From IMG/VR virus record IMGVR_UViG_3300032073_000034, positions 1-58,053 of that record: 58,053 nucleotides of DNA; one strand, 5' to 3'. A program made the position numbers and the translations under genes. The stretch is from a virus. Shown piece after piece: positions 1 to 58,053 of the stretch (position 1 is the first letter of the stretch; the number at the start of each line of letters is the position of its first letter). Below the pieces are notes generated by a model, which saw only the letters and a list, made by a program, of their open reading frames with translations, ran no database searches and had not been told where the DNA came from.

Positions 1-3000
1 GATCAACCTCAGCTTGAGCTACACGCACTGCCTCATTAGCTTTTTCTAAATCTTCTTGAGCCTTGGCAATTCTACGCTGATCAATCTTGGGGGCGGGCTT
101 CTTCTTAGGCTTAGGAGTGTCTTCTTTATTCTCTTCTTCAGCTTGGGTAGTTGCTGGCTTTGGAGTACCTTTCTTAAAGTTCTCTATCTCCTGCTCTATA
201 CCCTTTAGCTTCTTCCTTTGCTCTTCTATCTTAACCCTGTGAGCCTTATACTTCTTAGAGTTTGCTGACTTAAATTTACCGCCATTCTTTTGGGTTCTGC
301 CTTCCGCTACAAGCTTGTTTAGTTTTGCCTTAGCAGCTTTCTTTTGATTAACTAAACTCTTAAGTTTTTTCGCGAGCTGATCCTTTGACTCTGTTGGTTT
401 CTCAGGGTCTTTTCCAATTCCCTGTAGCTCACTCAATAGTGACTCTCCTTTTTGTGCGGGCTTGGTGCTTGCGGCTTCAGGCTTTGGATTACTCTTAACT
501 CTAGCAGCGGCTAATTCTTTTGCACGCTTTTCTATAGCAGCGTCCTGATCTAGTTCAGTATCAATCCCTATGTCTGCAACTTTTTGTTTAGTGATCGCTT
601 CAAATCGCTTCTTTGCTTTTTCCGCTATTTGATCCCAGCTTAGCTTCTTAATACTCTCGGTGTCTATAGAGACAGGAAGTATACCAAGATCGTTATACCG
701 ATCATTGACTTCATTAAATATACTCTGACCGTCCCATCCCCCCTCAAGGTAGTAGCCAGACCCTAATCTATTTATAAGAACCTCTAGATCATATACCTGC
801 TTTTGATCTTCCGTACTAAGCTTGGCGTATTCTTTTGTCTTTGTGTAAGATATATTGCCTCCGCCAATTTCAAGATTTCTTTTTGTAAAATCATCCTCAC
901 TGGATTGACCTTCTACCTCTTCCCTGGCCTGCCTATACTCTTCCTCGGTTGGCTCAGACTCTTTATCTTTAGCGATAGCTTCATCTAGGGAACTAAAGTC
1001 TGTTTTAGGTTTAGCTGGATCCAGTAAATCCTTAAGGGTAATACTTTCAGAGTCTCTTAATTTATTTACTATTGTTTCAAACCTATCACTTGCATTATCA
1101 TTCCTTAAAAACCTTACACTCCCATCACTTTTTAGCTTCTGTCCAGCTTCAGTTGCACTAAATCCCCTATTAAGTAAGTCTCTTTGTATCTCTAAGTTTG
1201 TCTTCCCATTTTTTATACCTTGGCGTATTATTGATTCTATGAGTTTTACTTGTACGGGTTCAATTAATTTATCTGGCTTATTAGGTTCCTTTGCAGTAGG
1301 GCCAGATATGAATTGAAAACCACTTACCTCTGTGGCAGGCTCAGTAACTGCAGGTTCAGTAACTTCCTCTTCTGTTATTAAGTTAGTCTCTACATCAGGA
1401 AACTTTTCTAAAAGTTTTTCTACCTCAGCAAGCCTTGCGTTTGCATCGTAGTCAGGGTCAAGCCTTGCGTCACCTTCCGCAAGCATATCAGGCGGATTGG
1501 CTAGATCTTGTTCAATGCTATCACGCTCCCGCTCAAGAGCTTCTCTTTCTTTTTGCCTCTCCTGACTCCTTCTCTTTTCTTCGGCCTCAATAATAGGCCC
1601 GAACTCGGCTGTAGCGGATTCCGTGCGAACATCTGCTTCAGCCTGTAGGTCAGCTTGACCTTGAGCAGAAGCCTGCTGAACCCTCATTAAATCTTCCGCA
1701 GTAGGCACACCAGTTATACTCTCAGTTGGTATAGTTACAACTGGCCCAGTCCTGCCAATGCCCGCTACTTCCCCAGAGAAATCGAAGTCTAGTATAGGCT
1801 CAATGGATGTACCCTCTCCTGTAGTCCTGACAACCCTACCTATTTGGGGCGTACCACTACTTCCAGTATAGCTAACAATAGCACCCTGCTTAGATGTATC
1901 TATAGTTTGATCTGAATAGGATGATGTGTTTGAGCTTAAATCAGTTTGATCAGGTGCGGGAGGAGTAGACCCCTTACCTACAGCTGTAAGTCCACCACCT
2001 ATGGAACCTGCGACCGCACCAATTATACTGGCATTAATTACCTTAGATTTTGTAAAGTCATCCCACTCTACATCCTCTCCTCTTTCCCATTTAGGAGCAG
2101 CCGTATTAATAAATTCTTGGAAGCCTTCAGTGCTTCCTTCTAAGGCCATACCTATGCCGACCTTGCCTAGGGTTGAATCCTTTGACCTCTGGACTTGCTT
2201 ACCAAGCCAAGTTAAGGCTCCATCCTTAACAGCCTGAGATTCTCCCATTAAGTTGGCTCGCTTAAGGAATGAACGACCAACCCATGCGGGTAGTATTGAA
2301 TCAGGTAATGCCGCTATACTTCCATACGCAAGTGCAGGTGCTTGAGCCTCTTCATGTGAAAAACCATCACCACGAAGTGTATTGTATATCTCACCGCTAT
2401 TTAAAGCCAATGAGTTTAAAGTTGAAGCACCCATGCCGCCTCTCATTTTCCATAGCTGAGCTGCGTAGTCTTCAACATCCATGATCTCGCCAGCCCGCTT
2501 TCTCCCCTCAAGGACAGCCTTGTGACCAACACCATATGTTGGATTCTTTCGGGTGACTTTTTGAGCCATAGACTTCCGCAAGTCTTGCCTCATCTTAGAT
2601 GCCACACCTTTCTTTACAGCTGCCTTACCTGAATAGATTGCTGCGGCTCCTGTTCCTGCTGTACCGCTACCAATAAAGTAAGCGGCTACACCCTCAACCA
2701 AAGATGGTATAGCTTGCCCTAATATATTCGCAGAGTACTCGCGTAAAGCTTTACCACTTATCCCGTTGGCTCTAAATAAATCTTCATACTTTCTTACTGA
2801 TGCCCTAGGTGCATTTGTCTGAAGATCAACACCCCACTGGAATGCGGCCTCACCCCCTGGCAATCCTGTCATACCATAGCCACCAGACATTGAACCAACC
2901 ATTCCTCGGGTTGCTTTATTGAGTCCACCACCGAACTCATCAAGCATACCACTGTCTTGATTTTGAAGATCGAGATCTAAATAGTCATCTCTAAACTCAG

Positions 3001-3253
3001 GGTTAACGGACTCTGCAACCAATGCACGCATCCCTGCGGATCCTTCGCTCGCCTGAGTATTTCGTAACTGATCGCCAATGAATGTGGTTAGCTCACTATC
3101 TGACCGTGGATCATATGTTCCTTGCTCAGCAAGTTTAGCCCTATACTTTGCAACAAGCTCATTGGTTCCCGTCCTGCCGTCAAGCTTGCTAGGCAGATCA
3201 TTCTGCCTAATCTCACTATATAGGCGGTTGATCTCGTCTGGAGACTGAGCCAT
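1..3253 (-). CDS. Giant virion protein, 3' part beyond left edge
   Basis: Open frame of 1084 codons from an ATG at 3253 to the window edge without a stop; its start overlaps the previous gene's stop as TAATG. The N-terminus reads MAQSPDEINRLYSEIRQ. Two Gly/Ala-rich hydrophobic stretches (about residues 173-210, and about 405-420 with IIGAVAGSIGGGL) could enter a membrane. The last 140 visible residues are Lys/Glu/Ala-rich and probably coiled coil. It is the third of three very large proteins at the distal end of the virion operon. In T7-like phages that position holds the internal (ejected) virion proteins, which is the inferred role. No lysozyme or transglycosylase motif was recognised in the visible part. 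Confidence 0.75.
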   Translation of the reverse strand, partial: MAQSPDEINRLYSEIRQNDLPSKLDGRTGTNELVAKYRAKLAEQGTYDPRSDSELTTFIGDQLRNTQASEGSAGMRALVAESVNPEFRDDYLDLDLQNQDSGMLDEFGGGLNKATRGMVGSMSGGYGMTGLPGGEAAFQWGVDLQTNAPRASVRKYEDLFRANGISGKALREYSANILGQAIPSLVEGVAAYFIGSGTAGTGAAAIYSGKAAVKKGVASKMRQDLRKSMAQKVTRKNPTYGVGHKAVLEGRKRAGEIMDVEDYAAQLWKMRGGMGASTLNSLALNSGEIYNTLRGDGFSHEEAQAPALAYGSIAALPDSILPAWVGRSFLKRANLMGESQAVKDGALTWLGKQVQRSKDSTLGKVGIGMALEGSTEGFQEFINTAAPKWERGEDVEWDDFTKSKVINASIIGAVAGSIGGGLTAVGKGSTPPAPDQTDLSSNTSSYSDQTIDTSKQGAIVSYTGSSGTPQIGRVVRTTGEGTSIEPILDFDFSGEVAGIGRTGPVVTIPTESITGVPTAEDLMRVQQASAQGQADLQAEADVRTESATAEFGPIIEAEEKRRSQERQKEREALERERDSIEQDLANPPDMLAEGDARLDPDYDANARLAEVEKLLEKFPDVETNLITEEEVTEPAVTEPATEVSGFQFISGPTAKEPNKPDKLIEPVQVKLIESIIRQGIKNGKTNLEIQRDLLNRGFSATEAGQKLKSDGSVRFLRNDNASDRFETIVNKLRDSESITLKDLLDPAKPKTDFSSLDEAIAKDKESEPTEEEYRQAREEVEGQSSEDDFTKRNLEIGGGNISYTKTKEYAKLSTEDQKQVYDLEVLINRLGSGYYLEGGWDGQSIFNEVNDRYNDLGILPVSIDTESIKKLSWDQIAEKAKKRFEAITKQKVADIGIDTELDQDAAIEKRAKELAAARVKSNPKPEAASTKPAQKGESLLSELQGIGKDPEKPTESKDQLAKKLKSLVNQKKAAKAKLNKLVAEGRTQKNGGKFKSANSKKYKAHRVKIEEQRKKLKGIEQEIENFKKGTPKPATTQAEEENKEDTPKPKKKPAPKIDQRRIAKAQEDLEKANEAVRVAQAEVD

Positions 3254-4779
3254 TAGGGTGTTTGTTGAGATGCTTGTTGGGCTGCCGCTGCTGCTTCTCT
3301 ATCTAGAATCGTCTGCACTTGCGGTCTAAGTGTGCCATCAGGGTCTCGTTGTGCAAGCATATTTTCTATATAGCCATCAAGAGTTGCGTAAGCACCTTTC
3401 GTACTTGCCTCCATAGCCTCCACATCTTCCACGGTGCTGGCATCCAAGAAGTTTCTAAGGTTCATTGCTACTCCATCGCTAGATGGGGAAGGCGAGAGAT
3501 ACTGTATGAAGTCATCATACATACTGTCGCCCTGAGCATCATCCATTCTATCGACAAGTCCTGACATTGCACCTTCTTGCGACTCATTAAGCCTCTGCCT
3601 CATCTCAAGCAAGTATCTCACTGCCTGCCCATCATCTGATATGTTATCCGTTTGATCTAAAGCCTTTTGAAATTCATTAGATCCATCACCTTCATCAGGA
3701 GAAAAAGGATTACCAAATCCAGTTGCACTATGCATATCTTCTATTCCAGAAAAAGCGTCACCACCCACTTGGGTATCCTCGACACCGCTTTCATATCTTG
3801 CAAGGGGAGCTATACCTGGCTTTAAGGAGTTAGGTATCCCCATTGCAGCATTCAAGGCATTCCTTTGTTGACCAGGTGTCGCAGGTGTAGGTGCATACAT
3901 TTGCGGGCGAGGTTGGGTTATCCCAGAGTAAGATGAGTAATCCACACCACCACCCTGAACACTTTTAAGTATTTGTGCTTCCCTTCCTTGTAACTGCCTG
4001 AGCGTTCCATTGATTGAAAGTATTTGATTCTGGATCCGAGGATCCTGCAATGCCGACTGCTTCGTCTGGTTTACAAAATTTCTATAATCGGTTATGTATT
4101 TCTCCGCCAAGTCAGTTGGTGCAGTATTCTTAAGCCAATTCATAAATGAACTAGTACTCATGGTCACACTTCCCCGTTGGCCTTTTGGCATGGTGACATT
4201 CATGCCGCTTGCACTAAGCCTTGCAAGGAAAGCTTCATTCATCGATATGGTTCTCTCGCCAGCCTCTTGATCAACGCCTTGACCTGGAGCTAGGGGTGTC
4301 TCAACAAGTAAACTGTTCTGTATATCAGCCAACTGCATACCTTTGGCTCGGATCTTTTCTCTAAGATCGGGCAACTCACCTGCCATTAATTCAGACTGAC
4401 CTCGAAGGTATTCACGGTTAGCTTCCAAGTCTTCTTCAGCGTATCGCCTATCCCTTTCGATATCTTTTTCAGCGTATCCCCTATCCCTTTCGAGATCTTC
4501 TTTATCGTATGCTCTTTTCGTTTCAAGATCTTCCAACTGGAATCCTCTTCGCATCTTAAGATCTTTCCTTGCTGCTTTACGCCTTGCCTCAAGTTCCATC
4601 GCAAGACGCTCGGCAGAAGCTTCGTTTCTCATACCCTGCTCAAACTGAAAGTCTTCTCTGCCCTGCTGCCTTTTTAACTCAGCCTGTCCTTCGTTGTATC
4701 TCCTTTGTTCCTCAATCTGCTGCATAAGGAAAGGATCCATAGGCTTATTTATTAAAGGTCTTACATAATTAGCTGCCAT
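3253..4779 (-). CDS. Virion protein with hendecad coiled coil
   Basis: 508 aa with a strong ribosome site (AGGAGG) before the ATG. Residues 20-70 are charged and helical. Residues 73-127 form five consecutive 11-residue repeats of the type D-[L/I]-[E/K]-x-x-R-x-[Y/F], a hendecad coiled coil. The rest is Gln/Ser/Asp-rich and ends in a Gln/Ala-rich tail. It lies between two larger virion proteins with only TAATG or short junctions, so it is translated with them. It is probably an internal virion or tail-associated protein; no family was recognised by eye. Confidence 0.7.
   Translation of the reverse strand: MAANYVRPLINKPMDPFLMQQIEEQRRYNEGQAELKRQQGREDFQFEQGMRNEASAERLAMELEARRKAARKDLKMRRGFQLEDLETKRAYDKEDLERDRGYAEKDIERDRRYAEEDLEANREYLRGQSELMAGELPDLREKIRAKGMQLADIQNSLLVETPLAPGQGVDQEAGERTISMNEAFLARLSASGMNVTMPKGQRGSVTMSTSSFMNWLKNTAPTDLAEKYITDYRNFVNQTKQSALQDPRIQNQILSINGTLRQLQGREAQILKSVQGGGVDYSSYSGITQPRPQMYAPTPATPGQQRNALNAAMGIPNSLKPGIAPLARYESGVEDTQVGGDAFSGIEDMHSATGFGNPFSPDEGDGSNEFQKALDQTDNISDDGQAVRYLLEMRQRLNESQEGAMSGLVDRMDDAQGDSMYDDFIQYLSPSPSSDGVAMNLRNFLDASTVEDVEAMEASTKGAYATLDGYIENMLAQRDPDGTLRPQVQTILDREAAAAAQQASQQTP
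4399..4563 (-). repeat. 33-bp tandem repeat encoding hendecads
   Basis: Five in-frame 33-bp units, each encoding an 11-residue helix repeat of the 508-aa protein. The units covering 4420-4530 are nearly identical at the DNA level (shared core ccctttcga.atctt), which suggests recent duplication. Unit number could vary between relatives by slippage. Confidence 0.7.
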
Positions 4780-4791
4780 ATTTTCCTCCTA

Positions 4792-7542
4792 TTATTCCCA
4801 ATCAAAATCAAAATCAGTATCAAAGTCCCCAAGCCCTAGGTCACCGCCACCTAAGTCAAACTCATTCTGACCCCCGAGCTGTCCGTTGGCTGCGGTATAC
4901 TCATCGTGTGTATATGCCTCACCAGTTAGCGGATTCAATCCATATCCTAAATCCTCTTCGGTTCCCCCGAATGATCCGTCACCCTGACCTTGGTTTTGTA
5001 TATTCCCTGCAGCAGTGCCTGCTCCACCTGAGTTATTAAATGCATTTACTGCACCGCCACCCGCTATCTCCACAGGAGTTAGCCCTAGGTTCTGAGACTC
5101 ACTTAAGAAATTTGATGACTGCTCACCTAGATCTCCCAGTCCCCCAAGCTCAAGATCTAAACCTCCAAAGTCTAATCCTAATTCCTCATCAGACATTTGA
5201 AAGTCACCAGTGGTAGCCTCATATAAGGCAAGCTCTTCTTCGGGTATAGCAACACCAAGCTCATCCATTTCCTCCTTAGTATATACCTGTATTTTGCCCT
5301 CGGCATCGGTGACCTCAAAGTATCCCGCGTCTGCGTTCCACCTTACGACTTTCCCAGTTTCTAGGTTGGGTAAAGAGCCTGTGGTTGGAGCGTACGGATA
5401 ATTTTCGCCTGTATTCTGATTTTCTGGATTAACCCCATTCTGTCCTGCGTATAAGTCTTCAACAAAATCATCCACTTCCCTCTCGACCTTATCCTCTTCA
5501 CTCTCAAAGAATCCCTCCTCATTAATACCCTTTATGGAAAAGGAATCAATAACCCCGTCTCCATCGGTATCTACCCCTTCGGTTCCAGGCACTGTCTCAC
5601 TTAAAGGATTACCATCGTCATCGAAAAACCCTGTATCAGATCCATCAAGATACTCCCTACCCCCATTTACTGGGTTTATCTGGTAATACTTGCCTGAGTC
5701 TGGCTCATAAAATAATGTATCCTGCTCGTTGATAACTCCATCACCATTCATGTCAGTGCGGTCATCAACCCCATTTCCGTCATCGTCAAGTATAGCACCT
5801 GGGGGAAGGCTGGGATTCATAACAACTCCACCACCGTCACCAGTTGTATTAGAGTCATCATCTGTTGTGGTTCCCGTATCACCACCCACCACAATGGTTT
5901 CTCCATTTGAACCTACTAGATTACCATTATCACCCGTCTTATATGTGACAGTTTCCTCATCATCCCCACCGAATATAGAACCTATACCACTAGCAATGCC
6001 AGCGAAGCCACTCTTAATACCCGCAAGCATACTTTCAATGAGTCCATCTTTTTCCGCACCTTCACTCTTAGTGATACGATCTAGTAAATTACTCAACCAG
6101 TCAAACTCAGGATGGTGCATTTGCTCAGCAATGTCAGGGTCTCCAAAGTTTGCTGGGCCTACTCTATACTCAGCAAGCATATCCTGCTCAGTTTCAACAC
6201 CACTTGCTAAAGCCTTATCCCTCTCTGCTATACGATCCATCTCGTACAACTCTTGTTGGTAACCCTCAAACTTAAGCTTATCCCTTATGTTGGTTATGTA
6301 ATCTTTATTCTTTATTAAATTTCCAGCCGCTGTTGCATCAGCAGCACCCTCTCTTTGGGCTTGCTCCACTCCTGATTTACGCAACCGCTCCTCTCCACGC
6401 ACATTCGCGTCACCCTGCATCTGAGATGATTTAACGGCAGCTTCACCCTCAAGCCTAGCTCTTCTTACATGAGCATCTCCAAGTATCTTTGCGTTCTCTA
6501 TGTTTATGTCAGACAACTGCTTGGCAAGCACAGTATTGTTGGCGAGAAATTCTCTGGCTAGATCTCTAGTGTGGCGAGATGAAAGCCCTTGGAATCCGCC
6601 CTTGTAACGCTCAGCCTGAAGGTCGTTGTATATATCCAACCTTGCTTCTTTTGCTGAAGCGGAGAGTAGGTCATACTTGTCCTCATTTGCGGCTACCACC
6701 GCCATTGCCCTGTAATACTCCTGGTCAGACACAGACTCAGCTTGATCGTTAAGGGCATCACCTACATCAACAGCCCTGCGGAAGTCAGCTTTATTAATCT
6801 CTCCAGTTCCTATAGAGTCGGCAAGATTGATTGCATCCGCAGTATCACCGAGTATAGCATTCAAGCTATTAACCAATTCAGTCCGTGCCTTTGACAGGGA
6901 CTCAACCTTTACCCCATCCTCTTCTATGTCTTCATCAATTAAGGCTGATGTTATAAATGTACTTGTTCTTTCAGATTGAAGATCCGCAAACTTAGCTATC
7001 GCATCAAGGAGTGCTTTCCTTTCCTCTGGTGTCTCTAGTTGTTGTACGACTTTCCTTATTTGATTCTGATTAGCAAGTACTACATCCTCAACCTCTCTGC
7101 TGTATAATCCCTCACCTCCGTAAGTTTCAAAACTTGTTGTACCACCTATCTCCTCAACGCGAGCCTGTGCTTCAGCTTGAGTAGCGAAGCTTTCATTAAC
7201 TGTACCATCACCATTTTTATCTACGCCAAATGTTCCATCGCCATTTGCTATTACAACTGCGGGATTATAAAAGTATCCACTTCGGTTACCTTCAGGATCG
7301 CTAGTATCGTAACCCCTACTTTTCTTGACCCATTTTTCTTTTAAGTCATTACCTTCTTTTGCTATTTTTTGAGCGTGTGCATTAAAATCTTCTATTGCCT
7401 TCTTACCCTGCTCGGACTTCCACCAGTCCATACCCATGCCCATAGCCTCACTGCCAACAACTGACTCCATGAAGTCCATAACGGACTTACCGCTATCAAT
7501 CAGGATATCCCCAATACCTTTTACTTTTTCTTCAGTTGCCAT
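4792..7542 (-). CDS. Large virion protein with calcium-binding-type repeats
   Basis: 916 aa. The N-terminal two thirds is helical and charged, including an Ala/Arg/Glu-rich stretch near residues 350-400. At least three Asp-rich loops fit the dockerin/EF-hand or thrombospondin type-3 pattern DxNxDGxxxxxD/E: DKNGDGTVNE at 108-117, two abutting loops around 585-607 (DMNGDGVINEQD), and DTDGDGVID near 657. The C-terminus is Gly/Asn/Leu-rich and ends in an acidic Asp/Phe tail. The gene sits between the fibre-like protein and the hendecad protein. Calcium binding is inferred from family knowledge; a role in the virion is inferred from position. Confidence 0.65.
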   Translation of the reverse strand: MATEEKVKGIGDILIDSGKSVMDFMESVVGSEAMGMGMDWWKSEQGKKAIEDFNAHAQKIAKEGNDLKEKWVKKSRGYDTSDPEGNRSGYFYNPAVVIANGDGTFGVDKNGDGTVNESFATQAEAQARVEEIGGTTSFETYGGEGLYSREVEDVVLANQNQIRKVVQQLETPEERKALLDAIAKFADLQSERTSTFITSALIDEDIEEDGVKVESLSKARTELVNSLNAILGDTADAINLADSIGTGEINKADFRRAVDVGDALNDQAESVSDQEYYRAMAVVAANEDKYDLLSASAKEARLDIYNDLQAERYKGGFQGLSSRHTRDLAREFLANNTVLAKQLSDINIENAKILGDAHVRRARLEGEAAVKSSQMQGDANVRGEERLRKSGVEQAQREGAADATAAGNLIKNKDYITNIRDKLKFEGYQQELYEMDRIAERDKALASGVETEQDMLAEYRVGPANFGDPDIAEQMHHPEFDWLSNLLDRITKSEGAEKDGLIESMLAGIKSGFAGIASGIGSIFGGDDEETVTYKTGDNGNLVGSNGETIVVGGDTGTTTDDDSNTTGDGGGVVMNPSLPPGAILDDDGNGVDDRTDMNGDGVINEQDTLFYEPDSGKYYQINPVNGGREYLDGSDTGFFDDDGNPLSETVPGTEGVDTDGDGVIDSFSIKGINEEGFFESEEDKVEREVDDFVEDLYAGQNGVNPENQNTGENYPYAPTTGSLPNLETGKVVRWNADAGYFEVTDAEGKIQVYTKEEMDELGVAIPEEELALYEATTGDFQMSDEELGLDFGGLDLELGGLGDLGEQSSNFLSESQNLGLTPVEIAGGGAVNAFNNSGGAGTAAGNIQNQGQGDGSFGGTEEDLGYGLNPLTGEAYTHDEYTAANGQLGGQNEFDLGGGDLGLGDFDTDFDFDWE

Positions 7543-7547
7543 AGATC

Positions 7548-9062
7548 TTACTCCTCTCCTGCGTTATACTTCACATGAATGAAGTCTAGTATTTCAGGGA
7601 ATGTAAATCCTTTCTCCCTGGCTTCCTCGACCGCAGAAACAAGTTCGGGTGTTCTATTGAAATCACGCATAGCTCTTTTCTTATCCCGATCTTGCTCCTC
7701 TTGAATTTCCTTCTCTCTCGCAACCGCTCCCGCTTTATCTTCATTCTCAAGCCTAGAGAGTAGCGCCTCAAACTCTGGGCCTCCGCAACCCTGTAAAACT
7801 GCAGGATCTGTTGCCTCAAATGCGTCACCCCATCCCATAATATCTATATCTGAAGCAGCACCATCAACGCAGACAGTTAAGGTTTCTTTTTGCAAGCCTA
7901 ACAGCCAGCCATTAATAGTTTCAATCTCCGCCTCGTTCTCGCAAACTCTAGCAGCTAACCCTTCCAAAGTTCCAATTAAGCCAATTACCTCTGCCCATAG
8001 ATCTCCTATTTGAGTCCAAACTGCAACAGCTTGCGCGCCAAACGCTGCCCAAAGATCTGCTATCTGAATTGCGTTATTTCCTATTTGTTGCCCAAGTGCC
8101 GCTATTGCTGCAATAAGCCCATTAAATACTTTGTTCATCCAGTTCTCTAGCTCCGTTAAAGCCAGCTTGACCGCCGCAGATAGCTTCTGCATTTGCTCAC
8201 TAATCTTATTAACATGACCTATTATTTGGTTAAGCCTATTCTGGAGGGTGAGAATATCCTCAGTGTTGACCGCAACATCATCAGCTAAATCACCCAAGTC
8301 ATCAGCGATCTTTTGCACAGTTGCTGCGAGATTCTGTATCGCCTCAATGATAGGGGATAAATCTATACCATCTCCGTCAGGATTAATCAGAGCATCTAGC
8401 AACTCAAGTATAGTTTGTATAGCTATATTTATAGCATCAAGCTGAGCTTGGAAACCCGATATCGCTACATTAATCTGAAAGTCTACATATGTCTGTATCC
8501 TGCGAACTAGCTCCTCTATATCTATCTGCTCTATCACATTAACATTAGTAATGAACTGACTTAGATACTCATTAAATATAGTATCTGGCGACTCGAAGTA
8601 TTCATTAATAATATTCCTGAAGTCAAAAAACTCCTGTATATTTTCAGTTACAAAGACTTCATTGAAGTATGTATTAAAGTTCTCGGTGAAGAATTGTTCT
8701 ATAAATTCGTTCAAGAACTCATTAAAGGTCGGGCCTCCAATTATAGTGTTTGTTATAAAGTCACCCTCGTTAACAACCCACCTCTTTAAGTTCTCGGTGA
8801 AAAACTGATTATTGAAAAGCTCATTAATTGTCTCCTCATTCCACTGAACATTGCTTACTTCTGTTTGCAAGTATCTAGTGTTTGCATCTACACCAAGTAT
8901 AGCTCTACGCAAAAGCTCAAGATTGTCATCGGCTTGCGTATGATTTAGAGGCTCACCATTATACCTACGCAATGTAATAAATTCGCTCTCCGTATAGTCA
9001 GGTGCGTTCCCAGGGTTATTATTCTTTAACCTAATTATGTCTTCGTTAAATGGTAAGCTCAT
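7548..9062 (-). CDS. Fibre-like virion protein (coiled coil)
   Basis: 504 aa. The motif around residues 30-50 (ITLRRYNGEPLNHTQADDN) resembles a short phrase common near the start of tail fibre or appendage proteins of marine phages. Residues 70-170 are rich in Asn/Phe/Glu with repeated F-[FT]-x-E-N/F-x-x-x-F patterns, and residues 180-390 are long heptad-like helices, consistent with a trimeric shaft. The C-terminal 100 residues are charged and helical with two Cys. Position after the nozzle-like gene supports a fibre or tail role. No receptor-binding domain is recognised. Confidence 0.6.
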   Translation of the reverse strand: MSLPFNEDIIRLKNNNPGNAPDYTESEFITLRRYNGEPLNHTQADDNLELLRRAILGVDANTRYLQTEVSNVQWNEETINELFNNQFFTENLKRWVVNEGDFITNTIIGGPTFNEFLNEFIEQFFTENFNTYFNEVFVTENIQEFFDFRNIINEYFESPDTIFNEYLSQFITNVNVIEQIDIEELVRRIQTYVDFQINVAISGFQAQLDAINIAIQTILELLDALINPDGDGIDLSPIIEAIQNLAATVQKIADDLGDLADDVAVNTEDILTLQNRLNQIIGHVNKISEQMQKLSAAVKLALTELENWMNKVFNGLIAAIAALGQQIGNNAIQIADLWAAFGAQAVAVWTQIGDLWAEVIGLIGTLEGLAARVCENEAEIETINGWLLGLQKETLTVCVDGAASDIDIMGWGDAFEATDPAVLQGCGGPEFEALLSRLENEDKAGAVAREKEIQEEQDRDKKRAMRDFNRTPELVSAVEEAREKGFTFPEILDFIHVKYNAGEE

Positions 9063-9099
9063 GTGATATACTCCAATTAATTATATTTTACACTTAAGA

Positions 9100-9345
9100 T
9101 CAACTATCATTTTCCATTTGATCATTGATAAAGTCTATTTGCTCTTGCGTTAGTGGCGTTATTTGGGACTCAAGGGAGAACTGCAGCACCCCCTTAACTC
9201 TCTCCCACCATGAAGCCAAAGCACTGTTATACTCTTCAGCCCACTCAAATTCTTCTGGCGGAATTACAGGAAGCTCCATAGATGTTGGCAGGTTCACAGT
9301 TTTAGCTACACCTTTCCTTATTGGTGTTCTGATTTTCCTACCCAC
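9100..9345 (-). CDS. Small conserved-looking virion-operon protein
   Basis: 81 aa with a basic N-terminus (MGRKIRTPIRKG) and an acidic, Trp-containing C-terminal helix region. It overlaps the end of the preceding 1082-aa gene by 8 nt, so it is translationally coupled. Function not recognised. Given its place between nozzle-like and fibre-like genes it may be a small tail-assembly component. Confidence 0.6.
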   Translation of the reverse strand: MGRKIRTPIRKGVAKTVNLPTSMELPVIPPEEFEWAEEYNSALASWWERVKGVLQFSLESQITPLTQEQIDFINDQMENDS

Positions 9346-12300
9346 CTGTTCCTCCTGCTACAACTCTTCCGCCGCCACCACCACCACCATAACCTTCTCC
9401 CGTGGCCTGAGTCTGAGATCTACTATTAACATCTGATACCTCAAACATTCTAGATGCCAATCGCAATGGATTATCTTTTCCAGTGACAGTTATCTTATCC
9501 TTATAAAATAAAGCTCTCGACCAAACAGGAACCATAGTTTCATCATCAAGATCATCAATCGAGTGATCCACCACAAGAACTTTCTCATCAAGTAATGATC
9601 CTTGCGTGAACAGCTGCATATTAGTGCCTATCGCGGGATCTGTTTGATCAAGTAATAATACATAAGATCTAATGTCTTTCTCATTAAATCTATCCTTAAA
9701 GTTCATTAATGTACTTGAAAGTACTGAGGTGTAATCTAGTCCCACCCTATTAAAAACTGATGGTATATCTCCGTATCCATAGCCATATGTATATACAACC
9801 CCATCGTAAGATATGATTGCCATGTCGTCACTCCTCTCGGTGAATGGATTATGAGGACGGCGGATAGTTAATCCCGCAGTGAAGTGCTGATCGATATGCG
9901 ATAAGGTGTTCGTTCTATAGTCGAAGGCAAGCGTTGCCTCATCTTCGAGTTCTCTTGGCAGGCATAACCATATTTCACCAGTAAGTGCATTATCGTAAGA
10001 GAACACTGTCTCCTGATCATACAAACTTAAATCCTTCCAGAACTGCGGGCCAACCTGAAATGCCGAGACCCAAGAAGGTTCAGCCTCCGTTAGGTCAACC
10101 TTAAAAACTCCAGTAAGTCCAACGAATATATGATACTTATCTACGATATTTGATACTGAATGCCTAAATAGGGCAGCGCGATTTCCAGTGTACCTCTCGG
10201 TAAAACTAAATGGATCTGAGCTAGACTGTGTTAGTTGCGCCATCCAATAGCCTGTCTGCCTATAGATGATAAGTACATCCATAAGCTTTTCCATTTTAAG
10301 TATCCTGCTACCATCACCTAATATCTCAGTAGAGCTTCCTCCTACTGTATTTGAGAATGCAGTACTATTATGAATGAAGTCAGATACCACAATAGATTGT
10401 TCATCTCCAGCTGTGGCAGATACCTTACTTGTTTGTGCTGTAAAATTCTGAACAGCCGTCACGCCTAAAGTAGATGGCTGTGTTGCTACTGTAATTCCAC
10501 CTCCACCAAACAACCCATCACCATCAACAAGTGTATTGCCATCAATTTCTATAGCTGAAATGCCAGAACCAAAGCCATTATTCCTTAAGGTCTTTACCTT
10601 ATCAAACTCACCACCAGATATTGTTACCGTCTCCCACCTGCTTGCCACACCAGCACTATTTGGCGATACAGCTCCCACCTGCAAGCCTTCCTTAAAAAAC
10701 TTCACACCCCCATGAGCATGACCACCTGATGGAACATAAACTTTAATTACTGATCCATCTATAGTAAAAGGGAATTGTATATCTAAGTCTACACCCGCAC
10801 CAGTAGAGGCGATTATGGTAGCAGTATCCCCATCAAATAAATTTTTAATATCCCTAGTTGGATCCTTCCCTGTGGTCGTAACTACATCGGAGTATATGGT
10901 GCTAGCTCCACCCTCCAGTTCGGCATTAAGGCCATCGGGTGATATTGGGCCAGGCAACTCGGTATACTCAGCGTCAATTGATGTTGGCGATGATGGGCCA
11001 GGCTGTCTTTGTGGTGCTGCGGGTATTGGGTCAAAATGATCAGTGGCATCGAGTGATGTGGAAGCCCTTGGCGTATCCGTTACATCATCATGCGTAGACG
11101 CTTCACCTGATGCTGAATCCGCCAGCTCAAAGTAAAGTATATTACCATCACTACCTTCAACTATATTTGTTATCTTAGTGACAAGGTTAGCCCCTAGTGG
11201 GCCAGCAGCGGAAATAATAAAGTTCTGCCCTACATCAAAAGATTTAGACACATTAGGTAAAGCGGGTATCCACTTGTTACTGCCTGCACTAATGGAGCCA
11301 TTGGCAGAGACACCCCATTCACGAGGATCTCCTGGTGCTGACCAGACTATAGCATACTGCGTTTCGTTAATAACCAGATCATACTCTTCGACAATCTCAG
11401 GGCTTATATTGCAGTATGGATCTATATCATTTTCAGCACAAATAGTAGACCATCGCTCTAGCTCGCCGTCTGCAAACTCAGTCAGGTCTGCACACAATAA
11501 GTAGCCTCCATGCTCAGCGACACAACCAACCCGAACAATACCTAGCTCCCTCAGTGCATAAATTTGCTCAGACTTTTCCCACTCCTCCCTGTATATATAA
11601 GGCAAGTCTATTCCGTTATTACATATAGCATAACCATTTAATGCTACAGCCTCCCATCTGTTATTCTCAAATAGATTAACTTTTGCTATAGCACCAGTTC
11701 CATTACCCACAGTGTCTTCGATGGTTACCTCTGGAGGTCTAGTATAGTCCTTACCCTTGTCGGTTATGGTTATCTCTCCAACCCTTCTTGGTTTAGCTAC
11801 CCACTGAAACCTTTCGGTTTCATATGTAGCCTTAGGAAAGCTTATGGCCATTCCGTAATCAAAATTTACTGCGGTTGAGGAAATCTCACCATTCTCTATT
11901 AATGGAGTCCTGTACTCACCAGCTCCGCGATACAAATTAAAAGATGAGCCATTCACATCTACCGAGTAGTTCCTTCGCCTCTTGCCAGTGTACGCTCCTG
12001 TTATACTTGGCGCGCCTTCTCCTTGAGGTGGCTCAATTTCTGAACCCACTATACTAGCCGAAGCTTTACCTACTCCATCAATACTAACTACGGGCTGAGA
12101 ATCTTCACTGAAATACTCACCCTCTGATAGTAGCTCTATAGATCGAATACTTCCTGGTACAGTTACGCCTTCTTGTATTATCTTCCAATTAAAAGAAAAG
12201 GATCCACCTTGGTGGTATCCGTCATTCTTGTTCGCATCAGGGACAATCCATTCTCCATCTAAATAGTCAGCCAGATCATTGTTAGCAAACAGCCTATACA

Positions 12301-12586
12301 ACTTGTCGCCAGCCGCAGCAAGCAGTGCGGTATCTCCATTTGGCCTTGAGAACTGAAAGAATAGAGTTACATCATCATCCTCATATAGAGGCATATTTAG
12401 CGGGTTCTTATCAAACTTTGGATTGAATAAAGACCAACCCTCTCTTCGCATTTCTACATCAAGCTCCCTGCGAAAGTTCTTCTTGATACTGTAATTTGGT
12501 TCAGCTCCAGTATCTTCAGCTAGCCCACCAATAAGCTTACCACCCTGAGGTGGTCTCAACTCTACACTTTTATATCTGGACGGCAT
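9338..12586 (-). CDS. Nozzle / tail tubular protein B-like
   Basis: 1082 aa. The N-terminus (RPPQGGKLIGGLAEDTGAE, then RREGWSLFNP) and the beta-rich body with repeated Trp/Tyr-Gly strands match the general style of large podovirus tail-tube (gp12/nozzle-like) proteins. The C-terminus is a flexible Gly-rich tail (GGGGGGG followed by RVVAGG). Its place downstream of the adaptor-like gene and upstream of the fibre-like and internal virion genes follows T7 order. Family assignment is by size, position and composition, not by a diagnostic motif. Confidence 0.5.
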   Translation of the reverse strand: MPSRYKSVELRPPQGGKLIGGLAEDTGAEPNYSIKKNFRRELDVEMRREGWSLFNPKFDKNPLNMPLYEDDDVTLFFQFSRPNGDTALLAAAGDKLYRLFANNDLADYLDGEWIVPDANKNDGYHQGGSFSFNWKIIQEGVTVPGSIRSIELLSEGEYFSEDSQPVVSIDGVGKASASIVGSEIEPPQGEGAPSITGAYTGKRRRNYSVDVNGSSFNLYRGAGEYRTPLIENGEISSTAVNFDYGMAISFPKATYETERFQWVAKPRRVGEITITDKGKDYTRPPEVTIEDTVGNGTGAIAKVNLFENNRWEAVALNGYAICNNGIDLPYIYREEWEKSEQIYALRELGIVRVGCVAEHGGYLLCADLTEFADGELERWSTICAENDIDPYCNISPEIVEEYDLVINETQYAIVWSAPGDPREWGVSANGSISAGSNKWIPALPNVSKSFDVGQNFIISAAGPLGANLVTKITNIVEGSDGNILYFELADSASGEASTHDDVTDTPRASTSLDATDHFDPIPAAPQRQPGPSSPTSIDAEYTELPGPISPDGLNAELEGGASTIYSDVVTTTGKDPTRDIKNLFDGDTATIIASTGAGVDLDIQFPFTIDGSVIKVYVPSGGHAHGGVKFFKEGLQVGAVSPNSAGVASRWETVTISGGEFDKVKTLRNNGFGSGISAIEIDGNTLVDGDGLFGGGGITVATQPSTLGVTAVQNFTAQTSKVSATAGDEQSIVVSDFIHNSTAFSNTVGGSSTEILGDGSRILKMEKLMDVLIIYRQTGYWMAQLTQSSSDPFSFTERYTGNRAALFRHSVSNIVDKYHIFVGLTGVFKVDLTEAEPSWVSAFQVGPQFWKDLSLYDQETVFSYDNALTGEIWLCLPRELEDEATLAFDYRTNTLSHIDQHFTAGLTIRRPHNPFTERSDDMAIISYDGVVYTYGYGYGDIPSVFNRVGLDYTSVLSSTLMNFKDRFNEKDIRSYVLLLDQTDPAIGTNMQLFTQGSLLDEKVLVVDHSIDDLDDETMVPVWSRALFYKDKITVTGKDNPLRLASRMFEVSDVNSRSQTQATGEGYGGGGGGGRVVAGGTGG

Positions 12587-12600
12587 GGCTCATCGAGCCA

Positions 12601-12771
12601 TCAGTAACTCATTCCGCGCTTAGCTTTAGTTTTAGCTTTGGGCTTCTTGGATACAACCTTGCCGCCAAGCTTCTTAGCTAGCTTCTTAGCTTTTTCTTTA
12701 CCAGCCTTAGTGTACGCTGTCTTGACGGTCTTACTCTTACCGCCCTTACCCTTATATGTTACGCTTGGCAC
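12601..12771 (-). CDS. Small lysine-rich virion-operon protein
   Basis: 56 aa, very basic (Lys/Gly/Ala-rich; KKLAKKLGGK). I chose a GTG start at 12771 because it shares one base with the TAG stop of the FN3 gene (TAGTG), a typical coupled junction. A longer ATG-initiated frame from 12813 exists but would add a Cys/Trp stretch that is the FN3 gene in another frame. Similar short basic proteins occur in many phage structural operons. The role is unknown; nucleic-acid binding is possible. Confidence 0.6.
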   Translation of the reverse strand: MPSVTYKGKGGKSKTVKTAYTKAGKEKAKKLAKKLGGKVVSKKPKAKTKAKRGMSY

Positions 12772-13052
12772 TACGGTGTGATAGTTACGTTTACAACTCC
12801 AGGAGAGGTGCAAAAGGTTTCCCCTGCATCATTGAATGCCGACACTCTGTAAGTGTAGTCGCCAGCGTCAACGCCAGTATCAACAAACTGAGCATCCTGA
12901 ATGCCCGTAGTTCCCGTACTGTCAACTCTGTGAGTTCCCGCCACTAAAGAACCTGCAAAGGTATCCGTGTCCAGTGTCCCGTTCTGACGATATACTTTAA
13001 AACCAGTCTCATTGTCTGAGTTATCGTTCCATGTTAATTTTACATTAGCCAT
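12771..13052 (-). CDS. Stand-alone fibronectin type III domain protein
   Basis: 93 aa that is essentially one FN3/Ig-like domain: LTWNDNSDNETGFKVYR at the first strands, then YTYRVSAFNDAGE near residue 70, with the usual Trp, Tyr and Ala-x-N positions. No signal peptide or other domain. FN3 domains in phages usually decorate capsids or tails and help surface adhesion; here the domain is encoded as a separate small protein inside the virion operon. Decoration or tail accessory is the inferred role. Confidence 0.75.
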   Translation of the reverse strand: MANVKLTWNDNSDNETGFKVYRQNGTLDTDTFAGSLVAGTHRVDSTGTTGIQDAQFVDTGVDAGDYTYRVSAFNDAGETFCTSPGVVNVTITP

Positions 13053-13095
13053 AATTTTAATTTAATTGTTATACTTGTTGTGTCAAATTCAATTT

Positions 13096-14661
13096 CTAAT
13101 AAATACCGCGTGGTCTAGATGGCCCCGACCCAATGTTCGTTAGCTTCACTTTATTCACGGTGGCTATAGCCCCAAAATCTATACTTGTTATCTTAATGCT
13201 ATTAAGGGCAGCTGGAGTTAAGGTTCCAACCTTACCTTCTGTTAATAAGTTTATCGGTATCTTGAAAGTACCTAAGTTTGAAGTCCAATACCATGTCTTT
13301 TGTTGCTGTGCTGCGAAATTAGGAATCCTCTTTATGGTCGAAATATTAGGTCTGCCTCCTGTTCTGGTAAAAGTACCGCTACCTCCAGGAGGAAAACACC
13401 CAGCAGTTACTGGCCCCGTATTTGAAAGTAATATTGAGGATTTTTGTGGAGCTTGAATCCTTGTTGTACTATTGTTTGTATATAACATCCCTGCGTCTCT
13501 TGCACTAATACCCTCAACACTTGCCTGAGAAAATGTCTGACTTCCGCTAACATTGGAGGCTGCCTTGGCATTTCTTGCCTGTCCTTTATATGTGTATGAT
13601 ATATTACACACACCCAGCCAAATCCTTCCGCCGCTTATATTTGTTAGGTTTGTTTTATTCAGAAGCTTCCAGTCATCACCCAACAACTCAAGGCATCGCT
13701 TTAGATTTATAAACAGCAATTTATTTGCGGCACTGCCGTGGATCCCAGCCACAACCTCATTCCTTAATCTCTTATTACTAATGCAGTTAGAGAGTTGTTT
13801 TTGGCGGCCCATATTATTTACGGAAAAATTGATATCAAAGTCGAGATATGGATCCATTGATTTTACCGAGACTGATGGTGGAGACATCCATGTTAATTGT
13901 AACTTTTTCCCTGTCTTACCAATAGCATCAGCCAATACAGACTTATTGATAGTAAAATATTCTTTGCCGTTATGCCTACTTATTCTGTCCTTATACTGAG
14001 ATAGAGCAGTAAGTCCAGGAACTTTATCCGTGTCCAGCTTACCTAAACTAGACACCTCTTTCCATTTGTTTACCGCCACATCATTACTAAGATTTCCGCC
14101 CACCAACCTATATCCTAGTATAGCACTTCCGTTCTTTGGGTTTGCTTGAGCAACGCCATCACCAAGCCGCTTCGCTGATTCTTCAGATAAGGCATCAGCG
14201 TCAGCTTGCGATATTTTTGTTCCCGCGTTTGCCCGCCAAGATGCCCATTCAAACTTACCTATATCATGGCTAATATAAAACTTACCAGTAGTCTCACCTA
14301 ATATGATATCCTCATACGGATCCCATCCTAGTATTCTCTGTCCATGACCTGTCGCCATTTCTACATTTAAAATCTCTGAGCTTGCAGCCACCCTTGACGA
14401 AGGCTGGTCGTCTATTGGATTCCTTAACACTATAGGAACCTCGTCCTCTACCACCCAAACAGTTTTATCGAAAGTGTCATCTGCATTTGTTTTCCAATAC
14501 TGTCCCGTTGGCCCAACAACCTCACTACCATCACCCCTTTTCTCATCCGTCCGCCTTTGCCATGTTACCTGCTGGTCAGAATCATTAGCCCCTGACATCC
14601 TCCAAGGTATATTGATACCCTGCTTTTTTTCCTTGGATCTTATGTATAGCTTTTTCGTCAT
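13096..14661 (-). CDS. Virion structural protein, unknown
   Basis: 521 aa, soluble, mixed alpha/beta, with a basic N-terminus (MTKKLYIRSKEKKQG) and a Ser/Gly/Asn-rich C-terminal third. Its start overlaps the end of the 512-aa adaptor-like gene by 4 nt (ATGA). No family recognised. Its place between adaptor-like and nozzle-like genes suggests a tail or head-tail joining component. Confidence 0.6.
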   Translation of the reverse strand: MTKKLYIRSKEKKQGINIPWRMSGANDSDQQVTWQRRTDEKRGDGSEVVGPTGQYWKTNADDTFDKTVWVVEDEVPIVLRNPIDDQPSSRVAASSEILNVEMATGHGQRILGWDPYEDIILGETTGKFYISHDIGKFEWASWRANAGTKISQADADALSEESAKRLGDGVAQANPKNGSAILGYRLVGGNLSNDVAVNKWKEVSSLGKLDTDKVPGLTALSQYKDRISRHNGKEYFTINKSVLADAIGKTGKKLQLTWMSPPSVSVKSMDPYLDFDINFSVNNMGRQKQLSNCISNKRLRNEVVAGIHGSAANKLLFINLKRCLELLGDDWKLLNKTNLTNISGGRIWLGVCNISYTYKGQARNAKAASNVSGSQTFSQASVEGISARDAGMLYTNNSTTRIQAPQKSSILLSNTGPVTAGCFPPGGSGTFTRTGGRPNISTIKRIPNFAAQQQKTWYWTSNLGTFKIPINLLTEGKVGTLTPAALNSIKITSIDFGAIATVNKVKLTNIGSGPSRPRGIY

Positions 14662-16196
14662 TGTATATCTAGTGTTGCCCCAGTCCTTGGATCTATATTA
14701 ACAAGATAATGCTCTTGCCTTTCAAACTCCTTGGTCTGCTCATTATACACATACTTTACCAGCACTAGCAAATTGAAATCTCTTGCCAGCCCGTCAGGTG
14801 CATTAGGAGCCTGAGCTTCCACATTTGCTAATAAATCCCTAGGTGCATCTGGAACCCATCCACCACCCTGTCCATCATGTATAGCGTTTAAGTTAGTCGG
14901 TTCATCTGGGAAACATATCGTACCTGTTATATTTGAGAAACAATACCCTAATTCACCTGGAGCTACGGGCAGGTAGTCTAATCCAGATGGAGCAAGAGGT
15001 TCAGTAGTTGCAGGGTTTGCACTAATATTAACCACCAAGGTCGTTGGTGCTGACGGCGGTGTCCCTAGTCCAGTTGGGCTATCTGCCAACAATCCTCGGA
15101 ATACTAATATTGTTGGTGCTATAGGTTTCTGAAGTACAAAGCTTCTAATTCCTGTAGGTGCTTGAGCCTTTAAGGTCGCCTGTAGTCCGTCAGGAGCTGA
15201 GGCTACACCAACATAAGGATGCAGACCTGTAGGCCCGTAGTAGACAGTGCCATCATCATTGAGCAAACTAAAGTCAAGAGAAGATGGGGCAATTGTTACC
15301 TGAGCATCTGAGTTGGATATAGCACATAAATGATAGTCTGTCTGCTTACAGTTATCCACAAGCAAACTATCGGGTGCATTTGGAAGTATTAAATGACTTA
15401 AACCGTTTGGCGGAAGCCTAGGACTAACCACATAAAAAGTAATCTGAGGGGCATTAGGTAATCCAACTAGCCTATCTGTGGTCTCTGATTCAAGGCAACA
15501 AGTATTGTAGTACCCTTCTGAAACCGAAGGCATATCGAAAAGGCTCATGTCCTTCTCATCCAAAAATAACACTGATCTCTCTTTGACATACATACCATAG
15601 TACTCGTTGTACAGTTGTATATCTTTATCAACCTCCCTAACTATGTGAGCCTTAGCGTAGTCAGATACGACCTTGACCACTCTGTGATCATATATTGTCT
15701 CATCGGTATTACTAAAATCTGTCTTAACGCCCTCCCAGTCAAGTATTAACAACTCATCTGGGCTTATCTCTGGATATACATAAAAACCCCCAGGTCTCGT
15801 CTTGTCCTCCATGATCTTGCCAGGAAACCTAGATGACCTGCAGTCACTAAGGCAACCCATTGACATTGAGTTTCTTTTGCTCCAAGGCCACCTGTTAAGC
15901 GGAATAGATATGACTTTATCGCCCTTAGGCTTTAGCACAACAGCTTTAGTTATCTTTCCCCTACCTTTAGTGAAACCTTGTTGAAGTCCTGATAGCTCAA
16001 TATCCTTAGCTTTATACATTTGGTCATAATAAAATGTATCCCTATTTACTGACCTTAAGCTTGGAATATATTGCTGTAACTCTATTACACCAGAAAGTAT
16101 AACAGAGTCGATATAGTTTTGAATGCCCGCACCTTTACGTTGTGCATCTACAGTTAGTAGAGTTCTAACAGATTCCTGAAACTCACTCCATATCAT
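14658..16196 (-). CDS. Head-tail adaptor-like protein with AP-x-x-L repeats
   Basis: 512 aa in two parts. Residues 1-225 are helical (WSEFQESVRTLLTVDAQ, then IDSVILSGVIELQQYIPSL) and in the position of the T7 gp11-type adaptor. Residues 240-490 carry about fourteen degenerate [A/S/E]-P-x-x-L units spaced 10-25 residues apart (for example SAPDGLQA, LAPSGLDYL, PDAPRDLLA, NAPDGLA), Pro-rich and reminiscent of the first strand of FN3 domains without the rest of the fold. The start overlaps the stop of the 49-aa gene as ATGA. Confidence 0.55.
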   Translation of the reverse strand: MIWSEFQESVRTLLTVDAQRKGAGIQNYIDSVILSGVIELQQYIPSLRSVNRDTFYYDQMYKAKDIELSGLQQGFTKGRGKITKAVVLKPKGDKVISIPLNRWPWSKRNSMSMGCLSDCRSSRFPGKIMEDKTRPGGFYVYPEISPDELLILDWEGVKTDFSNTDETIYDHRVVKVVSDYAKAHIVREVDKDIQLYNEYYGMYVKERSVLFLDEKDMSLFDMPSVSEGYYNTCCLESETTDRLVGLPNAPQITFYVVSPRLPPNGLSHLILPNAPDSLLVDNCKQTDYHLCAISNSDAQVTIAPSSLDFSLLNDDGTVYYGPTGLHPYVGVASAPDGLQATLKAQAPTGIRSFVLQKPIAPTILVFRGLLADSPTGLGTPPSAPTTLVVNISANPATTEPLAPSGLDYLPVAPGELGYCFSNITGTICFPDEPTNLNAIHDGQGGGWVPDAPRDLLANVEAQAPNAPDGLARDFNLLVLVKYVYNEQTKEFERQEHYLVNIDPRTGATLDIQ

Positions 16197-16342
16197 TTCT
16201 TGTTTTGCTTATATAACGCTATACTTATATGCACAAGAGTAAGTATACCGCAAACTAAACCCAACCAAGGGTTAACATCAGTTAATACGAAAGTGCCTCC
16301 TGTTCCAATTACAGCACCCAAAGTTTGTGGCAAGTCATTCAT
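16193..16342 (-). CDS. Small membrane protein, holin candidate
   Basis: 49 aa, MNDLPQTLGAVIGTGG at the N-terminus, one or two hydrophobic helices (about 8-20 and 25-43) and a basic tail ending KQNKK. Ribosome site GGAG lies 7 nt before the ATG, and the TGA stop overlaps the next gene's ATG (ATGA), which argues that it is real. Size, hydrophobicity and basic C-terminus fit a small phage holin or membrane accessory protein. The evidence is topology only, and no endolysin is seen nearby. Confidence 0.6.
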   Translation of the reverse strand: MNDLPQTLGAVIGTGGTFVLTDVNPWLGLVCGILTLVHISIALYKQNKK

Positions 16343-16365
16343 TATCAATCTCCATAATTAACACT

Positions 16366-16623
16366 TTACTTGCGGCCTCCACAACATCCTTTTCTTCTAG
16401 GGGGAGGTTTATTTCCTGATCCAGCGGCTGGACTTCTAAGAACGACTGTGCTTGGATTTTTTTTTTCAGGAGCATCTGGAACTTCAAATGCCTCTTTACT
16501 TGCTTTTAGCTTACTTAACTCATCAGGATCGTTACCTCCGTAACCATACAGCCATGAGTGTCCGAGAAACTTAAGAGGTTTAAGTTCTATATCACCTATT
16601 TTTTTACTATAACTCGCTATCAT
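16366..16623 (-). CDS. Hypothetical small virion-operon protein
   Basis: 85 aa with a Pro/Arg/Lys-rich tail ending in a Cys-Cys motif (RKGCCGGRK). It lies 3 nt downstream of the 955-aa gene on the same strand. No family recognised. Confidence 0.55.
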   Translation of the reverse strand: MIASYSKKIGDIELKPLKFLGHSWLYGYGGNDPDELSKLKASKEAFEVPDAPEKKNPSTVVLRSPAAGSGNKPPPRRKGCCGGRK

Positions 16624-16626
16624 AAA

Positions 16627-19494
16627 TTAATATCTTCTGGATGACTTTCCGAACCTTCTACCAACAGTGGGCTGATTAGGGTTAACACCGCCAAAGCCTG
16701 CCTTTCTTCGAGTCGAACGCGAGCCATCTGAATTCATAACAAGCTTTTCTCCTCGATTGTTTCCTTCTCTAAACCTTCGGGCAGCATCAGGGTTCTGCCG
16801 CATGAACGAGGCCATGTCCTTGGGGCTTCTTTTCTGATGGCTGATCCTTCTGTTTATATCCCTCGTATTCTTATCCAGTAAATTAATTCCTTTGGTTAGT
16901 CTTCCCTTCATGCCGCCATCCGCTGCCCGATTTAACTCGTTAAGCTCACGCCTGTTTAAAGGTATCTGACCTTGTGCATTAGCAGGTATACCCTGATTGA
17001 GGGCATCAACCTCCATCATCATCATCCTATCCCTGTCACTAAACTGAGGCTGCATTCCTCCCCTAAGTTGATTACGCTCAGCCATAAGCTCTTGGCGGAA
17101 CTGATCAGGAGTCTTACCTGCAGCTCTCTGCATATTAGCCTGAGCCTGCCGTCTCTCCCTAGGACTCATACCCAAATAAGCTAAGTCGCCCTGCATTGCC
17201 ATTGTATCTGCTTGAGAAATACCCAAGTATGGGTCTGGTCTATATAGACCACGATTATCTCCAAAGGCTCCTCCTCCCAAATATGGAGCTGGTGCATTCC
17301 TGGGTTGCATCCTGCCCATAGTATCTATGATCATGCCTGGAACCATTCCTGTATTGCCACCAGTCTGATTCCTGATATACTCCTCTTCGTTCATCACGCC
17401 TTGGCTTGCCCCCGCACCTCTTAATGCGGTGGGAACATTACTAGCACCAGTAGCCCTGCTCTGCCTAAATCCCTCAGGGTTCTTCGCGTACGCCTCGGCA
17501 TTAGGATAACTGTTCTTTATGTTGTTCATCCTTTTCTGCCTCATGGTCTGTGCGTCAACCTGAGTGCCACTCTGAGCAGTCGGATTAAGAGCAAACCTCC
17601 CACCTGGGATTAGCTCAGCAGCGTTCCCTCTAAATCTTTGACCACGTGCCTTACCGCCTGTTCGTTCTGTAACGCCAGGAGCATAAGATCTACTATCACC
17701 CACAAGATCAAGTGCGTCCCCAAATGTCTGCCGAATACCCTCCTGAGCCACATTGCCTAAGGTGTTTGGCACATCAGCAACATACTGAGCTGCCATTCTT
17801 GCATTGGCGTTAGGGATAAAATCCCCTACTTGACTAACTAAGCTACCCGCTCTAAAAAATGGATTGCCTCCATCAATTATATCTCCAGCACGATCCGTAA
17901 TCATCTCTCCTACATTTTCCCCAACGCCCCTTCGGGAATGAGGTGATCGTGTATATCCACCACCTATATTCCTATCGTAGTCATTGGCTCGTCTGTAGTC
18001 TTTTCCAAAATTCCTAACCGCATTAACTCCACCAGCAATCATACTGCCCATGCCTCCTGCACCAGCCATATCTGCAATAGCTCCGCCAGTTTGAATTAAC
18101 CTCCCACGCTTATCCCTAGCTGACTGATCGGCTACGGAGTCCATACCTATACTCTTTCTGTAGTCTTGAGCCGCACGCCTGTTGGCAGTACCTTGCGCGC
18201 CTTGCATATCCCTGTTCATACTGGTTATAGCCTCAGCACCAAGCTGATTATCATACATACCCCTAAGGCCAACCTTACTGTCGGAATACTTGTTTTGTGC
18301 AGCCATTATCTTATTCCTGTCCTGCATCATATGATTTCTATGCGCTTGCGTTGCAGTACCATTTTGCTGCATTTGCTTATACTTCTCAAGATTAGCCGCA
18401 TAAACTTTTCTTGCGTTAGCAATCTTTCCGTGATCACTCTGAAGCCTACTTCTTCCTTCACCATAAAGTCTGGCGGTCTCAGCTTGATTCTGATTTAAAC
18501 TTGGATACCGCTTCTCGTAAGCCTTACGCCTAGCTGCAGCATCTGCCATTCTAGCTCCAGCACTCATCGTTCCCTGTGTAACTGTCGAATTAGCATTCTG
18601 CCCAGTTGGACGACTCTGTGATCTCATCTGAGAATCATTCACATATCTAGTAAAAGGATTATTTACTATAGGGCTTTCAGCTACCCTTTGACCGATATTA
18701 CTATTAAAAATAGTATCTACGGTATTTAAAATAGGACTATTGTTTCTCGACAGTCCCTGAAATGCATCAGACACCCCAACAATAGGATTACCACTTATCT
18801 GATTAGACAAGCGGGTCATTGGGCCAGTAGCACTACCTATGCCTGACCCTGGATTATTTGCCCCGTAAAGACCCTTTGTATAGGCAGCTGTTCCGCCCGA
18901 AAAGCCTGCAGCATTACTAGCCATCGATTGCCCGAGTCCACCACCACCAGAAATTAAAGGCCCATAGTTTCCTGTACTTTGTGCATTCCTTAACCCCGAC
19001 GCAAGGCTGTTTGCGGCAAATGCCTTATTTAAGTTACTCCTTGCATTTGATATACTAGCACCCCTATTGGACGAACCGCCTCCACTACTACCAGTGATAC
19101 CTCCAGGTCTTAATGTATTAAGATTGGAAAAGTTACTAGTTGTTATAGGTCTACTACTACCACCACCTTGATATCGACTGCCGCCCGAACTTCGGGAACT
19201 AATCATAGGTGAGCTTGAACCCAGAGAATTACGCAAAGACCCTAGGTTCGTTGCCATTATTGATGACGCACCTGAGCCTCGATTAAGATTGCCCCTCGAT
19301 GCGGTAATTGCCGCACTTGCACTACCTAGGTTACCCCCCGCCGTAGACAAAGACGAGGAAGACCTATTCCTCGCCATGTTCCCAACACTAGCTCCGTAAC
19401 CAGAATTAAAATTATTTCTGTTAGCTAAACTGCCTAGATTTGTAACATTGGTGGGTGGTGTATACCCTGAGCTATAACTATTGTACCTTGACAT
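16627..19494 (-). CDS. Large Ser/Gly/Asn-rich virion protein
   Basis: 955 aa. Residues 1-200 are low complexity (Ser, Gly, Asn; many SSSS and GGG runs). The middle is Arg/Gln/Ala-rich and helical, with a Gly/Ala/Met-rich hydrophobic stretch (ADMAGAGGMGSMIAGG). The C-terminus is strongly basic (RRFGKSSRRY). It has an excellent ribosome site (AAGGAGG) directly after the UUCG hairpin behind the capsid gene. It is probably an abundant structural or internal protein; no family recognised. Confidence 0.6.
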   Translation of the reverse strand: MSRYNSYSSGYTPPTNVTNLGSLANRNNFNSGYGASVGNMARNRSSSSLSTAGGNLGSASAAITASRGNLNRGSGASSIMATNLGSLRNSLGSSSPMISSRSSGGSRYQGGGSSRPITTSNFSNLNTLRPGGITGSSGGGSSNRGASISNARSNLNKAFAANSLASGLRNAQSTGNYGPLISGGGGLGQSMASNAAGFSGGTAAYTKGLYGANNPGSGIGSATGPMTRLSNQISGNPIVGVSDAFQGLSRNNSPILNTVDTIFNSNIGQRVAESPIVNNPFTRYVNDSQMRSQSRPTGQNANSTVTQGTMSAGARMADAAARRKAYEKRYPSLNQNQAETARLYGEGRSRLQSDHGKIANARKVYAANLEKYKQMQQNGTATQAHRNHMMQDRNKIMAAQNKYSDSKVGLRGMYDNQLGAEAITSMNRDMQGAQGTANRRAAQDYRKSIGMDSVADQSARDKRGRLIQTGGAIADMAGAGGMGSMIAGGVNAVRNFGKDYRRANDYDRNIGGGYTRSPHSRRGVGENVGEMITDRAGDIIDGGNPFFRAGSLVSQVGDFIPNANARMAAQYVADVPNTLGNVAQEGIRQTFGDALDLVGDSRSYAPGVTERTGGKARGQRFRGNAAELIPGGRFALNPTAQSGTQVDAQTMRQKRMNNIKNSYPNAEAYAKNPEGFRQSRATGASNVPTALRGAGASQGVMNEEEYIRNQTGGNTGMVPGMIIDTMGRMQPRNAPAPYLGGGAFGDNRGLYRPDPYLGISQADTMAMQGDLAYLGMSPRERRQAQANMQRAAGKTPDQFRQELMAERNQLRGGMQPQFSDRDRMMMMEVDALNQGIPANAQGQIPLNRRELNELNRAADGGMKGRLTKGINLLDKNTRDINRRISHQKRSPKDMASFMRQNPDAARRFREGNNRGEKLVMNSDGSRSTRRKAGFGGVNPNQPTVGRRFGKSSRRY

Positions 19495-19510
19495 ATCATC
19501 CCCCTCCTTA

Positions 19511-19536
19511 CCCTCTCCCCCCGAAGGAGGAGAGGG
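19511..19536 (-). terminator. UUCG tetraloop hairpin between capsid and next gene
   Basis: Read on the minus strand, an 11-bp GC-rich stem (one G-U pair) closes a C(UUCG)G tetraloop, one of the most stable RNA hairpins known. It follows the capsid stop by 18 nt. There is no U-tract; instead a strong ribosome site for the 955-aa gene follows at once. It may be a partial terminator or an RNA-stability element that keeps capsid mRNA more abundant than downstream message. Confidence 0.7.
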
Positions 19537-19554
19537 ATTAGAAAGGAAAGAAGA

Positions 19555-21561
19555 TTAGGGAATGTTATTCCAGTCAGTTGGGTTGAACTTACCCGCTGGT
19601 ACGGCAGTACCTCCACTGTCTGTCGCTGTCCCATCACCTATCAAGGGTAATCCAAGTGCTGAGATAACTGGTAAAGCATCGCTGAAGTTACGCACTACGA
19701 GGTGACGCTGAGGACGATCAAGCATCGTAGTCCAGCGTGTGGACTTGAGCTGATACTCCTTAACATTAGCCTCCATGCGGCACTTGTATAGCTCCTGAGC
19801 CTCAACATTAGGATGCTTACGGGTAACCGAGTTGGTTCCTGCAATACCTACATTGATGTCAGACCAATCAAGGAACCACAAATGGCGACCATTCGCAGCA
19901 GCCTTAGCTGCACTTATAGTAGTACCTGATAGGTCTTTAGACGACTGAGATTGCTTAGCTGCACTCAAGTGATCATCAAAGAACTGATCATGGAACACTG
20001 CAAGCTGAACACCAATCTCAGGGATGTCATACACATTGTAGTTAAACAACACCTGATTATCAAAGGTTAGCTTTTGTCCCTGATCAACGAATCGATTGAC
20101 CTGCGCGCCATACTTAGCCTGATAGTAACGACTGAATGCAACCATTAAGTTATCGGCAGTGTAGCGGTCGGTCATGCAGTCGATGACATCAATTGAGTCA
20201 CCATCTGATTCACGATAGCGTTTTAAGTAGTAGATCAACTGGAAGAGTGCATCCAAATCAAGCTGTCCTCCATCGAAGTCTGCAACACGAGATGCCTCAA
20301 CAAGCTGAGTATAGATACCAATCGCATTGGCTTTATACTCAAGCGGGCAACTTTCGCCACTAGGCTGACTACCTGGATAGTTACCGTAACTAGTTCCAGA
20401 CTCAGGATCATGTACCTGTGGAAGACTAGTATAACCCTCAACAGTTTGAGCATCACCAATTGCCTGACCAAAGAAGGTCGAACGCAACCATGCATTCTCA
20501 CTGTTACCTGCAGCAATCTTATTTTGCTCAGCAAGTGGGAGATACTTAAATCCAGCAGCATAAGGATTAACCTTACCATCAAGGATCTTCTGAAGCGTAT
20601 CTTTATATACTCCATCAACCTGACGGGTCTCACGGCTGGTTTGCAACCAGTTAACAATGATACGCTGATTGAAGTCGGTTGGTTGATTCCTGCACCATTC
20701 TTCCCAGTCGGAAACATTATTTGTTCCAATCTGACAGAATCCCCCTGCTAATACACCTGCTGTAGTCGCTGAGCGATCCCTAACTTCAAGAAGAACATCT
20801 CCCACGGTTGTCGTAGCGCCTGCGCCTGCGACAGTAACCTCATAAGCATCCACGATTTCAAGATCAAGAACCTTAGCTTTAGTGCCATTATAGGTATATG
20901 CAATCAATGACATACCTGGAAGGAAGTATCTATCAATGGAGGTTGGCCCACCACGATAAGTGTTTTTAACACCAAGAGTGCTATTATCCTCTCCCCATGC
21001 ACCAGAAGCTACCTTGATATGATGGGTGTTTTGTACTGCCGGCCCTGTGGTCATCGCGGCTGGGATAGTAGCTCCAGTCCACTTTGAAACAGCTGTACCT
21101 TTCTTAGCCGCATTATCTAAGTTCCCGCCACCATCTGTGATCTGGAAGTAATTAGCATTCTGATGTCCGCGCTGTCTGCGCTGAATGTAAGGAAGGATGA
21201 TACTTTGCTCATCTACCTTACTAGTGGACATTGCTGGCTTAATATCACGGAGTGAGCTTTTAAGAAGAGTAGCTAAACCCTTTTCTTGCACTCCCAAGAT
21301 TTTTGCCTCGGCTGCTCCTGCAATTACTCGGGCGAGATCAGTCTCGACCATTGCGAGCTGCTCAAAAGTATCTGGGGTCATCCCCTGAATGTCTGCTCTT
21401 GTTAATGTACAACCAGTCGAGCTAGTTACATTAATCATGTTTGGGAGCAATGGATCATGGTTGCCAGATACTGGGCCTCCGTATGATCCGCTATTTGTGT
21501 TAGTTAAGGTTCCTGCAGCGGGTGCGGTTCCTGATAATTGTGTAATTTGTCCTGAAGCCAT
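19555..21561 (-). CDS. Probable major capsid protein
   Basis: 668 aa, unusually long for a capsid subunit. The N-terminus is Ser/Thr/Gly-rich (MASGQITQLSG); a helical region near residues 58-115 (ETDLARVIAGAAEAKILG) is followed by a mixed beta-rich body. The assignment rests on position: directly downstream of portal and scaffold-like genes and followed by a stable hairpin, exactly where the most highly expressed gene of a T7-like head operon lies. A fused or inserted extra domain would explain the length. Confidence 0.6.
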   Translation of the reverse strand: MASGQITQLSGTAPAAGTLTNTNSGSYGGPVSGNHDPLLPNMINVTSSTGCTLTRADIQGMTPDTFEQLAMVETDLARVIAGAAEAKILGVQEKGLATLLKSSLRDIKPAMSTSKVDEQSIILPYIQRRQRGHQNANYFQITDGGGNLDNAAKKGTAVSKWTGATIPAAMTTGPAVQNTHHIKVASGAWGEDNSTLGVKNTYRGGPTSIDRYFLPGMSLIAYTYNGTKAKVLDLEIVDAYEVTVAGAGATTTVGDVLLEVRDRSATTAGVLAGGFCQIGTNNVSDWEEWCRNQPTDFNQRIIVNWLQTSRETRQVDGVYKDTLQKILDGKVNPYAAGFKYLPLAEQNKIAAGNSENAWLRSTFFGQAIGDAQTVEGYTSLPQVHDPESGTSYGNYPGSQPSGESCPLEYKANAIGIYTQLVEASRVADFDGGQLDLDALFQLIYYLKRYRESDGDSIDVIDCMTDRYTADNLMVAFSRYYQAKYGAQVNRFVDQGQKLTFDNQVLFNYNVYDIPEIGVQLAVFHDQFFDDHLSAAKQSQSSKDLSGTTISAAKAAANGRHLWFLDWSDINVGIAGTNSVTRKHPNVEAQELYKCRMEANVKEYQLKSTRWTTMLDRPQRHLVVRNFSDALPVISALGLPLIGDGTATDSGGTAVPAGKFNPTDWNNIP

Positions 21562-21640
21562 GTCTTATATATATGTTGGTTAATAAATTGAACTTAACCT
21601 TACAATATCACAATCAAGGTTAAAACGAGTATATTAAATA

Positions 21641-21669
21641 ATATTACCTTAACTTTTACAGAATCACAA
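21641..21669 (-). promoter_or_regulatory. Candidate promoter for capsid gene
   Basis: On the minus strand TTGTGA, 17 nt, then TAATAT, about 80 nt upstream of the capsid ATG in a 146-nt gap, the longest gap in the structural arm. The -10 is the same hexamer as in the early promoter candidate at 29213. The match is moderate and the region is AT-rich, so chance is possible. Confidence 0.35.
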
Positions 21670-21707
21670 AATCCAACCCATTTGTTTCCTATTTTAAAAA
21701 TAGAAAA

Positions 21708-23024
21708 TTAATCAAGTAACATTGAAGCTAACCCAGATTTAACCTCTTCTCCCTTATTCTCACCTACAGGGGGCGGAGTTCTTGGTGTTGCAGTACGAGG
21801 TGTGGGTTCCTGGATGTTAGAACTAACTGGACTTGATTTAGGTGCTGCTCCATATTTTGCAACTTTTTCTTGTATGTCTTTCACCTTTTTAGAAATCGTA
21901 GCTTTACTTGCAGACATGAAAGCACCCCTGACCCCATCAGCATCCCAAGTATAATGAGTTGCACGCTGTTCGGGTGTAAGCTTAGAGAATTCACTTCTAG
22001 TGACAAAAGATTTTCCATTCTTAGGCTTAGCAGTCTTTTTAAAAGCTTGACCGAGTGTCTCTATTCTTGATGCGAGTTGACCATGTTTTTGTGGATCATA
22101 CCTTTCAAGGCCATTATTAACACGCTCGAACTGCGAGATATACCGCTCTGCTGTCTTTAGCGTATTCTGTATGACCTCATTCTCGAATGGTCTAGCTTCT
22201 GCAAAAGCTTTCTTATCGGCATCAATCTCCTTCCTTAAATCCTCAGGTACGGATTGCTCATAGTTCTTTTGACTATAATCCTTTAGTGTCTGCTTTACTT
22301 GGGGTTCGATTTTTTGCTGGTGCAGTTGACTCTTGAGCTTTGATATCTCTACCCTTTGCCTACCTATCTCCGATGACACTTCCCTTTTTAAATCCTCTCG
22401 CTCAAGTTTCCGTATCATTGTGTCAGAAACATTAGGATCTAAATCTTCTTTCAACTTCTTATAATCATCATCCCACTCTAAACTCTCTCCGCTTTCCAGC
22501 TTCTTGCTGGCATATGCAGACTCCTTTTTATAGAAATCGAGATACTTGGAATGCATATCTTGATATACTGCAGGGGAAGACCCTGGGTTTTCCTTGTATA
22601 TCTGTTCCGCAATCCTTGCTAACCTAAGCCTTTCTTTTTGCTCTGGTAGCAATCCCTCCTCAGGGTCAGGCTCTACGGGTTGCGCAACGGGCTGCTGTAC
22701 AACTTGCTGTACAACCTGCTGTACGGGTTGTTGTTGCACAGGCTGAAGTGGAACCTCCCTTTCTCCTACCTTAGCAGGCTCTACCTCAGGTTCCTCATTG
22801 GGTTCCGTAGTTTCCACAGCTTCCGCAGCTTCCGCATTCTTTAGTTTCTCCGCATCTTCAGGCAGGGTGGTTAAAATATCCGATAGTGTTTTCACTTGAG
22901 GTAGTCCAGTGTCTGCGGGGACGGCACTGTCTGTTTCCGCAGCCTCAAATAATGCATTCATTAAGGCATTACTTTTTGCACCCTCTTCTTGTTGCTCGCT
23001 TTGTTCTTCGCTTGATTCACTCAT
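21708..23024 (-). CDS. Scaffold-like protein
   Basis: 438 aa, acidic N-terminus (MSESSEEQSEQQEEGAKS), a Gln/Val/Pro-rich linker near residues 90-120, then long charged helices (about 125-330), and a Pro/Thr-rich tail. No catalytic motif. A highly charged, coiled-coil protein encoded between portal and capsid is the standard picture of a podovirus scaffolding protein, and this is an inference from composition and position. Confidence 0.6.
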   Translation of the reverse strand: MSESSEEQSEQQEEGAKSNALMNALFEAAETDSAVPADTGLPQVKTLSDILTTLPEDAEKLKNAEAAEAVETTEPNEEPEVEPAKVGEREVPLQPVQQQPVQQVVQQVVQQPVAQPVEPDPEEGLLPEQKERLRLARIAEQIYKENPGSSPAVYQDMHSKYLDFYKKESAYASKKLESGESLEWDDDYKKLKEDLDPNVSDTMIRKLEREDLKREVSSEIGRQRVEISKLKSQLHQQKIEPQVKQTLKDYSQKNYEQSVPEDLRKEIDADKKAFAEARPFENEVIQNTLKTAERYISQFERVNNGLERYDPQKHGQLASRIETLGQAFKKTAKPKNGKSFVTRSEFSKLTPEQRATHYTWDADGVRGAFMSASKATISKKVKDIQEKVAKYGAAPKSSPVSSNIQEPTPRTATPRTPPPVGENKGEEVKSGLASMLLD

Positions 23025-23030
23025 ATTTTT

Positions 23031-25205
23031 CTACTGTTGTTGTGGTGGCGGCATATCCTGAGGTGGGGGAGCTGCTCCTTGCGGAGGCGGAGCTTGTTCT
23101 TGTGGTGGCATAAGCTCTTCACTCTCACCCTCCTCAAGTTCTAGTTTAACATCAAAGCCTGCTCCCGACTTCCTGAATATCTCATTGATTAACTCAAAAA
23201 GCCTACGCTTACCAACTGCCTCAACCACGGGTTGTATTTGAAGTATCTGCCCAAGTAGAGCAGTTAAAGTTTCAGCACTCTTAACATTGATAGACCGCTC
23301 TGGGCCATCCCTGCTACTAAAGAGATACTCATGCACAAGACTGGCTGGCGTACCTACAACATTCCTGACCATAGGGTCTGAGATGTCGTACTGCTCATCC
23401 GAAGGCTCAAGGCCAGCTTCTCTTATTACAGCCTCCGAGTATCTGTTCTTCACAGGAACATCGAACTCACTAGTACTGCAAGAAACCAAATGCTCATAAA
23501 GCATCTTCTTCATGCCTGCCCTCATTTCATCAATACCCTCTGAGACGAATGAGTATATAGACTCCACACTGGTACTCATCTCCTGAACCTCAGTAGCCGA
23601 TATCTCTCTTGGAGCTGGCTGCCCAACCTCTTGCGGTGAAAGAACTAACATACGCTCAACAATACCAAGCAACTGAGATATAGCCTGTAAGCTTTGATTT
23701 ATAGTGTTACCCATGTCAGCCTGAACCACATTCACAAAGTTCTTTGCATCTAGACCAAGGTCTCCCATTTTTTGACCAGAGTATAGTAATAGCTTTGGAT
23801 TAACATAATAATCCGATGCCTTCATAGTTTGCTCAATATAATCCTTAACTTCATCGTCTAAGGCATCCTTATCGACTGCCCAGATCTGAGTTAAGCCAAT
23901 CTTCATATTAAGAAGCATTTGACTAAGCAAGTTACTAAGCTGATCCTGGTATGGCATTATCTCCATAGCCATACTATTATTCATTACTCTTGAGTCATTC
24001 TCATTTAAACCGCCATAGATTGCAGGTATACTAGGCATGAACTCAGAGTAAACCACTGTGGAATCACTTGCTACAACAAGCCTGAGCCAAACATCATAAG
24101 GGTAGTTACCTATACCCCTATCCCTTGGGTTTATCTTCATGAATAAGTTGGTAAGGAACACTCCCTTGTCCCCATCCTCAGATGAGTATATACCAGTATT
24201 ACTAGTTCTCTCATTCTGGAAAGGAGTGCTTGGAACTTCTGAATGTTGAGGCGTTGGCCACCTAAGCACAGAAGGGGGATAGTAATATGAAAAGAACTGC
24301 TGGTACTGCTGATATACTCCAAACAATGTACTCTCATATCCTATGTCAGAAATATTATAATACTCGGGGTTATCCTGAATGGATGAATAATTAACCACAT
24401 CCCAATACCCCAGCCATGTTGGGCCTGTATCTGTATTTACACCTGGCAATGGTTGAGATAAATCCCTGAATACCCGACTAGGGTGAGGGTTAATAAACTC
24501 CATACCCTCACGGGTTACATAGTTCTCAAGGTCATCTGTTTCACCGAACTCACTTCTTGCATATCTCCATTGACAATCCCGAGTCCACCTTTCACGAGGG
24601 AAGACCACCGAATGACCATACATGAACATATCTCTAATATACTGAGAGAAGTTATGTCTCATCCCAAACTGATCCACCATGATCTCAATCCTCTGACTCA
24701 AGGCATCACCCCTGAGTTTAGCTGGTAGTGCGGTAGACCTAGCCTCATATTTAAAATAAGGATAAAGATTATTAAACCTAGACACCTGCGCGGCAACCCG
24801 TCTGGTTACATATGAGCGAATAAGATTCATTGAGGTTTCATATAACCTCATTAGGTTTATTTTCTTAACTCCGCCCGTCTCATCCCTCTCACAAAAATCG
24901 TCTGCACAACCTAAGCCCGAAAGCTTTTCACCCGCCTGATTCATGGATATCTTACCTTGTGCGTACAGCAATAAAGGTATTGTGGTTTTATTTATGGCCT
25001 GACTATCCCAGGCTAGATCCACAGCCATATAAGGATCACTTGTAGATGCCGACCAGTTTACCCCCTCATATACTCGACTTTCTATTTCGTTCTCAAACTT
25101 TTGCTTAATAGCCCAGTCCGAACTTTCCATATCCTTACAGGTGAATATCTCCCGCAACCTTTGCTGCGTACACCCATACTTTTCGAGTATTTCTAAATTT
25201 ACCAT
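23031..25205 (-). CDS. Portal protein
   Basis: 724 aa. Helical N-terminal part (ESSDWAIKQKFENEI, then VNWSASTSDPYMAVDLAW), a central helical segment (MEIMPYQDQLSNLLSQMLL) and the long stem-type helices typical of podovirus portals, ending in a Pro/Gln-rich tail (PPPQGAAPPPQ). It lies downstream of the terminase genes and immediately upstream of the scaffold-like gene. The portal forms the dodecameric channel for DNA packaging and tail attachment. Assignment from context and overall features, fairly confident. Confidence 0.75.
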   Translation of the reverse strand: MVNLEILEKYGCTQQRLREIFTCKDMESSDWAIKQKFENEIESRVYEGVNWSASTSDPYMAVDLAWDSQAINKTTIPLLLYAQGKISMNQAGEKLSGLGCADDFCERDETGGVKKINLMRLYETSMNLIRSYVTRRVAAQVSRFNNLYPYFKYEARSTALPAKLRGDALSQRIEIMVDQFGMRHNFSQYIRDMFMYGHSVVFPRERWTRDCQWRYARSEFGETDDLENYVTREGMEFINPHPSRVFRDLSQPLPGVNTDTGPTWLGYWDVVNYSSIQDNPEYYNISDIGYESTLFGVYQQYQQFFSYYYPPSVLRWPTPQHSEVPSTPFQNERTSNTGIYSSEDGDKGVFLTNLFMKINPRDRGIGNYPYDVWLRLVVASDSTVVYSEFMPSIPAIYGGLNENDSRVMNNSMAMEIMPYQDQLSNLLSQMLLNMKIGLTQIWAVDKDALDDEVKDYIEQTMKASDYYVNPKLLLYSGQKMGDLGLDAKNFVNVVQADMGNTINQSLQAISQLLGIVERMLVLSPQEVGQPAPREISATEVQEMSTSVESIYSFVSEGIDEMRAGMKKMLYEHLVSCSTSEFDVPVKNRYSEAVIREAGLEPSDEQYDISDPMVRNVVGTPASLVHEYLFSSRDGPERSINVKSAETLTALLGQILQIQPVVEAVGKRRLFELINEIFRKSGAGFDVKLELEEGESEELMPPQEQAPPPQGAAPPPQDMPPPQQQ

Positions 25206-25483
25206 TTTTCTTTATTTGCCCAGTACGCTGCAGACATCTTGCCCTTAGCGATATTCTTGCCGTGTCTCGCTTTAAAGCTTTTGCGTTTAGCTTTCATCTT
25301 AGCTGACTCGCCTGCTTTAGGTTTGCCTGCTGTCTTAGCTCCCTTTTCCCCAAACCTAATTGTTTTTATTTTACCACCTTCCTTAGCCACGACAATATGT
25401 GACTTCTTGGAGTGACCTGGAGTTCTCTTAGGTTTGTTGAAACCACTAACTCCTGCCCTTGCTAGCCTTGGATCTTTCTTCAT
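25199..25483 (-). CDS. DUF6321-like basic protein
   Basis: 94 aa from an ATG at 25483 that overlaps the upstream TGA (ATGA); a longer frame starting at 25510 is less likely. The sequence DPRLARAGVSGFNKPKRT near the start and KARHGKNIAKGKMSAAYWAN at the end match a short, very basic protein family common in aquatic phage genomes (DUF6321 as I remember it). Function unknown; nucleic-acid contact is plausible from the charge. It overlaps the portal start by 7 nt. Confidence 0.75.
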   Translation of the reverse strand: MKKDPRLARAGVSGFNKPKRTPGHSKKSHIVVAKEGGKIKTIRFGEKGAKTAGKPKAGESAKMKAKRKSFKARHGKNIAKGKMSAAYWANKEKW

Positions 25484-25803
25484 GTCATTTCCTTTCCACA
25501 TACAGGGCAATCGGTTCTGCCCTGCAATGCAAACAAATGTAATGGTATAACCTTCCCCTCAGCCACATCATCAGTAGCGCCTCTTAGGAAAAGTCTTTCC
25601 ATTTGTGTTAAAAGGATTTTTACTGGGCCAGGAAAAGTTCCACTCTTTATATACCTGTCCATGCTTTTTGGTGGGACTAGTATAAGAGAACCAAGTTCCG
25701 AAATTGTAATCTCCAGAAAACCACATAAACGCTCTACCCTTGTTCTGCTCCATCTTGGTAAGTTTTTCCTGTGATAGTTTTCGACTAACTTACCCGAGGT
25801 CAC
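25480..25803 (-). CDS. Small protein with HTH-like helix pair and CxxC
   Basis: 107 aa. Residues 27-65 (LCGFLEITISELGSLILVPPKSMDRYI) look like a helix-turn-helix of the type that recognises a 'start here' context, followed by a helix. The C-terminus has one CPVCGKE half zinc-knuckle. Coupled to both neighbours by ATGA overlaps. Possibly a small DNA-binding or packaging accessory; the HTH call is by eye. Confidence 0.55.
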   Translation of the reverse strand: MTSGKLVENYHRKNLPRWSRTRVERLCGFLEITISELGSLILVPPKSMDRYIKSGTFPGPVKILLTQMERLFLRGATDDVAEGKVIPLHLFALQGRTDCPVCGKEMT

Positions 25804-26126
25804 ACCTCTTCAAGCATCTCCTCATCATTGTAATTATCGGGAGATAGCAGCACATCGTCAGCTAAATCACTTGCCTCAAACTCTGGAATAGATTCCTCGG
25901 TCTGCCCCGTAAACTCCTCTGCTGCGGGGCTAGCCTGATAGTCAGCATATGGATCTCTGTCCACATTTGTTATGACCCCGACAAGCCTACGCTCATCGTA
26001 CTCCTGTATCCCTATAGAAACATTAAGAGATATACTACCACCTACAGATGGTGCTAGAGCGTCTATAAATGCACGCATATCCTGGTTGTCTGCGTAGTTT
26101 AATGAAATTGTATTTTCTTGTGCCAT
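25800..26126 (-). CDS. Hypothetical acidic protein
   Basis: 108 aa. The first half has beta-strand-like alternation (GGSISLNVSIGIQEYDERRLV); the second half is strongly acidic, ending in Glu/Asp runs. Lies between the terminase and the HTH-like gene and ends in a 4-nt overlap with the latter. No family recognised. Confidence 0.55.
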   Translation of the reverse strand: MAQENTISLNYADNQDMRAFIDALAPSVGGSISLNVSIGIQEYDERRLVGVITNVDRDPYADYQASPAAEEFTGQTEESIPEFEASDLADDVLLSPDNYNDEEMLEEV

Positions 26127-26162
26127 ATGATTACCTTACTATTTTATTTTATAAAATCAAGT

Positions 26163-27713
26163 TTAATTAACTCCCCCTATCTCAAATATCTCACTCACGG
26201 AACTTACAGCCCCATGTGCTGGCCCCACATCAAGGTATATCATTGGATATGTCAAGGCATCAAATGTATGAATATACCTAGATCTCCTTGGCTTATACAT
26301 TACAGTGGGGTCATACTTGCCATACTTAACCCTTTCGGAAACGAGATTATAGAACATAGCTTTAACCTCCTTTAAATCCCGAGACATTACGAATTCATTT
26401 TCCTGTAACTTCTGAACAAGTAACCTAACCCTAGCCTCAACCGAACCCTTAAACTTGGGAGCTGCCTTCATCCTAATAGGTTCAAGCCCAAATGTTTCCG
26501 ACTTCTCCTTTGATATTCTTTCTATATCCAAAACATCGTAAGATCCATTTTGACCACCTGGCCTGAACTGATTAAACGCTGAGTTATCTGAGTAATGCTT
26601 ATAACTGAAATCCCAATTCATAACCCTATTCCAGTATGACATCTTTCTCATAAGCCTTATGACAAGCTCATCGTATGATACTTTTTCATTATTTATTATC
26701 AATTCATCAAATACAGCCCATATAGTTTTATCACTACCTATTACTTGCTGCATAAAAACTATACCATGATTAACTAAACCTAAGTCATACCCGATAATAA
26801 TCGGGAACTCAGGATTAGGCACAACCTTCTCCTTGCCCCCACCAACTATATGGATGTTATCATGGAAGTAACTTTTAAAGATAGCATCGCCAAGGGGGAC
26901 ATCCACCCACTCGCCCAACACCATTCTGCGATATTCATATTCGTTATTCTTGGTAGCCTCCTTTACTCGATCATAATATCCTTCGGGCAGATTCCCCTCA
27001 TTCTCAGCTACATCTAGGAAATACTTCTCGTAATCACTGTTATACTCACCTGTCTCCTTGTCGAGAGGTGATTCCCACCACCTTTTGTAAACCCAATGAT
27101 TTGGCCCCGCTGGATTGCACGCTGCACAGTACTGCTGAATTCCGTCAATACCAGGTCTGCGACCAAGCTGCTGAACCATAGCATCAAAGTACACAGAGCT
27201 ATCTAGGTTGGTAAGCTCATCAACAAAAAGATATGAAGGCTCAAATCCTTTTACCCTATTACTAACCAGAGTTCCATGCGGTATTGATATTAGATATATC
27301 CTACTCCAACTTCCAAATTTATTTTGAACATCAATATAGATATTCTTCTGAGTGTCCTGCCTTTCGTCAGTGAACTCCATTCCTATACCATCTCTCCATA
27401 TAGGCAATATCTCTGTTATTAACTTATGCCAAACCCCACCAAGTACAGCCTGCGACCTAACCCCTACAATTATTAAACATAATGCATTAAAGTTTTCCCA
27501 TGCGTGCTTCACAAGCTTATGTCCACCAAGGACATAGGTCTTACCAGATCCACGATTACCATGTGCTAGTATATACTTTGCGTTTGAATCAAAAATCTTA
27601 TCCTGCGTAGAAGAAAGTGATGGCCTCCAGTTTGGATCATAAGAATCCTCCGACTCTACCTCGTCAGCAAGCTCACTTAGTTTTCCTAGTAGATTTTCTT
27701 TTGTTACTTTCAT
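26163..27713 (-). CDS. terL: Terminase large subunit
   Basis: 516 aa. ATPase domain with Walker A at residues 52-59 (GNRGSGKT), Walker B near 160 (SYLFVDEL), then a coupling-type Asn/Cys region (CAACNPAGPNHWVYK). The RNase H-like nuclease begins near residue 300 with IIIGYDLGLVNHG, whose Asp is the expected first metal ligand. Length is normal for the family. The enzyme pumps DNA into the prohead through the portal and cuts the concatemer. The start overlaps the zinc-ribbon gene by 41 nt. Confidence 0.93.
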   Translation of the reverse strand: MKVTKENLLGKLSELADEVESEDSYDPNWRPSLSSTQDKIFDSNAKYILAHGNRGSGKTYVLGGHKLVKHAWENFNALCLIIVGVRSQAVLGGVWHKLITEILPIWRDGIGMEFTDERQDTQKNIYIDVQNKFGSWSRIYLISIPHGTLVSNRVKGFEPSYLFVDELTNLDSSVYFDAMVQQLGRRPGIDGIQQYCAACNPAGPNHWVYKRWWESPLDKETGEYNSDYEKYFLDVAENEGNLPEGYYDRVKEATKNNEYEYRRMVLGEWVDVPLGDAIFKSYFHDNIHIVGGGKEKVVPNPEFPIIIGYDLGLVNHGIVFMQQVIGSDKTIWAVFDELIINNEKVSYDELVIRLMRKMSYWNRVMNWDFSYKHYSDNSAFNQFRPGGQNGSYDVLDIERISKEKSETFGLEPIRMKAAPKFKGSVEARVRLLVQKLQENEFVMSRDLKEVKAMFYNLVSERVKYGKYDPTVMYKPRRSRYIHTFDALTYPMIYLDVGPAHGAVSSVSEIFEIGGVN

Positions 27714-27861
27714 ATCTATTTATCTGCGGACTATCCGCCAACATTTTCTCAACGCTCTTACACCAGTGGCACTGACCAGGCTTACTAACATATGTAAGCT
27801 CATTCCAACCTAGTTTAGATGCACAGGTTCTACAAACAAAAGCACTATAAGTTTTTTCCAT
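27673..27861 (-). CDS. Small zinc-ribbon protein
   Basis: 62 aa with CRTC near residue 10 and CHWC near residue 31, a two-pair CxxC arrangement typical of a zinc ribbon, followed by a basic tail (KRKSTRKTK). Sits between the terminase subunit genes and overlaps the large-subunit start by 41 nt. Role unknown; possibly a DNA-binding accessory of packaging. Confidence 0.65.
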   Translation of the reverse strand: MEKTYSAFVCRTCASKLGWNELTYVSKPGQCHWCKSVEKMLADSPQINRYESNKRKSTRKTK

Positions 27862-27867
27862 GTATAT

Positions 27868-28521
27868 CTACTGACTCTTCTCTTTCAATGGAGCGAATCC
27901 AGGTTTTGCCTTCTTCTTCGGCGTTGTGCTTTCTGCCATCTTCACAGAGGCTAGCGTTCCGCTCAATACTCTGTCGTAGGTGTTGATCAATGTTTTGCAT
28001 ATTTCGTTATAATGTTTTTGTGCCGCCATTCGCTGATCCCACTCTATACCATCATCCTCCAGCTCCTCACCCCTGCAACGCTCAGCCTCCTGAAACAAAG
28101 CTGCAGCCTGATACAGGAGCATTCGGTGCATAAGGTCAAGCCCCCCAATAAGCATTCGCCATCCATTGTCATCCATCTTGGAGAACAACTCTAACTTCTT
28201 GCAAGTCTCCTCACTTATCCCAGCTTTCCTTAACCCCTCATTAAGTAACTGAGAGTTCATCTTCTGCATAGCATCAGCCAACTTTGCATCCTGTGTATCT
28301 GTCTTGGGCTGCCTAATCATAGCCTCGATTTCGTCAGGCACTGGAGAAGAGGGTGACTCCTTGATATACAAGGATCTGAGTTGCTTGTCTGAACTAATTC
28401 TTTTCCTAAGTGATGTCTCGCTTACATTCAGAGCTTCAGCTGCCAGCTTTATACTACCAACCTGACTCATGGCATCCATGATTAAGTCATTCGGTATAGA
28501 GATCTTTTTTATTTTCGGCAT
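27868..28521 (-). CDS. Terminase small subunit-like protein
   Basis: 217 aa. N-terminal HTH (VGSIKLAAEALNVSETSLRK, residues 17-36) followed by long amphipathic helices (about 80-195) and a basic Lys/Pro tail. HTH plus oligomerising helices encoded just before the large subunit is the usual small-terminase arrangement; it would recognise the phage DNA start site for packaging. No cut site is identifiable here. Confidence 0.65.
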   Translation of the reverse strand: MPKIKKISIPNDLIMDAMSQVGSIKLAAEALNVSETSLRKRISSDKQLRSLYIKESPSSPVPDEIEAMIRQPKTDTQDAKLADAMQKMNSQLLNEGLRKAGISEETCKKLELFSKMDDNGWRMLIGGLDLMHRMLLYQAAALFQEAERCRGEELEDDGIEWDQRMAAQKHYNEICKTLINTYDRVLSGTLASVKMAESTTPKKKAKPGFAPLKEKSQ

Positions 28522-28844
28522 TTCGTTTTCTTATATTTCTTAAATTTTAATACTTTAAATAACTCCCAAACCCTTTGTGTCCAACTGTTTTTGAGTTTTA
28601 TATCTTTCTCCCTCTTCCTTATCTTTATCTTACAAAGCTTAGCTTCCGCTTTATACAAACCCCAGAAAGATTTCTTGTGTATATCTTTAAGCTCAGCAAC
28701 ATCTTCTCTTATCTCCTTAAGTTGTTCCTCAAGGGCTATCCTTTGTGCTGCTATCTCTATAAGTCTTTCATCAGTATCCATAGCTTTCTTTAATTCTGAT
28801 TCACTTATTATACCGTACTTAATTCCCTTTGGCGGCTTGAACAT
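28509..28844 (-). CDS. Hypothetical coiled-coil basic protein
   Basis: 111 aa; charged helices throughout, with heptad-like residues 30-60 (ALEEQLKEIREDVAELK) and a strongly basic C-terminus (KFKKYKKTKCRK). Overlaps the small-terminase gene by 13 nt. No family recognised. Confidence 0.55.
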   Translation of the reverse strand: MFKPPKGIKYGIISESELKKAMDTDERLIEIAAQRIALEEQLKEIREDVAELKDIHKKSFWGLYKAEAKLCKIKIRKREKDIKLKNSWTQRVWELFKVLKFKKYKKTKCRK

Positions 28845-29181
28845 GATGTATTAATGGTTTAAAGAATGTATTCCAGTGTGAATGTTTTTTTAGATATGCA
28901 AAGGTTGGGCCAGAGTTTAAGTATGCACTCGCCCTATTCCTGTCTGCCGCATTGCATGGATCAAACGCACAGGCATTGCAGAAAGCCTTTGCCTCCCCCA
29001 CCTTAACATTGTCCCACTCCCTGGACATTGATATCTCTATTATTCGATCTACAGGCATCCTTGACAGGACTGCAATCTCCTGATTGGATATGGCCTCAAC
29101 CTTAGACTTTGAGTTGTTGATACTTCGCCTCGCGAGTAACCTGACGAGTGAAGGCGAAAATTTTTCTAAATAAATCCACAT
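28819..29181 (-). CDS. Conserved-looking phage protein with Cys pair
   Basis: 120 aa from the ATG at 29181 (MWIYLEKFSPSLVRLLARR). A longer frame from 29223 exists, but its first 14 residues come from AT-rich promoter DNA and neither start has a good ribosome site. Contains an HTH-like stretch (ISNQEIAVLSRMPVDRIIEI) and FCNACAFDPCNAADRNR, a Cys cluster. First gene of the leftward arm; a regulatory or packaging role is possible, not shown. Confidence 0.55.
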   Translation of the reverse strand: MWIYLEKFSPSLVRLLARRSINNSKSKVEAISNQEIAVLSRMPVDRIIEISMSREWDNVKVGEAKAFCNACAFDPCNAADRNRASAYLNSGPTFAYLKKHSHWNTFFKPLIHHVQAAKGN

Positions 29182-29212
29182 ATTTTCTTTTTTAAAATAT
29201 ATTTTTAGATAC

Positions 29213-29242
29213 TTGACAAGCATAAAGTTTATACCTTAATAT
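29213..29242 (+). promoter_or_regulatory. Sigma70-like early promoter
   Basis: Perfect TTGACA at 29213-29218, 18 nt, then TAATAT at 29237-29242, in the 48-90 nt gap between divergent transcription units. It would start transcription about 22 nt before the first rightward gene. On the other strand the same site reads TTGTCA, so a leftward promoter may overlap it. Confidence 0.6.
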
Positions 29243-29271
29243 CCCTTACTTTAATCTAACCCACAAAAATT

Positions 29272-29532
29272 ATGGCACAAAAAAAAGATATGGTTCAAGT
29301 TTCCGTATCAATCAGGCGAGACAAACATGACTTCCTAAAAGCATGGTCTGATGAGCGAGACGAAAGTATAGCGACAATCTGCAGAGGCTGGATATATACA
29401 GGCATTGCAGACCTACAGGATGCATTAGGGCATTTTAATGTTGGGCCTCAGCAGACAGCTGAAGAGCCAATGGAATTGGAAATACCTGAAGGAGATACCC
29501 CTGATGAAGGAAGCGTGGAACAAACTCAGTAG
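29272..29532 (+). CDS. Ribbon-helix-helix-like regulator
   Basis: 86 aa. Residues 7-50 (VQVSVSIRRDKHDFLKAWSD, then helix ATICRGWIYTGIADLQ) fit the strand-helix-helix pattern of Arc/CopG-type DNA-binding proteins; the tail is acidic. It is the first gene after the divergent promoter, with a very short leader and no clear ribosome site. A repressor acting on the adjoining promoters is a reasonable inference. Confidence 0.55.
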   Translation: MAQKKDMVQVSVSIRRDKHDFLKAWSDERDESIATICRGWIYTGIADLQDALGHFNVGPQQTAEEPMELEIPEGDTPDEGSVEQTQ

Positions 29533-30130
29533 TGTTGACTGCTCTAAGCATATAGAAAAGAAAGGAAACCTTTCTTATTTGTCTTGGGCTTGGGCTTGGT
29601 CACAACTATGCGACAACTATCCTGACTCTACTTTTGAGTTTGAAAAGACAGATACAGGCTCTGAGTTTTGGCCAATGCCTGATGGTTCAGGAGAGGTAAG
29701 ATGCTCACTCACTGTGTCAGGTATTACGAGAACCTGCTGGCTTCCAGTGATGGACTACAAGAATAAAGCCATCCCTAACCCCAACGCAAGAGATGTCAAT
29801 GATGCTAAGATGCGTTGCCTAGTGAAAGCGATAGCGTTGTTTGGATTAGGTCTATACATCTATGCAGGTGAAGATATCCCAAATAATAAACCATCGTCCG
29901 ATGTTAAAACAACAACACCACTGCCTAAAGAGGAGCATGATGACTTCATGCTTGAGTCTGAACCTCAGGCCAACTGGAAGAAGGGTGTTGTTCCTATTGG
30001 GAAAAGCCAAGGCAAAACCCTCGGTGACCTGAACAAAGAAACGATGGAAAGGATCTGGGAGCATAGGGAAATGGTAAAAGATTACCCTGACTTCATGGGT
30101 AGCCTTCAGGAGTGGAGGAAGTCTCTGTGA
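29504..30130 (+). CDS. Sak3-like single-strand annealing protein (DUF1071)
   Basis: 208 aa from an ATG at 29504 preceded by GAAGGAG. Residues 9-35 (VDCSKHIEKKGNLSYLSWAW) are the signature start of the Sak3/DUF1071 family, followed by the ARDVNDAKMRCLVKAIA region and the IYAGEDIP end of the core. The C-terminus (IGKSQGKTLGDL) resembles an exodeoxyribonuclease-associated tail. The protein anneals complementary ssDNA in phage recombination and sits two genes before a RecB/Cas4-like nuclease, the usual partner. Confidence 0.8.
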   Translation: MKEAWNKLSSVDCSKHIEKKGNLSYLSWAWAWSQLCDNYPDSTFEFEKTDTGSEFWPMPDGSGEVRCSLTVSGITRTCWLPVMDYKNKAIPNPNARDVNDAKMRCLVKAIALFGLGLYIYAGEDIPNNKPSSDVKTTTPLPKEEHDDFMLESEPQANWKKGVVPIGKSQGKTLGDLNKETMERIWEHREMVKDYPDFMGSLQEWRKSL

Positions 30131-30324
30131 AACTTGAATGGGCTGATATTTTTATCGTACTATTCTGCACCGCATTGATGGCACTTGTGATGTCCTTTAT
30201 ATTCGGTTGCTCTTCAACTTGTAGGAAAAAGGTCTGTTGCCCCGAACAGGGGCATGGGCCTTGTCCTATATGCACTAATATAATATACGACTCAGGAGAT
30301 ATAATCTATGGACGAAAGAGGTAA
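30127..30324 (+). CDS. Single-span membrane protein with Cys-rich tail
   Basis: 65 aa from a GTG at 30127 that overlaps the previous TGA (GTGA) and has GGAGGAAG upstream. A hydrophobic helix at about 6-26 is followed by a cytosolic or periplasmic segment with eight Cys, including the pattern Cx3C, CC, and CPIC, which may bind metal. Function unknown. Confidence 0.6.
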   Translation: MKLEWADIFIVLFCTALMALVMSFIFGCSSTCRKKVCCPEQGHGPCPICTNIIYDSGDIIYGRKR

Positions 30325-31378
30325 CGCACCTTCAGCTTCAGGTATAGGCAGGCTACAGCTATGCCCTGGCAGTTGGAATCTAGAAAAGCAGTTTCCTGAG
30401 GTTGAATCAGCAGAGGCTACCGAGGGTACTATCAGGCATGAACTTATTGCTGATGAAGAACTAAAGGTTGATAGCCTTGAGCCTGAGCGTAGGTTTGTTG
30501 TTTCTAAAGCAAGAAGCCTTACGGAAAAAGCGCGCAAAGAAGTTGGCTTTACTGAATCCTCAAAGATACATAAGGAGGAAAGGTATTGGTTGCTGAACGA
30601 AGCGGGAGCTAGGGTACTGAGTGGCAAGTTTGATTATGCTGAGTATGAAGGCAAGACTGGCTTGATTATAGATTACAAGACGCTAGGCGGTTACCAAATA
30701 AATGCATATGACAACCTACAGCTTAGAGCCTATGCAGTCCTGTTTGCTGAGAAGCATGACCTTGATTGTGTTTATGTTTCACTAGTGCAACCACTGGGTA
30801 TTGAAGCTTACTCGATAGATATGCTTAATAAGCAGGATCTAAGAAAAGCACGGGTAAATATACTTGATATACTAAAGGATGCCCTGCATCCCAATGCACC
30901 AAGAAGACCGCACCCTAATGCCTGTAAGTATTGCAAGGCATTGGTACACTGCCCTGAAGTCAGGAATGTTATGGACACCATAATAGAAATCGACTTAGAC
31001 AAGCTTGAGGAACCCTATGAGATTGAAAGGTTAATAGGTGTTGCTCAGATAGCATCCAAGTGGTCAGACAGGTTGACTAAGTGGGTCAAGGAAAGACTCA
31101 AGGAGGATGATGAGTATCTCCCTAACTACAAGCTAAGGAAGACAGGCTCAGTTAAATCCATAAAGGATATGCCCAAGGCGATAAAGATCATCATGGAGAA
31201 GCTTGGTATAAAAGATAAAGACCTAAGTAAGTACCTTAAGATAACCCTGTCCGATATTACAAAGCTGTACGAGGAGAAGACAGGAGATAAGAAGGGATCA
31301 CGCAAGGCGGTAGAGGAGATGCTATCAGAAGTTATTGTTGCCAAAGAGAAGTCTCCCTCTTTACAAAAGTCTAAGTGA
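30308..31378 (+). CDS. PD-(D/E)XK exonuclease, RecB/Cas4-like
   Basis: 356 aa. Catalytic core: GKFDYAEY near residue 105 and LIIDYKT near 120 give the PD-(D/E)XK acidic residues and Lys; downstream QLRAYAVL is the conserved Gln-x-x-x-Tyr motif. Cys19 and the cluster CKYC-x5-C near 205-214 match the four Cys of the iron-sulfur cluster in AddB/Cas4-type nucleases. Ribosome site GGAGAT precedes the ATG. Probably resects DNA ends for the annealing protein upstream. Confidence 0.8.
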   Translation: MDERGNAPSASGIGRLQLCPGSWNLEKQFPEVESAEATEGTIRHELIADEELKVDSLEPERRFVVSKARSLTEKARKEVGFTESSKIHKEERYWLLNEAGARVLSGKFDYAEYEGKTGLIIDYKTLGGYQINAYDNLQLRAYAVLFAEKHDLDCVYVSLVQPLGIEAYSIDMLNKQDLRKARVNILDILKDALHPNAPRRPHPNACKYCKALVHCPEVRNVMDTIIEIDLDKLEEPYEIERLIGVAQIASKWSDRLTKWVKERLKEDDEYLPNYKLRKTGSVKSIKDMPKAIKIIMEKLGIKDKDLSKYLKITLSDITKLYEEKTGDKKGSRKAVEEMLSEVIVAKEKSPSLQKSK

Positions 31379-31731
31379 ATGACAAAGAGGAAGGAACCAA
31401 ACCATCTGCTAGACAAAGGTCAAGTGCTTACCCTGACGCTAAAGGACTACAGAGTCCCAAGCCTCAACGTAGTGTTAGGGTCAAACCGCTGGGCAAGGAT
31501 GAAGGCGAAGAAGGAATGCGGGCTGAGTATTCTATCTGCATTGAAAGCACTAGGGTCAACCTACTCGACCCAGACAACTACTACATTAAAGATCTCATCG
31601 ATCAACTCCGCTATGCTCGCATTATCCCAGAAGATGATCCGCAAACAGTCGAAATCGAAATCATCCCCAAAAAGGTCGCGGGCTACAAACAAGAAGAAAC
31701 GAAAGTAAAAGTAAAAAGAAATGGGAACTAA
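31379..31731 (+). pseudogene. RusA-like resolvase split over two frames
   Basis: Two overlapping frames carry complementary parts of one family. The frame starting at 31379 gives the RusA-type N-terminus (VPSLNVVLGSNRWARMKAKK). The frame ending at 31731 gives the catalytic C-terminal part (STRVNLLDPDNYYIKDLIDQ, then IIPEDDPQTV), with the DPDN and DD acidic residues. The rest of each frame is Ser/Thr/Lys-rich and looks like out-of-frame noise. Joining needs a -1 shift (equivalent to a one-base deletion). No classic slippery heptamer is visible, so a broken gene or a sequence error is as likely as programmed frameshifting. Intact RusA resolves Holliday junctions. Confidence 0.6.
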
Positions 31732-32461
31732 AGGAAAAAGACCAGCAATGTTATTCTATCCCCGTGATTGGTTAGTAGATCCAAACCTAAACTCATGCAG
31801 TCTATGCGCGCAAGGGTTATGGGTTAGGATGCTATGCTATATGTGGGAGTCCGAAAAAAGAGGCTACCTAATGGTAGGAAATAAAGCACTTCATGCAGAA
31901 CAAATAGTAAGGTTAGTAGGTGCAGGCAACCCTGAAAGTGAAGTACTTTATTGGCTGTCAGAACTAAAAGATGCAGGGGTTTATTCAGTCACCGATGAAG
32001 GGGTTATATATTCCCGTAGGATGGTTGATGATGAAGGAGATACGAAAACATCTAAAGCTAAGAATAAAGTAAAGTCTTCCTCGCGTACGCGCACGCGGGC
32101 GGAAGATGAAGATGAATATGTAAATAAAAAGTTTAAGACTAAGAGGGCTGTTGAAGATGCCCTTCAGTCAGAGAGGATTTCCTACGATCACTATCCAAGC
32201 TTTAAAATTTTTTGGGATATCTACCCTCCAAGGAATGGAGTGAGGCAGAACAAGAAAGAGGCTTTTGTCACATGGGTATTCCAAGCGTTGGAAGATAAAG
32301 GAAATTTAATTATTGACTCAGTTAAGAAATTAAAAGATACAGAGAGTTGGATTAAGGAGAATGGCAGATTTGTCCCAATGGCTACAACCTTTCTAAATGG
32401 AAACAGATGGGAAGATGAAGTCGAAGAGTTTGCCCCCTCAGCGTGGGGAATGAATGCGTAA
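31721..32461 (+). CDS. Replication initiator / helicase loader
   Basis: 246 aa. Residues 9-100 (AMLFYPRDWLVDPNLNSCSL) match the winged-helix N-terminal domain of phage replisome organisers. A charged Lys/Arg/Asp linker follows, then a C-terminal DnaD/DnaT-type part (FKIFWDIYPPRNG, KKEAFVTWVFQALED, ATTFLNGNRWED). It lies directly before the DnaB helicase and presumably loads it at the origin. The start overlaps the RusA-like frame by 11 nt. Confidence 0.75.
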   Translation: MGTKGKRPAMLFYPRDWLVDPNLNSCSLCAQGLWVRMLCYMWESEKRGYLMVGNKALHAEQIVRLVGAGNPESEVLYWLSELKDAGVYSVTDEGVIYSRRMVDDEGDTKTSKAKNKVKSSSRTRTRAEDEDEYVNKKFKTKRAVEDALQSERISYDHYPSFKIFWDIYPPRNGVRQNKKEAFVTWVFQALEDKGNLIIDSVKKLKDTESWIKENGRFVPMATTFLNGNRWEDEVEEFAPSAWGMNA

Positions 32462-32535
32462 TGGATCTCATTACTCTATTCAGCTTCACGATGGTAATGT
32501 TAATAGGAATATGTTGGTTATATGATTGGATCTAA
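32461..32535 (+). CDS. Possible 24-residue membrane microprotein
   Basis: MDLITLFSFTMVMLIGICWL followed by YDWI, almost entirely one hydrophobic helix. The ATG shares its A with the preceding TAA (TAATG), and the end overlaps the helicase start by 14 nt. It may be a real membrane peptide or only a device for translational coupling. Confidence 0.4.
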   Translation: MDLITLFSFTMVMLIGICWLYDWI

Positions 32536-33811
32536 TTTAAGCGAGAATGATTATGAAAGCGGAGTCCTCAGCTCATGCCTGAGAGACATACAGTGGCCCA
32601 CGGCTTATAGCCGAGCTTGTGACATAATATCCCCTGAGCATTTTGCAGATGCTAATAAGGGTAAAGTGTTTGAGGTGATGGGTAAGTTAACCGAGCCACC
32701 TGATGAATTTGTATTAGCTAATGAATCAGGAGTGGATATGATAGACATAATGGGTTGGTGTGAAAGGACAGAGACATCAACTTATGTAGTCACCTTTGCT
32801 GAAGGAGTTATGAAGTGCTGGTCAAAAAGACAGGCAGAGCATATCGCTAGGGAAGTAATGGATAAGGTTTCCAACCAAGAGGATCCCAACGAGATCCTCT
32901 CTAACGCAAGTAAAAGAATTACGGATGCCCTTGGGTCTCATAGCAATGAGATTAAAGAAGTGCATGATGGCATAGATGAAACCCTACAGAATTGTTATGA
33001 CCTTGATGAGGGTAAGGTGGAGCCAGGAATAAACACAGGGTTGCCTGACTTAGATAAGGTCTTAGGTGGTTTCAAGGTGGGGGAGTTTGCAACTATAGCC
33101 GCCCGCCCCTCACATGGTAAGACGGCATTGGCATTATCCATAGCGGCTAATATAGCATCCACTGGCAAGAAGGTTTTATTCTGTAGCCTTGAGATGACAA
33201 CTGAACAGCTGAGAAAAAGATTAATGCACGCTGAGGCACGAGTACCCATTATCAATAGACCCAACCACTACAATGGTGAAGACAGGCATAAGCTTGAAGA
33301 TGCGGTTGGCAGGATCAAAGGCTGGAGCCTAAAGGTTGATCAGACTTGTGGAGTCACAGTACCATATCTTCTTTCAAAAGCGATGGCTGAGAAAACACGG
33401 AACGGACTCGATATACTATTCATTGATTACATTGGTATAATGAATGGGCCAGGCAAGGATATATACGAGAGGGTATCAGGGATATCCCGTGGCATTCAGC
33501 AAATAGCAAAGAAGGTTGAGATACCTGTGGTTGCATTATCCCAACAGAACAGGGATTCCGAAAAGGACAACAATGCAAAGATGAGTCACCTTAGAGACTC
33601 AGGTAGTGTTGAGCAGGATGCCGATCAGGTGATCATGCTTAGGCGTTCTAAGGATATGGGCGATAAGCCTTTTGAACCCGTAGAGATAATGGAAGTGACC
33701 ATCGCCAAGAATCGGAATGGTTGCACAGGTAAAATACCCTTGACATTTTGTAGAAGCTTTGCACGATATGAAAGCACAGCGAAAGAAAACAGCGAACCCA
33801 GATTAAACTAA
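32522..33811 (+). CDS. dnaB: DnaB-type replicative helicase
   Basis: 429 aa. N-terminal helical domain (about 1-110), linker, and RecA-like domain with Walker A near 193-201 (ARPSHGKT), Walker B near 299 (LFIDYIGIM), the SLEMTTEQL element, and a C-terminal DNA-binding loop region (QDADQVIMLRR). Length is typical. It unwinds the fork as a hexamer and is loaded by the upstream protein. No primase domain is present. Confidence 0.9.
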   Translation: MIGSNLSENDYESGVLSSCLRDIQWPTAYSRACDIISPEHFADANKGKVFEVMGKLTEPPDEFVLANESGVDMIDIMGWCERTETSTYVVTFAEGVMKCWSKRQAEHIAREVMDKVSNQEDPNEILSNASKRITDALGSHSNEIKEVHDGIDETLQNCYDLDEGKVEPGINTGLPDLDKVLGGFKVGEFATIAARPSHGKTALALSIAANIASTGKKVLFCSLEMTTEQLRKRLMHAEARVPIINRPNHYNGEDRHKLEDAVGRIKGWSLKVDQTCGVTVPYLLSKAMAEKTRNGLDILFIDYIGIMNGPGKDIYERVSGISRGIQQIAKKVEIPVVALSQQNRDSEKDNNAKMSHLRDSGSVEQDADQVIMLRRSKDMGDKPFEPVEIMEVTIAKNRNGCTGKIPLTFCRSFARYESTAKENSEPRLN

Positions 33812-33812
33812 T

Positions 33813-34052
33813 ATGGAAAGAAAAAACAATACCGCCGCTCTCTTCAAAGAAGAGGAGAAGAAAAACGAAAATGGCCCCGACTACACAGGGATGGGTCTTA
33901 TAGAAGGAAAAGAACTTCGACTTGCAGCTTGGATCAATGAAGCTAAATCTACTGGGAAGAAATATCTTAGTATAGCATTCTCTGAGCCAATGGAAAAAAA
34001 GGCTCAAGAACCTAAGTCATCAAAAGAGGATGATGACGACATTCCTTTCTAA
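33813..34052 (+). CDS. DUF736-like protein with SSB-type acidic tail
   Basis: 79 aa. ALFKEEEKKNENGPDYTGMG then an AAWINEAKSTGKKYLSIAF strand pair resembles the small OB-like DUF736 family, and the end reads KEDDDDIPF, like the acidic DDDIPF tip by which SSB recruits partners. It closes the replication operon before an intrinsic terminator. It may serve as the phage single-strand DNA-binding protein; family match by eye. Confidence 0.6.
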   Translation: MERKNNTAALFKEEEKKNENGPDYTGMGLIEGKELRLAAWINEAKSTGKKYLSIAFSEPMEKKAQEPKSSKEDDDDIPF

Positions 34053-34076
34053 TACCAATTAGATTCCATAACATGG

Positions 34077-34109
34077 GGAGTAGGTGCGGGATACGCCTAC
34101 TCCTTTTTT
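34077..34109 (+). terminator. Intrinsic terminator of early replication operon
   Basis: GGAGTAGG paired with CCTACTCC (8 perfect bp, extendable to 10), loop of about 7 nt, then six T (34104-34109). It ends the rightward replication operon where it meets the leftward nuclease genes. Confidence 0.85.
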
Positions 34110-34524
34110 ATGTCTCCATAAATATATCCCAGTTATCTTTATACTTCTCGTACTGACCTTTACTCCCTTGCGGGTATAACCATACGCACCTGCTTTTTAT
34201 TTTTCCACATGGTATGATATACCAGATATCCCAACTAGCTATGTAGCACGCCAGGATATCTACCTTCGAGCAGTCTATACTTTCCTTACTACTCCCTGAG
34301 GCTGCAGTTATTCTAAACCTAGCAGTTGTGTTATACCTGCGGTCATAGACCTGAGTGTGGGTTCCTTTGATTTGAACTTTATAGCAAACACCATCGGCGT
34401 ACACGACAAGATCATGTGGCAAGTAATCTCCTATAGGCACATGGGGCTGTAACCCACGCCTTAAGGATTCTGCTATGAAGAGCTGCTCGTAGAGGGTTCC
34501 TGCTTGCTTTGAGGTGAACTCCAT
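34108..34524 (-). CDS. PD-(D/E)XK endonuclease (PF11645-like)
   Basis: 138 aa. FTSKQAGTLYEQLFIAESLR, then GDYLPHDLVVYADGVCYKVQ and IKGT give the E...D...Q-x-K pattern of the small PD-(D/E)XK endonuclease family related to Holliday-junction resolvases. Catalytic candidates: Glu of YEQL, Asp of HDLVV, Lys of IKGT. It is encoded head to tail with a second PD-(D/E)XK protein and overlaps it by 52 nt in another frame. Confidence 0.7.
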   Translation of the reverse strand: MEFTSKQAGTLYEQLFIAESLRRGLQPHVPIGDYLPHDLVVYADGVCYKVQIKGTHTQVYDRRYNTTARFRITAASGSSKESIDCSKVDILACYIASWDIWYIIPCGKIKSRCVWLYPQGSKGQYEKYKDNWDIFMET

Positions 34525-34988
34525 GGCGTTAACGCCTCCTGAGGCAGTATATAGGCTTCGGGTGCGTCTTCTGATAGTTTCCCTATGTTGACCTCTTTAA
34601 GGAAGTCCTCGGTCTTTATATAGCCCCTTAAGGTCATGTTTGGTGGATTACCTGTTACCAGCACATAGTAGTCACTGTCCCTAGGTGATGCTTTCAATCT
34701 AGCTACAAGCTTACCAGAATGATAGCGAGTTGTTTTAACCTCAACTCTATTTCCCTGAGGTGACCTTAAATCAAAGCCACCACTGCGTGATCTTATACTA
34801 AGATCAGGGAAAACATTCATCGCCTTAGCTACAGCTACCTCTCCAGCCATACCGACATACTCTACTTCAAAGTCATCTTCTTCGGATATCTTCTGGTTGG
34901 GTACACCGTCTTTTCTAGATATGGCAGTTCTTGCTTTGGCAACCTGCTTAATTAATTCGTCTTCTATTTCGTTTAACTTTACTTTCAC
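34473..34988 (-). CDS. Second PD-(D/E)XK nuclease-like protein
   Basis: 171 aa. EYVGMAGEVAVAKAMNVF, then GGFDLRSPQGNRVEVKTTRY gives the E...D...E-x-K layout of the PD-(D/E)XK fold, followed by a strand (DYYVLVTG). The last 20 residues are Ser/Gln-rich and lie in the overlap with the next gene. Role unknown; may act with its neighbour in recombination, restriction of host DNA or defence. Confidence 0.65.
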   Translation of the reverse strand: MKVKLNEIEDELIKQVAKARTAISRKDGVPNQKISEEDDFEVEYVGMAGEVAVAKAMNVFPDLSIRSRSGGFDLRSPQGNRVEVKTTRYHSGKLVARLKASPRDSDYYVLVTGNPPNMTLRGYIKTEDFLKEVNIGKLSEDAPEAYILPQEALTPWSSPQSKQEPSTSSSS

Positions 34989-35338
34989 TTACTCTTTCGC
35001 TTTATGGGTTTAACTCGCTTCCCCATACCTACCTTACTCTTCTCTGCCTTCTTCTTCTTTAACTGAGATGAAGACATTTCAGACTTGGTCTTAGGGGTTT
35101 TCTTTGAAACTCTTTTTGTGGGGCGACAGTATTCAGTCTTTCCTCCCTGGCCACACGCTTTACCTGTCTTGGTATCCTTCCACTCCTCCTTGCCCCAACG
35201 CTTAAGGTCACTACCTTTCTTAGACTTTGTTACCTTACCGCTCTTCTTTCGGCACTTTGCTATCTGCTGAGACGCACGAGCAGATGGAAAAACCTTTACT
35301 CTGGCTTTTACTTTTTTATAACAAGCGTCCTTTGTCAT
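34985..35338 (-). CDS. DUF5872-like basic protein
   Basis: 117 aa. Two short modules known together in many aquatic viruses: residues 4-35 (ACYKKVKARVKVFPSARAS) and residues 44-80 (DLKRWGKEEWKDTKTGKACG, then YCRPTKRVSKKTP), with paired Cys. Very basic. Coupled to both neighbours by ATGA overlaps. Function unknown; the Lys/Arg content suggests nucleic-acid binding. Confidence 0.75.
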   Translation of the reverse strand: MTKDACYKKVKARVKVFPSARASQQIAKCRKKSGKVTKSKKGSDLKRWGKEEWKDTKTGKACGQGGKTEYCRPTKRVSKKTPKTKSEMSSSQLKKKKAEKSKVGMGKRVKPIKRKSK

Positions 35339-35505
35339 TCAGTGGATAGTTTTTCAGGGGGCATATACTCTAATACACCAGATGGATCCCTACTAGTCAA
35401 GCGGATGAATACATCCAACACCTCAAGTAGGTCACAAGTAGGTATAGAATCGTCAACAGATAACTCTATATCCTGTCCACCGCCCTCCCATTTCAAAGTA
35501 ATCAT
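35335..35505 (-). CDS. Small hypothetical protein
   Basis: 56 aa from an ATG at 35505 (MITLKWEGGGQDIELSVDDS) that overlaps the upstream TGA; its own TGA overlaps the next ATG. Acidic, mixed alpha/beta. The two ATGA junctions make it a real member of the operon. Family not recognised. Confidence 0.65.
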   Translation of the reverse strand: MITLKWEGGGQDIELSVDDSIPTCDLLEVLDVFIRLTSRDPSGVLEYMPPEKLSTE

Positions 35506-35825
35506 TCCCATCCCAGGTTCTCAGTCTCCACTTTACCCCAGCATGAGCCTTTTGTCATAGCAAGGAATGGTGTATAGCAACCGCAACCCATCTTTTTATT
35601 CCATAATGGGCGGCACTGTCGTAGATCTTTATTATATATTGGGCATTTCATACAGGTACGCAATCGCGTACGCCATCTTTTCCTACCCACTCCTAGCATG
35701 AAACCCTTATGCAGCATCTTAAATAGAGGGAGGATTCCATTTGCACCACCCTCAAGTTTGACGATGGCCCACCATTCTCGGAACCTAGAAGGCTTTAAGC
35801 CCAGTATCTTCATGCTGTACGGCAT
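35502..35825 (-). CDS. Cys-rich conserved-looking phage protein
   Basis: 107 aa from an ATG at 35825 preceded by AAGGG. The C-terminal half has CMKCPIYNKDLRQCRP and GCGCYTPF plus a further Cys-Trp, a zinc-binding pattern I have seen in small phage proteins of unknown role. The frame could be extended to a TTG at 35852. On the minus strand that TTG is also a perfect TTGACA followed after 17 nt by TAGTAT; if that is a promoter, the start would have to be the ATG at 35813. Confidence 0.6.
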   Translation of the reverse strand: MPYSMKILGLKPSRFREWWAIVKLEGGANGILPLFKMLHKGFMLGVGRKRWRTRLRTCMKCPIYNKDLRQCRPLWNKKMGCGCYTPFLAMTKGSCWGKVETENLGWE

Positions 35826-35938
35826 ACTACCCTTAAAGTACATGAATGTCAAGTATATACATAAAGGGGTTAATATATTTCAGATTCTTGGAAACTAGAG
35901 AAACGGTATATATATACTGATATCACATCGCGTGCGTT

Positions 35939-35958
35939 CCCCCCTCCCCCCGCCCCCC
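35939..35958 (-). repeat. G6-C-G6-A-G6 tract (G-quadruplex candidate)
   Basis: Plus strand is C6 T C6 G C6; the minus strand is three G6 runs separated by single bases. Splitting one run gives the four G-tracts needed for a quadruplex. Very unlike the AT-rich surroundings. Confidence 0.65.
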
Positions 35959-35960
35959 AA

Positions 35961-35982
35961 CTATACAAGTGCAGTTGTATAG
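35961..35982. repeat. Perfect 8-bp inverted repeat
   Basis: CTATACAA, 6-nt spacer GTGCAG, TTGTATAG. It ends one base before the first ATGACAGCC box. It could be an operator for a dimeric repressor or an RNA hairpin. Confidence 0.7.
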
Positions 35983-35983
35983 C

Positions 35984-36024
35984 ATGACAGCCGTAAACCC
36001 TTGAATGACAGCCAGTTGCTAGGT
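35984..36024 (+). promoter_or_regulatory. Control element copy A: paired ATGACAGCC boxes
   Basis: ATGACAGCC at 35984-35992 and again at 36005-36013, exactly 21 nt apart (two helical turns). The second box continues as AGTTGCTAGGT, 22 nt of near identity with copy B at 37900-37921. The layout fits tandem sites for a DNA-binding activator placed on one face of the helix upstream of a promoter. Confidence 0.65.
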
Positions 36025-36062
36025 TGAATTTCGATTGTCGAATTTCACTGAGTCATTGGATG

Positions 36063-36100
36063 TCACCTCTCCAACCGCTCGGAACTACACTCAGAGGTGA
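36063..36100 (+). promoter_or_regulatory. Leader stem-loop touching the ribosome site
   Basis: TCACCTCT pairs perfectly with AGAGGTGA over a 22-nt loop; the strong site AGGAGG of the 134-aa gene starts immediately after the stem. The left arm CACCTCTCC could alternatively pair with GGAGG, so a translational switch is possible. Confidence 0.45.
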
Positions 36101-36115
36101 AGGAGGAAATGCAAA

Positions 36116-36520
36116 ATGCAAAACCCATTCGCAAACGATAACACCCATCCGCAAGAAAAGACCAACATCGCTCCTCTCCTTACAGGAGATAAGTTAATCA
36201 CCCTGCTAGCAAAGCTAGCTGAGAAGGGATTGATGGAGTGGGACGCTGAGCGTAGCTTAGCAATGGTTGCAAAGCGTGTGTTAACACAGATAGCAGGAAG
36301 CACTGAGGAAGCTCAAGGACTTCGTGGTTGGCTTTCAAGCCAAGGCTTCAGAGGTTCTCGTAGAAGCCGTAGCTTCTACCTTTCTCTCGGCGACTTGGAA
36401 AGTCGTGGCGTTACCATCACCGATGGTAAACCACAAGTTTGTGAACCAAAGGTTCAACAGGCTAAAGGTCGTAGCAAAGCTACGCTGAACTTTTCCGACA
36501 TCATGGGGCTTACTGAGTAA
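36116..36520 (+). CDS. Unknown 134-aa protein with private terminator
   Basis: Begins MQNPFANDNTHPQEKTNI; residues 25-75 are helical (KLITLLAKLAEKGLMEWD), with Arg/Ser/Gly-rich SQGFRGSRRSRSFYL near 80-92 and a basic then acidic C-terminus. Strong ribosome site AGGAGG. The gene is flanked by control element A and its own UUCG terminator, so it is a single-gene unit that is probably highly expressed. The DNA contains several internal inverted words, but no family is recognised. It could be an RNA- or DNA-binding protein. Confidence 0.65.
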   Translation: MQNPFANDNTHPQEKTNIAPLLTGDKLITLLAKLAEKGLMEWDAERSLAMVAKRVLTQIAGSTEEAQGLRGWLSSQGFRGSRRSRSFYLSLGDLESRGVTITDGKPQVCEPKVQQAKGRSKATLNFSDIMGLTE

Positions 36521-36531
36521 GCCTTATATTG

Positions 36532-36565
36532 GGGTAGCCCTTCGGGGCTACCCTACCTTTTTTTT
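36532..36565 (+). terminator. Strong intrinsic terminator with UUCG loop
   Basis: GGGTAGCCC, TTCG, GGGCTACCC: nine perfect GC-rich base pairs with a UUCG loop, then TACC and an eight-T tract. Placed 12 nt after the stop of the 134-aa gene. Confidence 0.93.
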
Positions 36566-36603
36566 CTTTTCGTTCAACAACAACAACATAGGAGGATATA
36601 TAT

Positions 36604-37212
36604 ATGTCTATCGACACAGCAGTATCAGCAACATCAACAATACAAACACCATCCAATATGGATGATGCAGATTGGAGTCACTTTCGTAAGCTCGACAAGT
36701 TAGAGCTTGATTGGTCGCCTCGTTCCATCTTGGATCATCTCAAGATTAGCCCTAACACTGTCCGTAGGATATTGGGCTACTCCGAGACCAAGGTGGCTAA
36801 TGCTGAAAGGCATCTTCGTTATAAGTCCTCAACTTATAAGCCACAACCTTGCAGTTATGTTGTCCGTCCCATAAGGGAGGATGAGATAAATGGTGAGGAT
36901 GTTAGGATGAAAGTGGTTGACTACTATGATGGTAACAGGGTTAAGCCTGGCTATAAGCCATCACCACTAAAGGTAGACCGAGGTGGTTTAGGTTATGAGG
37001 ATGCCTTCTACGAAGCAGTAGGTTTAGGAGGTGACAAACATAGATTTCCAATCGTTGATGTTGAACAGGGTAATGATGATGAAGTTGCCACTATGTCTTA
37101 CGAACATAAGACAGGTGGTGCAATAAGCTTCATCAAGAAAGCAGTAGCCAAGATGACTCGCCGTAAGAACTACGGAACTTGCTTGTCTACTATCAGTCCT
37201 TACAGATCGTAA
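36604..37212 (+). CDS. HTH-containing protein of unknown role
   Basis: 202 aa, very good ribosome site (AGGAGG). Residues 36-66 (LDWSPRSILDHLKISPNTVR) look like a helix-turn-helix; the middle is mixed (VVRPIREDEING, VVDYYDGNRVKPGYKP), and the C-terminus is basic (AVAKMTRRKNYG). It ends directly at the first long structured RNA region and may be cotranscribed with it. A regulator or RNA/DNA-binding partner of this locus is possible. Confidence 0.55.
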   Translation: MSIDTAVSATSTIQTPSNMDDADWSHFRKLDKLELDWSPRSILDHLKISPNTVRRILGYSETKVANAERHLRYKSSTYKPQPCSYVVRPIREDEINGEDVRMKVVDYYDGNRVKPGYKPSPLKVDRGGLGYEDAFYEAVGLGGDKHRFPIVDVEQGNDDEVATMSYEHKTGGAISFIKKAVAKMTRRKNYGTCLSTISPYRS

Positions 37213-37861
37213 GGCTGAACCGACCCACTTGGGGGTCGTTAAACATACCAAGACACTTTTCAGGATGGTAGTATGGCTACTATGCTTCGCCAAAAGCATG
37301 GAGAAATCCAAGTTATGAGGTTAGGAAGATTGACCACGGCATCCATATGGATGACTAGGTTGGCTTACTCATGGTAACCCTATCTATGGGGTTTGATACC
37401 GAGGCTGAGTCTCATGTCGTTGATTATTCAGTCGGGCTTTAGATGCATAGATTATCTTGTAATACAAGGTGTCGGTCTCTCCTTCATGAGAGGCATAGGA
37501 ATCCCAAGTATAGATGAACGATCTATTGAGGCTTATCACCTTTCTATACTCCAAGATCAGGCATAGGGGATAACAGCATCGTGGTTTACCAGTCGGTGCT
37601 ATCGGTTCACCAACTATTGTGAGGTGCTAAGTTGCATACAATATCAGCAAGCCAATAACGGGGACAACATTTATACGGAGGGTTGTCATGCAGTATAGCG
37701 GTAGGAGGCTATACTATTATTTACCTTTGAACAACGATATATATCACGCTGCAGATGGTCACTATATCGGGGTCAGTTTGGTAGTTGGGGGTTAGTGACG
37801 GCTAACCTAGACTGCCTTAACTCTCGGTGTTAGAGAGGCTGACCTGTTCATACCTTTTTTT
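37213..37861 (+). ncRNA. Candidate large structured RNA 1
   Basis: About 650 nt with no convincing gene. Helices seen include CGACCC/GGGTCG (37221-37238), ATGCTT/AAGCAT (37282-37299), nested CTCA-GGTA-ACCC closing at 37409, an 8-bp AGTATAGA/TCTATACT pair (37507-37550) and AGTATAGC/GCTATACT (37692-37715). The 3' domain (37771-37844) nests four helices: GGTCAG/CTGACC, GGTAG/CTGCC, GGTTAG/CTAACC and CTCTC/GAGAG, followed by T7 at 37855-37861, a plausible 3' end. Such size and complexity recalls GOLLD/ROOL-type phage RNAs, but no sequence match is claimed. Confidence 0.6.
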
Positions 37862-37880
37862 ATTTACATTTTCAAAGAAA

Positions 37881-37921
37881 ATGACAGCCGAGAATTGGCG
37901 AATGACAGCCAGTTGGTAGGT
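37881..37921 (+). promoter_or_regulatory. Control element copy B: paired ATGACAGCC boxes
   Basis: ATGACAGCC at 37881-37889 and 37902-37910, again exactly 21 nt apart, the second continuing AGTTGGTAGGT (one mismatch to copy A). About 20 nt beyond the last T of RNA 1. Downstream, TTGATT-N16-TATTAT (about 37930-37957) is a possible core promoter for the second unit. Confidence 0.65.
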
Positions 37922-38006
37922 CGAGCAGTTGATTTGCTGTTTCACTTGTGTATTATATTTATAAAATCAATGGATGCTTCCGCATCCATGTGTTGGAGGA
38001 ACTGCT

Positions 38007-38114
38007 ATGAAGATAAAGATACGGAAGCCTATATTGTTTACCAAGTCTAGACCATTCAAGGTTAAGGCTAAGGTGTTGCATCGTAAGATGAAATACAAGG
38101 AGAGGCTAGCTTGA
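38007..38114 (+). CDS. 35-residue very basic peptide
   Basis: MKIKIRKPILFTKSRPFKVK, then AKVLHRKMKYKERLA: thirteen Lys/Arg and a single Glu. GGAGGA lies 6 nt before the ATG. It is the only good reading frame between control element B and RNA 2 and would be the first gene of that transcript. A cationic RNA-binding or membrane-active peptide fits; too short for family assignment. Confidence 0.6.
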   Translation: MKIKIRKPILFTKSRPFKVKAKVLHRKMKYKERLA

Positions 38115-38700
38115 TAGGGCAAGCAAATAATCCCTAACAATTTACTTTTGATGGATTGATCATCCATCATGGGACGCTAGTAGAAGTCACAACCTTAGTG
38201 ACACTAGCACTCATGTCCGAGTGATGCTCGGGGTCAACGGCTAAGTAGCTGAGGCTAGGTGAAGGAACACCGATGTAGGGTAACGCCTACCATGAGGTAC
38301 TGATCTGACAATCCTATAAACTGAACTATAGGTATGTCTCCTGCAGGTGAGGGATCAAACCCAAGTCCTGTCGATGTCGCATAATAATGGACTTAGGAAC
38401 ATAGTGCGAACAAGGTCTGCATTGTTGCAGGTTCAACGAGCAAGTGCTTGAGAACGGGGTAACGCCTACCAAGTTGCGGAGATATCATGTCGTTAACTAA
38501 GGATCAGTTGGGAGAAGGCTGAAGAGTAATCTCCCCCCACCCATTTTACTTTAGCCGTGTGGCAAGTTCGTTGTAAAAAGAACTAGAATGATGAGTTGGT
38601 AGAACCGAACGCTCTGCAAGAAAATCTACCATGAAATAGTGCGAATAATAGGGTAACGACCTTGAGGCCAATCATCCACGGCTATCATTTTCACCACAAT
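38115..38700 (+). ncRNA. Candidate large structured RNA 2
   Basis: About 580 nt without genes. Helices: GCTAGT...GTCAC/GTGAC...ACTAGC (38176-38208), CACTC/GAGTG, GGTG/CACC, GTAGG/CCTAC, CCTATA/TATAGG (38313-38332), CTGCA/TGCAG, GGGAGA/TCTCCC (about 38510-38535). A closed 3' domain is held by TAGCCGTG (38552-38559) with CACGGCTA (38677-38684), enclosing AGTTC/GAACT and GGTAGA/TCTACC. The 15-mer GGGTAACGCCTACCA occurs twice (38278, 38457), and GGGTAACG a third time (38651). It could be a separate RNA or a very long structured leader of the 93-aa gene at 38715. Confidence 0.55.
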
Positions 38701-38714
38701 AAACAAGGAGGAAC

Positions 38715-38996
38715 ATGATGAATGACGATACACTAAAACAAGCGGTAAGAATGAAGCAAGGCATTGAATGCCTTAGCATAAGAGATCTCAATAAGTTAGT
38801 AGGTGCTTATATAGTAGGCACTCAACCTAGCTATATAGCTAGGTCTGCTATCAGGGATGTCGCTAAAGAGGAGTTCGTCAAGGAGTACGGAAAGGCTCAG
38901 CTATCTTGGGTAGATAAAGCTGAGCAGTACTGCCAAGATACGGAAGCCAACTTCATCCTGGAGTCATTGCATGGCGACAGGATAGAGCGTTTATAA
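38715..38996 (+). CDS. Small hypothetical protein
   Basis: 93 aa with an excellent AAGGAGG site. Helical and charged (KQAVRMKQGIECLSIRDLNK; WVDKAEQYCQDTEANFILES). First gene after RNA 2. Ends in tandem TAA TAA stops, 10 nt before a pseudoknot. No family recognised. Confidence 0.65.
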   Translation: MMNDDTLKQAVRMKQGIECLSIRDLNKLVGAYIVGTQPSYIARSAIRDVAKEEFVKEYGKAQLSWVDKAEQYCQDTEANFILESLHGDRIERL

Positions 38997-39005
38997 TAAC
39001 CCATA

Positions 39006-39036
39006 AGTCTGACGGGGCAGACTATAAACAACCCCG
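39006..39036 (+). promoter_or_regulatory. H-type pseudoknot
   Basis: AGTCTG (39006-39011) pairs with CAGACT (39018-39023); the loop CGGGG (39013-39017) pairs with CCCCG (39032-39036), joined by the A-rich linker ATAAACAA. This is a compact classical pseudoknot, the fold used by preQ1-I riboswitches and frameshift elements, in an intergenic gap 42 nt before the next gene. Function not known. Confidence 0.55.
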
Positions 39037-39078
39037 ACTATTTCTAATCAAGTATAACAAAACAACACGGAGGATAAT

Positions 39079-39450
39079 ATGTTAAAATCAAAACCATTCG
39101 CAGGGCTTAAGGCAGGCAAGGATACAGAGGGTCAAACCTTTTTCAAGTTCGATGCCGACCATAAGCCTAAGCAGTTTAAGCCAAGGCGTAAGCGTAACAA
39201 ACCAAGGTTTGCTTTCGTGCTTCAGGCTTTCGATGGTGAGAAATGGAAGGTGATCCGCAAAGATGGATTGCTTATTCACTCCAAGTCATGCAAGGAGGTA
39301 CGGACTAAGGAGTTTGTTAAGTGTCTACAGGACGGAGGGTTTGTAGCTCAGATGAAGATACAAGTATTCGGTAAGCGTAGTATAACTGACAAGGAATTCT
39401 TTTCAACCCCCGTCAGATGGAGGAGTATTGATGCCGTATCAGTCGTCTGA
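39079..39450 (+). CDS. Hypothetical basic protein
   Basis: 123 aa; GGAGGATAAT precedes the ATG. Basic N-terminal half (PKQFKPRRKRNKPRF) and beta-rich C-terminal half (AFVLQAFDGEKWKVIRKDG). No family recognised; the basic segment suggests nucleic-acid contact. Followed by a stable hairpin. Confidence 0.6.
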   Translation: MLKSKPFAGLKAGKDTEGQTFFKFDADHKPKQFKPRRKRNKPRFAFVLQAFDGEKWKVIRKDGLLIHSKSCKEVRTKEFVKCLQDGGFVAQMKIQVFGKRSITDKEFFSTPVRWRSIDAVSVV

Positions 39451-39463
39451 AACAAACAAACAA

Positions 39464-39493
39464 GGCAGGGGGGAGACATACATCCCTCCTGCC
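39464..39493 (+). terminator. Hairpin after the 123-aa gene
   Basis: GGCAGGGGGGA pairs with TCCCTCCTGCC (11 bp, one G-U) around an 8-nt loop. No strong T-tract follows, so it may act as an RNA processing or stability element rather than a full terminator. Confidence 0.6.
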
Positions 39494-39528
39494 CACTTTA
39501 AACTAACACCAAGAGAAAGGATATTATT

Positions 39529-39795
39529 ATGGATGATAGCAGGCTCACCAGTGCAGAAGAAAAAACATTAGATATTATGCTCACAGCAGAGCGTAACTTC
39601 TATATGCAGTTCATTAAGAGCAAGAGTGGTGCATTCTGCAACACGGAGTATGAACTTGATGGCGAGTATATCAATGTGAAGATAACACATGGTGTACAGA
39701 ATGATGCGGAAGACACCAAGGATGTGGTTAGAGATAGGTTAGTGCGATCCACAATGAAGTGGGATAATGAAAACGGAGAACAAGGAGGATATTAA
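39529..39795 (+). CDS. Hypothetical protein
   Basis: 88 aa; AAAGGA site before the ATG. Helical N-terminus (LTSAEEKTLDIMLTAERNFY), then short strands (YINVKITHGVQ). Starts a run of small overlapping genes. Not recognised. Confidence 0.6.
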   Translation: MDDSRLTSAEEKTLDIMLTAERNFYMQFIKSKSGAFCNTEYELDGEYINVKITHGVQNDAEDTKDVVRDRLVRSTMKWDNENGEQGGY

Positions 39796-39796
39796 T

Positions 39797-39874
39797 ATGA
39801 GTATTGATGGATTGATTGTCTATGGTTGCTTTGCAATCGGATGGCTAGCAGTGGTCATTGATATGTTTACATAA
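39797..39874 (+). CDS. 25-residue membrane microprotein
   Basis: MSIDGLIVYGCFAIGWLAVV followed by IDMFT: a single hydrophobic helix. A full AAGGAGG lies 8 nt before the ATG, and the TAA overlaps the next gene's ATG (TAATG). The strong ribosome site argues for a real product. Confidence 0.6.
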   Translation: MSIDGLIVYGCFAIGWLAVVIDMFT

Positions 39875-40143
39875 TGAAACTACATAGAGATTTAAGAAAG
39901 GACGAAGAGCCAGAGTTCAGGCAATGGGCAAGGGACAACTTCAAGTTCTTTAATGCGAACGATTACAAGAAGCATATCGGTTCAACATGGCATCCTGTAG
40001 TACAGGATGAGTGTGAAAAGATGAGGCTTGAGTACAAGATGGGACTGAAGATGCGACTAGCAGGTGTACCATCTAAGGATGTTGAGTCACATATTCGTGC
40101 CATGAGGCAGGGATACGAGGTAATGAATAACACTATAGCATAA
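39874..40143 (+). CDS. Hypothetical protein
   Basis: 89 aa, charged and helical (LRKDEEPEFRQWARDNFKFF; DECEKMRLEYKMGLKMRLAG). Coupled at both ends by TAATG. Possibly a small regulatory helical protein; not recognised. Confidence 0.6.
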   Translation: MKLHRDLRKDEEPEFRQWARDNFKFFNANDYKKHIGSTWHPVVQDECEKMRLEYKMGLKMRLAGVPSKDVESHIRAMRQGYEVMNNTIA

Positions 40144-40394
40144 TGGAATTAAGTTTTAATAACAACATGACACCAGGGCAGAACTTTCTGCGTATGGCTG
40201 TCGAACTACAGGAGGAAAAGAAAATGGAGAGACGATATACAAATCTTCTACTCGATCTAGTTCAAGATGGTTCACTAGATAAAGATCATGTCATCAATGC
40301 ATTCATTAAGTATATGTCGGAGGATGATGTGCAGGACATGATGGAGTACAACGAATTCATTGAGCCTGACCAACTAGACAAGGAGGTAGAATAG
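40143..40394 (+). CDS. Hypothetical acidic protein
   Basis: 83 aa, helical, acidic (DMMEYNEFIEPDQLDKEVE at the end). Overlaps the upstream stop by one base and lies 2 nt before the next gene, whose ribosome site is inside this one. Not recognised. Confidence 0.55.
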   Translation: MELSFNNNMTPGQNFLRMAVELQEEKKMERRYTNLLLDLVQDGSLDKDHVINAFIKYMSEDDVQDMMEYNEFIEPDQLDKEVE

Positions 40395-40396
40395 AT

Positions 40397-40768
40397 ATGG
40401 GATTAGATCAATTTGCATATGCAATGAAGGGTGATGATAAGCTAGACATTATGACATGGCGTAAGCATCCAAACCTGCAGGGTTATATGGATGAACTGTG
40501 GGAGTCAAAGGATAGACCACTACCTGAAGGCTCAGAGATTGACGAGGATAATATTATGGGTGGCTTCAACTGCATACCTTTGTCTCTCACTATGGAGGAC
40601 ATTGAGGAACTTGAGAGCTGTATGAAAGATGACAAGTTACCCGAAACAGTCGGCTTCTTCTTCGGTGAATCATCTGAGTATCATAAAGAACAGGACGAAG
40701 AGTTTATAACCCTAGCTAAGAAGTACCTGCTTGATGGATACGATGTATATTATGACAGCTGGTGGTAA
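40397..40768 (+). CDS. Conserved phage protein (MGLDQFAY family)
   Basis: 123 aa beginning MGLDQFAYAMKG and containing TWRKHPNLQGYMDELW, then LPETVGFFFGES and, at the very end, YDVYYDSWW. These blocks match a small protein family found in many lytic phages, sometimes mislabelled phosphoglycerate kinase. Biochemical function is unknown to me. Good ribosome site AAGGAGG. Confidence 0.7.
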   Translation: MGLDQFAYAMKGDDKLDIMTWRKHPNLQGYMDELWESKDRPLPEGSEIDEDNIMGGFNCIPLSLTMEDIEELESCMKDDKLPETVGFFFGESSEYHKEQDEEFITLAKKYLLDGYDVYYDSWW

Positions 40769-40774
40769 GTATTT

Positions 40775-40939
40775 ATGTGGGTCAAAGTTGAGCAAGGAAA
40801 CTTCTCCAATTGGTACGATGTTCGCGTCAATGGGGAGCTTATTAACAACGCAAAATCTAAAGCTGAAGCTGACAAGATAGCCGAAGTTATTAGAAGTAAA
40901 TCAAAAACAAGGAGGAGATATGGCAAAGTGGTCAGATAG
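40775..40939 (+). CDS. Small hypothetical protein
   Basis: 54 aa (MWVKVEQGNFSNWYDVRVNG; AKSKAEADKIAEVIRSK), strand-strand-helix-like with a basic tail. Overlaps the next gene by 20 nt, whose ribosome site is inside it. Weak ribosome site of its own. Not recognised. Confidence 0.55.
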   Translation: MWVKVEQGNFSNWYDVRVNGELINNAKSKAEADKIAEVIRSKSKTRRRYGKVVR

Positions 40940-41150
40940 TTATCACAATGGAGTAGTCGATGGTGCAACAGCTATCACTAGTCTGATTGATGGTATGGTG
41001 CTAGGAAGTATGTCGGCGCGGGATCGTGGTGGTGATCAGTGGAGATACAAACTAATAAGAACAATGGAGATAAGCATACTGCTTGAACTTAAGGAGAAAA
41101 TTAAACCACACTTAGTAAAGGAGGAATTAGGTTATGGCAAAGAGGGGTAA
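40920..41150 (+). CDS. Hypothetical helical protein
   Basis: 76 aa; AAGGAGG before the ATG. SYHNGVVDGATAITSLIDGM resembles part of the following gene's FNEGFQSGLEFGKSRAFYLL, so the two may be old relatives. Overlaps it by 17 nt. Function unknown. Confidence 0.55.
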   Translation: MAKWSDSYHNGVVDGATAITSLIDGMVLGSMSARDRGGDQWRYKLIRTMEISILLELKEKIKPHLVKEELGYGKEG

Positions 41151-41466
41151 AGCGAAAGAGGATAAGCGATTTAATGAGGGGTTTCAGAGTGGGCTAGAGT
41201 TTGGTAAGTCAAGGGCATTCTATTTGCTAAGGCAAATCAAGGAAGGCTTTGATGATGCCATCAATGATGCCACTATGTGGGACGATATGAGTGATGGTAA
41301 AGCAAAGAAGGCAACAGCTATGGTGCAAAGAGAGACGGCAGTGTTCATTACTACATACTTCCTAGACACATGGGATGATAATGGTGAGGAAGAGAAGATG
41401 CCTGACCAAAATTCAGCACCAAATATAGTACCATTTAAGGAGGAATCTACTGATGATGACACCTGA
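41134..41466 (+). CDS. Hypothetical helical protein
   Basis: 110 aa; site AAGGAGG. Helices (FGKSRAFYLLRQIKEGFDDA) and an acidic tail (ESTDDDT). Overlaps both neighbours. Not recognised. Confidence 0.55.
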   Translation: MAKRGKAKEDKRFNEGFQSGLEFGKSRAFYLLRQIKEGFDDAINDATMWDDMSDGKAKKATAMVQRETAVFITTYFLDTWDDNGEEEKMPDQNSAPNIVPFKEESTDDDT

Positions 41467-41671
41467 TATTGAGACCGAAGATTACTTTGGTATGTCACCA
41501 CAAGCAGTGCAGGAGATAATGCACAAGGAACACAAGTCACTGATAGACGCTAGGAATTACGCACAAGAGATGATGAAGGAGGCAGAGGGTGAGGACTGGT
41601 CTTACAAAGCATTTCATTATCTTGGTGCAGTATCAATATTAATAAGAGCAATAGATGAACAGGTTAAATAA
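41453..41671 (+). CDS. Hypothetical helical protein
   Basis: 72 aa; AAGGAGG before the tandem ATG ATG. Two helices (MSPQAVQEIMHKEHKSLIDA; AFHYLGAVSILIRAIDEQVK). Overlaps the next gene by 17 nt. Not recognised. Confidence 0.55.
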   Translation: MMTPDIETEDYFGMSPQAVQEIMHKEHKSLIDARNYAQEMMKEAEGEDWSYKAFHYLGAVSILIRAIDEQVK

Positions 41672-42176
41672 TCAAACACTATTTGATATGGATGAATACA
41701 CAGAGAAGGATCGTGTCGCTTCTGTAGCTAGGAGATTATACTCCGAGTATAAAGATGTAAGACGACCCGATAGAACTAGGCTATGGAAAACTTACACTGC
41801 TATGCAGAGTGTACTTAGTGTAGCCATAAGAGAGAACGCTATCCCTTTCTTTAGTAAAGGTAGGGCTAAGTATTGTAAGGACAGTGACGCTAGAAGATTC
41901 CTAGATGAGTATATCGATACAAGGATACACTCTAATGGTAACACTAGGTCACCTATTGAGGAGATAGAAGTAGCGAAGCCAAGTAAGGTAAGATTTAATA
42001 TTATCCAAAGGCTATTAGGGATTAACAAAATAGTTGGCTCAATCAATCACTTGGTTGATGTTCAACTTAGAATGCTGGAGCAAACCAATGAGCTTAATGA
42101 AGTATGGAAACCATCCTCTAGAAGTAACGCTTCCAATGGATCAACTGTTGGAGCTGATGCGCAAGGAGGCAATTGA
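41655..42176 (+). CDS. Hypothetical protein
   Basis: 173 aa. Basic, helical core (ASVARRLYSEYKDVRRPDRT; KVRFNIIQRLLGINKIVGSI) and a Ser/Gly/Asn-rich tail. No clear ribosome site; probably coupled through the 17-nt overlap. Not recognised. Confidence 0.55.
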   Translation: MNRLNNQTLFDMDEYTEKDRVASVARRLYSEYKDVRRPDRTRLWKTYTAMQSVLSVAIRENAIPFFSKGRAKYCKDSDARRFLDEYIDTRIHSNGNTRSPIEEIEVAKPSKVRFNIIQRLLGINKIVGSINHLVDVQLRMLEQTNELNEVWKPSSRSNASNGSTVGADAQGGN

Positions 42177-42181
42177 GATAG

Positions 42182-42394
42182 ATGCGTGGAGATTACGAGG
42201 GCAAGGTGGTGTTAGCGAAGCAGGTCTTCAAGAGGTTCTTGAAGGATGTGAAGTTGCACCCCGAGATAGTACCTCGATTGACTCAGGTAGCTATGGACAT
42301 GAACAAACAGGGTAATGGCAGGAGTATACTTGTCATACATGATAACGATAACAAGAAAACGGAGGTATATATAGATGGCGAAACTACTAGTTAA
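42182..42394 (+). CDS. Hypothetical protein
   Basis: 70 aa (LKDVKLHPEIVPRLTQVAMD; strand ILVIHDNDNKKTEVYIDG). AAGGAGG lies about 14 nt upstream of the ATG, farther than usual. Its 3' end contains the ribosome site of the AAA+ gene and overlaps it by 20 nt. Not recognised. Confidence 0.55.
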   Translation: MRGDYEGKVVLAKQVFKRFLKDVKLHPEIVPRLTQVAMDMNKQGNGRSILVIHDNDNKKTEVYIDGETTS

Positions 42395-43814
42395 AGAATT
42401 TGTAGATTGTGCGAGAGCATTAGGTCTAGCAGGTGCATCAATTAAGTCAGCGTTCAGTAAGTTCCTTGGAGAAGCAGGGTACGAATCACTTAATGATTAC
42501 AAGGCGAGAGCAAGTGAGGTAAAGCAGGCTGAGAACTTTAAGCTTTGGACTGCATTACTTACAGAGAATATGAGTGTGTTCAAGTGGGCTACTGATAGCG
42601 GTGACATCATAGATGACTTCGGTAGTGGCAAGAAGTCCAGGATTGCTGAAGTCCTAGATGAGGAAGATGAAGAAGGTTTCCCAACGCCCCACCCTATGGA
42701 GGAAGAGGTTACTATCGGAGATCTTACGGAGGACAATGAGTTGCAATTGCCTATGACAAATAAGGAGGAGAAGTTTGACAAGCTCTTAGATGTACTAGGT
42801 AACATAGGTAAAGAGGGACAGAAGCAAGCGGTGTATGATGATGCATTGGTTGAGCGTGTTGATGAGGCGTGTGAAGTAACGCATCAGAATACCAAGGTTG
42901 TTAATCGTATGGTGACGCAACTTGCTACACATATAGCTGATGAGAACTTGCACAAAGGTGGTGCAGTACCATCATTTAAGTTGCAGTTCGCTGAAGCACC
43001 TGAGATACAGCACGAAGCACCGCTTCACTACAAGTTTCCACTTGTTGCAGCAGCTGTAGCCAACAGGATACCAACCATGATCGTTGGCCCAGCAGGTTGG
43101 GGTAAGACTTCAACCATCAAGGCGTTGGCTGAGGTGATGAAGCAATCATGGTATAACGGCAATCAGGATGTCGAGTATATCATTCAATCCATCGGCCCAC
43201 AGACATCGAAGGCTGATATACTTGGGTACATGGATGCCAATGGTAAGTATGTCGAGAGTCAGTTTCGCAAATGCTTTGAGCATGGATTGATCTATGCTTG
43301 TGATGAGGCAGATGCAGGTAGTGCAGGTTCACTAACCCTGCTTAATCAAGGCTTTGCTAATGAGGAGTGTAGCTTTCCTGACAATGGTATGGTTCAGAGG
43401 AGTAAGGACTTTGTTCCTTTGTTTCTTGCCAACACTTATGGTCAAGGTGCTAACGCTACTTATGTAGGTAGGAATCAGTTGGATGCAGCTACCCTAGACA
43501 GATTCGCAGTTGTTGAGTACGACTACGATGAGGCATGGGAGGGTAGGATCTGCGGAGTAGACAGAGAAGGTAACCAACTAAAGATGGAGGCAGGTGGTAA
43601 ACGCACCAAAGAAGAGTGGGTTGATTATGTGTGCCGTGTTCGTGCCGCTGTTGACTCGCTTGCTGTTCGATGTGTTGTGTCACCGAGAGCATCCATCAAT
43701 GGTATCAAACTATTGGAGGCAGGAGTAGGGTTTACTCATGTCAGTAATATGTGTGTGTGGAAGGGTATGGACTCTGCCACTCGTGCAAAAATCACTAACG
43801 AAATGGATAATTAA
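42375..43814 (+). CDS. MoxR/dynein-related AAA+ ATPase
   Basis: 479 aa; site CGGAGG. The N-terminal 190 residues are helical and acidic, unlike plain MoxR proteins. AAA+ module: Walker A near 237-246 (VGPAGWGKTS), Walker B near 304 (LIYACDEAD), a sensor-1-type FLANTY, and an Arg-containing LDAATLDRFAVVEYDYDE segment. Ends with the SPRASINGIKLLEAG lid helix. MoxR-type ATPases act as remodelling chaperones with a vWA-domain partner, and the second gene downstream may be that partner. Confidence 0.8.
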   Translation: MAKLLVKEFVDCARALGLAGASIKSAFSKFLGEAGYESLNDYKARASEVKQAENFKLWTALLTENMSVFKWATDSGDIIDDFGSGKKSRIAEVLDEEDEEGFPTPHPMEEEVTIGDLTEDNELQLPMTNKEEKFDKLLDVLGNIGKEGQKQAVYDDALVERVDEACEVTHQNTKVVNRMVTQLATHIADENLHKGGAVPSFKLQFAEAPEIQHEAPLHYKFPLVAAAVANRIPTMIVGPAGWGKTSTIKALAEVMKQSWYNGNQDVEYIIQSIGPQTSKADILGYMDANGKYVESQFRKCFEHGLIYACDEADAGSAGSLTLLNQGFANEECSFPDNGMVQRSKDFVPLFLANTYGQGANATYVGRNQLDAATLDRFAVVEYDYDEAWEGRICGVDREGNQLKMEAGGKRTKEEWVDYVCRVRAAVDSLAVRCVVSPRASINGIKLLEAGVGFTHVSNMCVWKGMDSATRAKITNEMDN

Positions 43815-43815
43815 T

Positions 43816-44469
43816 ATGGGAGTTAAAGGAAGACCGAAGAAAAAGAAACCACCGATGTACACATACAGAGTTAAGTACGATGTTATAGGTTCAGCGGAAG
43901 GTACAGTATATATAACGCTTGAGAATGATGGTGAGTGGGATGTGCAAGATCCATCTAATCCACCTGCGGATATGATCCATAGGTTGAAGGAGACCATTGA
44001 GCAGAATGTGGAAGGTGATCAGAAGATATGCATCGACAATCCGTATGGTGGTATATCATATCACGAGGTTGAGGATGGTAACATAACGCCAGACTATGAA
44101 GATGCACAGGATGAGTGGACTTATTATCCATCCAATGTGGAGATCAAGGACTACGAAGTTGTCACTGATAGGATAGAACGAAGGACGCAGTCAGATCCAT
44201 TCGTAACTAGGATGGAAGTATATCACCCACTAAATCACAAGCTAGATGATTCAGCAGCCTATACAATTAAGGTAGGTAAGAATACAGTGAGGATATGGGC
44301 TGAGCCTAATCAACATACAAGGACTGAGATCGAGGGATCAGGTCTGAACTCAAGCGTAGTTAATAACATAATAGATAGTATAGCAGATGGGGACTTCAAG
44401 TTCCCAGGCTTTGAAGGTGAACACTCAGATACAGATAACATAAGGAGATTATATAATGGCATTCTATAA
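43816..44469 (+). CDS. Unknown protein between AAA+ and partner
   Basis: 217 aa from the ATG at 43816, just after the AAA+ stop. A basic N-terminus (MGVKGRPKKKKPPMY) is followed by repeated beta-strand patterns (TYRVKYDVIGSAEGTVYITL; AAYTIKVGKNTVRIWAEPN), probably two beta-rich domains. Conserved gene order with the ATPase suggests a substrate adaptor; no family recognised. Confidence 0.6.
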   Translation: MGVKGRPKKKKPPMYTYRVKYDVIGSAEGTVYITLENDGEWDVQDPSNPPADMIHRLKETIEQNVEGDQKICIDNPYGGISYHEVEDGNITPDYEDAQDEWTYYPSNVEIKDYEVVTDRIERRTQSDPFVTRMEVYHPLNHKLDDSAAYTIKVGKNTVRIWAEPNQHTRTEIEGSGLNSSVVNNIIDSIADGDFKFPGFEGEHSDTDNIRRLYNGIL

Positions 44470-45376
44470 AGCAGGGCATGAAACTTGTAGACGAGAGCTT
44501 GAAGATATCAAGCGTGGTGATACTGAATACACCTTAGTTCGTAGGCATAGTAAAAACTTCAGTGACTTCCTTACATTCTGTAAGGATCAACCCGATCTAT
44601 GCACATACTTCGAGAGTAGGAAGGAGGATAGATCTAGTAGGAGAGAGGAGGATGATGATGATAGTTGGACAGGTACACCGAACTATGCCAAGTGTCAGGA
44701 GCTAGCAGAGAATGGATGGTCTGATGGTCTTAAGTATGTCGAGGAGGTTCGAGAGAAGATGAGCCGAATTGTTGCATCCAAGATCAAAGCATTCCATCCT
44801 AGACTTGCTGATGCAGGTGACGAGATTGACATAGGTGCATTCGTAGAGGGTGACCCCGAACATTGGATTGAGTTCCACGAGATAGATAAGGATGGGCCAG
44901 GCGGTAAGATTGTGCGAGTGCTTGTTAATGTTGCAGTGTCATGTAGTGTTGACAAGAAGTACTTCATCCATCGTGGTGCAGCTGTTGTTGGATTGATGGA
45001 GGCACTGCAAAACTGTGGTTATTCTGTTGAGCTAACACTGCTGTCTACCACAGAGCATGGCAATCATATACATCAGTATGAGATACCAGTGAAGCGACCA
45101 GATGAACACCTTGATGGTGACCGCTGTTCATTCATGGTGATACATCCATCTATACTGAGACGCTTAGTGTTCTCTGCTAAAGAGCAAGAGGAAACTGATG
45201 ATTACACATCGGGCTATGGTATACCAACCGAGATTGTGGGTGCTACTGACAAGGACTTCGTGTTCGACAGGATGCATGGTGGTGATGACTTCGAGCCATT
45301 CGAGTCTGTCGAAAGCTCAGCTGACTATATGCTTAAGATGCTTGTCGATAGAGGATTGGTATCGGTAGAAGAATGA
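44456..45376 (+). CDS. DUF7192/vWA-like partner of AAA+ ATPase
   Basis: 306 aa; site AAGGAG. The C-terminal half (VLVNVAVSCSVDKKYFIHRG, AAVVGLMEALQNCGYSVELT) has the alternating strand-helix order of a vWA/Rossmann fold, but the metal site DxSxS is degenerate (NVAVSCS). Residues 60-75 are a charged linker (RREEDDDDSW). Seen together with a MoxR-like ATPase this looks like the receptor or scaffold partner. The DUF7192 label is from memory. Confidence 0.6.
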   Translation: MAFYKAGHETCRRELEDIKRGDTEYTLVRRHSKNFSDFLTFCKDQPDLCTYFESRKEDRSSRREEDDDDSWTGTPNYAKCQELAENGWSDGLKYVEEVREKMSRIVASKIKAFHPRLADAGDEIDIGAFVEGDPEHWIEFHEIDKDGPGGKIVRVLVNVAVSCSVDKKYFIHRGAAVVGLMEALQNCGYSVELTLLSTTEHGNHIHQYEIPVKRPDEHLDGDRCSFMVIHPSILRRLVFSAKEQEETDDYTSGYGIPTEIVGATDKDFVFDRMHGGDDFEPFESVESSADYMLKMLVDRGLVSVEE

Positions 45377-45594
45377 GAAACCTATTAATGAAAGTGTTTG
45401 GTAGTATATTGTTTGCTTGGTTCTTAAGGCTAGGCAAACTTTTCTACAACACGATAGCGATAAGAAGTGATGTGAGTGCGGCACACTTCGCCCATAGTGA
45501 TTGGGATATGTACCACTCAATGGAAGAGTACATCAGTGATGATGACTTCATAACAAACGATAAGCAAAAACAAAAACAAAAAACAAATGATTGA
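45373..45594 (+). CDS. Small hydrophobic-start protein
   Basis: 73 aa with a membrane-like first helix (MRNLLMKVFGSILFAWFLRL) and a soluble, acidic then basic tail (KQKQKQKTND). Overlaps the preceding stop by 4 nt. May be a membrane anchor for the preceding proteins; not recognised. Confidence 0.55.
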   Translation: MRNLLMKVFGSILFAWFLRLGKLFYNTIAIRSDVSAAHFAHSDWDMYHSMEEYISDDDFITNDKQKQKQKTND

Positions 45595-46210
45595 TTTAAG
45601 TGACCTACAAGGTGGCGGTGGTAAGAAACCTGCCAAGAAGAAACAAGACAAACCCTTACTTAATGGTGTGACCGCCGATGTGGTGGACATATTCTGCCAA
45701 GGTAATGGCATAAAGAAAGAGGGTGAAGCATTAAAGAAGCAACCTGAAGCAGAGATTAAGGAAGCATACCTAGATGAATTATTCCATAGGAATGCAGGGG
45801 TAGCTGAAGCAGCCAAAACATTCCAAGCTTCTGGATCTGCACCTCAAGATAGAGTTACTGTATATCACAGCTCAGCTTGGGCGAGGGCAGTATTACAGGA
45901 TGGCACTGAGGCAGACCCGAAGGGTGAAGCAAAGCTCAGGGCATTGAAGGATATAACCGACAAGAAATTCAACAAGTGTTTCGAGGAGCATTTGGAAATC
46001 AAGATGGACACAGGTGAAGTACCTAAGGGTCTTCGTGATGAGTTCATTCTGGATATGATTGCTGTACTTAATAAGTATAACCAAGCACATACTCTCCGAA
46101 AGATACTGAAACTGACACCTGCATTTGAGGCAGGGAGGTATGAGTTGCTTAGCCCATCTCAAAACCTGCAAGTCAATCAGCATATGCCAATCAGCGTTAT
46201 CTGCAAATGA
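45587..46210 (+). CDS. Hypothetical protein
   Basis: 207 aa. A Gly/Lys/Pro-rich start (LQGGGGKKPAKKKQDKPLL) is followed by helices (EIKEAYLDELFHRNAGVAEA) and a compact C-terminal part (LDMIAVLNKYNQAHTLRKIL). Coupled by overlap at both ends. No family recognised. Confidence 0.55.
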   Translation: MIDLSDLQGGGGKKPAKKKQDKPLLNGVTADVVDIFCQGNGIKKEGEALKKQPEAEIKEAYLDELFHRNAGVAEAAKTFQASGSAPQDRVTVYHSSAWARAVLQDGTEADPKGEAKLRALKDITDKKFNKCFEEHLEIKMDTGEVPKGLRDEFILDMIAVLNKYNQAHTLRKILKLTPAFEAGRYELLSPSQNLQVNQHMPISVICK

Positions 46211-46494
46211 GTATATACGAAGGAGTAATGGACTGCTATGGTGTCGAGTCATTCGTGCCTAAAGAAAAAGCAGATGGATTTCTGAAGATCAGAGCAATGG
46301 CAAACGCACAGCGTCATGCCTTATTCTATCAGGTGGATCTGACTGATGACGAGAAGAAGCAGGTTGATGAATACCTTGCCGACCAAGATTGGGAGAAGGC
46401 TTGTGTGTATATAAAGAACAAGCAGACCTTTGTTAATCATGGGCCAGGCAAAGATAAACTAATACCCAACAAGGAACTAGATCCTTGGGGATGA
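46207..46494 (+). CDS. Hypothetical protein
   Basis: 95 aa (MSIYEGVMDCYGVESFVPKE). ATGA overlaps at the start; ends VNHGPGKDKLIPNKELDPWG. Mostly helical. Not recognised. Confidence 0.55.
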   Translation: MSIYEGVMDCYGVESFVPKEKADGFLKIRAMANAQRHALFYQVDLTDDEKKQVDEYLADQDWEKACVYIKNKQTFVNHGPGKDKLIPNKELDPWG

Positions 46495-46535
46495 AGAAGA
46501 TACCAATAAAGAAACTACTATGGAGGGCAGTAACT

Positions 46536-46910
46536 ATGTCATTTGAACACGCATTTGAACACCTTGAGGTGGAGCATAACAATAAATACTATTCAGTGTT
46601 TGGTTGCTTGGAGATTGAACCCGAAGACAATTCATTCTCGTATGATTATGGAGAGCAGACCAACCTAACACATGATCCTGGCACAAGCTTTGACATAGAG
46701 AATGTTGTCATTGATTGCATCAAGGATGAAGATGATAAAGATATTGAACTAACCAAAGGTACACTGCTGGATTTTGCAGATATCATAAAGGATTGGTTCA
46801 ATGAAAACGGATACGATTCACTGATGGCTACTCTTAATAGCCACATTGAATCAGCGAAAGAAGAAGCAGCAATTGCTAGATATGAATCACAAATGGAGGA
46901 CGACAGATGA
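46536..46910 (+). CDS. Hypothetical acidic protein
   Basis: 124 aa from the ATG at 46536 with GGAGGG 8 nt upstream. An alternative ATG at 46491 makes an ATGA overlap with the previous stop but has no ribosome site. Acidic and mixed (YYSVFGCLEIEPEDNSFSYD; KGTLLDFADIIKDWFNENGY). Not recognised. Confidence 0.55.
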   Translation: MSFEHAFEHLEVEHNNKYYSVFGCLEIEPEDNSFSYDYGEQTNLTHDPGTSFDIENVVIDCIKDEDDKDIELTKGTLLDFADIIKDWFNENGYDSLMATLNSHIESAKEEAAIARYESQMEDDR

Positions 46911-47563
46911 TAACAGAACTATCTAAGATACGAGGAATTATCCCACCATCATACCCTGCACGACCACATAAAGGTGGCGTGCCTTTGGGTGTTGCATGGA
47001 AACAAATGAACCACAAAGAGATTGTATATACACCAAAGTATAATGGTTGGCGTGTGCTACTTAATGTACCGACAGGTGTGTGCTACAATCGGAAGCTTGA
47101 GCTACTAACAATAGGTGATGAGTTCAAGGAAGCTATATACAAGATACAGAAATGTTGCCCTCAAGATATAGAGTGGCTTGATTGCGAGGGGTTAGAGCGA
47201 AGGCATGGTATAGGTAAGGGTACATTAATTGTGCTAGACTTTATACCTACTCCTGTTGTTCAGCATGAAGCACTTGACATATCCTATGAGGATAGGCAGT
47301 CGGTACTTGGTGTTGCTTTGCATAAGGTTAACGACCTTGATGTAATGTCCAAGCCATCTGAAGATTCAGTATACTTCGCACCTCATTTCAATAGTGATGA
47401 GGTTAGGGTGCTTAACTCAATGCTTAAATCTCGCAATGAGAAATGGGATGCCGAGTTCTATGAGGGGTGGGTTGGCGTAAAAGCTAGCAGTAAGTATCCG
47501 CTTCAGCTAGTTGGTGACGACAAGAAAGCTTTGCATTGGACAAAGCACAGATGGGATAGTTGA
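46907..47563 (+). CDS. Minimal ATP-dependent DNA/RNA ligase domain
   Basis: 218 aa. Nucleotidyltransferase motifs in order: I = KYNGWR at 44-49 (Lys44 the adenylation site), III = DIEWLDCEGL, IIIa = LIVLDFI, IV = EGWVGVK, V = LHWTKHRW. No room for a full OB domain, so it is a nucleotidyltransferase core only. Such enzymes seal nicks or act as RNA ligases. Coupled to the upstream gene by ATGA and placed directly before a helicase, so a repair or replication role is likely. Confidence 0.75.
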   Translation: MITELSKIRGIIPPSYPARPHKGGVPLGVAWKQMNHKEIVYTPKYNGWRVLLNVPTGVCYNRKLELLTIGDEFKEAIYKIQKCCPQDIEWLDCEGLERRHGIGKGTLIVLDFIPTPVVQHEALDISYEDRQSVLGVALHKVNDLDVMSKPSEDSVYFAPHFNSDEVRVLNSMLKSRNEKWDAEFYEGWVGVKASSKYPLQLVGDDKKALHWTKHRWDS

Positions 47564-47564
47564 T

Positions 47565-47936
47565 ATGTGGTTACTTACACCTCAAGGTATGCTGAGTTGC
47601 ACTGAGTATCCTAAAGACTCTGACTACATACAGGTCAGAGCAAGGGATAAGAAGCAACTATTAGCATGGATAAGAAAAGTAGATGTTGATATTGAGTATG
47701 ACAGCAAGGATGTAATTGAGAATCCAAGAAAGGATTATCAGTTTAGGGTAATAGTAAAGCGTGATCTGTTTGCAGACTGGATGTGCAGATACGCAGGGAA
47801 TATAAACTATACAAACTTCAAGACCAAAGCTACGAACGAGAATGGATATGGTGATTATGTGAGGATGCTTGGTAGGATATGGGAAGATGGTATGGAAACA
47901 CTAGGACAAAACAAGGAGGAATATTGGGGACAATGA
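47565..47936 (+). CDS. Hypothetical protein
   Basis: 123 aa from the ATG at 47565 (MWLLTPQGMLSCTEYPKDSD), one nucleotide after the ligase stop. Mixed, with basic strands (KDYQFRVIVKRDLFADWMCR). Its stop overlaps the helicase start as ATGA. Perhaps an accessory of the ligase or helicase; not recognised. Confidence 0.55.
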   Translation: MWLLTPQGMLSCTEYPKDSDYIQVRARDKKQLLAWIRKVDVDIEYDSKDVIENPRKDYQFRVIVKRDLFADWMCRYAGNINYTNFKTKATNENGYGDYVRMLGRIWEDGMETLGQNKEEYWGQ

Positions 47937-50458
47937 GTTATGACTTAAGCATTAGGAGAGACGGCACACTTAGCGTAAGCGAAGTTCGCCTTTCGAGTTT
48001 AAATAAATGGCAACATATCAATGTGTTGCGCAGGTTGAAGGACGAAACACCTGTGGCTTTGTTAACCGAAAGCCATAGTAGATCGGCAATGAAAGATGCA
48101 TTGCGATTGAGTGATGAAGGTGAAGTTAATATCGAACCTCTTGCTAGGGAAGGAATCAATGCTTCACTTAAGCAGGGTGAAGAATACAATGCACCGATAA
48201 GACCGCCGACAGATCAGGAGTTGGTGGCATATGCCGATGAGCTAGGTAAGCTTAAATGCATTACGCAGTTTGGTGAAGGTGAAGGTATATCACTGCAAGT
48301 AGGTAAAGAGTATGACATAAGGACAGGGTCAACTCAGTTCACAGAAAGGTTTACTCGTAAGAAACCCTACTATGATGAGGAAGAGGGCGTGATGAAAGTC
48401 ATCGAGCATACCTGTGAACTAACAGGTGTGGATAGGTATATCAGAATGATGGATGATGATGGTCAGTATCACTTCTTCAGAGATAGACCTGGCAAGCATG
48501 AGAACCAACACCATGAGTCTGAACTATGGAGATACTTCAGTAAGCCCGAAGTTAAGACAGTAAAGGAAGCATCCCCTAAGAAGTATGAAGAGAATCTGCT
48601 AGAGATGTCAGCATTCGAGGCGATGGCAGGCTTCCAATACTATGAGGGACAGCGTGATTACTATGCAAGAATGGGCATCAAGGACTATGGACTTGTGGCG
48701 GCTGATGTTGGCACGGGTAAGACACTTGGTGCATTAACCCTTGCTTGGCTTAAAAAAGCAGAGCGTATACTTATCATGGCTCCAAAGGGTACTGTTGAGA
48801 ATGAGATGGGTGATAAGCAGGAGTTTGATCCTGCTCAATGGGTGGGTGAGATCCAAAAGTTCTGCCCGTATTACCCTGTACGAACCCTGTTCAATGCTGA
48901 TGATTACAAGAAAGCATATGCTGAGCGTGATGAAGATGGCAAGCTACCAAGTGGTATATATATTACATACCCATCAGCATTCCTTCGCAACAACGCACTT
49001 GAATGCCAGCCTGGAACATGGAAGAAGAAGACTTCAGTGCAAAGAGAATATGACTTCAGGGATAGGATGAAGATGGATACTAAGTTCGACCATGATGGTG
49101 ATCATTTTTGGCGTGGTCTTGGTATGTCTGACAAGAGGACAGGCATTCAGTGTATCGCTAAGCCTTCACTTGCTACTCAATGCGGTAGTCATTTTGATAT
49201 GGTCATCATAGATGAGGCACACTTAATGCGTTCACTGCATTCAATTCAAACCAAAACCTTACTTAAGTTACAACCAAGATATAAGTTCTGTCTGTCTGCT
49301 ACACCAATACCAAATCAGGTTACAAACATATTCCCTATACTTGGATGGCTCTCTGTTCCTGAGTGGTACATGGGGGACAAGAGGAACGCAGCATTCCCCT
49401 ATTCTATTAATGAGCATAGTCAGTTCGAGAGGCAGTTCATGTCGCAAGAGTTTGACAGCTCGGAAGAGAAGAAGAGGAAGCGTGAAGATCCTAATTGGAA
49501 TGGCAGAATTAAATCCAACTCTGCTGTAATATCCTCACCATCTAGGTTACTCAAGTTAATCAAGCCTATACTTGCATACATTGGTAAGGAGGAATGCAAT
49601 CCCGACATTGTAAAATGTAATGTGCAGGACATCAGAGTGCCAATGGGTGCTGAGCAGATGGCTCTGTATGCTAAGTATATCAATAGGAAAATGTTTGTGC
49701 CGAAGGATATACCCAAGAAGGAGAGACGCGAGAAACAGAATGCACTTATGGCTGCCGCATTACGGCAGACTAATGCACTGCGTTCTATATGTGCCTCACC
49801 AAAGGATGGGTTCAAAGGTATCAAGGATGAGGATGTTGATATCTGCACTAGTAACTTCAACCCTAAGATAGTTACTGCATTAGAAATAGTTAAGCAGAAT
49901 CTAGATAAGGGAGAGCAGACTGTTATTGTATATGCTAGAACAGGACAGGGTAATGAGCTTGCCTCTAGGTTATCCCATGCTGGCGTTAAGTTTAGCAGGA
50001 TTGATGGTACGCAAAGTAAGCACGCCGTAGAATCATCCCACTTTAAGAAAGGTAACACTAAGGTTATGCTCATGGGTATAAGTTGCGCGCAAGCTTACAG
50101 CTTTGAGAATTGCCCTAACCTTATAGTTACATCATTGGATTGGGGATACGGAACATTGTATCAAGCACTTGGTCGCATCTATAGACTGAACTCACCGAAG
50201 GAATGCAATGTATATGTGTTGCTATTCGAGAACACTATCGAGGAAGCCATCTTCGATAGGGTATCAACTAAACAGGATGCGGCTACGCTGTGCTTACATG
50301 GCAAAAGAATTGATAAGGATTACAAACAAATGGATGCAAGTGAGGTACTTGCTGAACATATAATAAGCTTCACCAATAATGGTAGAGCTAAACCAGAGTC
50401 AGTATGCGAGCTTGAATGGGATAAGCTAAGCACTGCAATTAAGGAGGCAAATGTATAA
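47933..50458 (+). CDS. SNF2-type DNA helicase/translocase
   Basis: 841 aa from the ATG at 47933. Residues 1-225 are a non-helicase N-terminal region. Helicase motifs: Walker A near 257-265 (ADVGTGKTL), DEAH near 427 (VIIDEAHLM), SAT near 454 (FCLSATPIPNQ), and motif VI near 744 (YQALGRIYRL), all in the SF2/SNF2 order with a long insertion between lobes. It would translocate on duplex DNA in replication, recombination or repair. Confidence 0.85.
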   Translation: MSYDLSIRRDGTLSVSEVRLSSLNKWQHINVLRRLKDETPVALLTESHSRSAMKDALRLSDEGEVNIEPLAREGINASLKQGEEYNAPIRPPTDQELVAYADELGKLKCITQFGEGEGISLQVGKEYDIRTGSTQFTERFTRKKPYYDEEEGVMKVIEHTCELTGVDRYIRMMDDDGQYHFFRDRPGKHENQHHESELWRYFSKPEVKTVKEASPKKYEENLLEMSAFEAMAGFQYYEGQRDYYARMGIKDYGLVAADVGTGKTLGALTLAWLKKAERILIMAPKGTVENEMGDKQEFDPAQWVGEIQKFCPYYPVRTLFNADDYKKAYAERDEDGKLPSGIYITYPSAFLRNNALECQPGTWKKKTSVQREYDFRDRMKMDTKFDHDGDHFWRGLGMSDKRTGIQCIAKPSLATQCGSHFDMVIIDEAHLMRSLHSIQTKTLLKLQPRYKFCLSATPIPNQVTNIFPILGWLSVPEWYMGDKRNAAFPYSINEHSQFERQFMSQEFDSSEEKKRKREDPNWNGRIKSNSAVISSPSRLLKLIKPILAYIGKEECNPDIVKCNVQDIRVPMGAEQMALYAKYINRKMFVPKDIPKKERREKQNALMAAALRQTNALRSICASPKDGFKGIKDEDVDICTSNFNPKIVTALEIVKQNLDKGEQTVIVYARTGQGNELASRLSHAGVKFSRIDGTQSKHAVESSHFKKGNTKVMLMGISCAQAYSFENCPNLIVTSLDWGYGTLYQALGRIYRLNSPKECNVYVLLFENTIEEAIFDRVSTKQDAATLCLHGKRIDKDYKQMDASEVLAEHIISFTNNGRAKPESVCELEWDKLSTAIKEANV

Positions 50459-51369
50459 TGGGAGATAAGATAGATAACGATGAACCTGAGTGGCCTTGGG
50501 GTTTCTTTAACACCGAGTATAGAGAATGGGCAGAGCATAATCGTGCTGCCAATACTGCTGAGTCACAAGGTAGTGCAATTAAAAAATGGATATCCGAATA
50601 CCTAGATGTAAGGCATAAGCTTAATGACATTAAACCAGAAGATGTTAGCAAGTATATCAATGCTAATGATGGCGTTGGTTTATCACAGCGTAAGTTTAGG
50701 CTTGCGTCTGTCAGCTCGTTCCTGTCGTTGGCTAAGTCTCGTGGGTACTGCAAGGGTAATGTAGCTGAAAAGCTCAGGGTAAACATGAAGAAGCTTACGA
50801 CCAAGCAAAAGGAGAAGAGACTAAAGATTCCTTTCTCAAGGAAGGAGTTTCAGTATGTGCAACTTCACCTGCATGATATGCAGCATCGTGGAAACAATAG
50901 GTTCTGGCACTATGCAACCACTCTGTCCTATTGGACGGGGCTTAGGTTGATAGATTGCGCAAGCCTAGAGTGGGAGGATGTGATGGCTGTCGATAATCAC
51001 TTAGTGGTGTGGACAGCCAAGGCAGGTGACAAGAATCATGCAAGGGTTGCCCTTCCGTTAAAGCATGAGATGCTTGGTGGTGGTCAGCTTATTGATGTGT
51101 TTAATGGATTGCTTGATTTGTATGACCCAGAGTGTCCACACATCTGGCCTAAACAGGAGATGATGATGAACGATGTAAAGAAAAGATCGCTATTACCTCA
51201 AGAGTATATCCGTAATCTAAGAAGGATTAAGATCATGGATAAATCTTTTCACTGCCTCCGTCATTCATTTGTTACTCGGCTTCGCAAGAACAAGGTATCA
51301 CTTGAGGACATTGGTAAGTTGGTAGCACATACCTCAACAGGAACTACGGAAGTATACGACCATGCATGA
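50458..51369 (+). CDS. int: Tyrosine recombinase / integrase
   Basis: 303 aa; site AAGGAGG and TAATG overlap with the helicase stop. N-terminal SAM-like domain (about 25-115), then catalytic core: Arg near 163 (TGLRLIDCASLEW), Lys near 182-186 (TAKAGDKN), HxxR near 265-268 (HCLRHSF), His near 290 (GKLVAHTSTGT) and Tyr near 299 (VYDHA). All key residues are present. It may integrate the phage, resolve genome multimers or act on a phage-borne site; the gene-free stretch just downstream could hold the recombination site. Confidence 0.9.
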   Translation: MGDKIDNDEPEWPWGFFNTEYREWAEHNRAANTAESQGSAIKKWISEYLDVRHKLNDIKPEDVSKYINANDGVGLSQRKFRLASVSSFLSLAKSRGYCKGNVAEKLRVNMKKLTTKQKEKRLKIPFSRKEFQYVQLHLHDMQHRGNNRFWHYATTLSYWTGLRLIDCASLEWEDVMAVDNHLVVWTAKAGDKNHARVALPLKHEMLGGGQLIDVFNGLLDLYDPECPHIWPKQEMMMNDVKKRSLLPQEYIRNLRRIKIMDKSFHCLRHSFVTRLRKNKVSLEDIGKLVAHTSTGTTEVYDHA

Positions 51370-51568
51370 TGAAGATTTAATGGAGCAGGCACTGCACTGC
51401 TTTGAGAAAAGAGCAAGGCGTAAGTTCTTGCAAGGAGTAAAGGAACATAATCCAGATGGCAACAAAGGACTTGAGAAGATGACACTCAGACAAAAGGTTC
51501 AAGCTTGCCAGGAAGAAGTTATGGACTTGTGGTTTTACTTAGCCTCTATAGAACAAGAGGACGAATGA
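51362..51568 (+). CDS. Small MazG-like helical protein
   Basis: 68 aa overlapping the recombinase end by 8 nt. Helical, with TLRQKVQACQEEVMDLWFYL, where E-E-x-x-D recalls the metal-binding helix of MazG-type NTP pyrophosphohydrolases. Only one such helix is seen, so enzymatic activity is uncertain. Confidence 0.5.
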   Translation: MHDEDLMEQALHCFEKRARRKFLQGVKEHNPDGNKGLEKMTLRQKVQACQEEVMDLWFYLASIEQEDE

Positions 51569-51933
51569 CTTTTGCGTAATGAGTCAGGGGCATAAGAACA
51601 AGTACGACTGACACGGGATGTGTTCCTCCGAACAGATATTGCATCCTAGAAGGGATAAAGCTTTGTCAGAAGCCCAACCTGCTTGATGCCTTTGGCTTTG
51701 TAGCAACATGACAAGGGGGTTTTGATTTGACCTCCCTCCTCTCCTCTTATTGGGGGGAGAGGAAAACTTTTTAAGACTCCGCTAGCCCCTTGGAGGTGGA
51801 CAGCGTGGTTCAGTGCTGTGAAAGGATATACCAGCCGCTCGGTGAGTAGACCATAAGCGATCCAAGTTGGGGGATCTCATATGAAAGATGAACGACTCAA
51901 CTACCAATCAGTACATAACACCATGACATAACT
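51569..51933. other. Gene-free structured stretch after the recombinase
   Basis: 365 nt without a reading frame of interest. Left part to about 51735 contains several short inverted words; then the stem 51738-51762 with T5; then CAGC/GCTG and GATCC/GGATC hairpins (about 51804-51874). Could be a small RNA, the recombinase target region (attP), or both. No tRNA-like end was found. Confidence 0.5.
51738..51772 (+). terminator. Terminator-like hairpin
   Basis: CCTCTCCTC pairs with GGGGAGAGG (nine pairs, one U-G) over a 7-nt loop, followed by AAAAC and T5. Likely 3' end for the long rightward operon or for an RNA made from the preceding stretch. Confidence 0.6.
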
Positions 51934-52362
51934 ATGCAAACATTCTTACCTTACCCAGACTTTTACGACTCACATATGTGCCTCGATAAGAGTAGGCTGG
52001 GTAATCAAGTATATCGTGAGGGTCTCACCCTTCTCAATGGGGGGTGGGGCAATCATCCCGTATCTAAGATGTGGGTAGATTACAAACCTGCACTCGCACT
52101 GTACTGCTTAGCAGGTGCTTTAGCCATGAAGGATCGTGGCTGGTATTCTGAGGAAGTAACCAATCGATGGATGGATCGGTTCAGCAGTGTGTATAGACAG
52201 CTAGAAGAGGCAATACCTTTTGAGTATCCACCTTGGCTAGGTAATATGCAACTGCACATGAGTCACCGATCAAACCTAATCAGGAAAGACCCTGAGTGGT
52301 ATGGTCAGTTCGGGTGGAAGGTAGGCCCAGGATGGGACTACTGGTGGCCTAGCGTCTGTTAG
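51934..52362 (+). CDS. Pyrimidine dimer DNA glycosylase-like (MSMEG_6728 family)
   Basis: 142 aa. MQTFLPYPDFYDSHMCLDKS, then RLGNQVYREGLTLLNG, GNHPVSKMWVDYKPALALYC, PPWLGNMQLHMSHRSNLIRK and GWKVGP are the block order of the Pyr_excise/MSMEG_6728 family, related to T4 endonuclease V. It would repair UV damage in phage DNA by base excision. Last gene of the rightward arm before convergent genes. Confidence 0.8.
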   Translation: MQTFLPYPDFYDSHMCLDKSRLGNQVYREGLTLLNGGWGNHPVSKMWVDYKPALALYCLAGALAMKDRGWYSEEVTNRWMDRFSSVYRQLEEAIPFEYPPWLGNMQLHMSHRSNLIRKDPEWYGQFGWKVGPGWDYWWPSVC

Positions 52363-52534
52363 GGTTATGTGCAGGAGGATTGATCTTATCAGACAGTAAC
52401 TTCAGAAGAAGTTCTTGTTCCCCCTTGCTGAGGTCTTTTGATATTTGTCCCATCAACACCCTTGGCCCTGGTAACTTTGGCTTTTCAGTTTTTGGTTGGT
52501 TATCACTCATAAGTTTTTTAAGTATGTTCTTCAT
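52349..52534 (-). CDS. Small hypothetical protein
   Basis: 61 aa, basic (MKNILKKLMSDNQPKTEKPK; KGEQELLLKLLSDKINPP). Overlaps the convergent glycosylase gene by 14 nt. Last gene of the leftward cassette. Not recognised. Confidence 0.5.
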   Translation of the reverse strand: MKNILKKLMSDNQPKTEKPKLPGPRVLMGQISKDLSKGEQELLLKLLSDKINPPAHNPNRR

Positions 52535-52558
52535 TGTATATCAGTGCAAGATTTATTT

Positions 52559-52786
52559 TTATTTCGCCACGGGCGAGGGGAATTGTTTTTGTTGATAAGG
52601 ATGAGGGGGGCAAGTTACATCCTGAGTATCCCACATCCATGCCAATGTAAGTGCGTGATCAACCTCTGTCTCTTCCTTGCATCCATTGATGGGTAAATCT
52701 AATGTTTGTCTGATAGCTCCTTCGATGATCGAATATGATCTATCTGGTATTGTGCTATCCTGTTGTTTGTTGTTTTGTTCTCGCAT
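52559..52786 (-). CDS. Small hypothetical protein
   Basis: 75 aa from the ATG at 52786 (MREQNNKQQDSTIPDRSYSI), possibly three residues longer. Helical core (IIEGAIRQTLDLPI, EVDHALTLAWMWDTQD) and a Pro/Gln-rich end. Overlaps the zinc-ribbon gene by about 88 nt in another frame, so one of the two may be over-long. Not recognised. Confidence 0.5.
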   Translation of the reverse strand: MREQNNKQQDSTIPDRSYSIIEGAIRQTLDLPINGCKEETEVDHALTLAWMWDTQDVTCPPHPYQQKQFPSPVAK

Positions 52787-52923
52787 ATAAAACAATTAAG
52801 TTTTATGTCGTGGCAATGCAACAAAAACCAACCTCTTTCTGTAGCACATTTGCCACACACTGGATATGTAGTAGATTCATCTAGCCAGTCTGGCCACTTA
52901 TTCCACCATGGCTCCTCATCCAT
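52699..52923 (-). CDS. Small zinc-ribbon protein
   Basis: 74 aa; CGKC near residue 23 and, after 14 residues, C...CFIC near 44-48 form a CxxC/CxxC zinc ribbon, like the 62-aa protein next to the terminase. Overlaps the end of the nucleotidyltransferase-kinase gene by 8 nt. Role unknown. Confidence 0.55.
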   Translation of the reverse strand: MDEEPWWNKWPDWLDESTTYPVCGKCATERGWFLLHCHDIKLNCFICENKTTNNRIAQYQIDHIRSSKELSDKH

Positions 52924-54382
52924 TGATGCGCTTGAATATATTATAGTATATCCTTTGATTATTTTTATTGTGTGAGTGCAGTGGTATCATCGACAGAAAA
53001 AGAGATGCAGTTAATTTTTCCAGATACAATCTTTCTTGCTCGTTAAAAATTCTTTTCTCCCATTCGTTGAACATATGTTCTATAGCCTGACATCCATCAT
53101 TGAATATCTTAATGTCATCCCCGACTATTGAGTATAGCTCAACATCAATGAAGTCATAATAGTAGTTAAAGGAATGCTTCAGCTTAGCCCAATCGTAATA
53201 CTTTGACCCCAAGATTTCACCTCTTGGGTCAATCATTATTATATCCTCCGCCCGCCCATCCCAAAATAAATTAGACAGGAAATAATCTCCGTGCATTATG
53301 GTGGTTGTTGTATCTAGTTGCCTCCCCATTTCCTCAAGTTCAGATAAAAAATTATCTACATCCAGACCTCTACTTCTAGTGCGTGTCTTTTCCAGAATAA
53401 AATCAAATGACGAGTAGTTGTACTGATACGAAATCATTTGCTTGTATGTTCCAATGCAAGCACTTAATATTTTTTCCCACAATTGCTCACACCTATCTAG
53501 GAAAAGAAAGAGTTCTCTTAGTGTAGGTAGATTTATCTTCTGCATTTTATAGCTCGCTTCATCACCATAGAAGGAGCTGCTAAGCAGCTTCGGTGTCTTT
53601 GCCTGCAACTCTTCTGGTATATTGTTATACCATGAGAATTCATTAATAAGCTTTTGCCTTTTATTCGATGCCTTTATAGCGACACCCCTATCAAATTTAA
53701 TTGAATTAAAATCCCTGCAGTTTTTAATGTTTCGGTTCTCGAAATATTTTTCCACACTACCAAAGTCTATCGTCTCTATTTCATGGGATAAGAATTTTTG
53801 ATTCATTAACTGTAATGCAGTTGATAGTGCATACTCGTCTTGAGTCTTTAGTTTTTCTTCCAACTGCTTATCTATTGCCGCCCTTAAGCTATCCGCTTCT
53901 TTGATAAAATAAATACCAGTCAAGGCTACATCTGTGCTTGGCTTACTAGAAGGTTTCTCTATGAATAAGCCCTCTTCCTTATCAAGCATACACCAACGAG
54001 ACCAGTCTTTAACTTTTTTGGTAGACACCCAGTTATCAGAGCAACTTGGTACTGTCCCTTTTACCATCATATCCCCTAGTAGAATTAAGGCAGATTGACC
54101 TTTTGTCTTTTCTAAAGCTGAGAGTACAGAAGCTGAAAGCCCCTCTTCAGTTATTGGCTTAATCAATGTTGCATCCTGATTGTATATCTCAAGAACTTGT
54201 TTGATTTTTAATTCCTGATGGCTAGCTACTACATATACTTCATCGCAGCCCTGTTCTTTAAGCCATTGAATATTATAAATAAGCAGTGGCTTCTCTCTGT
54301 ACGGAAGGATGCACTTAGGATATTCTTTGCCAAGCTCAAAAAATCTTGTTCCCTTTCCTGCACATGGAAGTATGCCGATCAT
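52916..54382 (-). CDS. Bifunctional nucleotidyltransferase-kinase
   Basis: 488 aa, two fused enzymes. Residues 1-230: sugar/choline-phosphate nucleotidyltransferase with the LPCAGKGTRF signature, YPKCILPYREKPLL and a LLGDMM metal-site motif. Residues 250-488: APH/choline-kinase-type fold with the catalytic loop HGDYFLSNLFWD near 362 and the metal-binding IDPRGE near 381. The arrangement recalls LicC plus LicA of phosphocholine modification and the capsule-modification enzymes of some bacteria. Substrate unknown. Coupled to the HAD gene by ATGA. Confidence 0.8.
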   Translation of the reverse strand: MIGILPCAGKGTRFFELGKEYPKCILPYREKPLLIYNIQWLKEQGCDEVYVVASHQELKIKQVLEIYNQDATLIKPITEEGLSASVLSALEKTKGQSALILLGDMMVKGTVPSCSDNWVSTKKVKDWSRWCMLDKEEGLFIEKPSSKPSTDVALTGIYFIKEADSLRAAIDKQLEEKLKTQDEYALSTALQLMNQKFLSHEIETIDFGSVEKYFENRNIKNCRDFNSIKFDRGVAIKASNKRQKLINEFSWYNNIPEELQAKTPKLLSSSFYGDEASYKMQKINLPTLRELFLFLDRCEQLWEKILSACIGTYKQMISYQYNYSSFDFILEKTRTRSRGLDVDNFLSELEEMGRQLDTTTTIMHGDYFLSNLFWDGRAEDIIMIDPRGEILGSKYYDWAKLKHSFNYYYDFIDVELYSIVGDDIKIFNDGCQAIEHMFNEWEKRIFNEQERLYLEKLTASLFLSMIPLHSHNKNNQRIYYNIFKRING

Positions 54383-54726
54383 GCGAGTGTATCTAAGTTC
54401 TCAAGTAGCATCGCTGGTGTCATCGCTTTGTCGTCTACATAAGCACTCGCCCATGTCTTACCCAGGATTAGCTGATCGTAGGGAATATCATACTTGATGC
54501 AAAAGCTATCAATCTCTGCCCTAACTTCCTTTGCTACAGTATCTATGTAGCCATTACTTCTGCCCATGCCTCTTGCTGTGTGTAAAACTATTGTCCAGCC
54601 CTTAGCCTTCAGTAATTTTATTGCGTCCACAATCTCTACAATTGGTTTACTGTTTTTGTAATCCCTGTTCTCAGTTGTTAATATTGTATCATCAACATCA
54701 AACACTATAACTTTATCGGGACTCAC
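54379..54726 (-). CDS. HAD-family phosphatase
   Basis: 115 aa from a GTG at 54726 that overlaps the upstream TGA (GTGA) and has AGGAG 9 nt upstream; a longer ATG frame at 54789 would overlap the neighbour by 67 nt. HAD motifs: VFDVDDT (Asp10 nucleophile, Asp12 acid/base), LHTARG (Thr/Arg motif II), Lys of LGKTWASAYVDDKA, with the final DDK acid pair. Similar small HADs dephosphorylate sugar phosphates in capsule or LPS synthesis, fitting the neighbours. Confidence 0.8.
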   Translation of the reverse strand: MSPDKVIVFDVDDTILTTENRDYKNSKPIVEIVDAIKLLKAKGWTIVLHTARGMGRSNGYIDTVAKEVRAEIDSFCIKYDIPYDQLILGKTWASAYVDDKAMTPAMLLENLDTLA

Positions 54727-55520
54727 CAACCAAGCTCCTCTCGTGGTATGAACTTTGTAGGCACGTGCTTCCTCCAATTGATAGGCCATTCCTGAAAGTC
54801 ACTCATGGTCTTCAGGGATAACCATCCTGGCCCTAGGTGTCTGGATAATAAATTTTCCTGGCAGTCTATTGTATATCCGTGATCAATCAAGTACTGATAT
54901 TTAGGGCTTTGCGTTTTTAGATTTGCATTGTTTGCCATATAAGACTCAGACTTAGCGTTTGCAAGTCTGTAGTCCCAACCTGAAGTTAAGTGTTTTTTTA
55001 TATCCCCTTTAGGCTTAGAACTCTTTCCTTCAAAATAACTTATTATAGAGAATTGATCTCCCATAAAGGCATAGTCCAGATCACTTGCATCATCGGGGAA
55101 TATGGCATGAAAGTTAGTGAACACTTTGGGTTTCCCTATAGTGAATTTAGGAGTGAATAAAGTTTCAAATCTACAAGCTAGTATCTGATCGTAGGTCTTA
55201 TCCTCAGTTGCTCTCTTGATTCCCTGCAAATATCTCTTGCCATCCTGCATAAACATACGATGCTTCTTGGCAACTGTCACTTCTTTGAGCCTTGTGTATT
55301 CATTGTCATACCATTTATAAAAAGTCTCAACCATCCCATCAGGATAAGTGAAGCCTCGTTTTATATGAGTGTTGTCATTGATATCATTTAGCTGAGTGTG
55401 TATTGCTATATCGAAAGTCCATTCGTTGACATTTGGATATACAACACGTTCATAAAACCAATCCCTGTAAACTTCTTCACACCTTGGTTGACCAGCAAAA
55501 ACAATCAGCATTTTTTTCAT
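54723..55520 (-). CDS. Glycosyltransferase-like protein
   Basis: 265 aa from the ATG at 55520 (MKKMLIVFAGQPRCEEVYRD), coupled to the sulfotransferase by ATGA. The start resembles a family of glycan enzymes with a Rossmann-like N-terminus, and internal blocks (YDQILACRFETLFTPKF; IFPDDASDLDYAFMGDQFSI) fit acceptor-binding loops. No definite DxD motif. Acts probably on surface glycan; family assignment weak. Confidence 0.5.
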   Translation of the reverse strand: MKKMLIVFAGQPRCEEVYRDWFYERVVYPNVNEWTFDIAIHTQLNDINDNTHIKRGFTYPDGMVETFYKWYDNEYTRLKEVTVAKKHRMFMQDGKRYLQGIKRATEDKTYDQILACRFETLFTPKFTIGKPKVFTNFHAIFPDDASDLDYAFMGDQFSIISYFEGKSSKPKGDIKKHLTSGWDYRLANAKSESYMANNANLKTQSPKYQYLIDHGYTIDCQENLLSRHLGPGWLSLKTMSDFQEWPINWRKHVPTKFIPREELGW

Positions 55521-56089
55521 TGACCCCATAACTTAAAGTCCTCCTTGTAATACTCATTAAGTATATCAGTAGCCTGATCATCGATATTAACCTTGCGAGG
55601 TTTGGATTTGTTTTGATGTGGTATTTTTATATTAAACCTTTCAAAGGACTCTTCGTGATCCCCTAGCTTTATTATATGATCCACCGCTATACAACCAGAC
55701 TTGTCCCGTACATAATCAACCTGAGGTCTGGTCATCATGTAGCTCCACGGGTCTTGCGCAGGCAGGCTTTTGCAAAAACCTAAGAAGCTTGAATGTTTGG
55801 TATGCCCGATCCAGTTGTAGTATGATATTGCCCTAGAGACTGGCTCTCTTATCAATGCGAATGTTTCGTAACCAAATAGATCGCTACCATCTTTATGAAT
55901 GTAGTAATCAGATAGCATCATGTGGGTATACTTTCCTTCCTTATCCTCATCTCCTCCTATATGAAATAAATCGAAGCTCTCTTTGGTGTCTCTTTTAATT
56001 CCCTCTTCATCTAGAAAGGCAGACTCTACCGACCAACCCCCGCACTTTGGTATGTGAATGTAGATACATTTATGCTTGTGAATTATCAT
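55517..56089 (-). CDS. Sulfotransferase (family 2-like)
   Basis: 190 aa. 5'-phosphosulfate binding motif IPKCGGWSV at residues 13-21 and 3'-phosphate binding motif REPVSRAISYY from Arg81 are both present and correctly spaced. It would move sulfate from PAPS to a carbohydrate hydroxyl. Coupled to glycosyltransferase genes on both sides, so the acceptor is probably the glycan made by this cassette. Confidence 0.8.
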   Translation of the reverse strand: MIIHKHKCIYIHIPKCGGWSVESAFLDEEGIKRDTKESFDLFHIGGDEDKEGKYTHMMLSDYYIHKDGSDLFGYETFALIREPVSRAISYYNWIGHTKHSSFLGFCKSLPAQDPWSYMMTRPQVDYVRDKSGCIAVDHIIKLGDHEESFERFNIKIPHQNKSKPRKVNIDDQATDILNEYYKEDFKLWGQ

Positions 56090-56898
56090 GGCCTTCTTTT
56101 GTATATTTTTATTAACTCGGAAGCTAAATCTTTACCCTTCCACTCATCCTGCTTTTTTGTAGTCGATTGAATCAGGCCAAGCCTGCCTGCACTGTGATAT
56201 ATTTTTTCCGCTGCCTTTAGAACATCTCCCCCTGTATTCCAATATGCATCCTGCCAGTGCATTAACTCTTCTTGATGGTAGTCGTTTATGTCCCCACCAT
56301 ACACCCAGTATAAAGAGTATTCAGTAGTTCCACGCGATATGTAATCCGCAACATCGTGGTTCTCGCACAAACTTTTTAACACATCTGTTTTTAAAAACAT
56401 CGGGGTAACAGTGCATCTTATTTCTGGTAGAGGTTTACCTAAAAGCTCTGAAGCCTTTTGCCACCATAACTTTTGGTCTCCCGTTATCTGCCTTTGATGC
56501 GACCAAGAAAGGAATGGCTTGCCTTGTGGCATCAGCAAATTGATGTGTCCCTCAAAAAGAAACACGCAATCGGAATCCATAGTGAGTATCCAAGGTGTGT
56601 CAACAAAACGCCATGACTCTAGCTTTATTAGTTGTTGCTTGAGCCATGCACCACTTATGCCTTGCGGATGCCAGTCTACATCTTCCATGTCGGGAACACC
56701 AAGCATACTATCCTTTATTACTTTTGCGGGGAGATATTCCGTTGGCAGTGGGTCTATGTCTTCATTGGTTATTACCAGCAACTTACATCCCCTGATTTTG
56801 TCAAGGGATGGTCTGAGTATATTATTGAATAACCTAACATCATACTGACCTTTAATCGGTAGCACTATTGTTACATCATATTTGTCTGTATATTTCAC
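56086..56898 (-). CDS. Glycosyltransferase-like (DUF6492-type)
   Basis: 270 aa. VTIVLPIKGQYDVRLFNNIL, then ISGAWLKQQLIKLESWRFVD and ILTMDSDCVFLF (the D-x-D like metal motif near 106-108) resemble GT-A-type transferases of the DUF6492 kind. The C-terminal half has conserved-looking Trp/His (HSAGRLGLIQ). Overlaps both neighbours; part of the glycan cassette. Confidence 0.65.
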   Translation of the reverse strand: MKYTDKYDVTIVLPIKGQYDVRLFNNILRPSLDKIRGCKLLVITNEDIDPLPTEYLPAKVIKDSMLGVPDMEDVDWHPQGISGAWLKQQLIKLESWRFVDTPWILTMDSDCVFLFEGHINLLMPQGKPFLSWSHQRQITGDQKLWWQKASELLGKPLPEIRCTVTPMFLKTDVLKSLCENHDVADYISRGTTEYSLYWVYGGDINDYHQEELMHWQDAYWNTGGDVLKAAEKIYHSAGRLGLIQSTTKKQDEWKGKDLASELIKIYKRRP

Positions 56899-58053
56899 TT
56901 CGCTTTACCTCCTTAATGAATGTTTTCATAGTAAATTTGCCTGACTTCCGTAGCTCAGATAGGTAGCTCGATGCTTCTTTGATATGACCAAGTAAACCAT
57001 GAACCTCACTCAGGTCATTGAAGTATAGTGGGTATTCGTCTCCGAGATACTCTCGTACTGCAGGATGATCCTTAACAATAATAGGAACCTCCCTCTGGAT
57101 GCACTCAAGCACCGTATTGTTCGCACTAGTATCCCATAGATCTAACAGCACAACTGAGTTACACAGTAGCGTGTCGTAATCATCGTTAGATAAATTATAT
57201 AAATGATTTATTTCAGGCAGTTGAATGTTTAGATGATCCACCTCAAGATTAAGTCTTTCGTTTACATATTCTATAGGCTTGCTATCTTTCTTGTAAGGCC
57301 AAAGCTTAATCTTTGTCCAGCCCTTTGGAACTTGAACTGTATATATTGATGTCTGCTTCCTCAGCCACCAACCCACACTAACAAGCTGCTTTGCGTGACC
57401 CCTCCATTTAGCCACATCCTCATCGGGGTATGGGTGAAGTATAGACTCAAAGGTCTTACCTGGATACCTCTCTCTTAATCCTTGTGCATGATACTCAGAC
57501 ATGGTGTATATACCAATGCAGGACTCAAGGCTTTCCTCAAACAACTTGTCGCCATTGCCGTCCCATGCTGGCTTATACCAGTCAGGCATATTGTGCGGGT
57601 TATGGATGAAGCCAACCCAAGGTTCGGTAATTGGTATATGATTGTTCTTCTCGTTCTTAAACCTAAACCAATCGAATACACTCTCAATAAACGTTTCGCA
57701 GTAAACACCACTGTCATTATGCAGAGGCTGCATTGCCTCAAGAACTTTAAGCCACCCACCCCTGTGTGTCTTGAGTGCAGGCTGATGCCCTAAATTAAAT
57801 TTTCCATCCGAGTATGACTTGCTGAACACGGCTTCGCAGTTCCCCCAGTCATCCTTTGATTCAGTCGTTTCTATCTTATGGTTACTAGTATCACCCGCCC
57901 ACCTGCTACCCTTGGTGTCGATTTTCATGTCCTTAATAAAACCAAGTATATCTTCTGGCAATCGCTTGAGCCACCAGTCCCTACGCTTATCATATCTATT
58001 CTTAAGCTGAGCAAATGCATGGCTGTATGTCGCGGGATCAAAGTGTTGATGTA
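56876..58053 (-). CDS. Glycosyltransferase (GT-B-like), 5' end beyond right edge
   Basis: Open frame from the window edge to the stop at 56876, at least 391 codons; the sequence upstream of the TTG at 57961 is still protein-like (RYDKRRDWWLKRL), so the real start is outside. N-terminal donor-type loops (WVGFIHNPHNMPDW), then a GT4-style C-terminal domain with DTSANNTVLECIQREVPIIV and HPAVREYLG, which matches the E-x7-E donor-binding region. Probably adds sugar to a surface or phage glycan. Confidence 0.7.
   Translation of the reverse strand, partial: HQHFDPATYSHAFAQLKNRYDKRRDWWLKRLPEDILGFIKDMKIDTKGSRWAGDTSNHKIETTESKDDWGNCEAVFSKSYSDGKFNLGHQPALKTHRGGWLKVLEAMQPLHNDSGVYCETFIESVFDWFRFKNEKNNHIPITEPWVGFIHNPHNMPDWYKPAWDGNGDKLFEESLESCIGIYTMSEYHAQGLRERYPGKTFESILHPYPDEDVAKWRGHAKQLVSVGWWLRKQTSIYTVQVPKGWTKIKLWPYKKDSKPIEYVNERLNLEVDHLNIQLPEINHLYNLSNDDYDTLLCNSVVLLDLWDTSANNTVLECIQREVPIIVKDHPAVREYLGDEYPLYFNDLSEVHGLLGHIKEASSYLSELRKSGKFTMKTFIKEVKRSEIYRQI

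Follow-up and report, generated by a model that had tools for sequence, protein, structure and literature searches.

Large structured RNAs of phages

Few classes of very large structured RNA are known from phages. Two of these, GOLLD and ROOL, are often found near tRNA islands and build RNA-only cages; their functions are open (PMC12286853). GOLLD occurs in phages and prophages and also in marine metagenomes, and its 3' region is conserved, the 5' region less so (PMC12286853). The ROOL RNA env-120 is 659 nt long and has an elaborate fold (PMC12286853). OLE, a structured RNA of about 600 nt with highly conserved segments, works within a ribonucleoprotein complex and comes from Gram-positive bacteria that are extremophilic or anaerobic (PMC9723947).

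Here we describe ncA, a candidate large structured RNA in the IMG/VR virus record IMGVR_UViG_3300032073_000034 (58,053 bases; this whole stretch of DNA is the window). The record carries phage genes: terminase, portal-like protein, DnaB helicase, exonuclease, and integrase. Like GOLLD, ncA belongs to a phage and is large and structured, and a comparison with a distant relative (domain Z, below) suggests a conserved 3' and a less conserved 5' region. However, ncA does not match the GOLLD covariance model, and it has 649 nt while GOLLD often exceeds 800. Also, tRNA genes are often near GOLLD, but ARAGORN found no tRNA in the window (proximity to tRNAs is no absolute requirement). ROOL is a phage RNA of about 600–660 nt, which is the size of ncA if its predicted ends are right. 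But the ROOL covariance model is unmatched, and there is no tRNA island here. OLE is similarly large, but its covariance model does not match ncA either. So although ncA resembles GOLLD and ROOL in size, setting, and elaboration, it should not be placed under either; our best reading is that it would be kin to them in kind, in a family related to neither.

We lean modestly toward ncA being a new family of large structural RNA, encoded by phages on the + strand and acting as a scaffold in trans. A preliminary description of this DNA had raised the possibility of a new class. The structured RNA that it described stands and has no match in Rfam, and the proposed family is based on three sequences (those of the window, L002, and G002), which come from one phage lineage and two of which are nearly identical.

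The locus and its relatives

About 1.5 kb, almost devoid of coding sequence, separates an HTH-like gene (36604-37212) from a 93-codon gene (38715-38996). The preliminary description had treated 37213-37861 as the whole object. The structured RNA held up but its extent did not: a second structured stretch, ncB, lies at 38115-38700. The two are separated by a repeat that resembles an operator, a promoter-like site, and a basic ORF of 35 codons (Table 1).

We compared the locus with L002, which is one contig that is about 97% identical (96.7%) over the region, and with G002 (contig 3300047669_001621), which was reached via a terminase search. G002 is more distant: its terminase is 77% identical to that of the window, and its DnaB is 53% identical. 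Two other relatives, G001 and L043, share neighboring genes, and both end short of the RNA's position. In G001, a short ORF seems to occupy the ~140 nt behind the HTH gene, which are unlike ncA.

Table 1. Features of the locus, with positions in the window.
Feature	Positions	Strand	Comment
Upstream gene, weak HTH match	36604-37212	+	Stop codon abuts ncA; encoded protein kept in G001
ncA, large structured RNA candidate	37213-37861	+	No conserved frame; covariation with L002 and G002; no Rfam match
Possible end-closing helix, 5' half (GGcUGAAC)	37213-37220	+	From MFE structure of whole stretch
Module M, first copy	37397-37436	+	Local alignment; common to ncB and (weakly) G002
Helix Hm1	37454-37470	+	T-A pair replaced by C-G in L002; also re-formed in G002
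Helix H0	37475-37494	+	Re-formed in G002 with other letters
Helix H1, AGTATAGA/TCTATACT	37507-37550	+	G002: ACTGCGAC/GTCGtCAGT
Helix H2, GCATCG/CGGTGC	37576-37599	+	G002: CACTAT/ATAGTG
Hypervariable stretch	37602-37655	+	Largely replaced in L002 and G002
Helix H3, GACAAC/GTTGTC	37663-37687	+	G002: GGTAAC/GTTACC
Helix H4, AGTATAGC/GCTATACT	37692-37715	+	G002: CGTTGC/GCAACG
Nested 3' domain	37771-37844	+	z -4.02; three double changes in L002
Possible end-closing helix, 3' half (GUUCAuaCC)	37846-37854	+	From MFE structure of whole stretch
T7 run, probable 3' end	37855-37861	+	One of 4 runs of at least 6 T, 34-52 kb
44-nt direct repeat, operator- or promoter-like	37881-37924	+	Other copy 35984-36027; upstream of ORF35 and ncB
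Sigma-70-like promoter, TTGATT-N16-TATTAT	37929-37956	+	Consensus match only, 9/12
ORF35, very basic 35-aa peptide (MKIKIRKPILFTKSRPFKVKAKVLHRKMKYKERLA)	38007-38114	+	GGAGG site; zero changes in L002
ncB, second non-coding structured stretch	38115-38700	+	z -2.46; L002 substitutions avoid centroid pairs
Module M, second copy	38467-38512	+	Local alignment
Domain Z, ~130 nt, multi-helix	38552-38684	+	Closed by TAGCCGTG/CACGGCTA; also ends G002 RNA

Coding potential and folding

The longest open runs in ncA are 80 amino acids on the minus strand and 62 on the plus strand. This is the level of shuffled sequence (mean 77) and agrees with the earlier claim that there is no convincing reading frame. 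A 57-codon ORF is present at 37393-37566, but its frame is not kept in G002, and of its three changes in L002, two affect second codon positions and one a third position. The translations of the window and G002 look alike over just one stretch, which is ~37 nt long and is flanked by +1 and -1 indels. Period-3 conservation of a protein, which the preliminary description had named as evidence against an RNA, is absent from the relatives of ncA that we compared.

ncA as a whole has an MFE of -209.3 kcal/mol, versus -185.8 for shuffled sequences (z -3.69; 0 of 20 shuffles were as good), and for its last domain, 0 of 200 shuffles were as good. In sliding folds of 150 nt, the mean z was -0.65 to -1.6 for the phage's coding sequence and -1.35 for ncA; these energies do not separate ncA from the coding DNA. 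Because the coding DNA also folds somewhat better than shuffles, folding energy alone is no proof: it is weak evidence in this genome, and covariation decides.

The nested helices that had been described in the last 74 nt, and the run of T after them, are located as described. In the nested domain, the outer helix pairs GGTCAG (37771-37776) with CTGACC (37839-37844), and the inner helices are GGTAGT/ACTGCC with the hairpin GGTTAG/CTAACC, and CTCT/AGAG. At least two of the other long T runs on the + strand at 34–52 kb follow obvious terminator hairpins, while the T7 run follows a large multibranched domain without a classical terminator hairpin. A possible end-closing helix, absent from the preliminary description, would pair the nucleotides directly after the HTH stop codon with those just before the T run; its 5' half is invariant in L002, so its covariation support is nil. 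We found no recognizable promoter directly upstream of ncA.

Compensatory changes in ncA

Across ncA, 37 aligned positions differ between the window and L002, besides indels, and this per-base rate is above that of the genes just upstream. Given the MFE structure of the window alone, five pairs have changed on both sides and are still paired. If the same substitutions are placed randomly, the mean is 0.28 two-sided changes, with a maximum of 3 in 2,000 trials; this null ignores the clustering of substitutions, so p-values from it are approximate. Six pairs are broken, versus 13.8 expected. The clearest case is in the 3' hairpin, where GGTTAG/CTAACC becomes GACTAG/CTAGTC and GGTAGT/ACTGCC becomes GGTAA/TTACC. 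The one-sided changes exchange A-U and G-U pairs on the + strand; hence the predicted RNA very probably belongs to the + strand. For the 5' half of ncA and the nested 3' domain, the comparison with L002 is the one source of support.

In G002, the counterpart of the HTH gene is followed by a single non-coding stretch of 760 nt. Its middle aligns with the core of ncA (37513-37570, 81%), and the 3' part of ncB (38542-38684, 85%) matches its end. Six ncA helices (Hm1 and H0–H4) are re-formed in G002 with other letters, at homologous places that are anchored by invariant segments. The combined p-value is 2e-7 or 5e-8 (versus shuffles or random windows), which is somewhat optimistic because the helix registers were picked by eye. 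By hand count, ~22 pairs differ from G002 on both sides. H1 encloses the invariant loop GAACGAT..TGAGGCTTATCACCT. Energy alone gives no preference for H1 in the window, and in G002 its register is shifted by one base relative to the MAFFT alignment and includes a one-base bulge. When the 5' halves of the ncA and G002 stretches were aligned with regard to structure, no convincing homology emerged, and we looked for a counterpart of the nested 3' domain in G002 and saw none.

The letters between the helices hardly vary between the window and G002 (GAACGAT, TGAGGCTTATCACCT, AGGCATAGGGGA, and TTATACGG). A combination of free helices and fixed loops is the hallmark of a structured RNA. What these comparisons show is an array of predicted hairpins whose letters are free and whose pairing is kept, with nearly invariant loops between. 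Compensatory changes, which the preliminary description had proposed to look for, are present in comparisons to both L002 and G002, and the reading of 37213-37861 as a structured RNA is supported.

ncB and domain Z

For ncB, 1 of 100 shuffles folded as well. One pair in its centroid structure is broken in L002, versus 5.9 expected (p = 0.003, with few substitutions). Domain Z is almost invariant over ~100 positions, even though the phage proteins that we compared are only 53–77% identical. The exception is one varying hairpin, which covaries in two pairs. A formal covariation test on Z, which has little variation, was non-significant (72 of 500 shuffles scored as high), and the putative helices of Z rest on conservation and complementarity. 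Module M occurs in ncA, in ncB, and ahead of the G002 core (p about 0.02–0.045, uncorrected for several comparisons).

Between 38272 and 38664, ncB contains GGGTAACG three times and ATAGTGCGAA twice, which suggests an internal duplication. The second copy of GGGTAACG is altered in L002.

The core of ncA and Z lie in one stretch in G002 but ~830 nt apart in the window, with the promoter-like site and the ORF between them. Judging from this one relative, in which they share one stretch, ncA and ncB may act jointly.

The main rival to a trans-acting RNA is a pair of cis-acting untranslated regions: ncA would be the 3' UTR of the HTH mRNA, and Z would be a leader or riboswitch-like regulator of the next gene. 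The non-coding stretch begins at the HTH stop codon in both the window and G002, and Z ends 12–25 nt before the next gene in both. A compact and near-invariant domain such as Z would also fit a ligand-binding leader. However, ncA ends in a T run, and ~650 nt of kept structure far exceeds the needs of known leaders or terminators. Furthermore, the genes after Z look unrelated by eye (93 codons in the window and 65 in G002). The rival is weakened because these genes are apparently unrelated, and we consider it unlikely, though far from negligible.

Searches for homologs

We searched Rfam with the window at the gathering score, and with 35800-39100 and G002 at relaxed E-values, and found nothing credible. 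(A match to the sodium riboswitch falls inside a gene, with E = 0.24.) This agrees with the earlier impression that the sequence has no recognizable consensus of a known RNA. Searches with blastn for the RNA in phage and plasmid records, and with tblastn for four neighboring genes in phages, gave zero matches. Of the loci that we collected, the window, L002, and G002 are the only ones in which models R1 and R2 detect the RNA.

Several candidates were rejected. The pattern GGGTAACGCCTACCAWG occurs in ten unrelated virus contigs, without support from R1 or R2. A pattern derived from Z has eight matches in genome contigs, at least five of them from Pseudomonas, which score at the noise level with R1. 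GGGGTAACGCCTACCAAG resembles a 16S rRNA hairpin and GGGGATAACAG resembles 23S rRNA, but the former is changed in L002 and the latter in G002.

We also considered that ncA might be a ribozyme, a self-splicing RNA, or another mobile RNA element that lies between genes by chance. Catalysis is frequent among large structured RNAs with invariant loops, and the hypervariable stretch acts like a free peripheral insertion. But the intron and ribozyme families in Rfam are unmatched (no group I or II intron model matched the window, 35800-39100, or G002), ncA interrupts no gene, and we did not recognize a homing endonuclease or reverse transcriptase among the adjacent genes that we scanned. This seems quite improbable.

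A site that acts as DNA in replication or packaging, with a single strand that forms conserved hairpins, could also have paired changes, and ncA is near a C-rich divergent region that might be an origin. However, the one-sided changes that were kept give G-U pairs on the + strand, which DNA hairpins do not favor, and usual single-strand sites are much shorter than ncA; we think a DNA element very improbable. Finally, chance folding or a decayed gene is scarcely credible: folding energies are slightly low genome-wide, genes included, and the 57-codon ORF is present, but its frame is not kept (see above) and the compensatory changes are far above the null, provided that the alignment of the relatives is right.

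A possible role for ncA and ncB

If ncA is a trans-acting structural RNA, as we favor, then it would be transcribed from the + strand along with the rightward genes, and would be either the last part of the transcript of the HTH gene or an RNA that starts near 37213. It would end at the T7 run, and its two ends would pair with each other. ncB would be transcribed from a promoter behind the 44-nt repeat. Both would be stable RNA scaffolds in trans, with or without small basic phage proteins; the ORF35 peptide is a possible RNA-binding partner. That they are scaffolds rather than catalysts is a guess, by analogy to GOLLD and ROOL.

The core of ncA and Z may belong to one particle, built from a joined RNA in G002 and from two molecules in the window's phage. 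We tentatively extend this to a bipartite RNA machine, which we regard as a long shot worth stating: ncA and ncB would be the halves of a particle that meet in trans and are joined in G002 (~760 nt), with Z as the conserved functional center and the hairpin array as the scaffold. If so, then this class of large ornate RNA would be made from two separately controlled transcripts with a common operator-like repeat. A class as large as GOLLD and ROOL but unrelated to them, with joined and two-part forms, would also give a smaller working center (the near-invariant domain) to study. More broadly, ncA indicates that unexplored virus lineages still harbor unseen large RNAs, and its covariation-supported structure is a basis for examining RNA-only assembly.

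Other elements near the locus

Each copy of the 44-nt repeat carries ATGACAGCC twice, 21 nt apart. The upstream copy precedes the gene at 36116-36520 and the downstream copy precedes the ORF35/ncB unit. The repeat probably serves both as an operator or activator site. The number of sigma-70-like consensus matches is no higher than chance.

The gene at 36116-36520 has a near-invariant SQGFRGSRRSRS motif and is kept in four of four relatives. It has no match in Pfam, PHROGs, or the phage records that we searched, and a search of bacterial genomes with its protein did not find a prophage relative. Just upstream, 35870-35983 lies between divergent genes and contains TATATATATA, the long C tract TTCCCCCCTCCCCCCGCCCCCC, and the palindrome CTATACAAGTGCAGTTGTATAG. 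This region is alike in G001 and partly alike in G002, and its appearance suggests an origin or a master control region.

Behind the integrase, a gap of ~365 nt (51569-51933) has long helices, but its z is only -1.55, and it has zero matches in Rfam. At 39003-39046, ahead of the gene at 39079, a hairpin (AGTCTG/CAGACT) has a CGGGG loop that is complementary to a downstream CCCCG, and may form a pseudoknot-like element. In G002, the homolog of the 39079 gene is preceded by a non-coding element of ~150 nt (locus L039, 5324-5502, minus strand), which is closed by GAGGGGTG/CACCCCTC.
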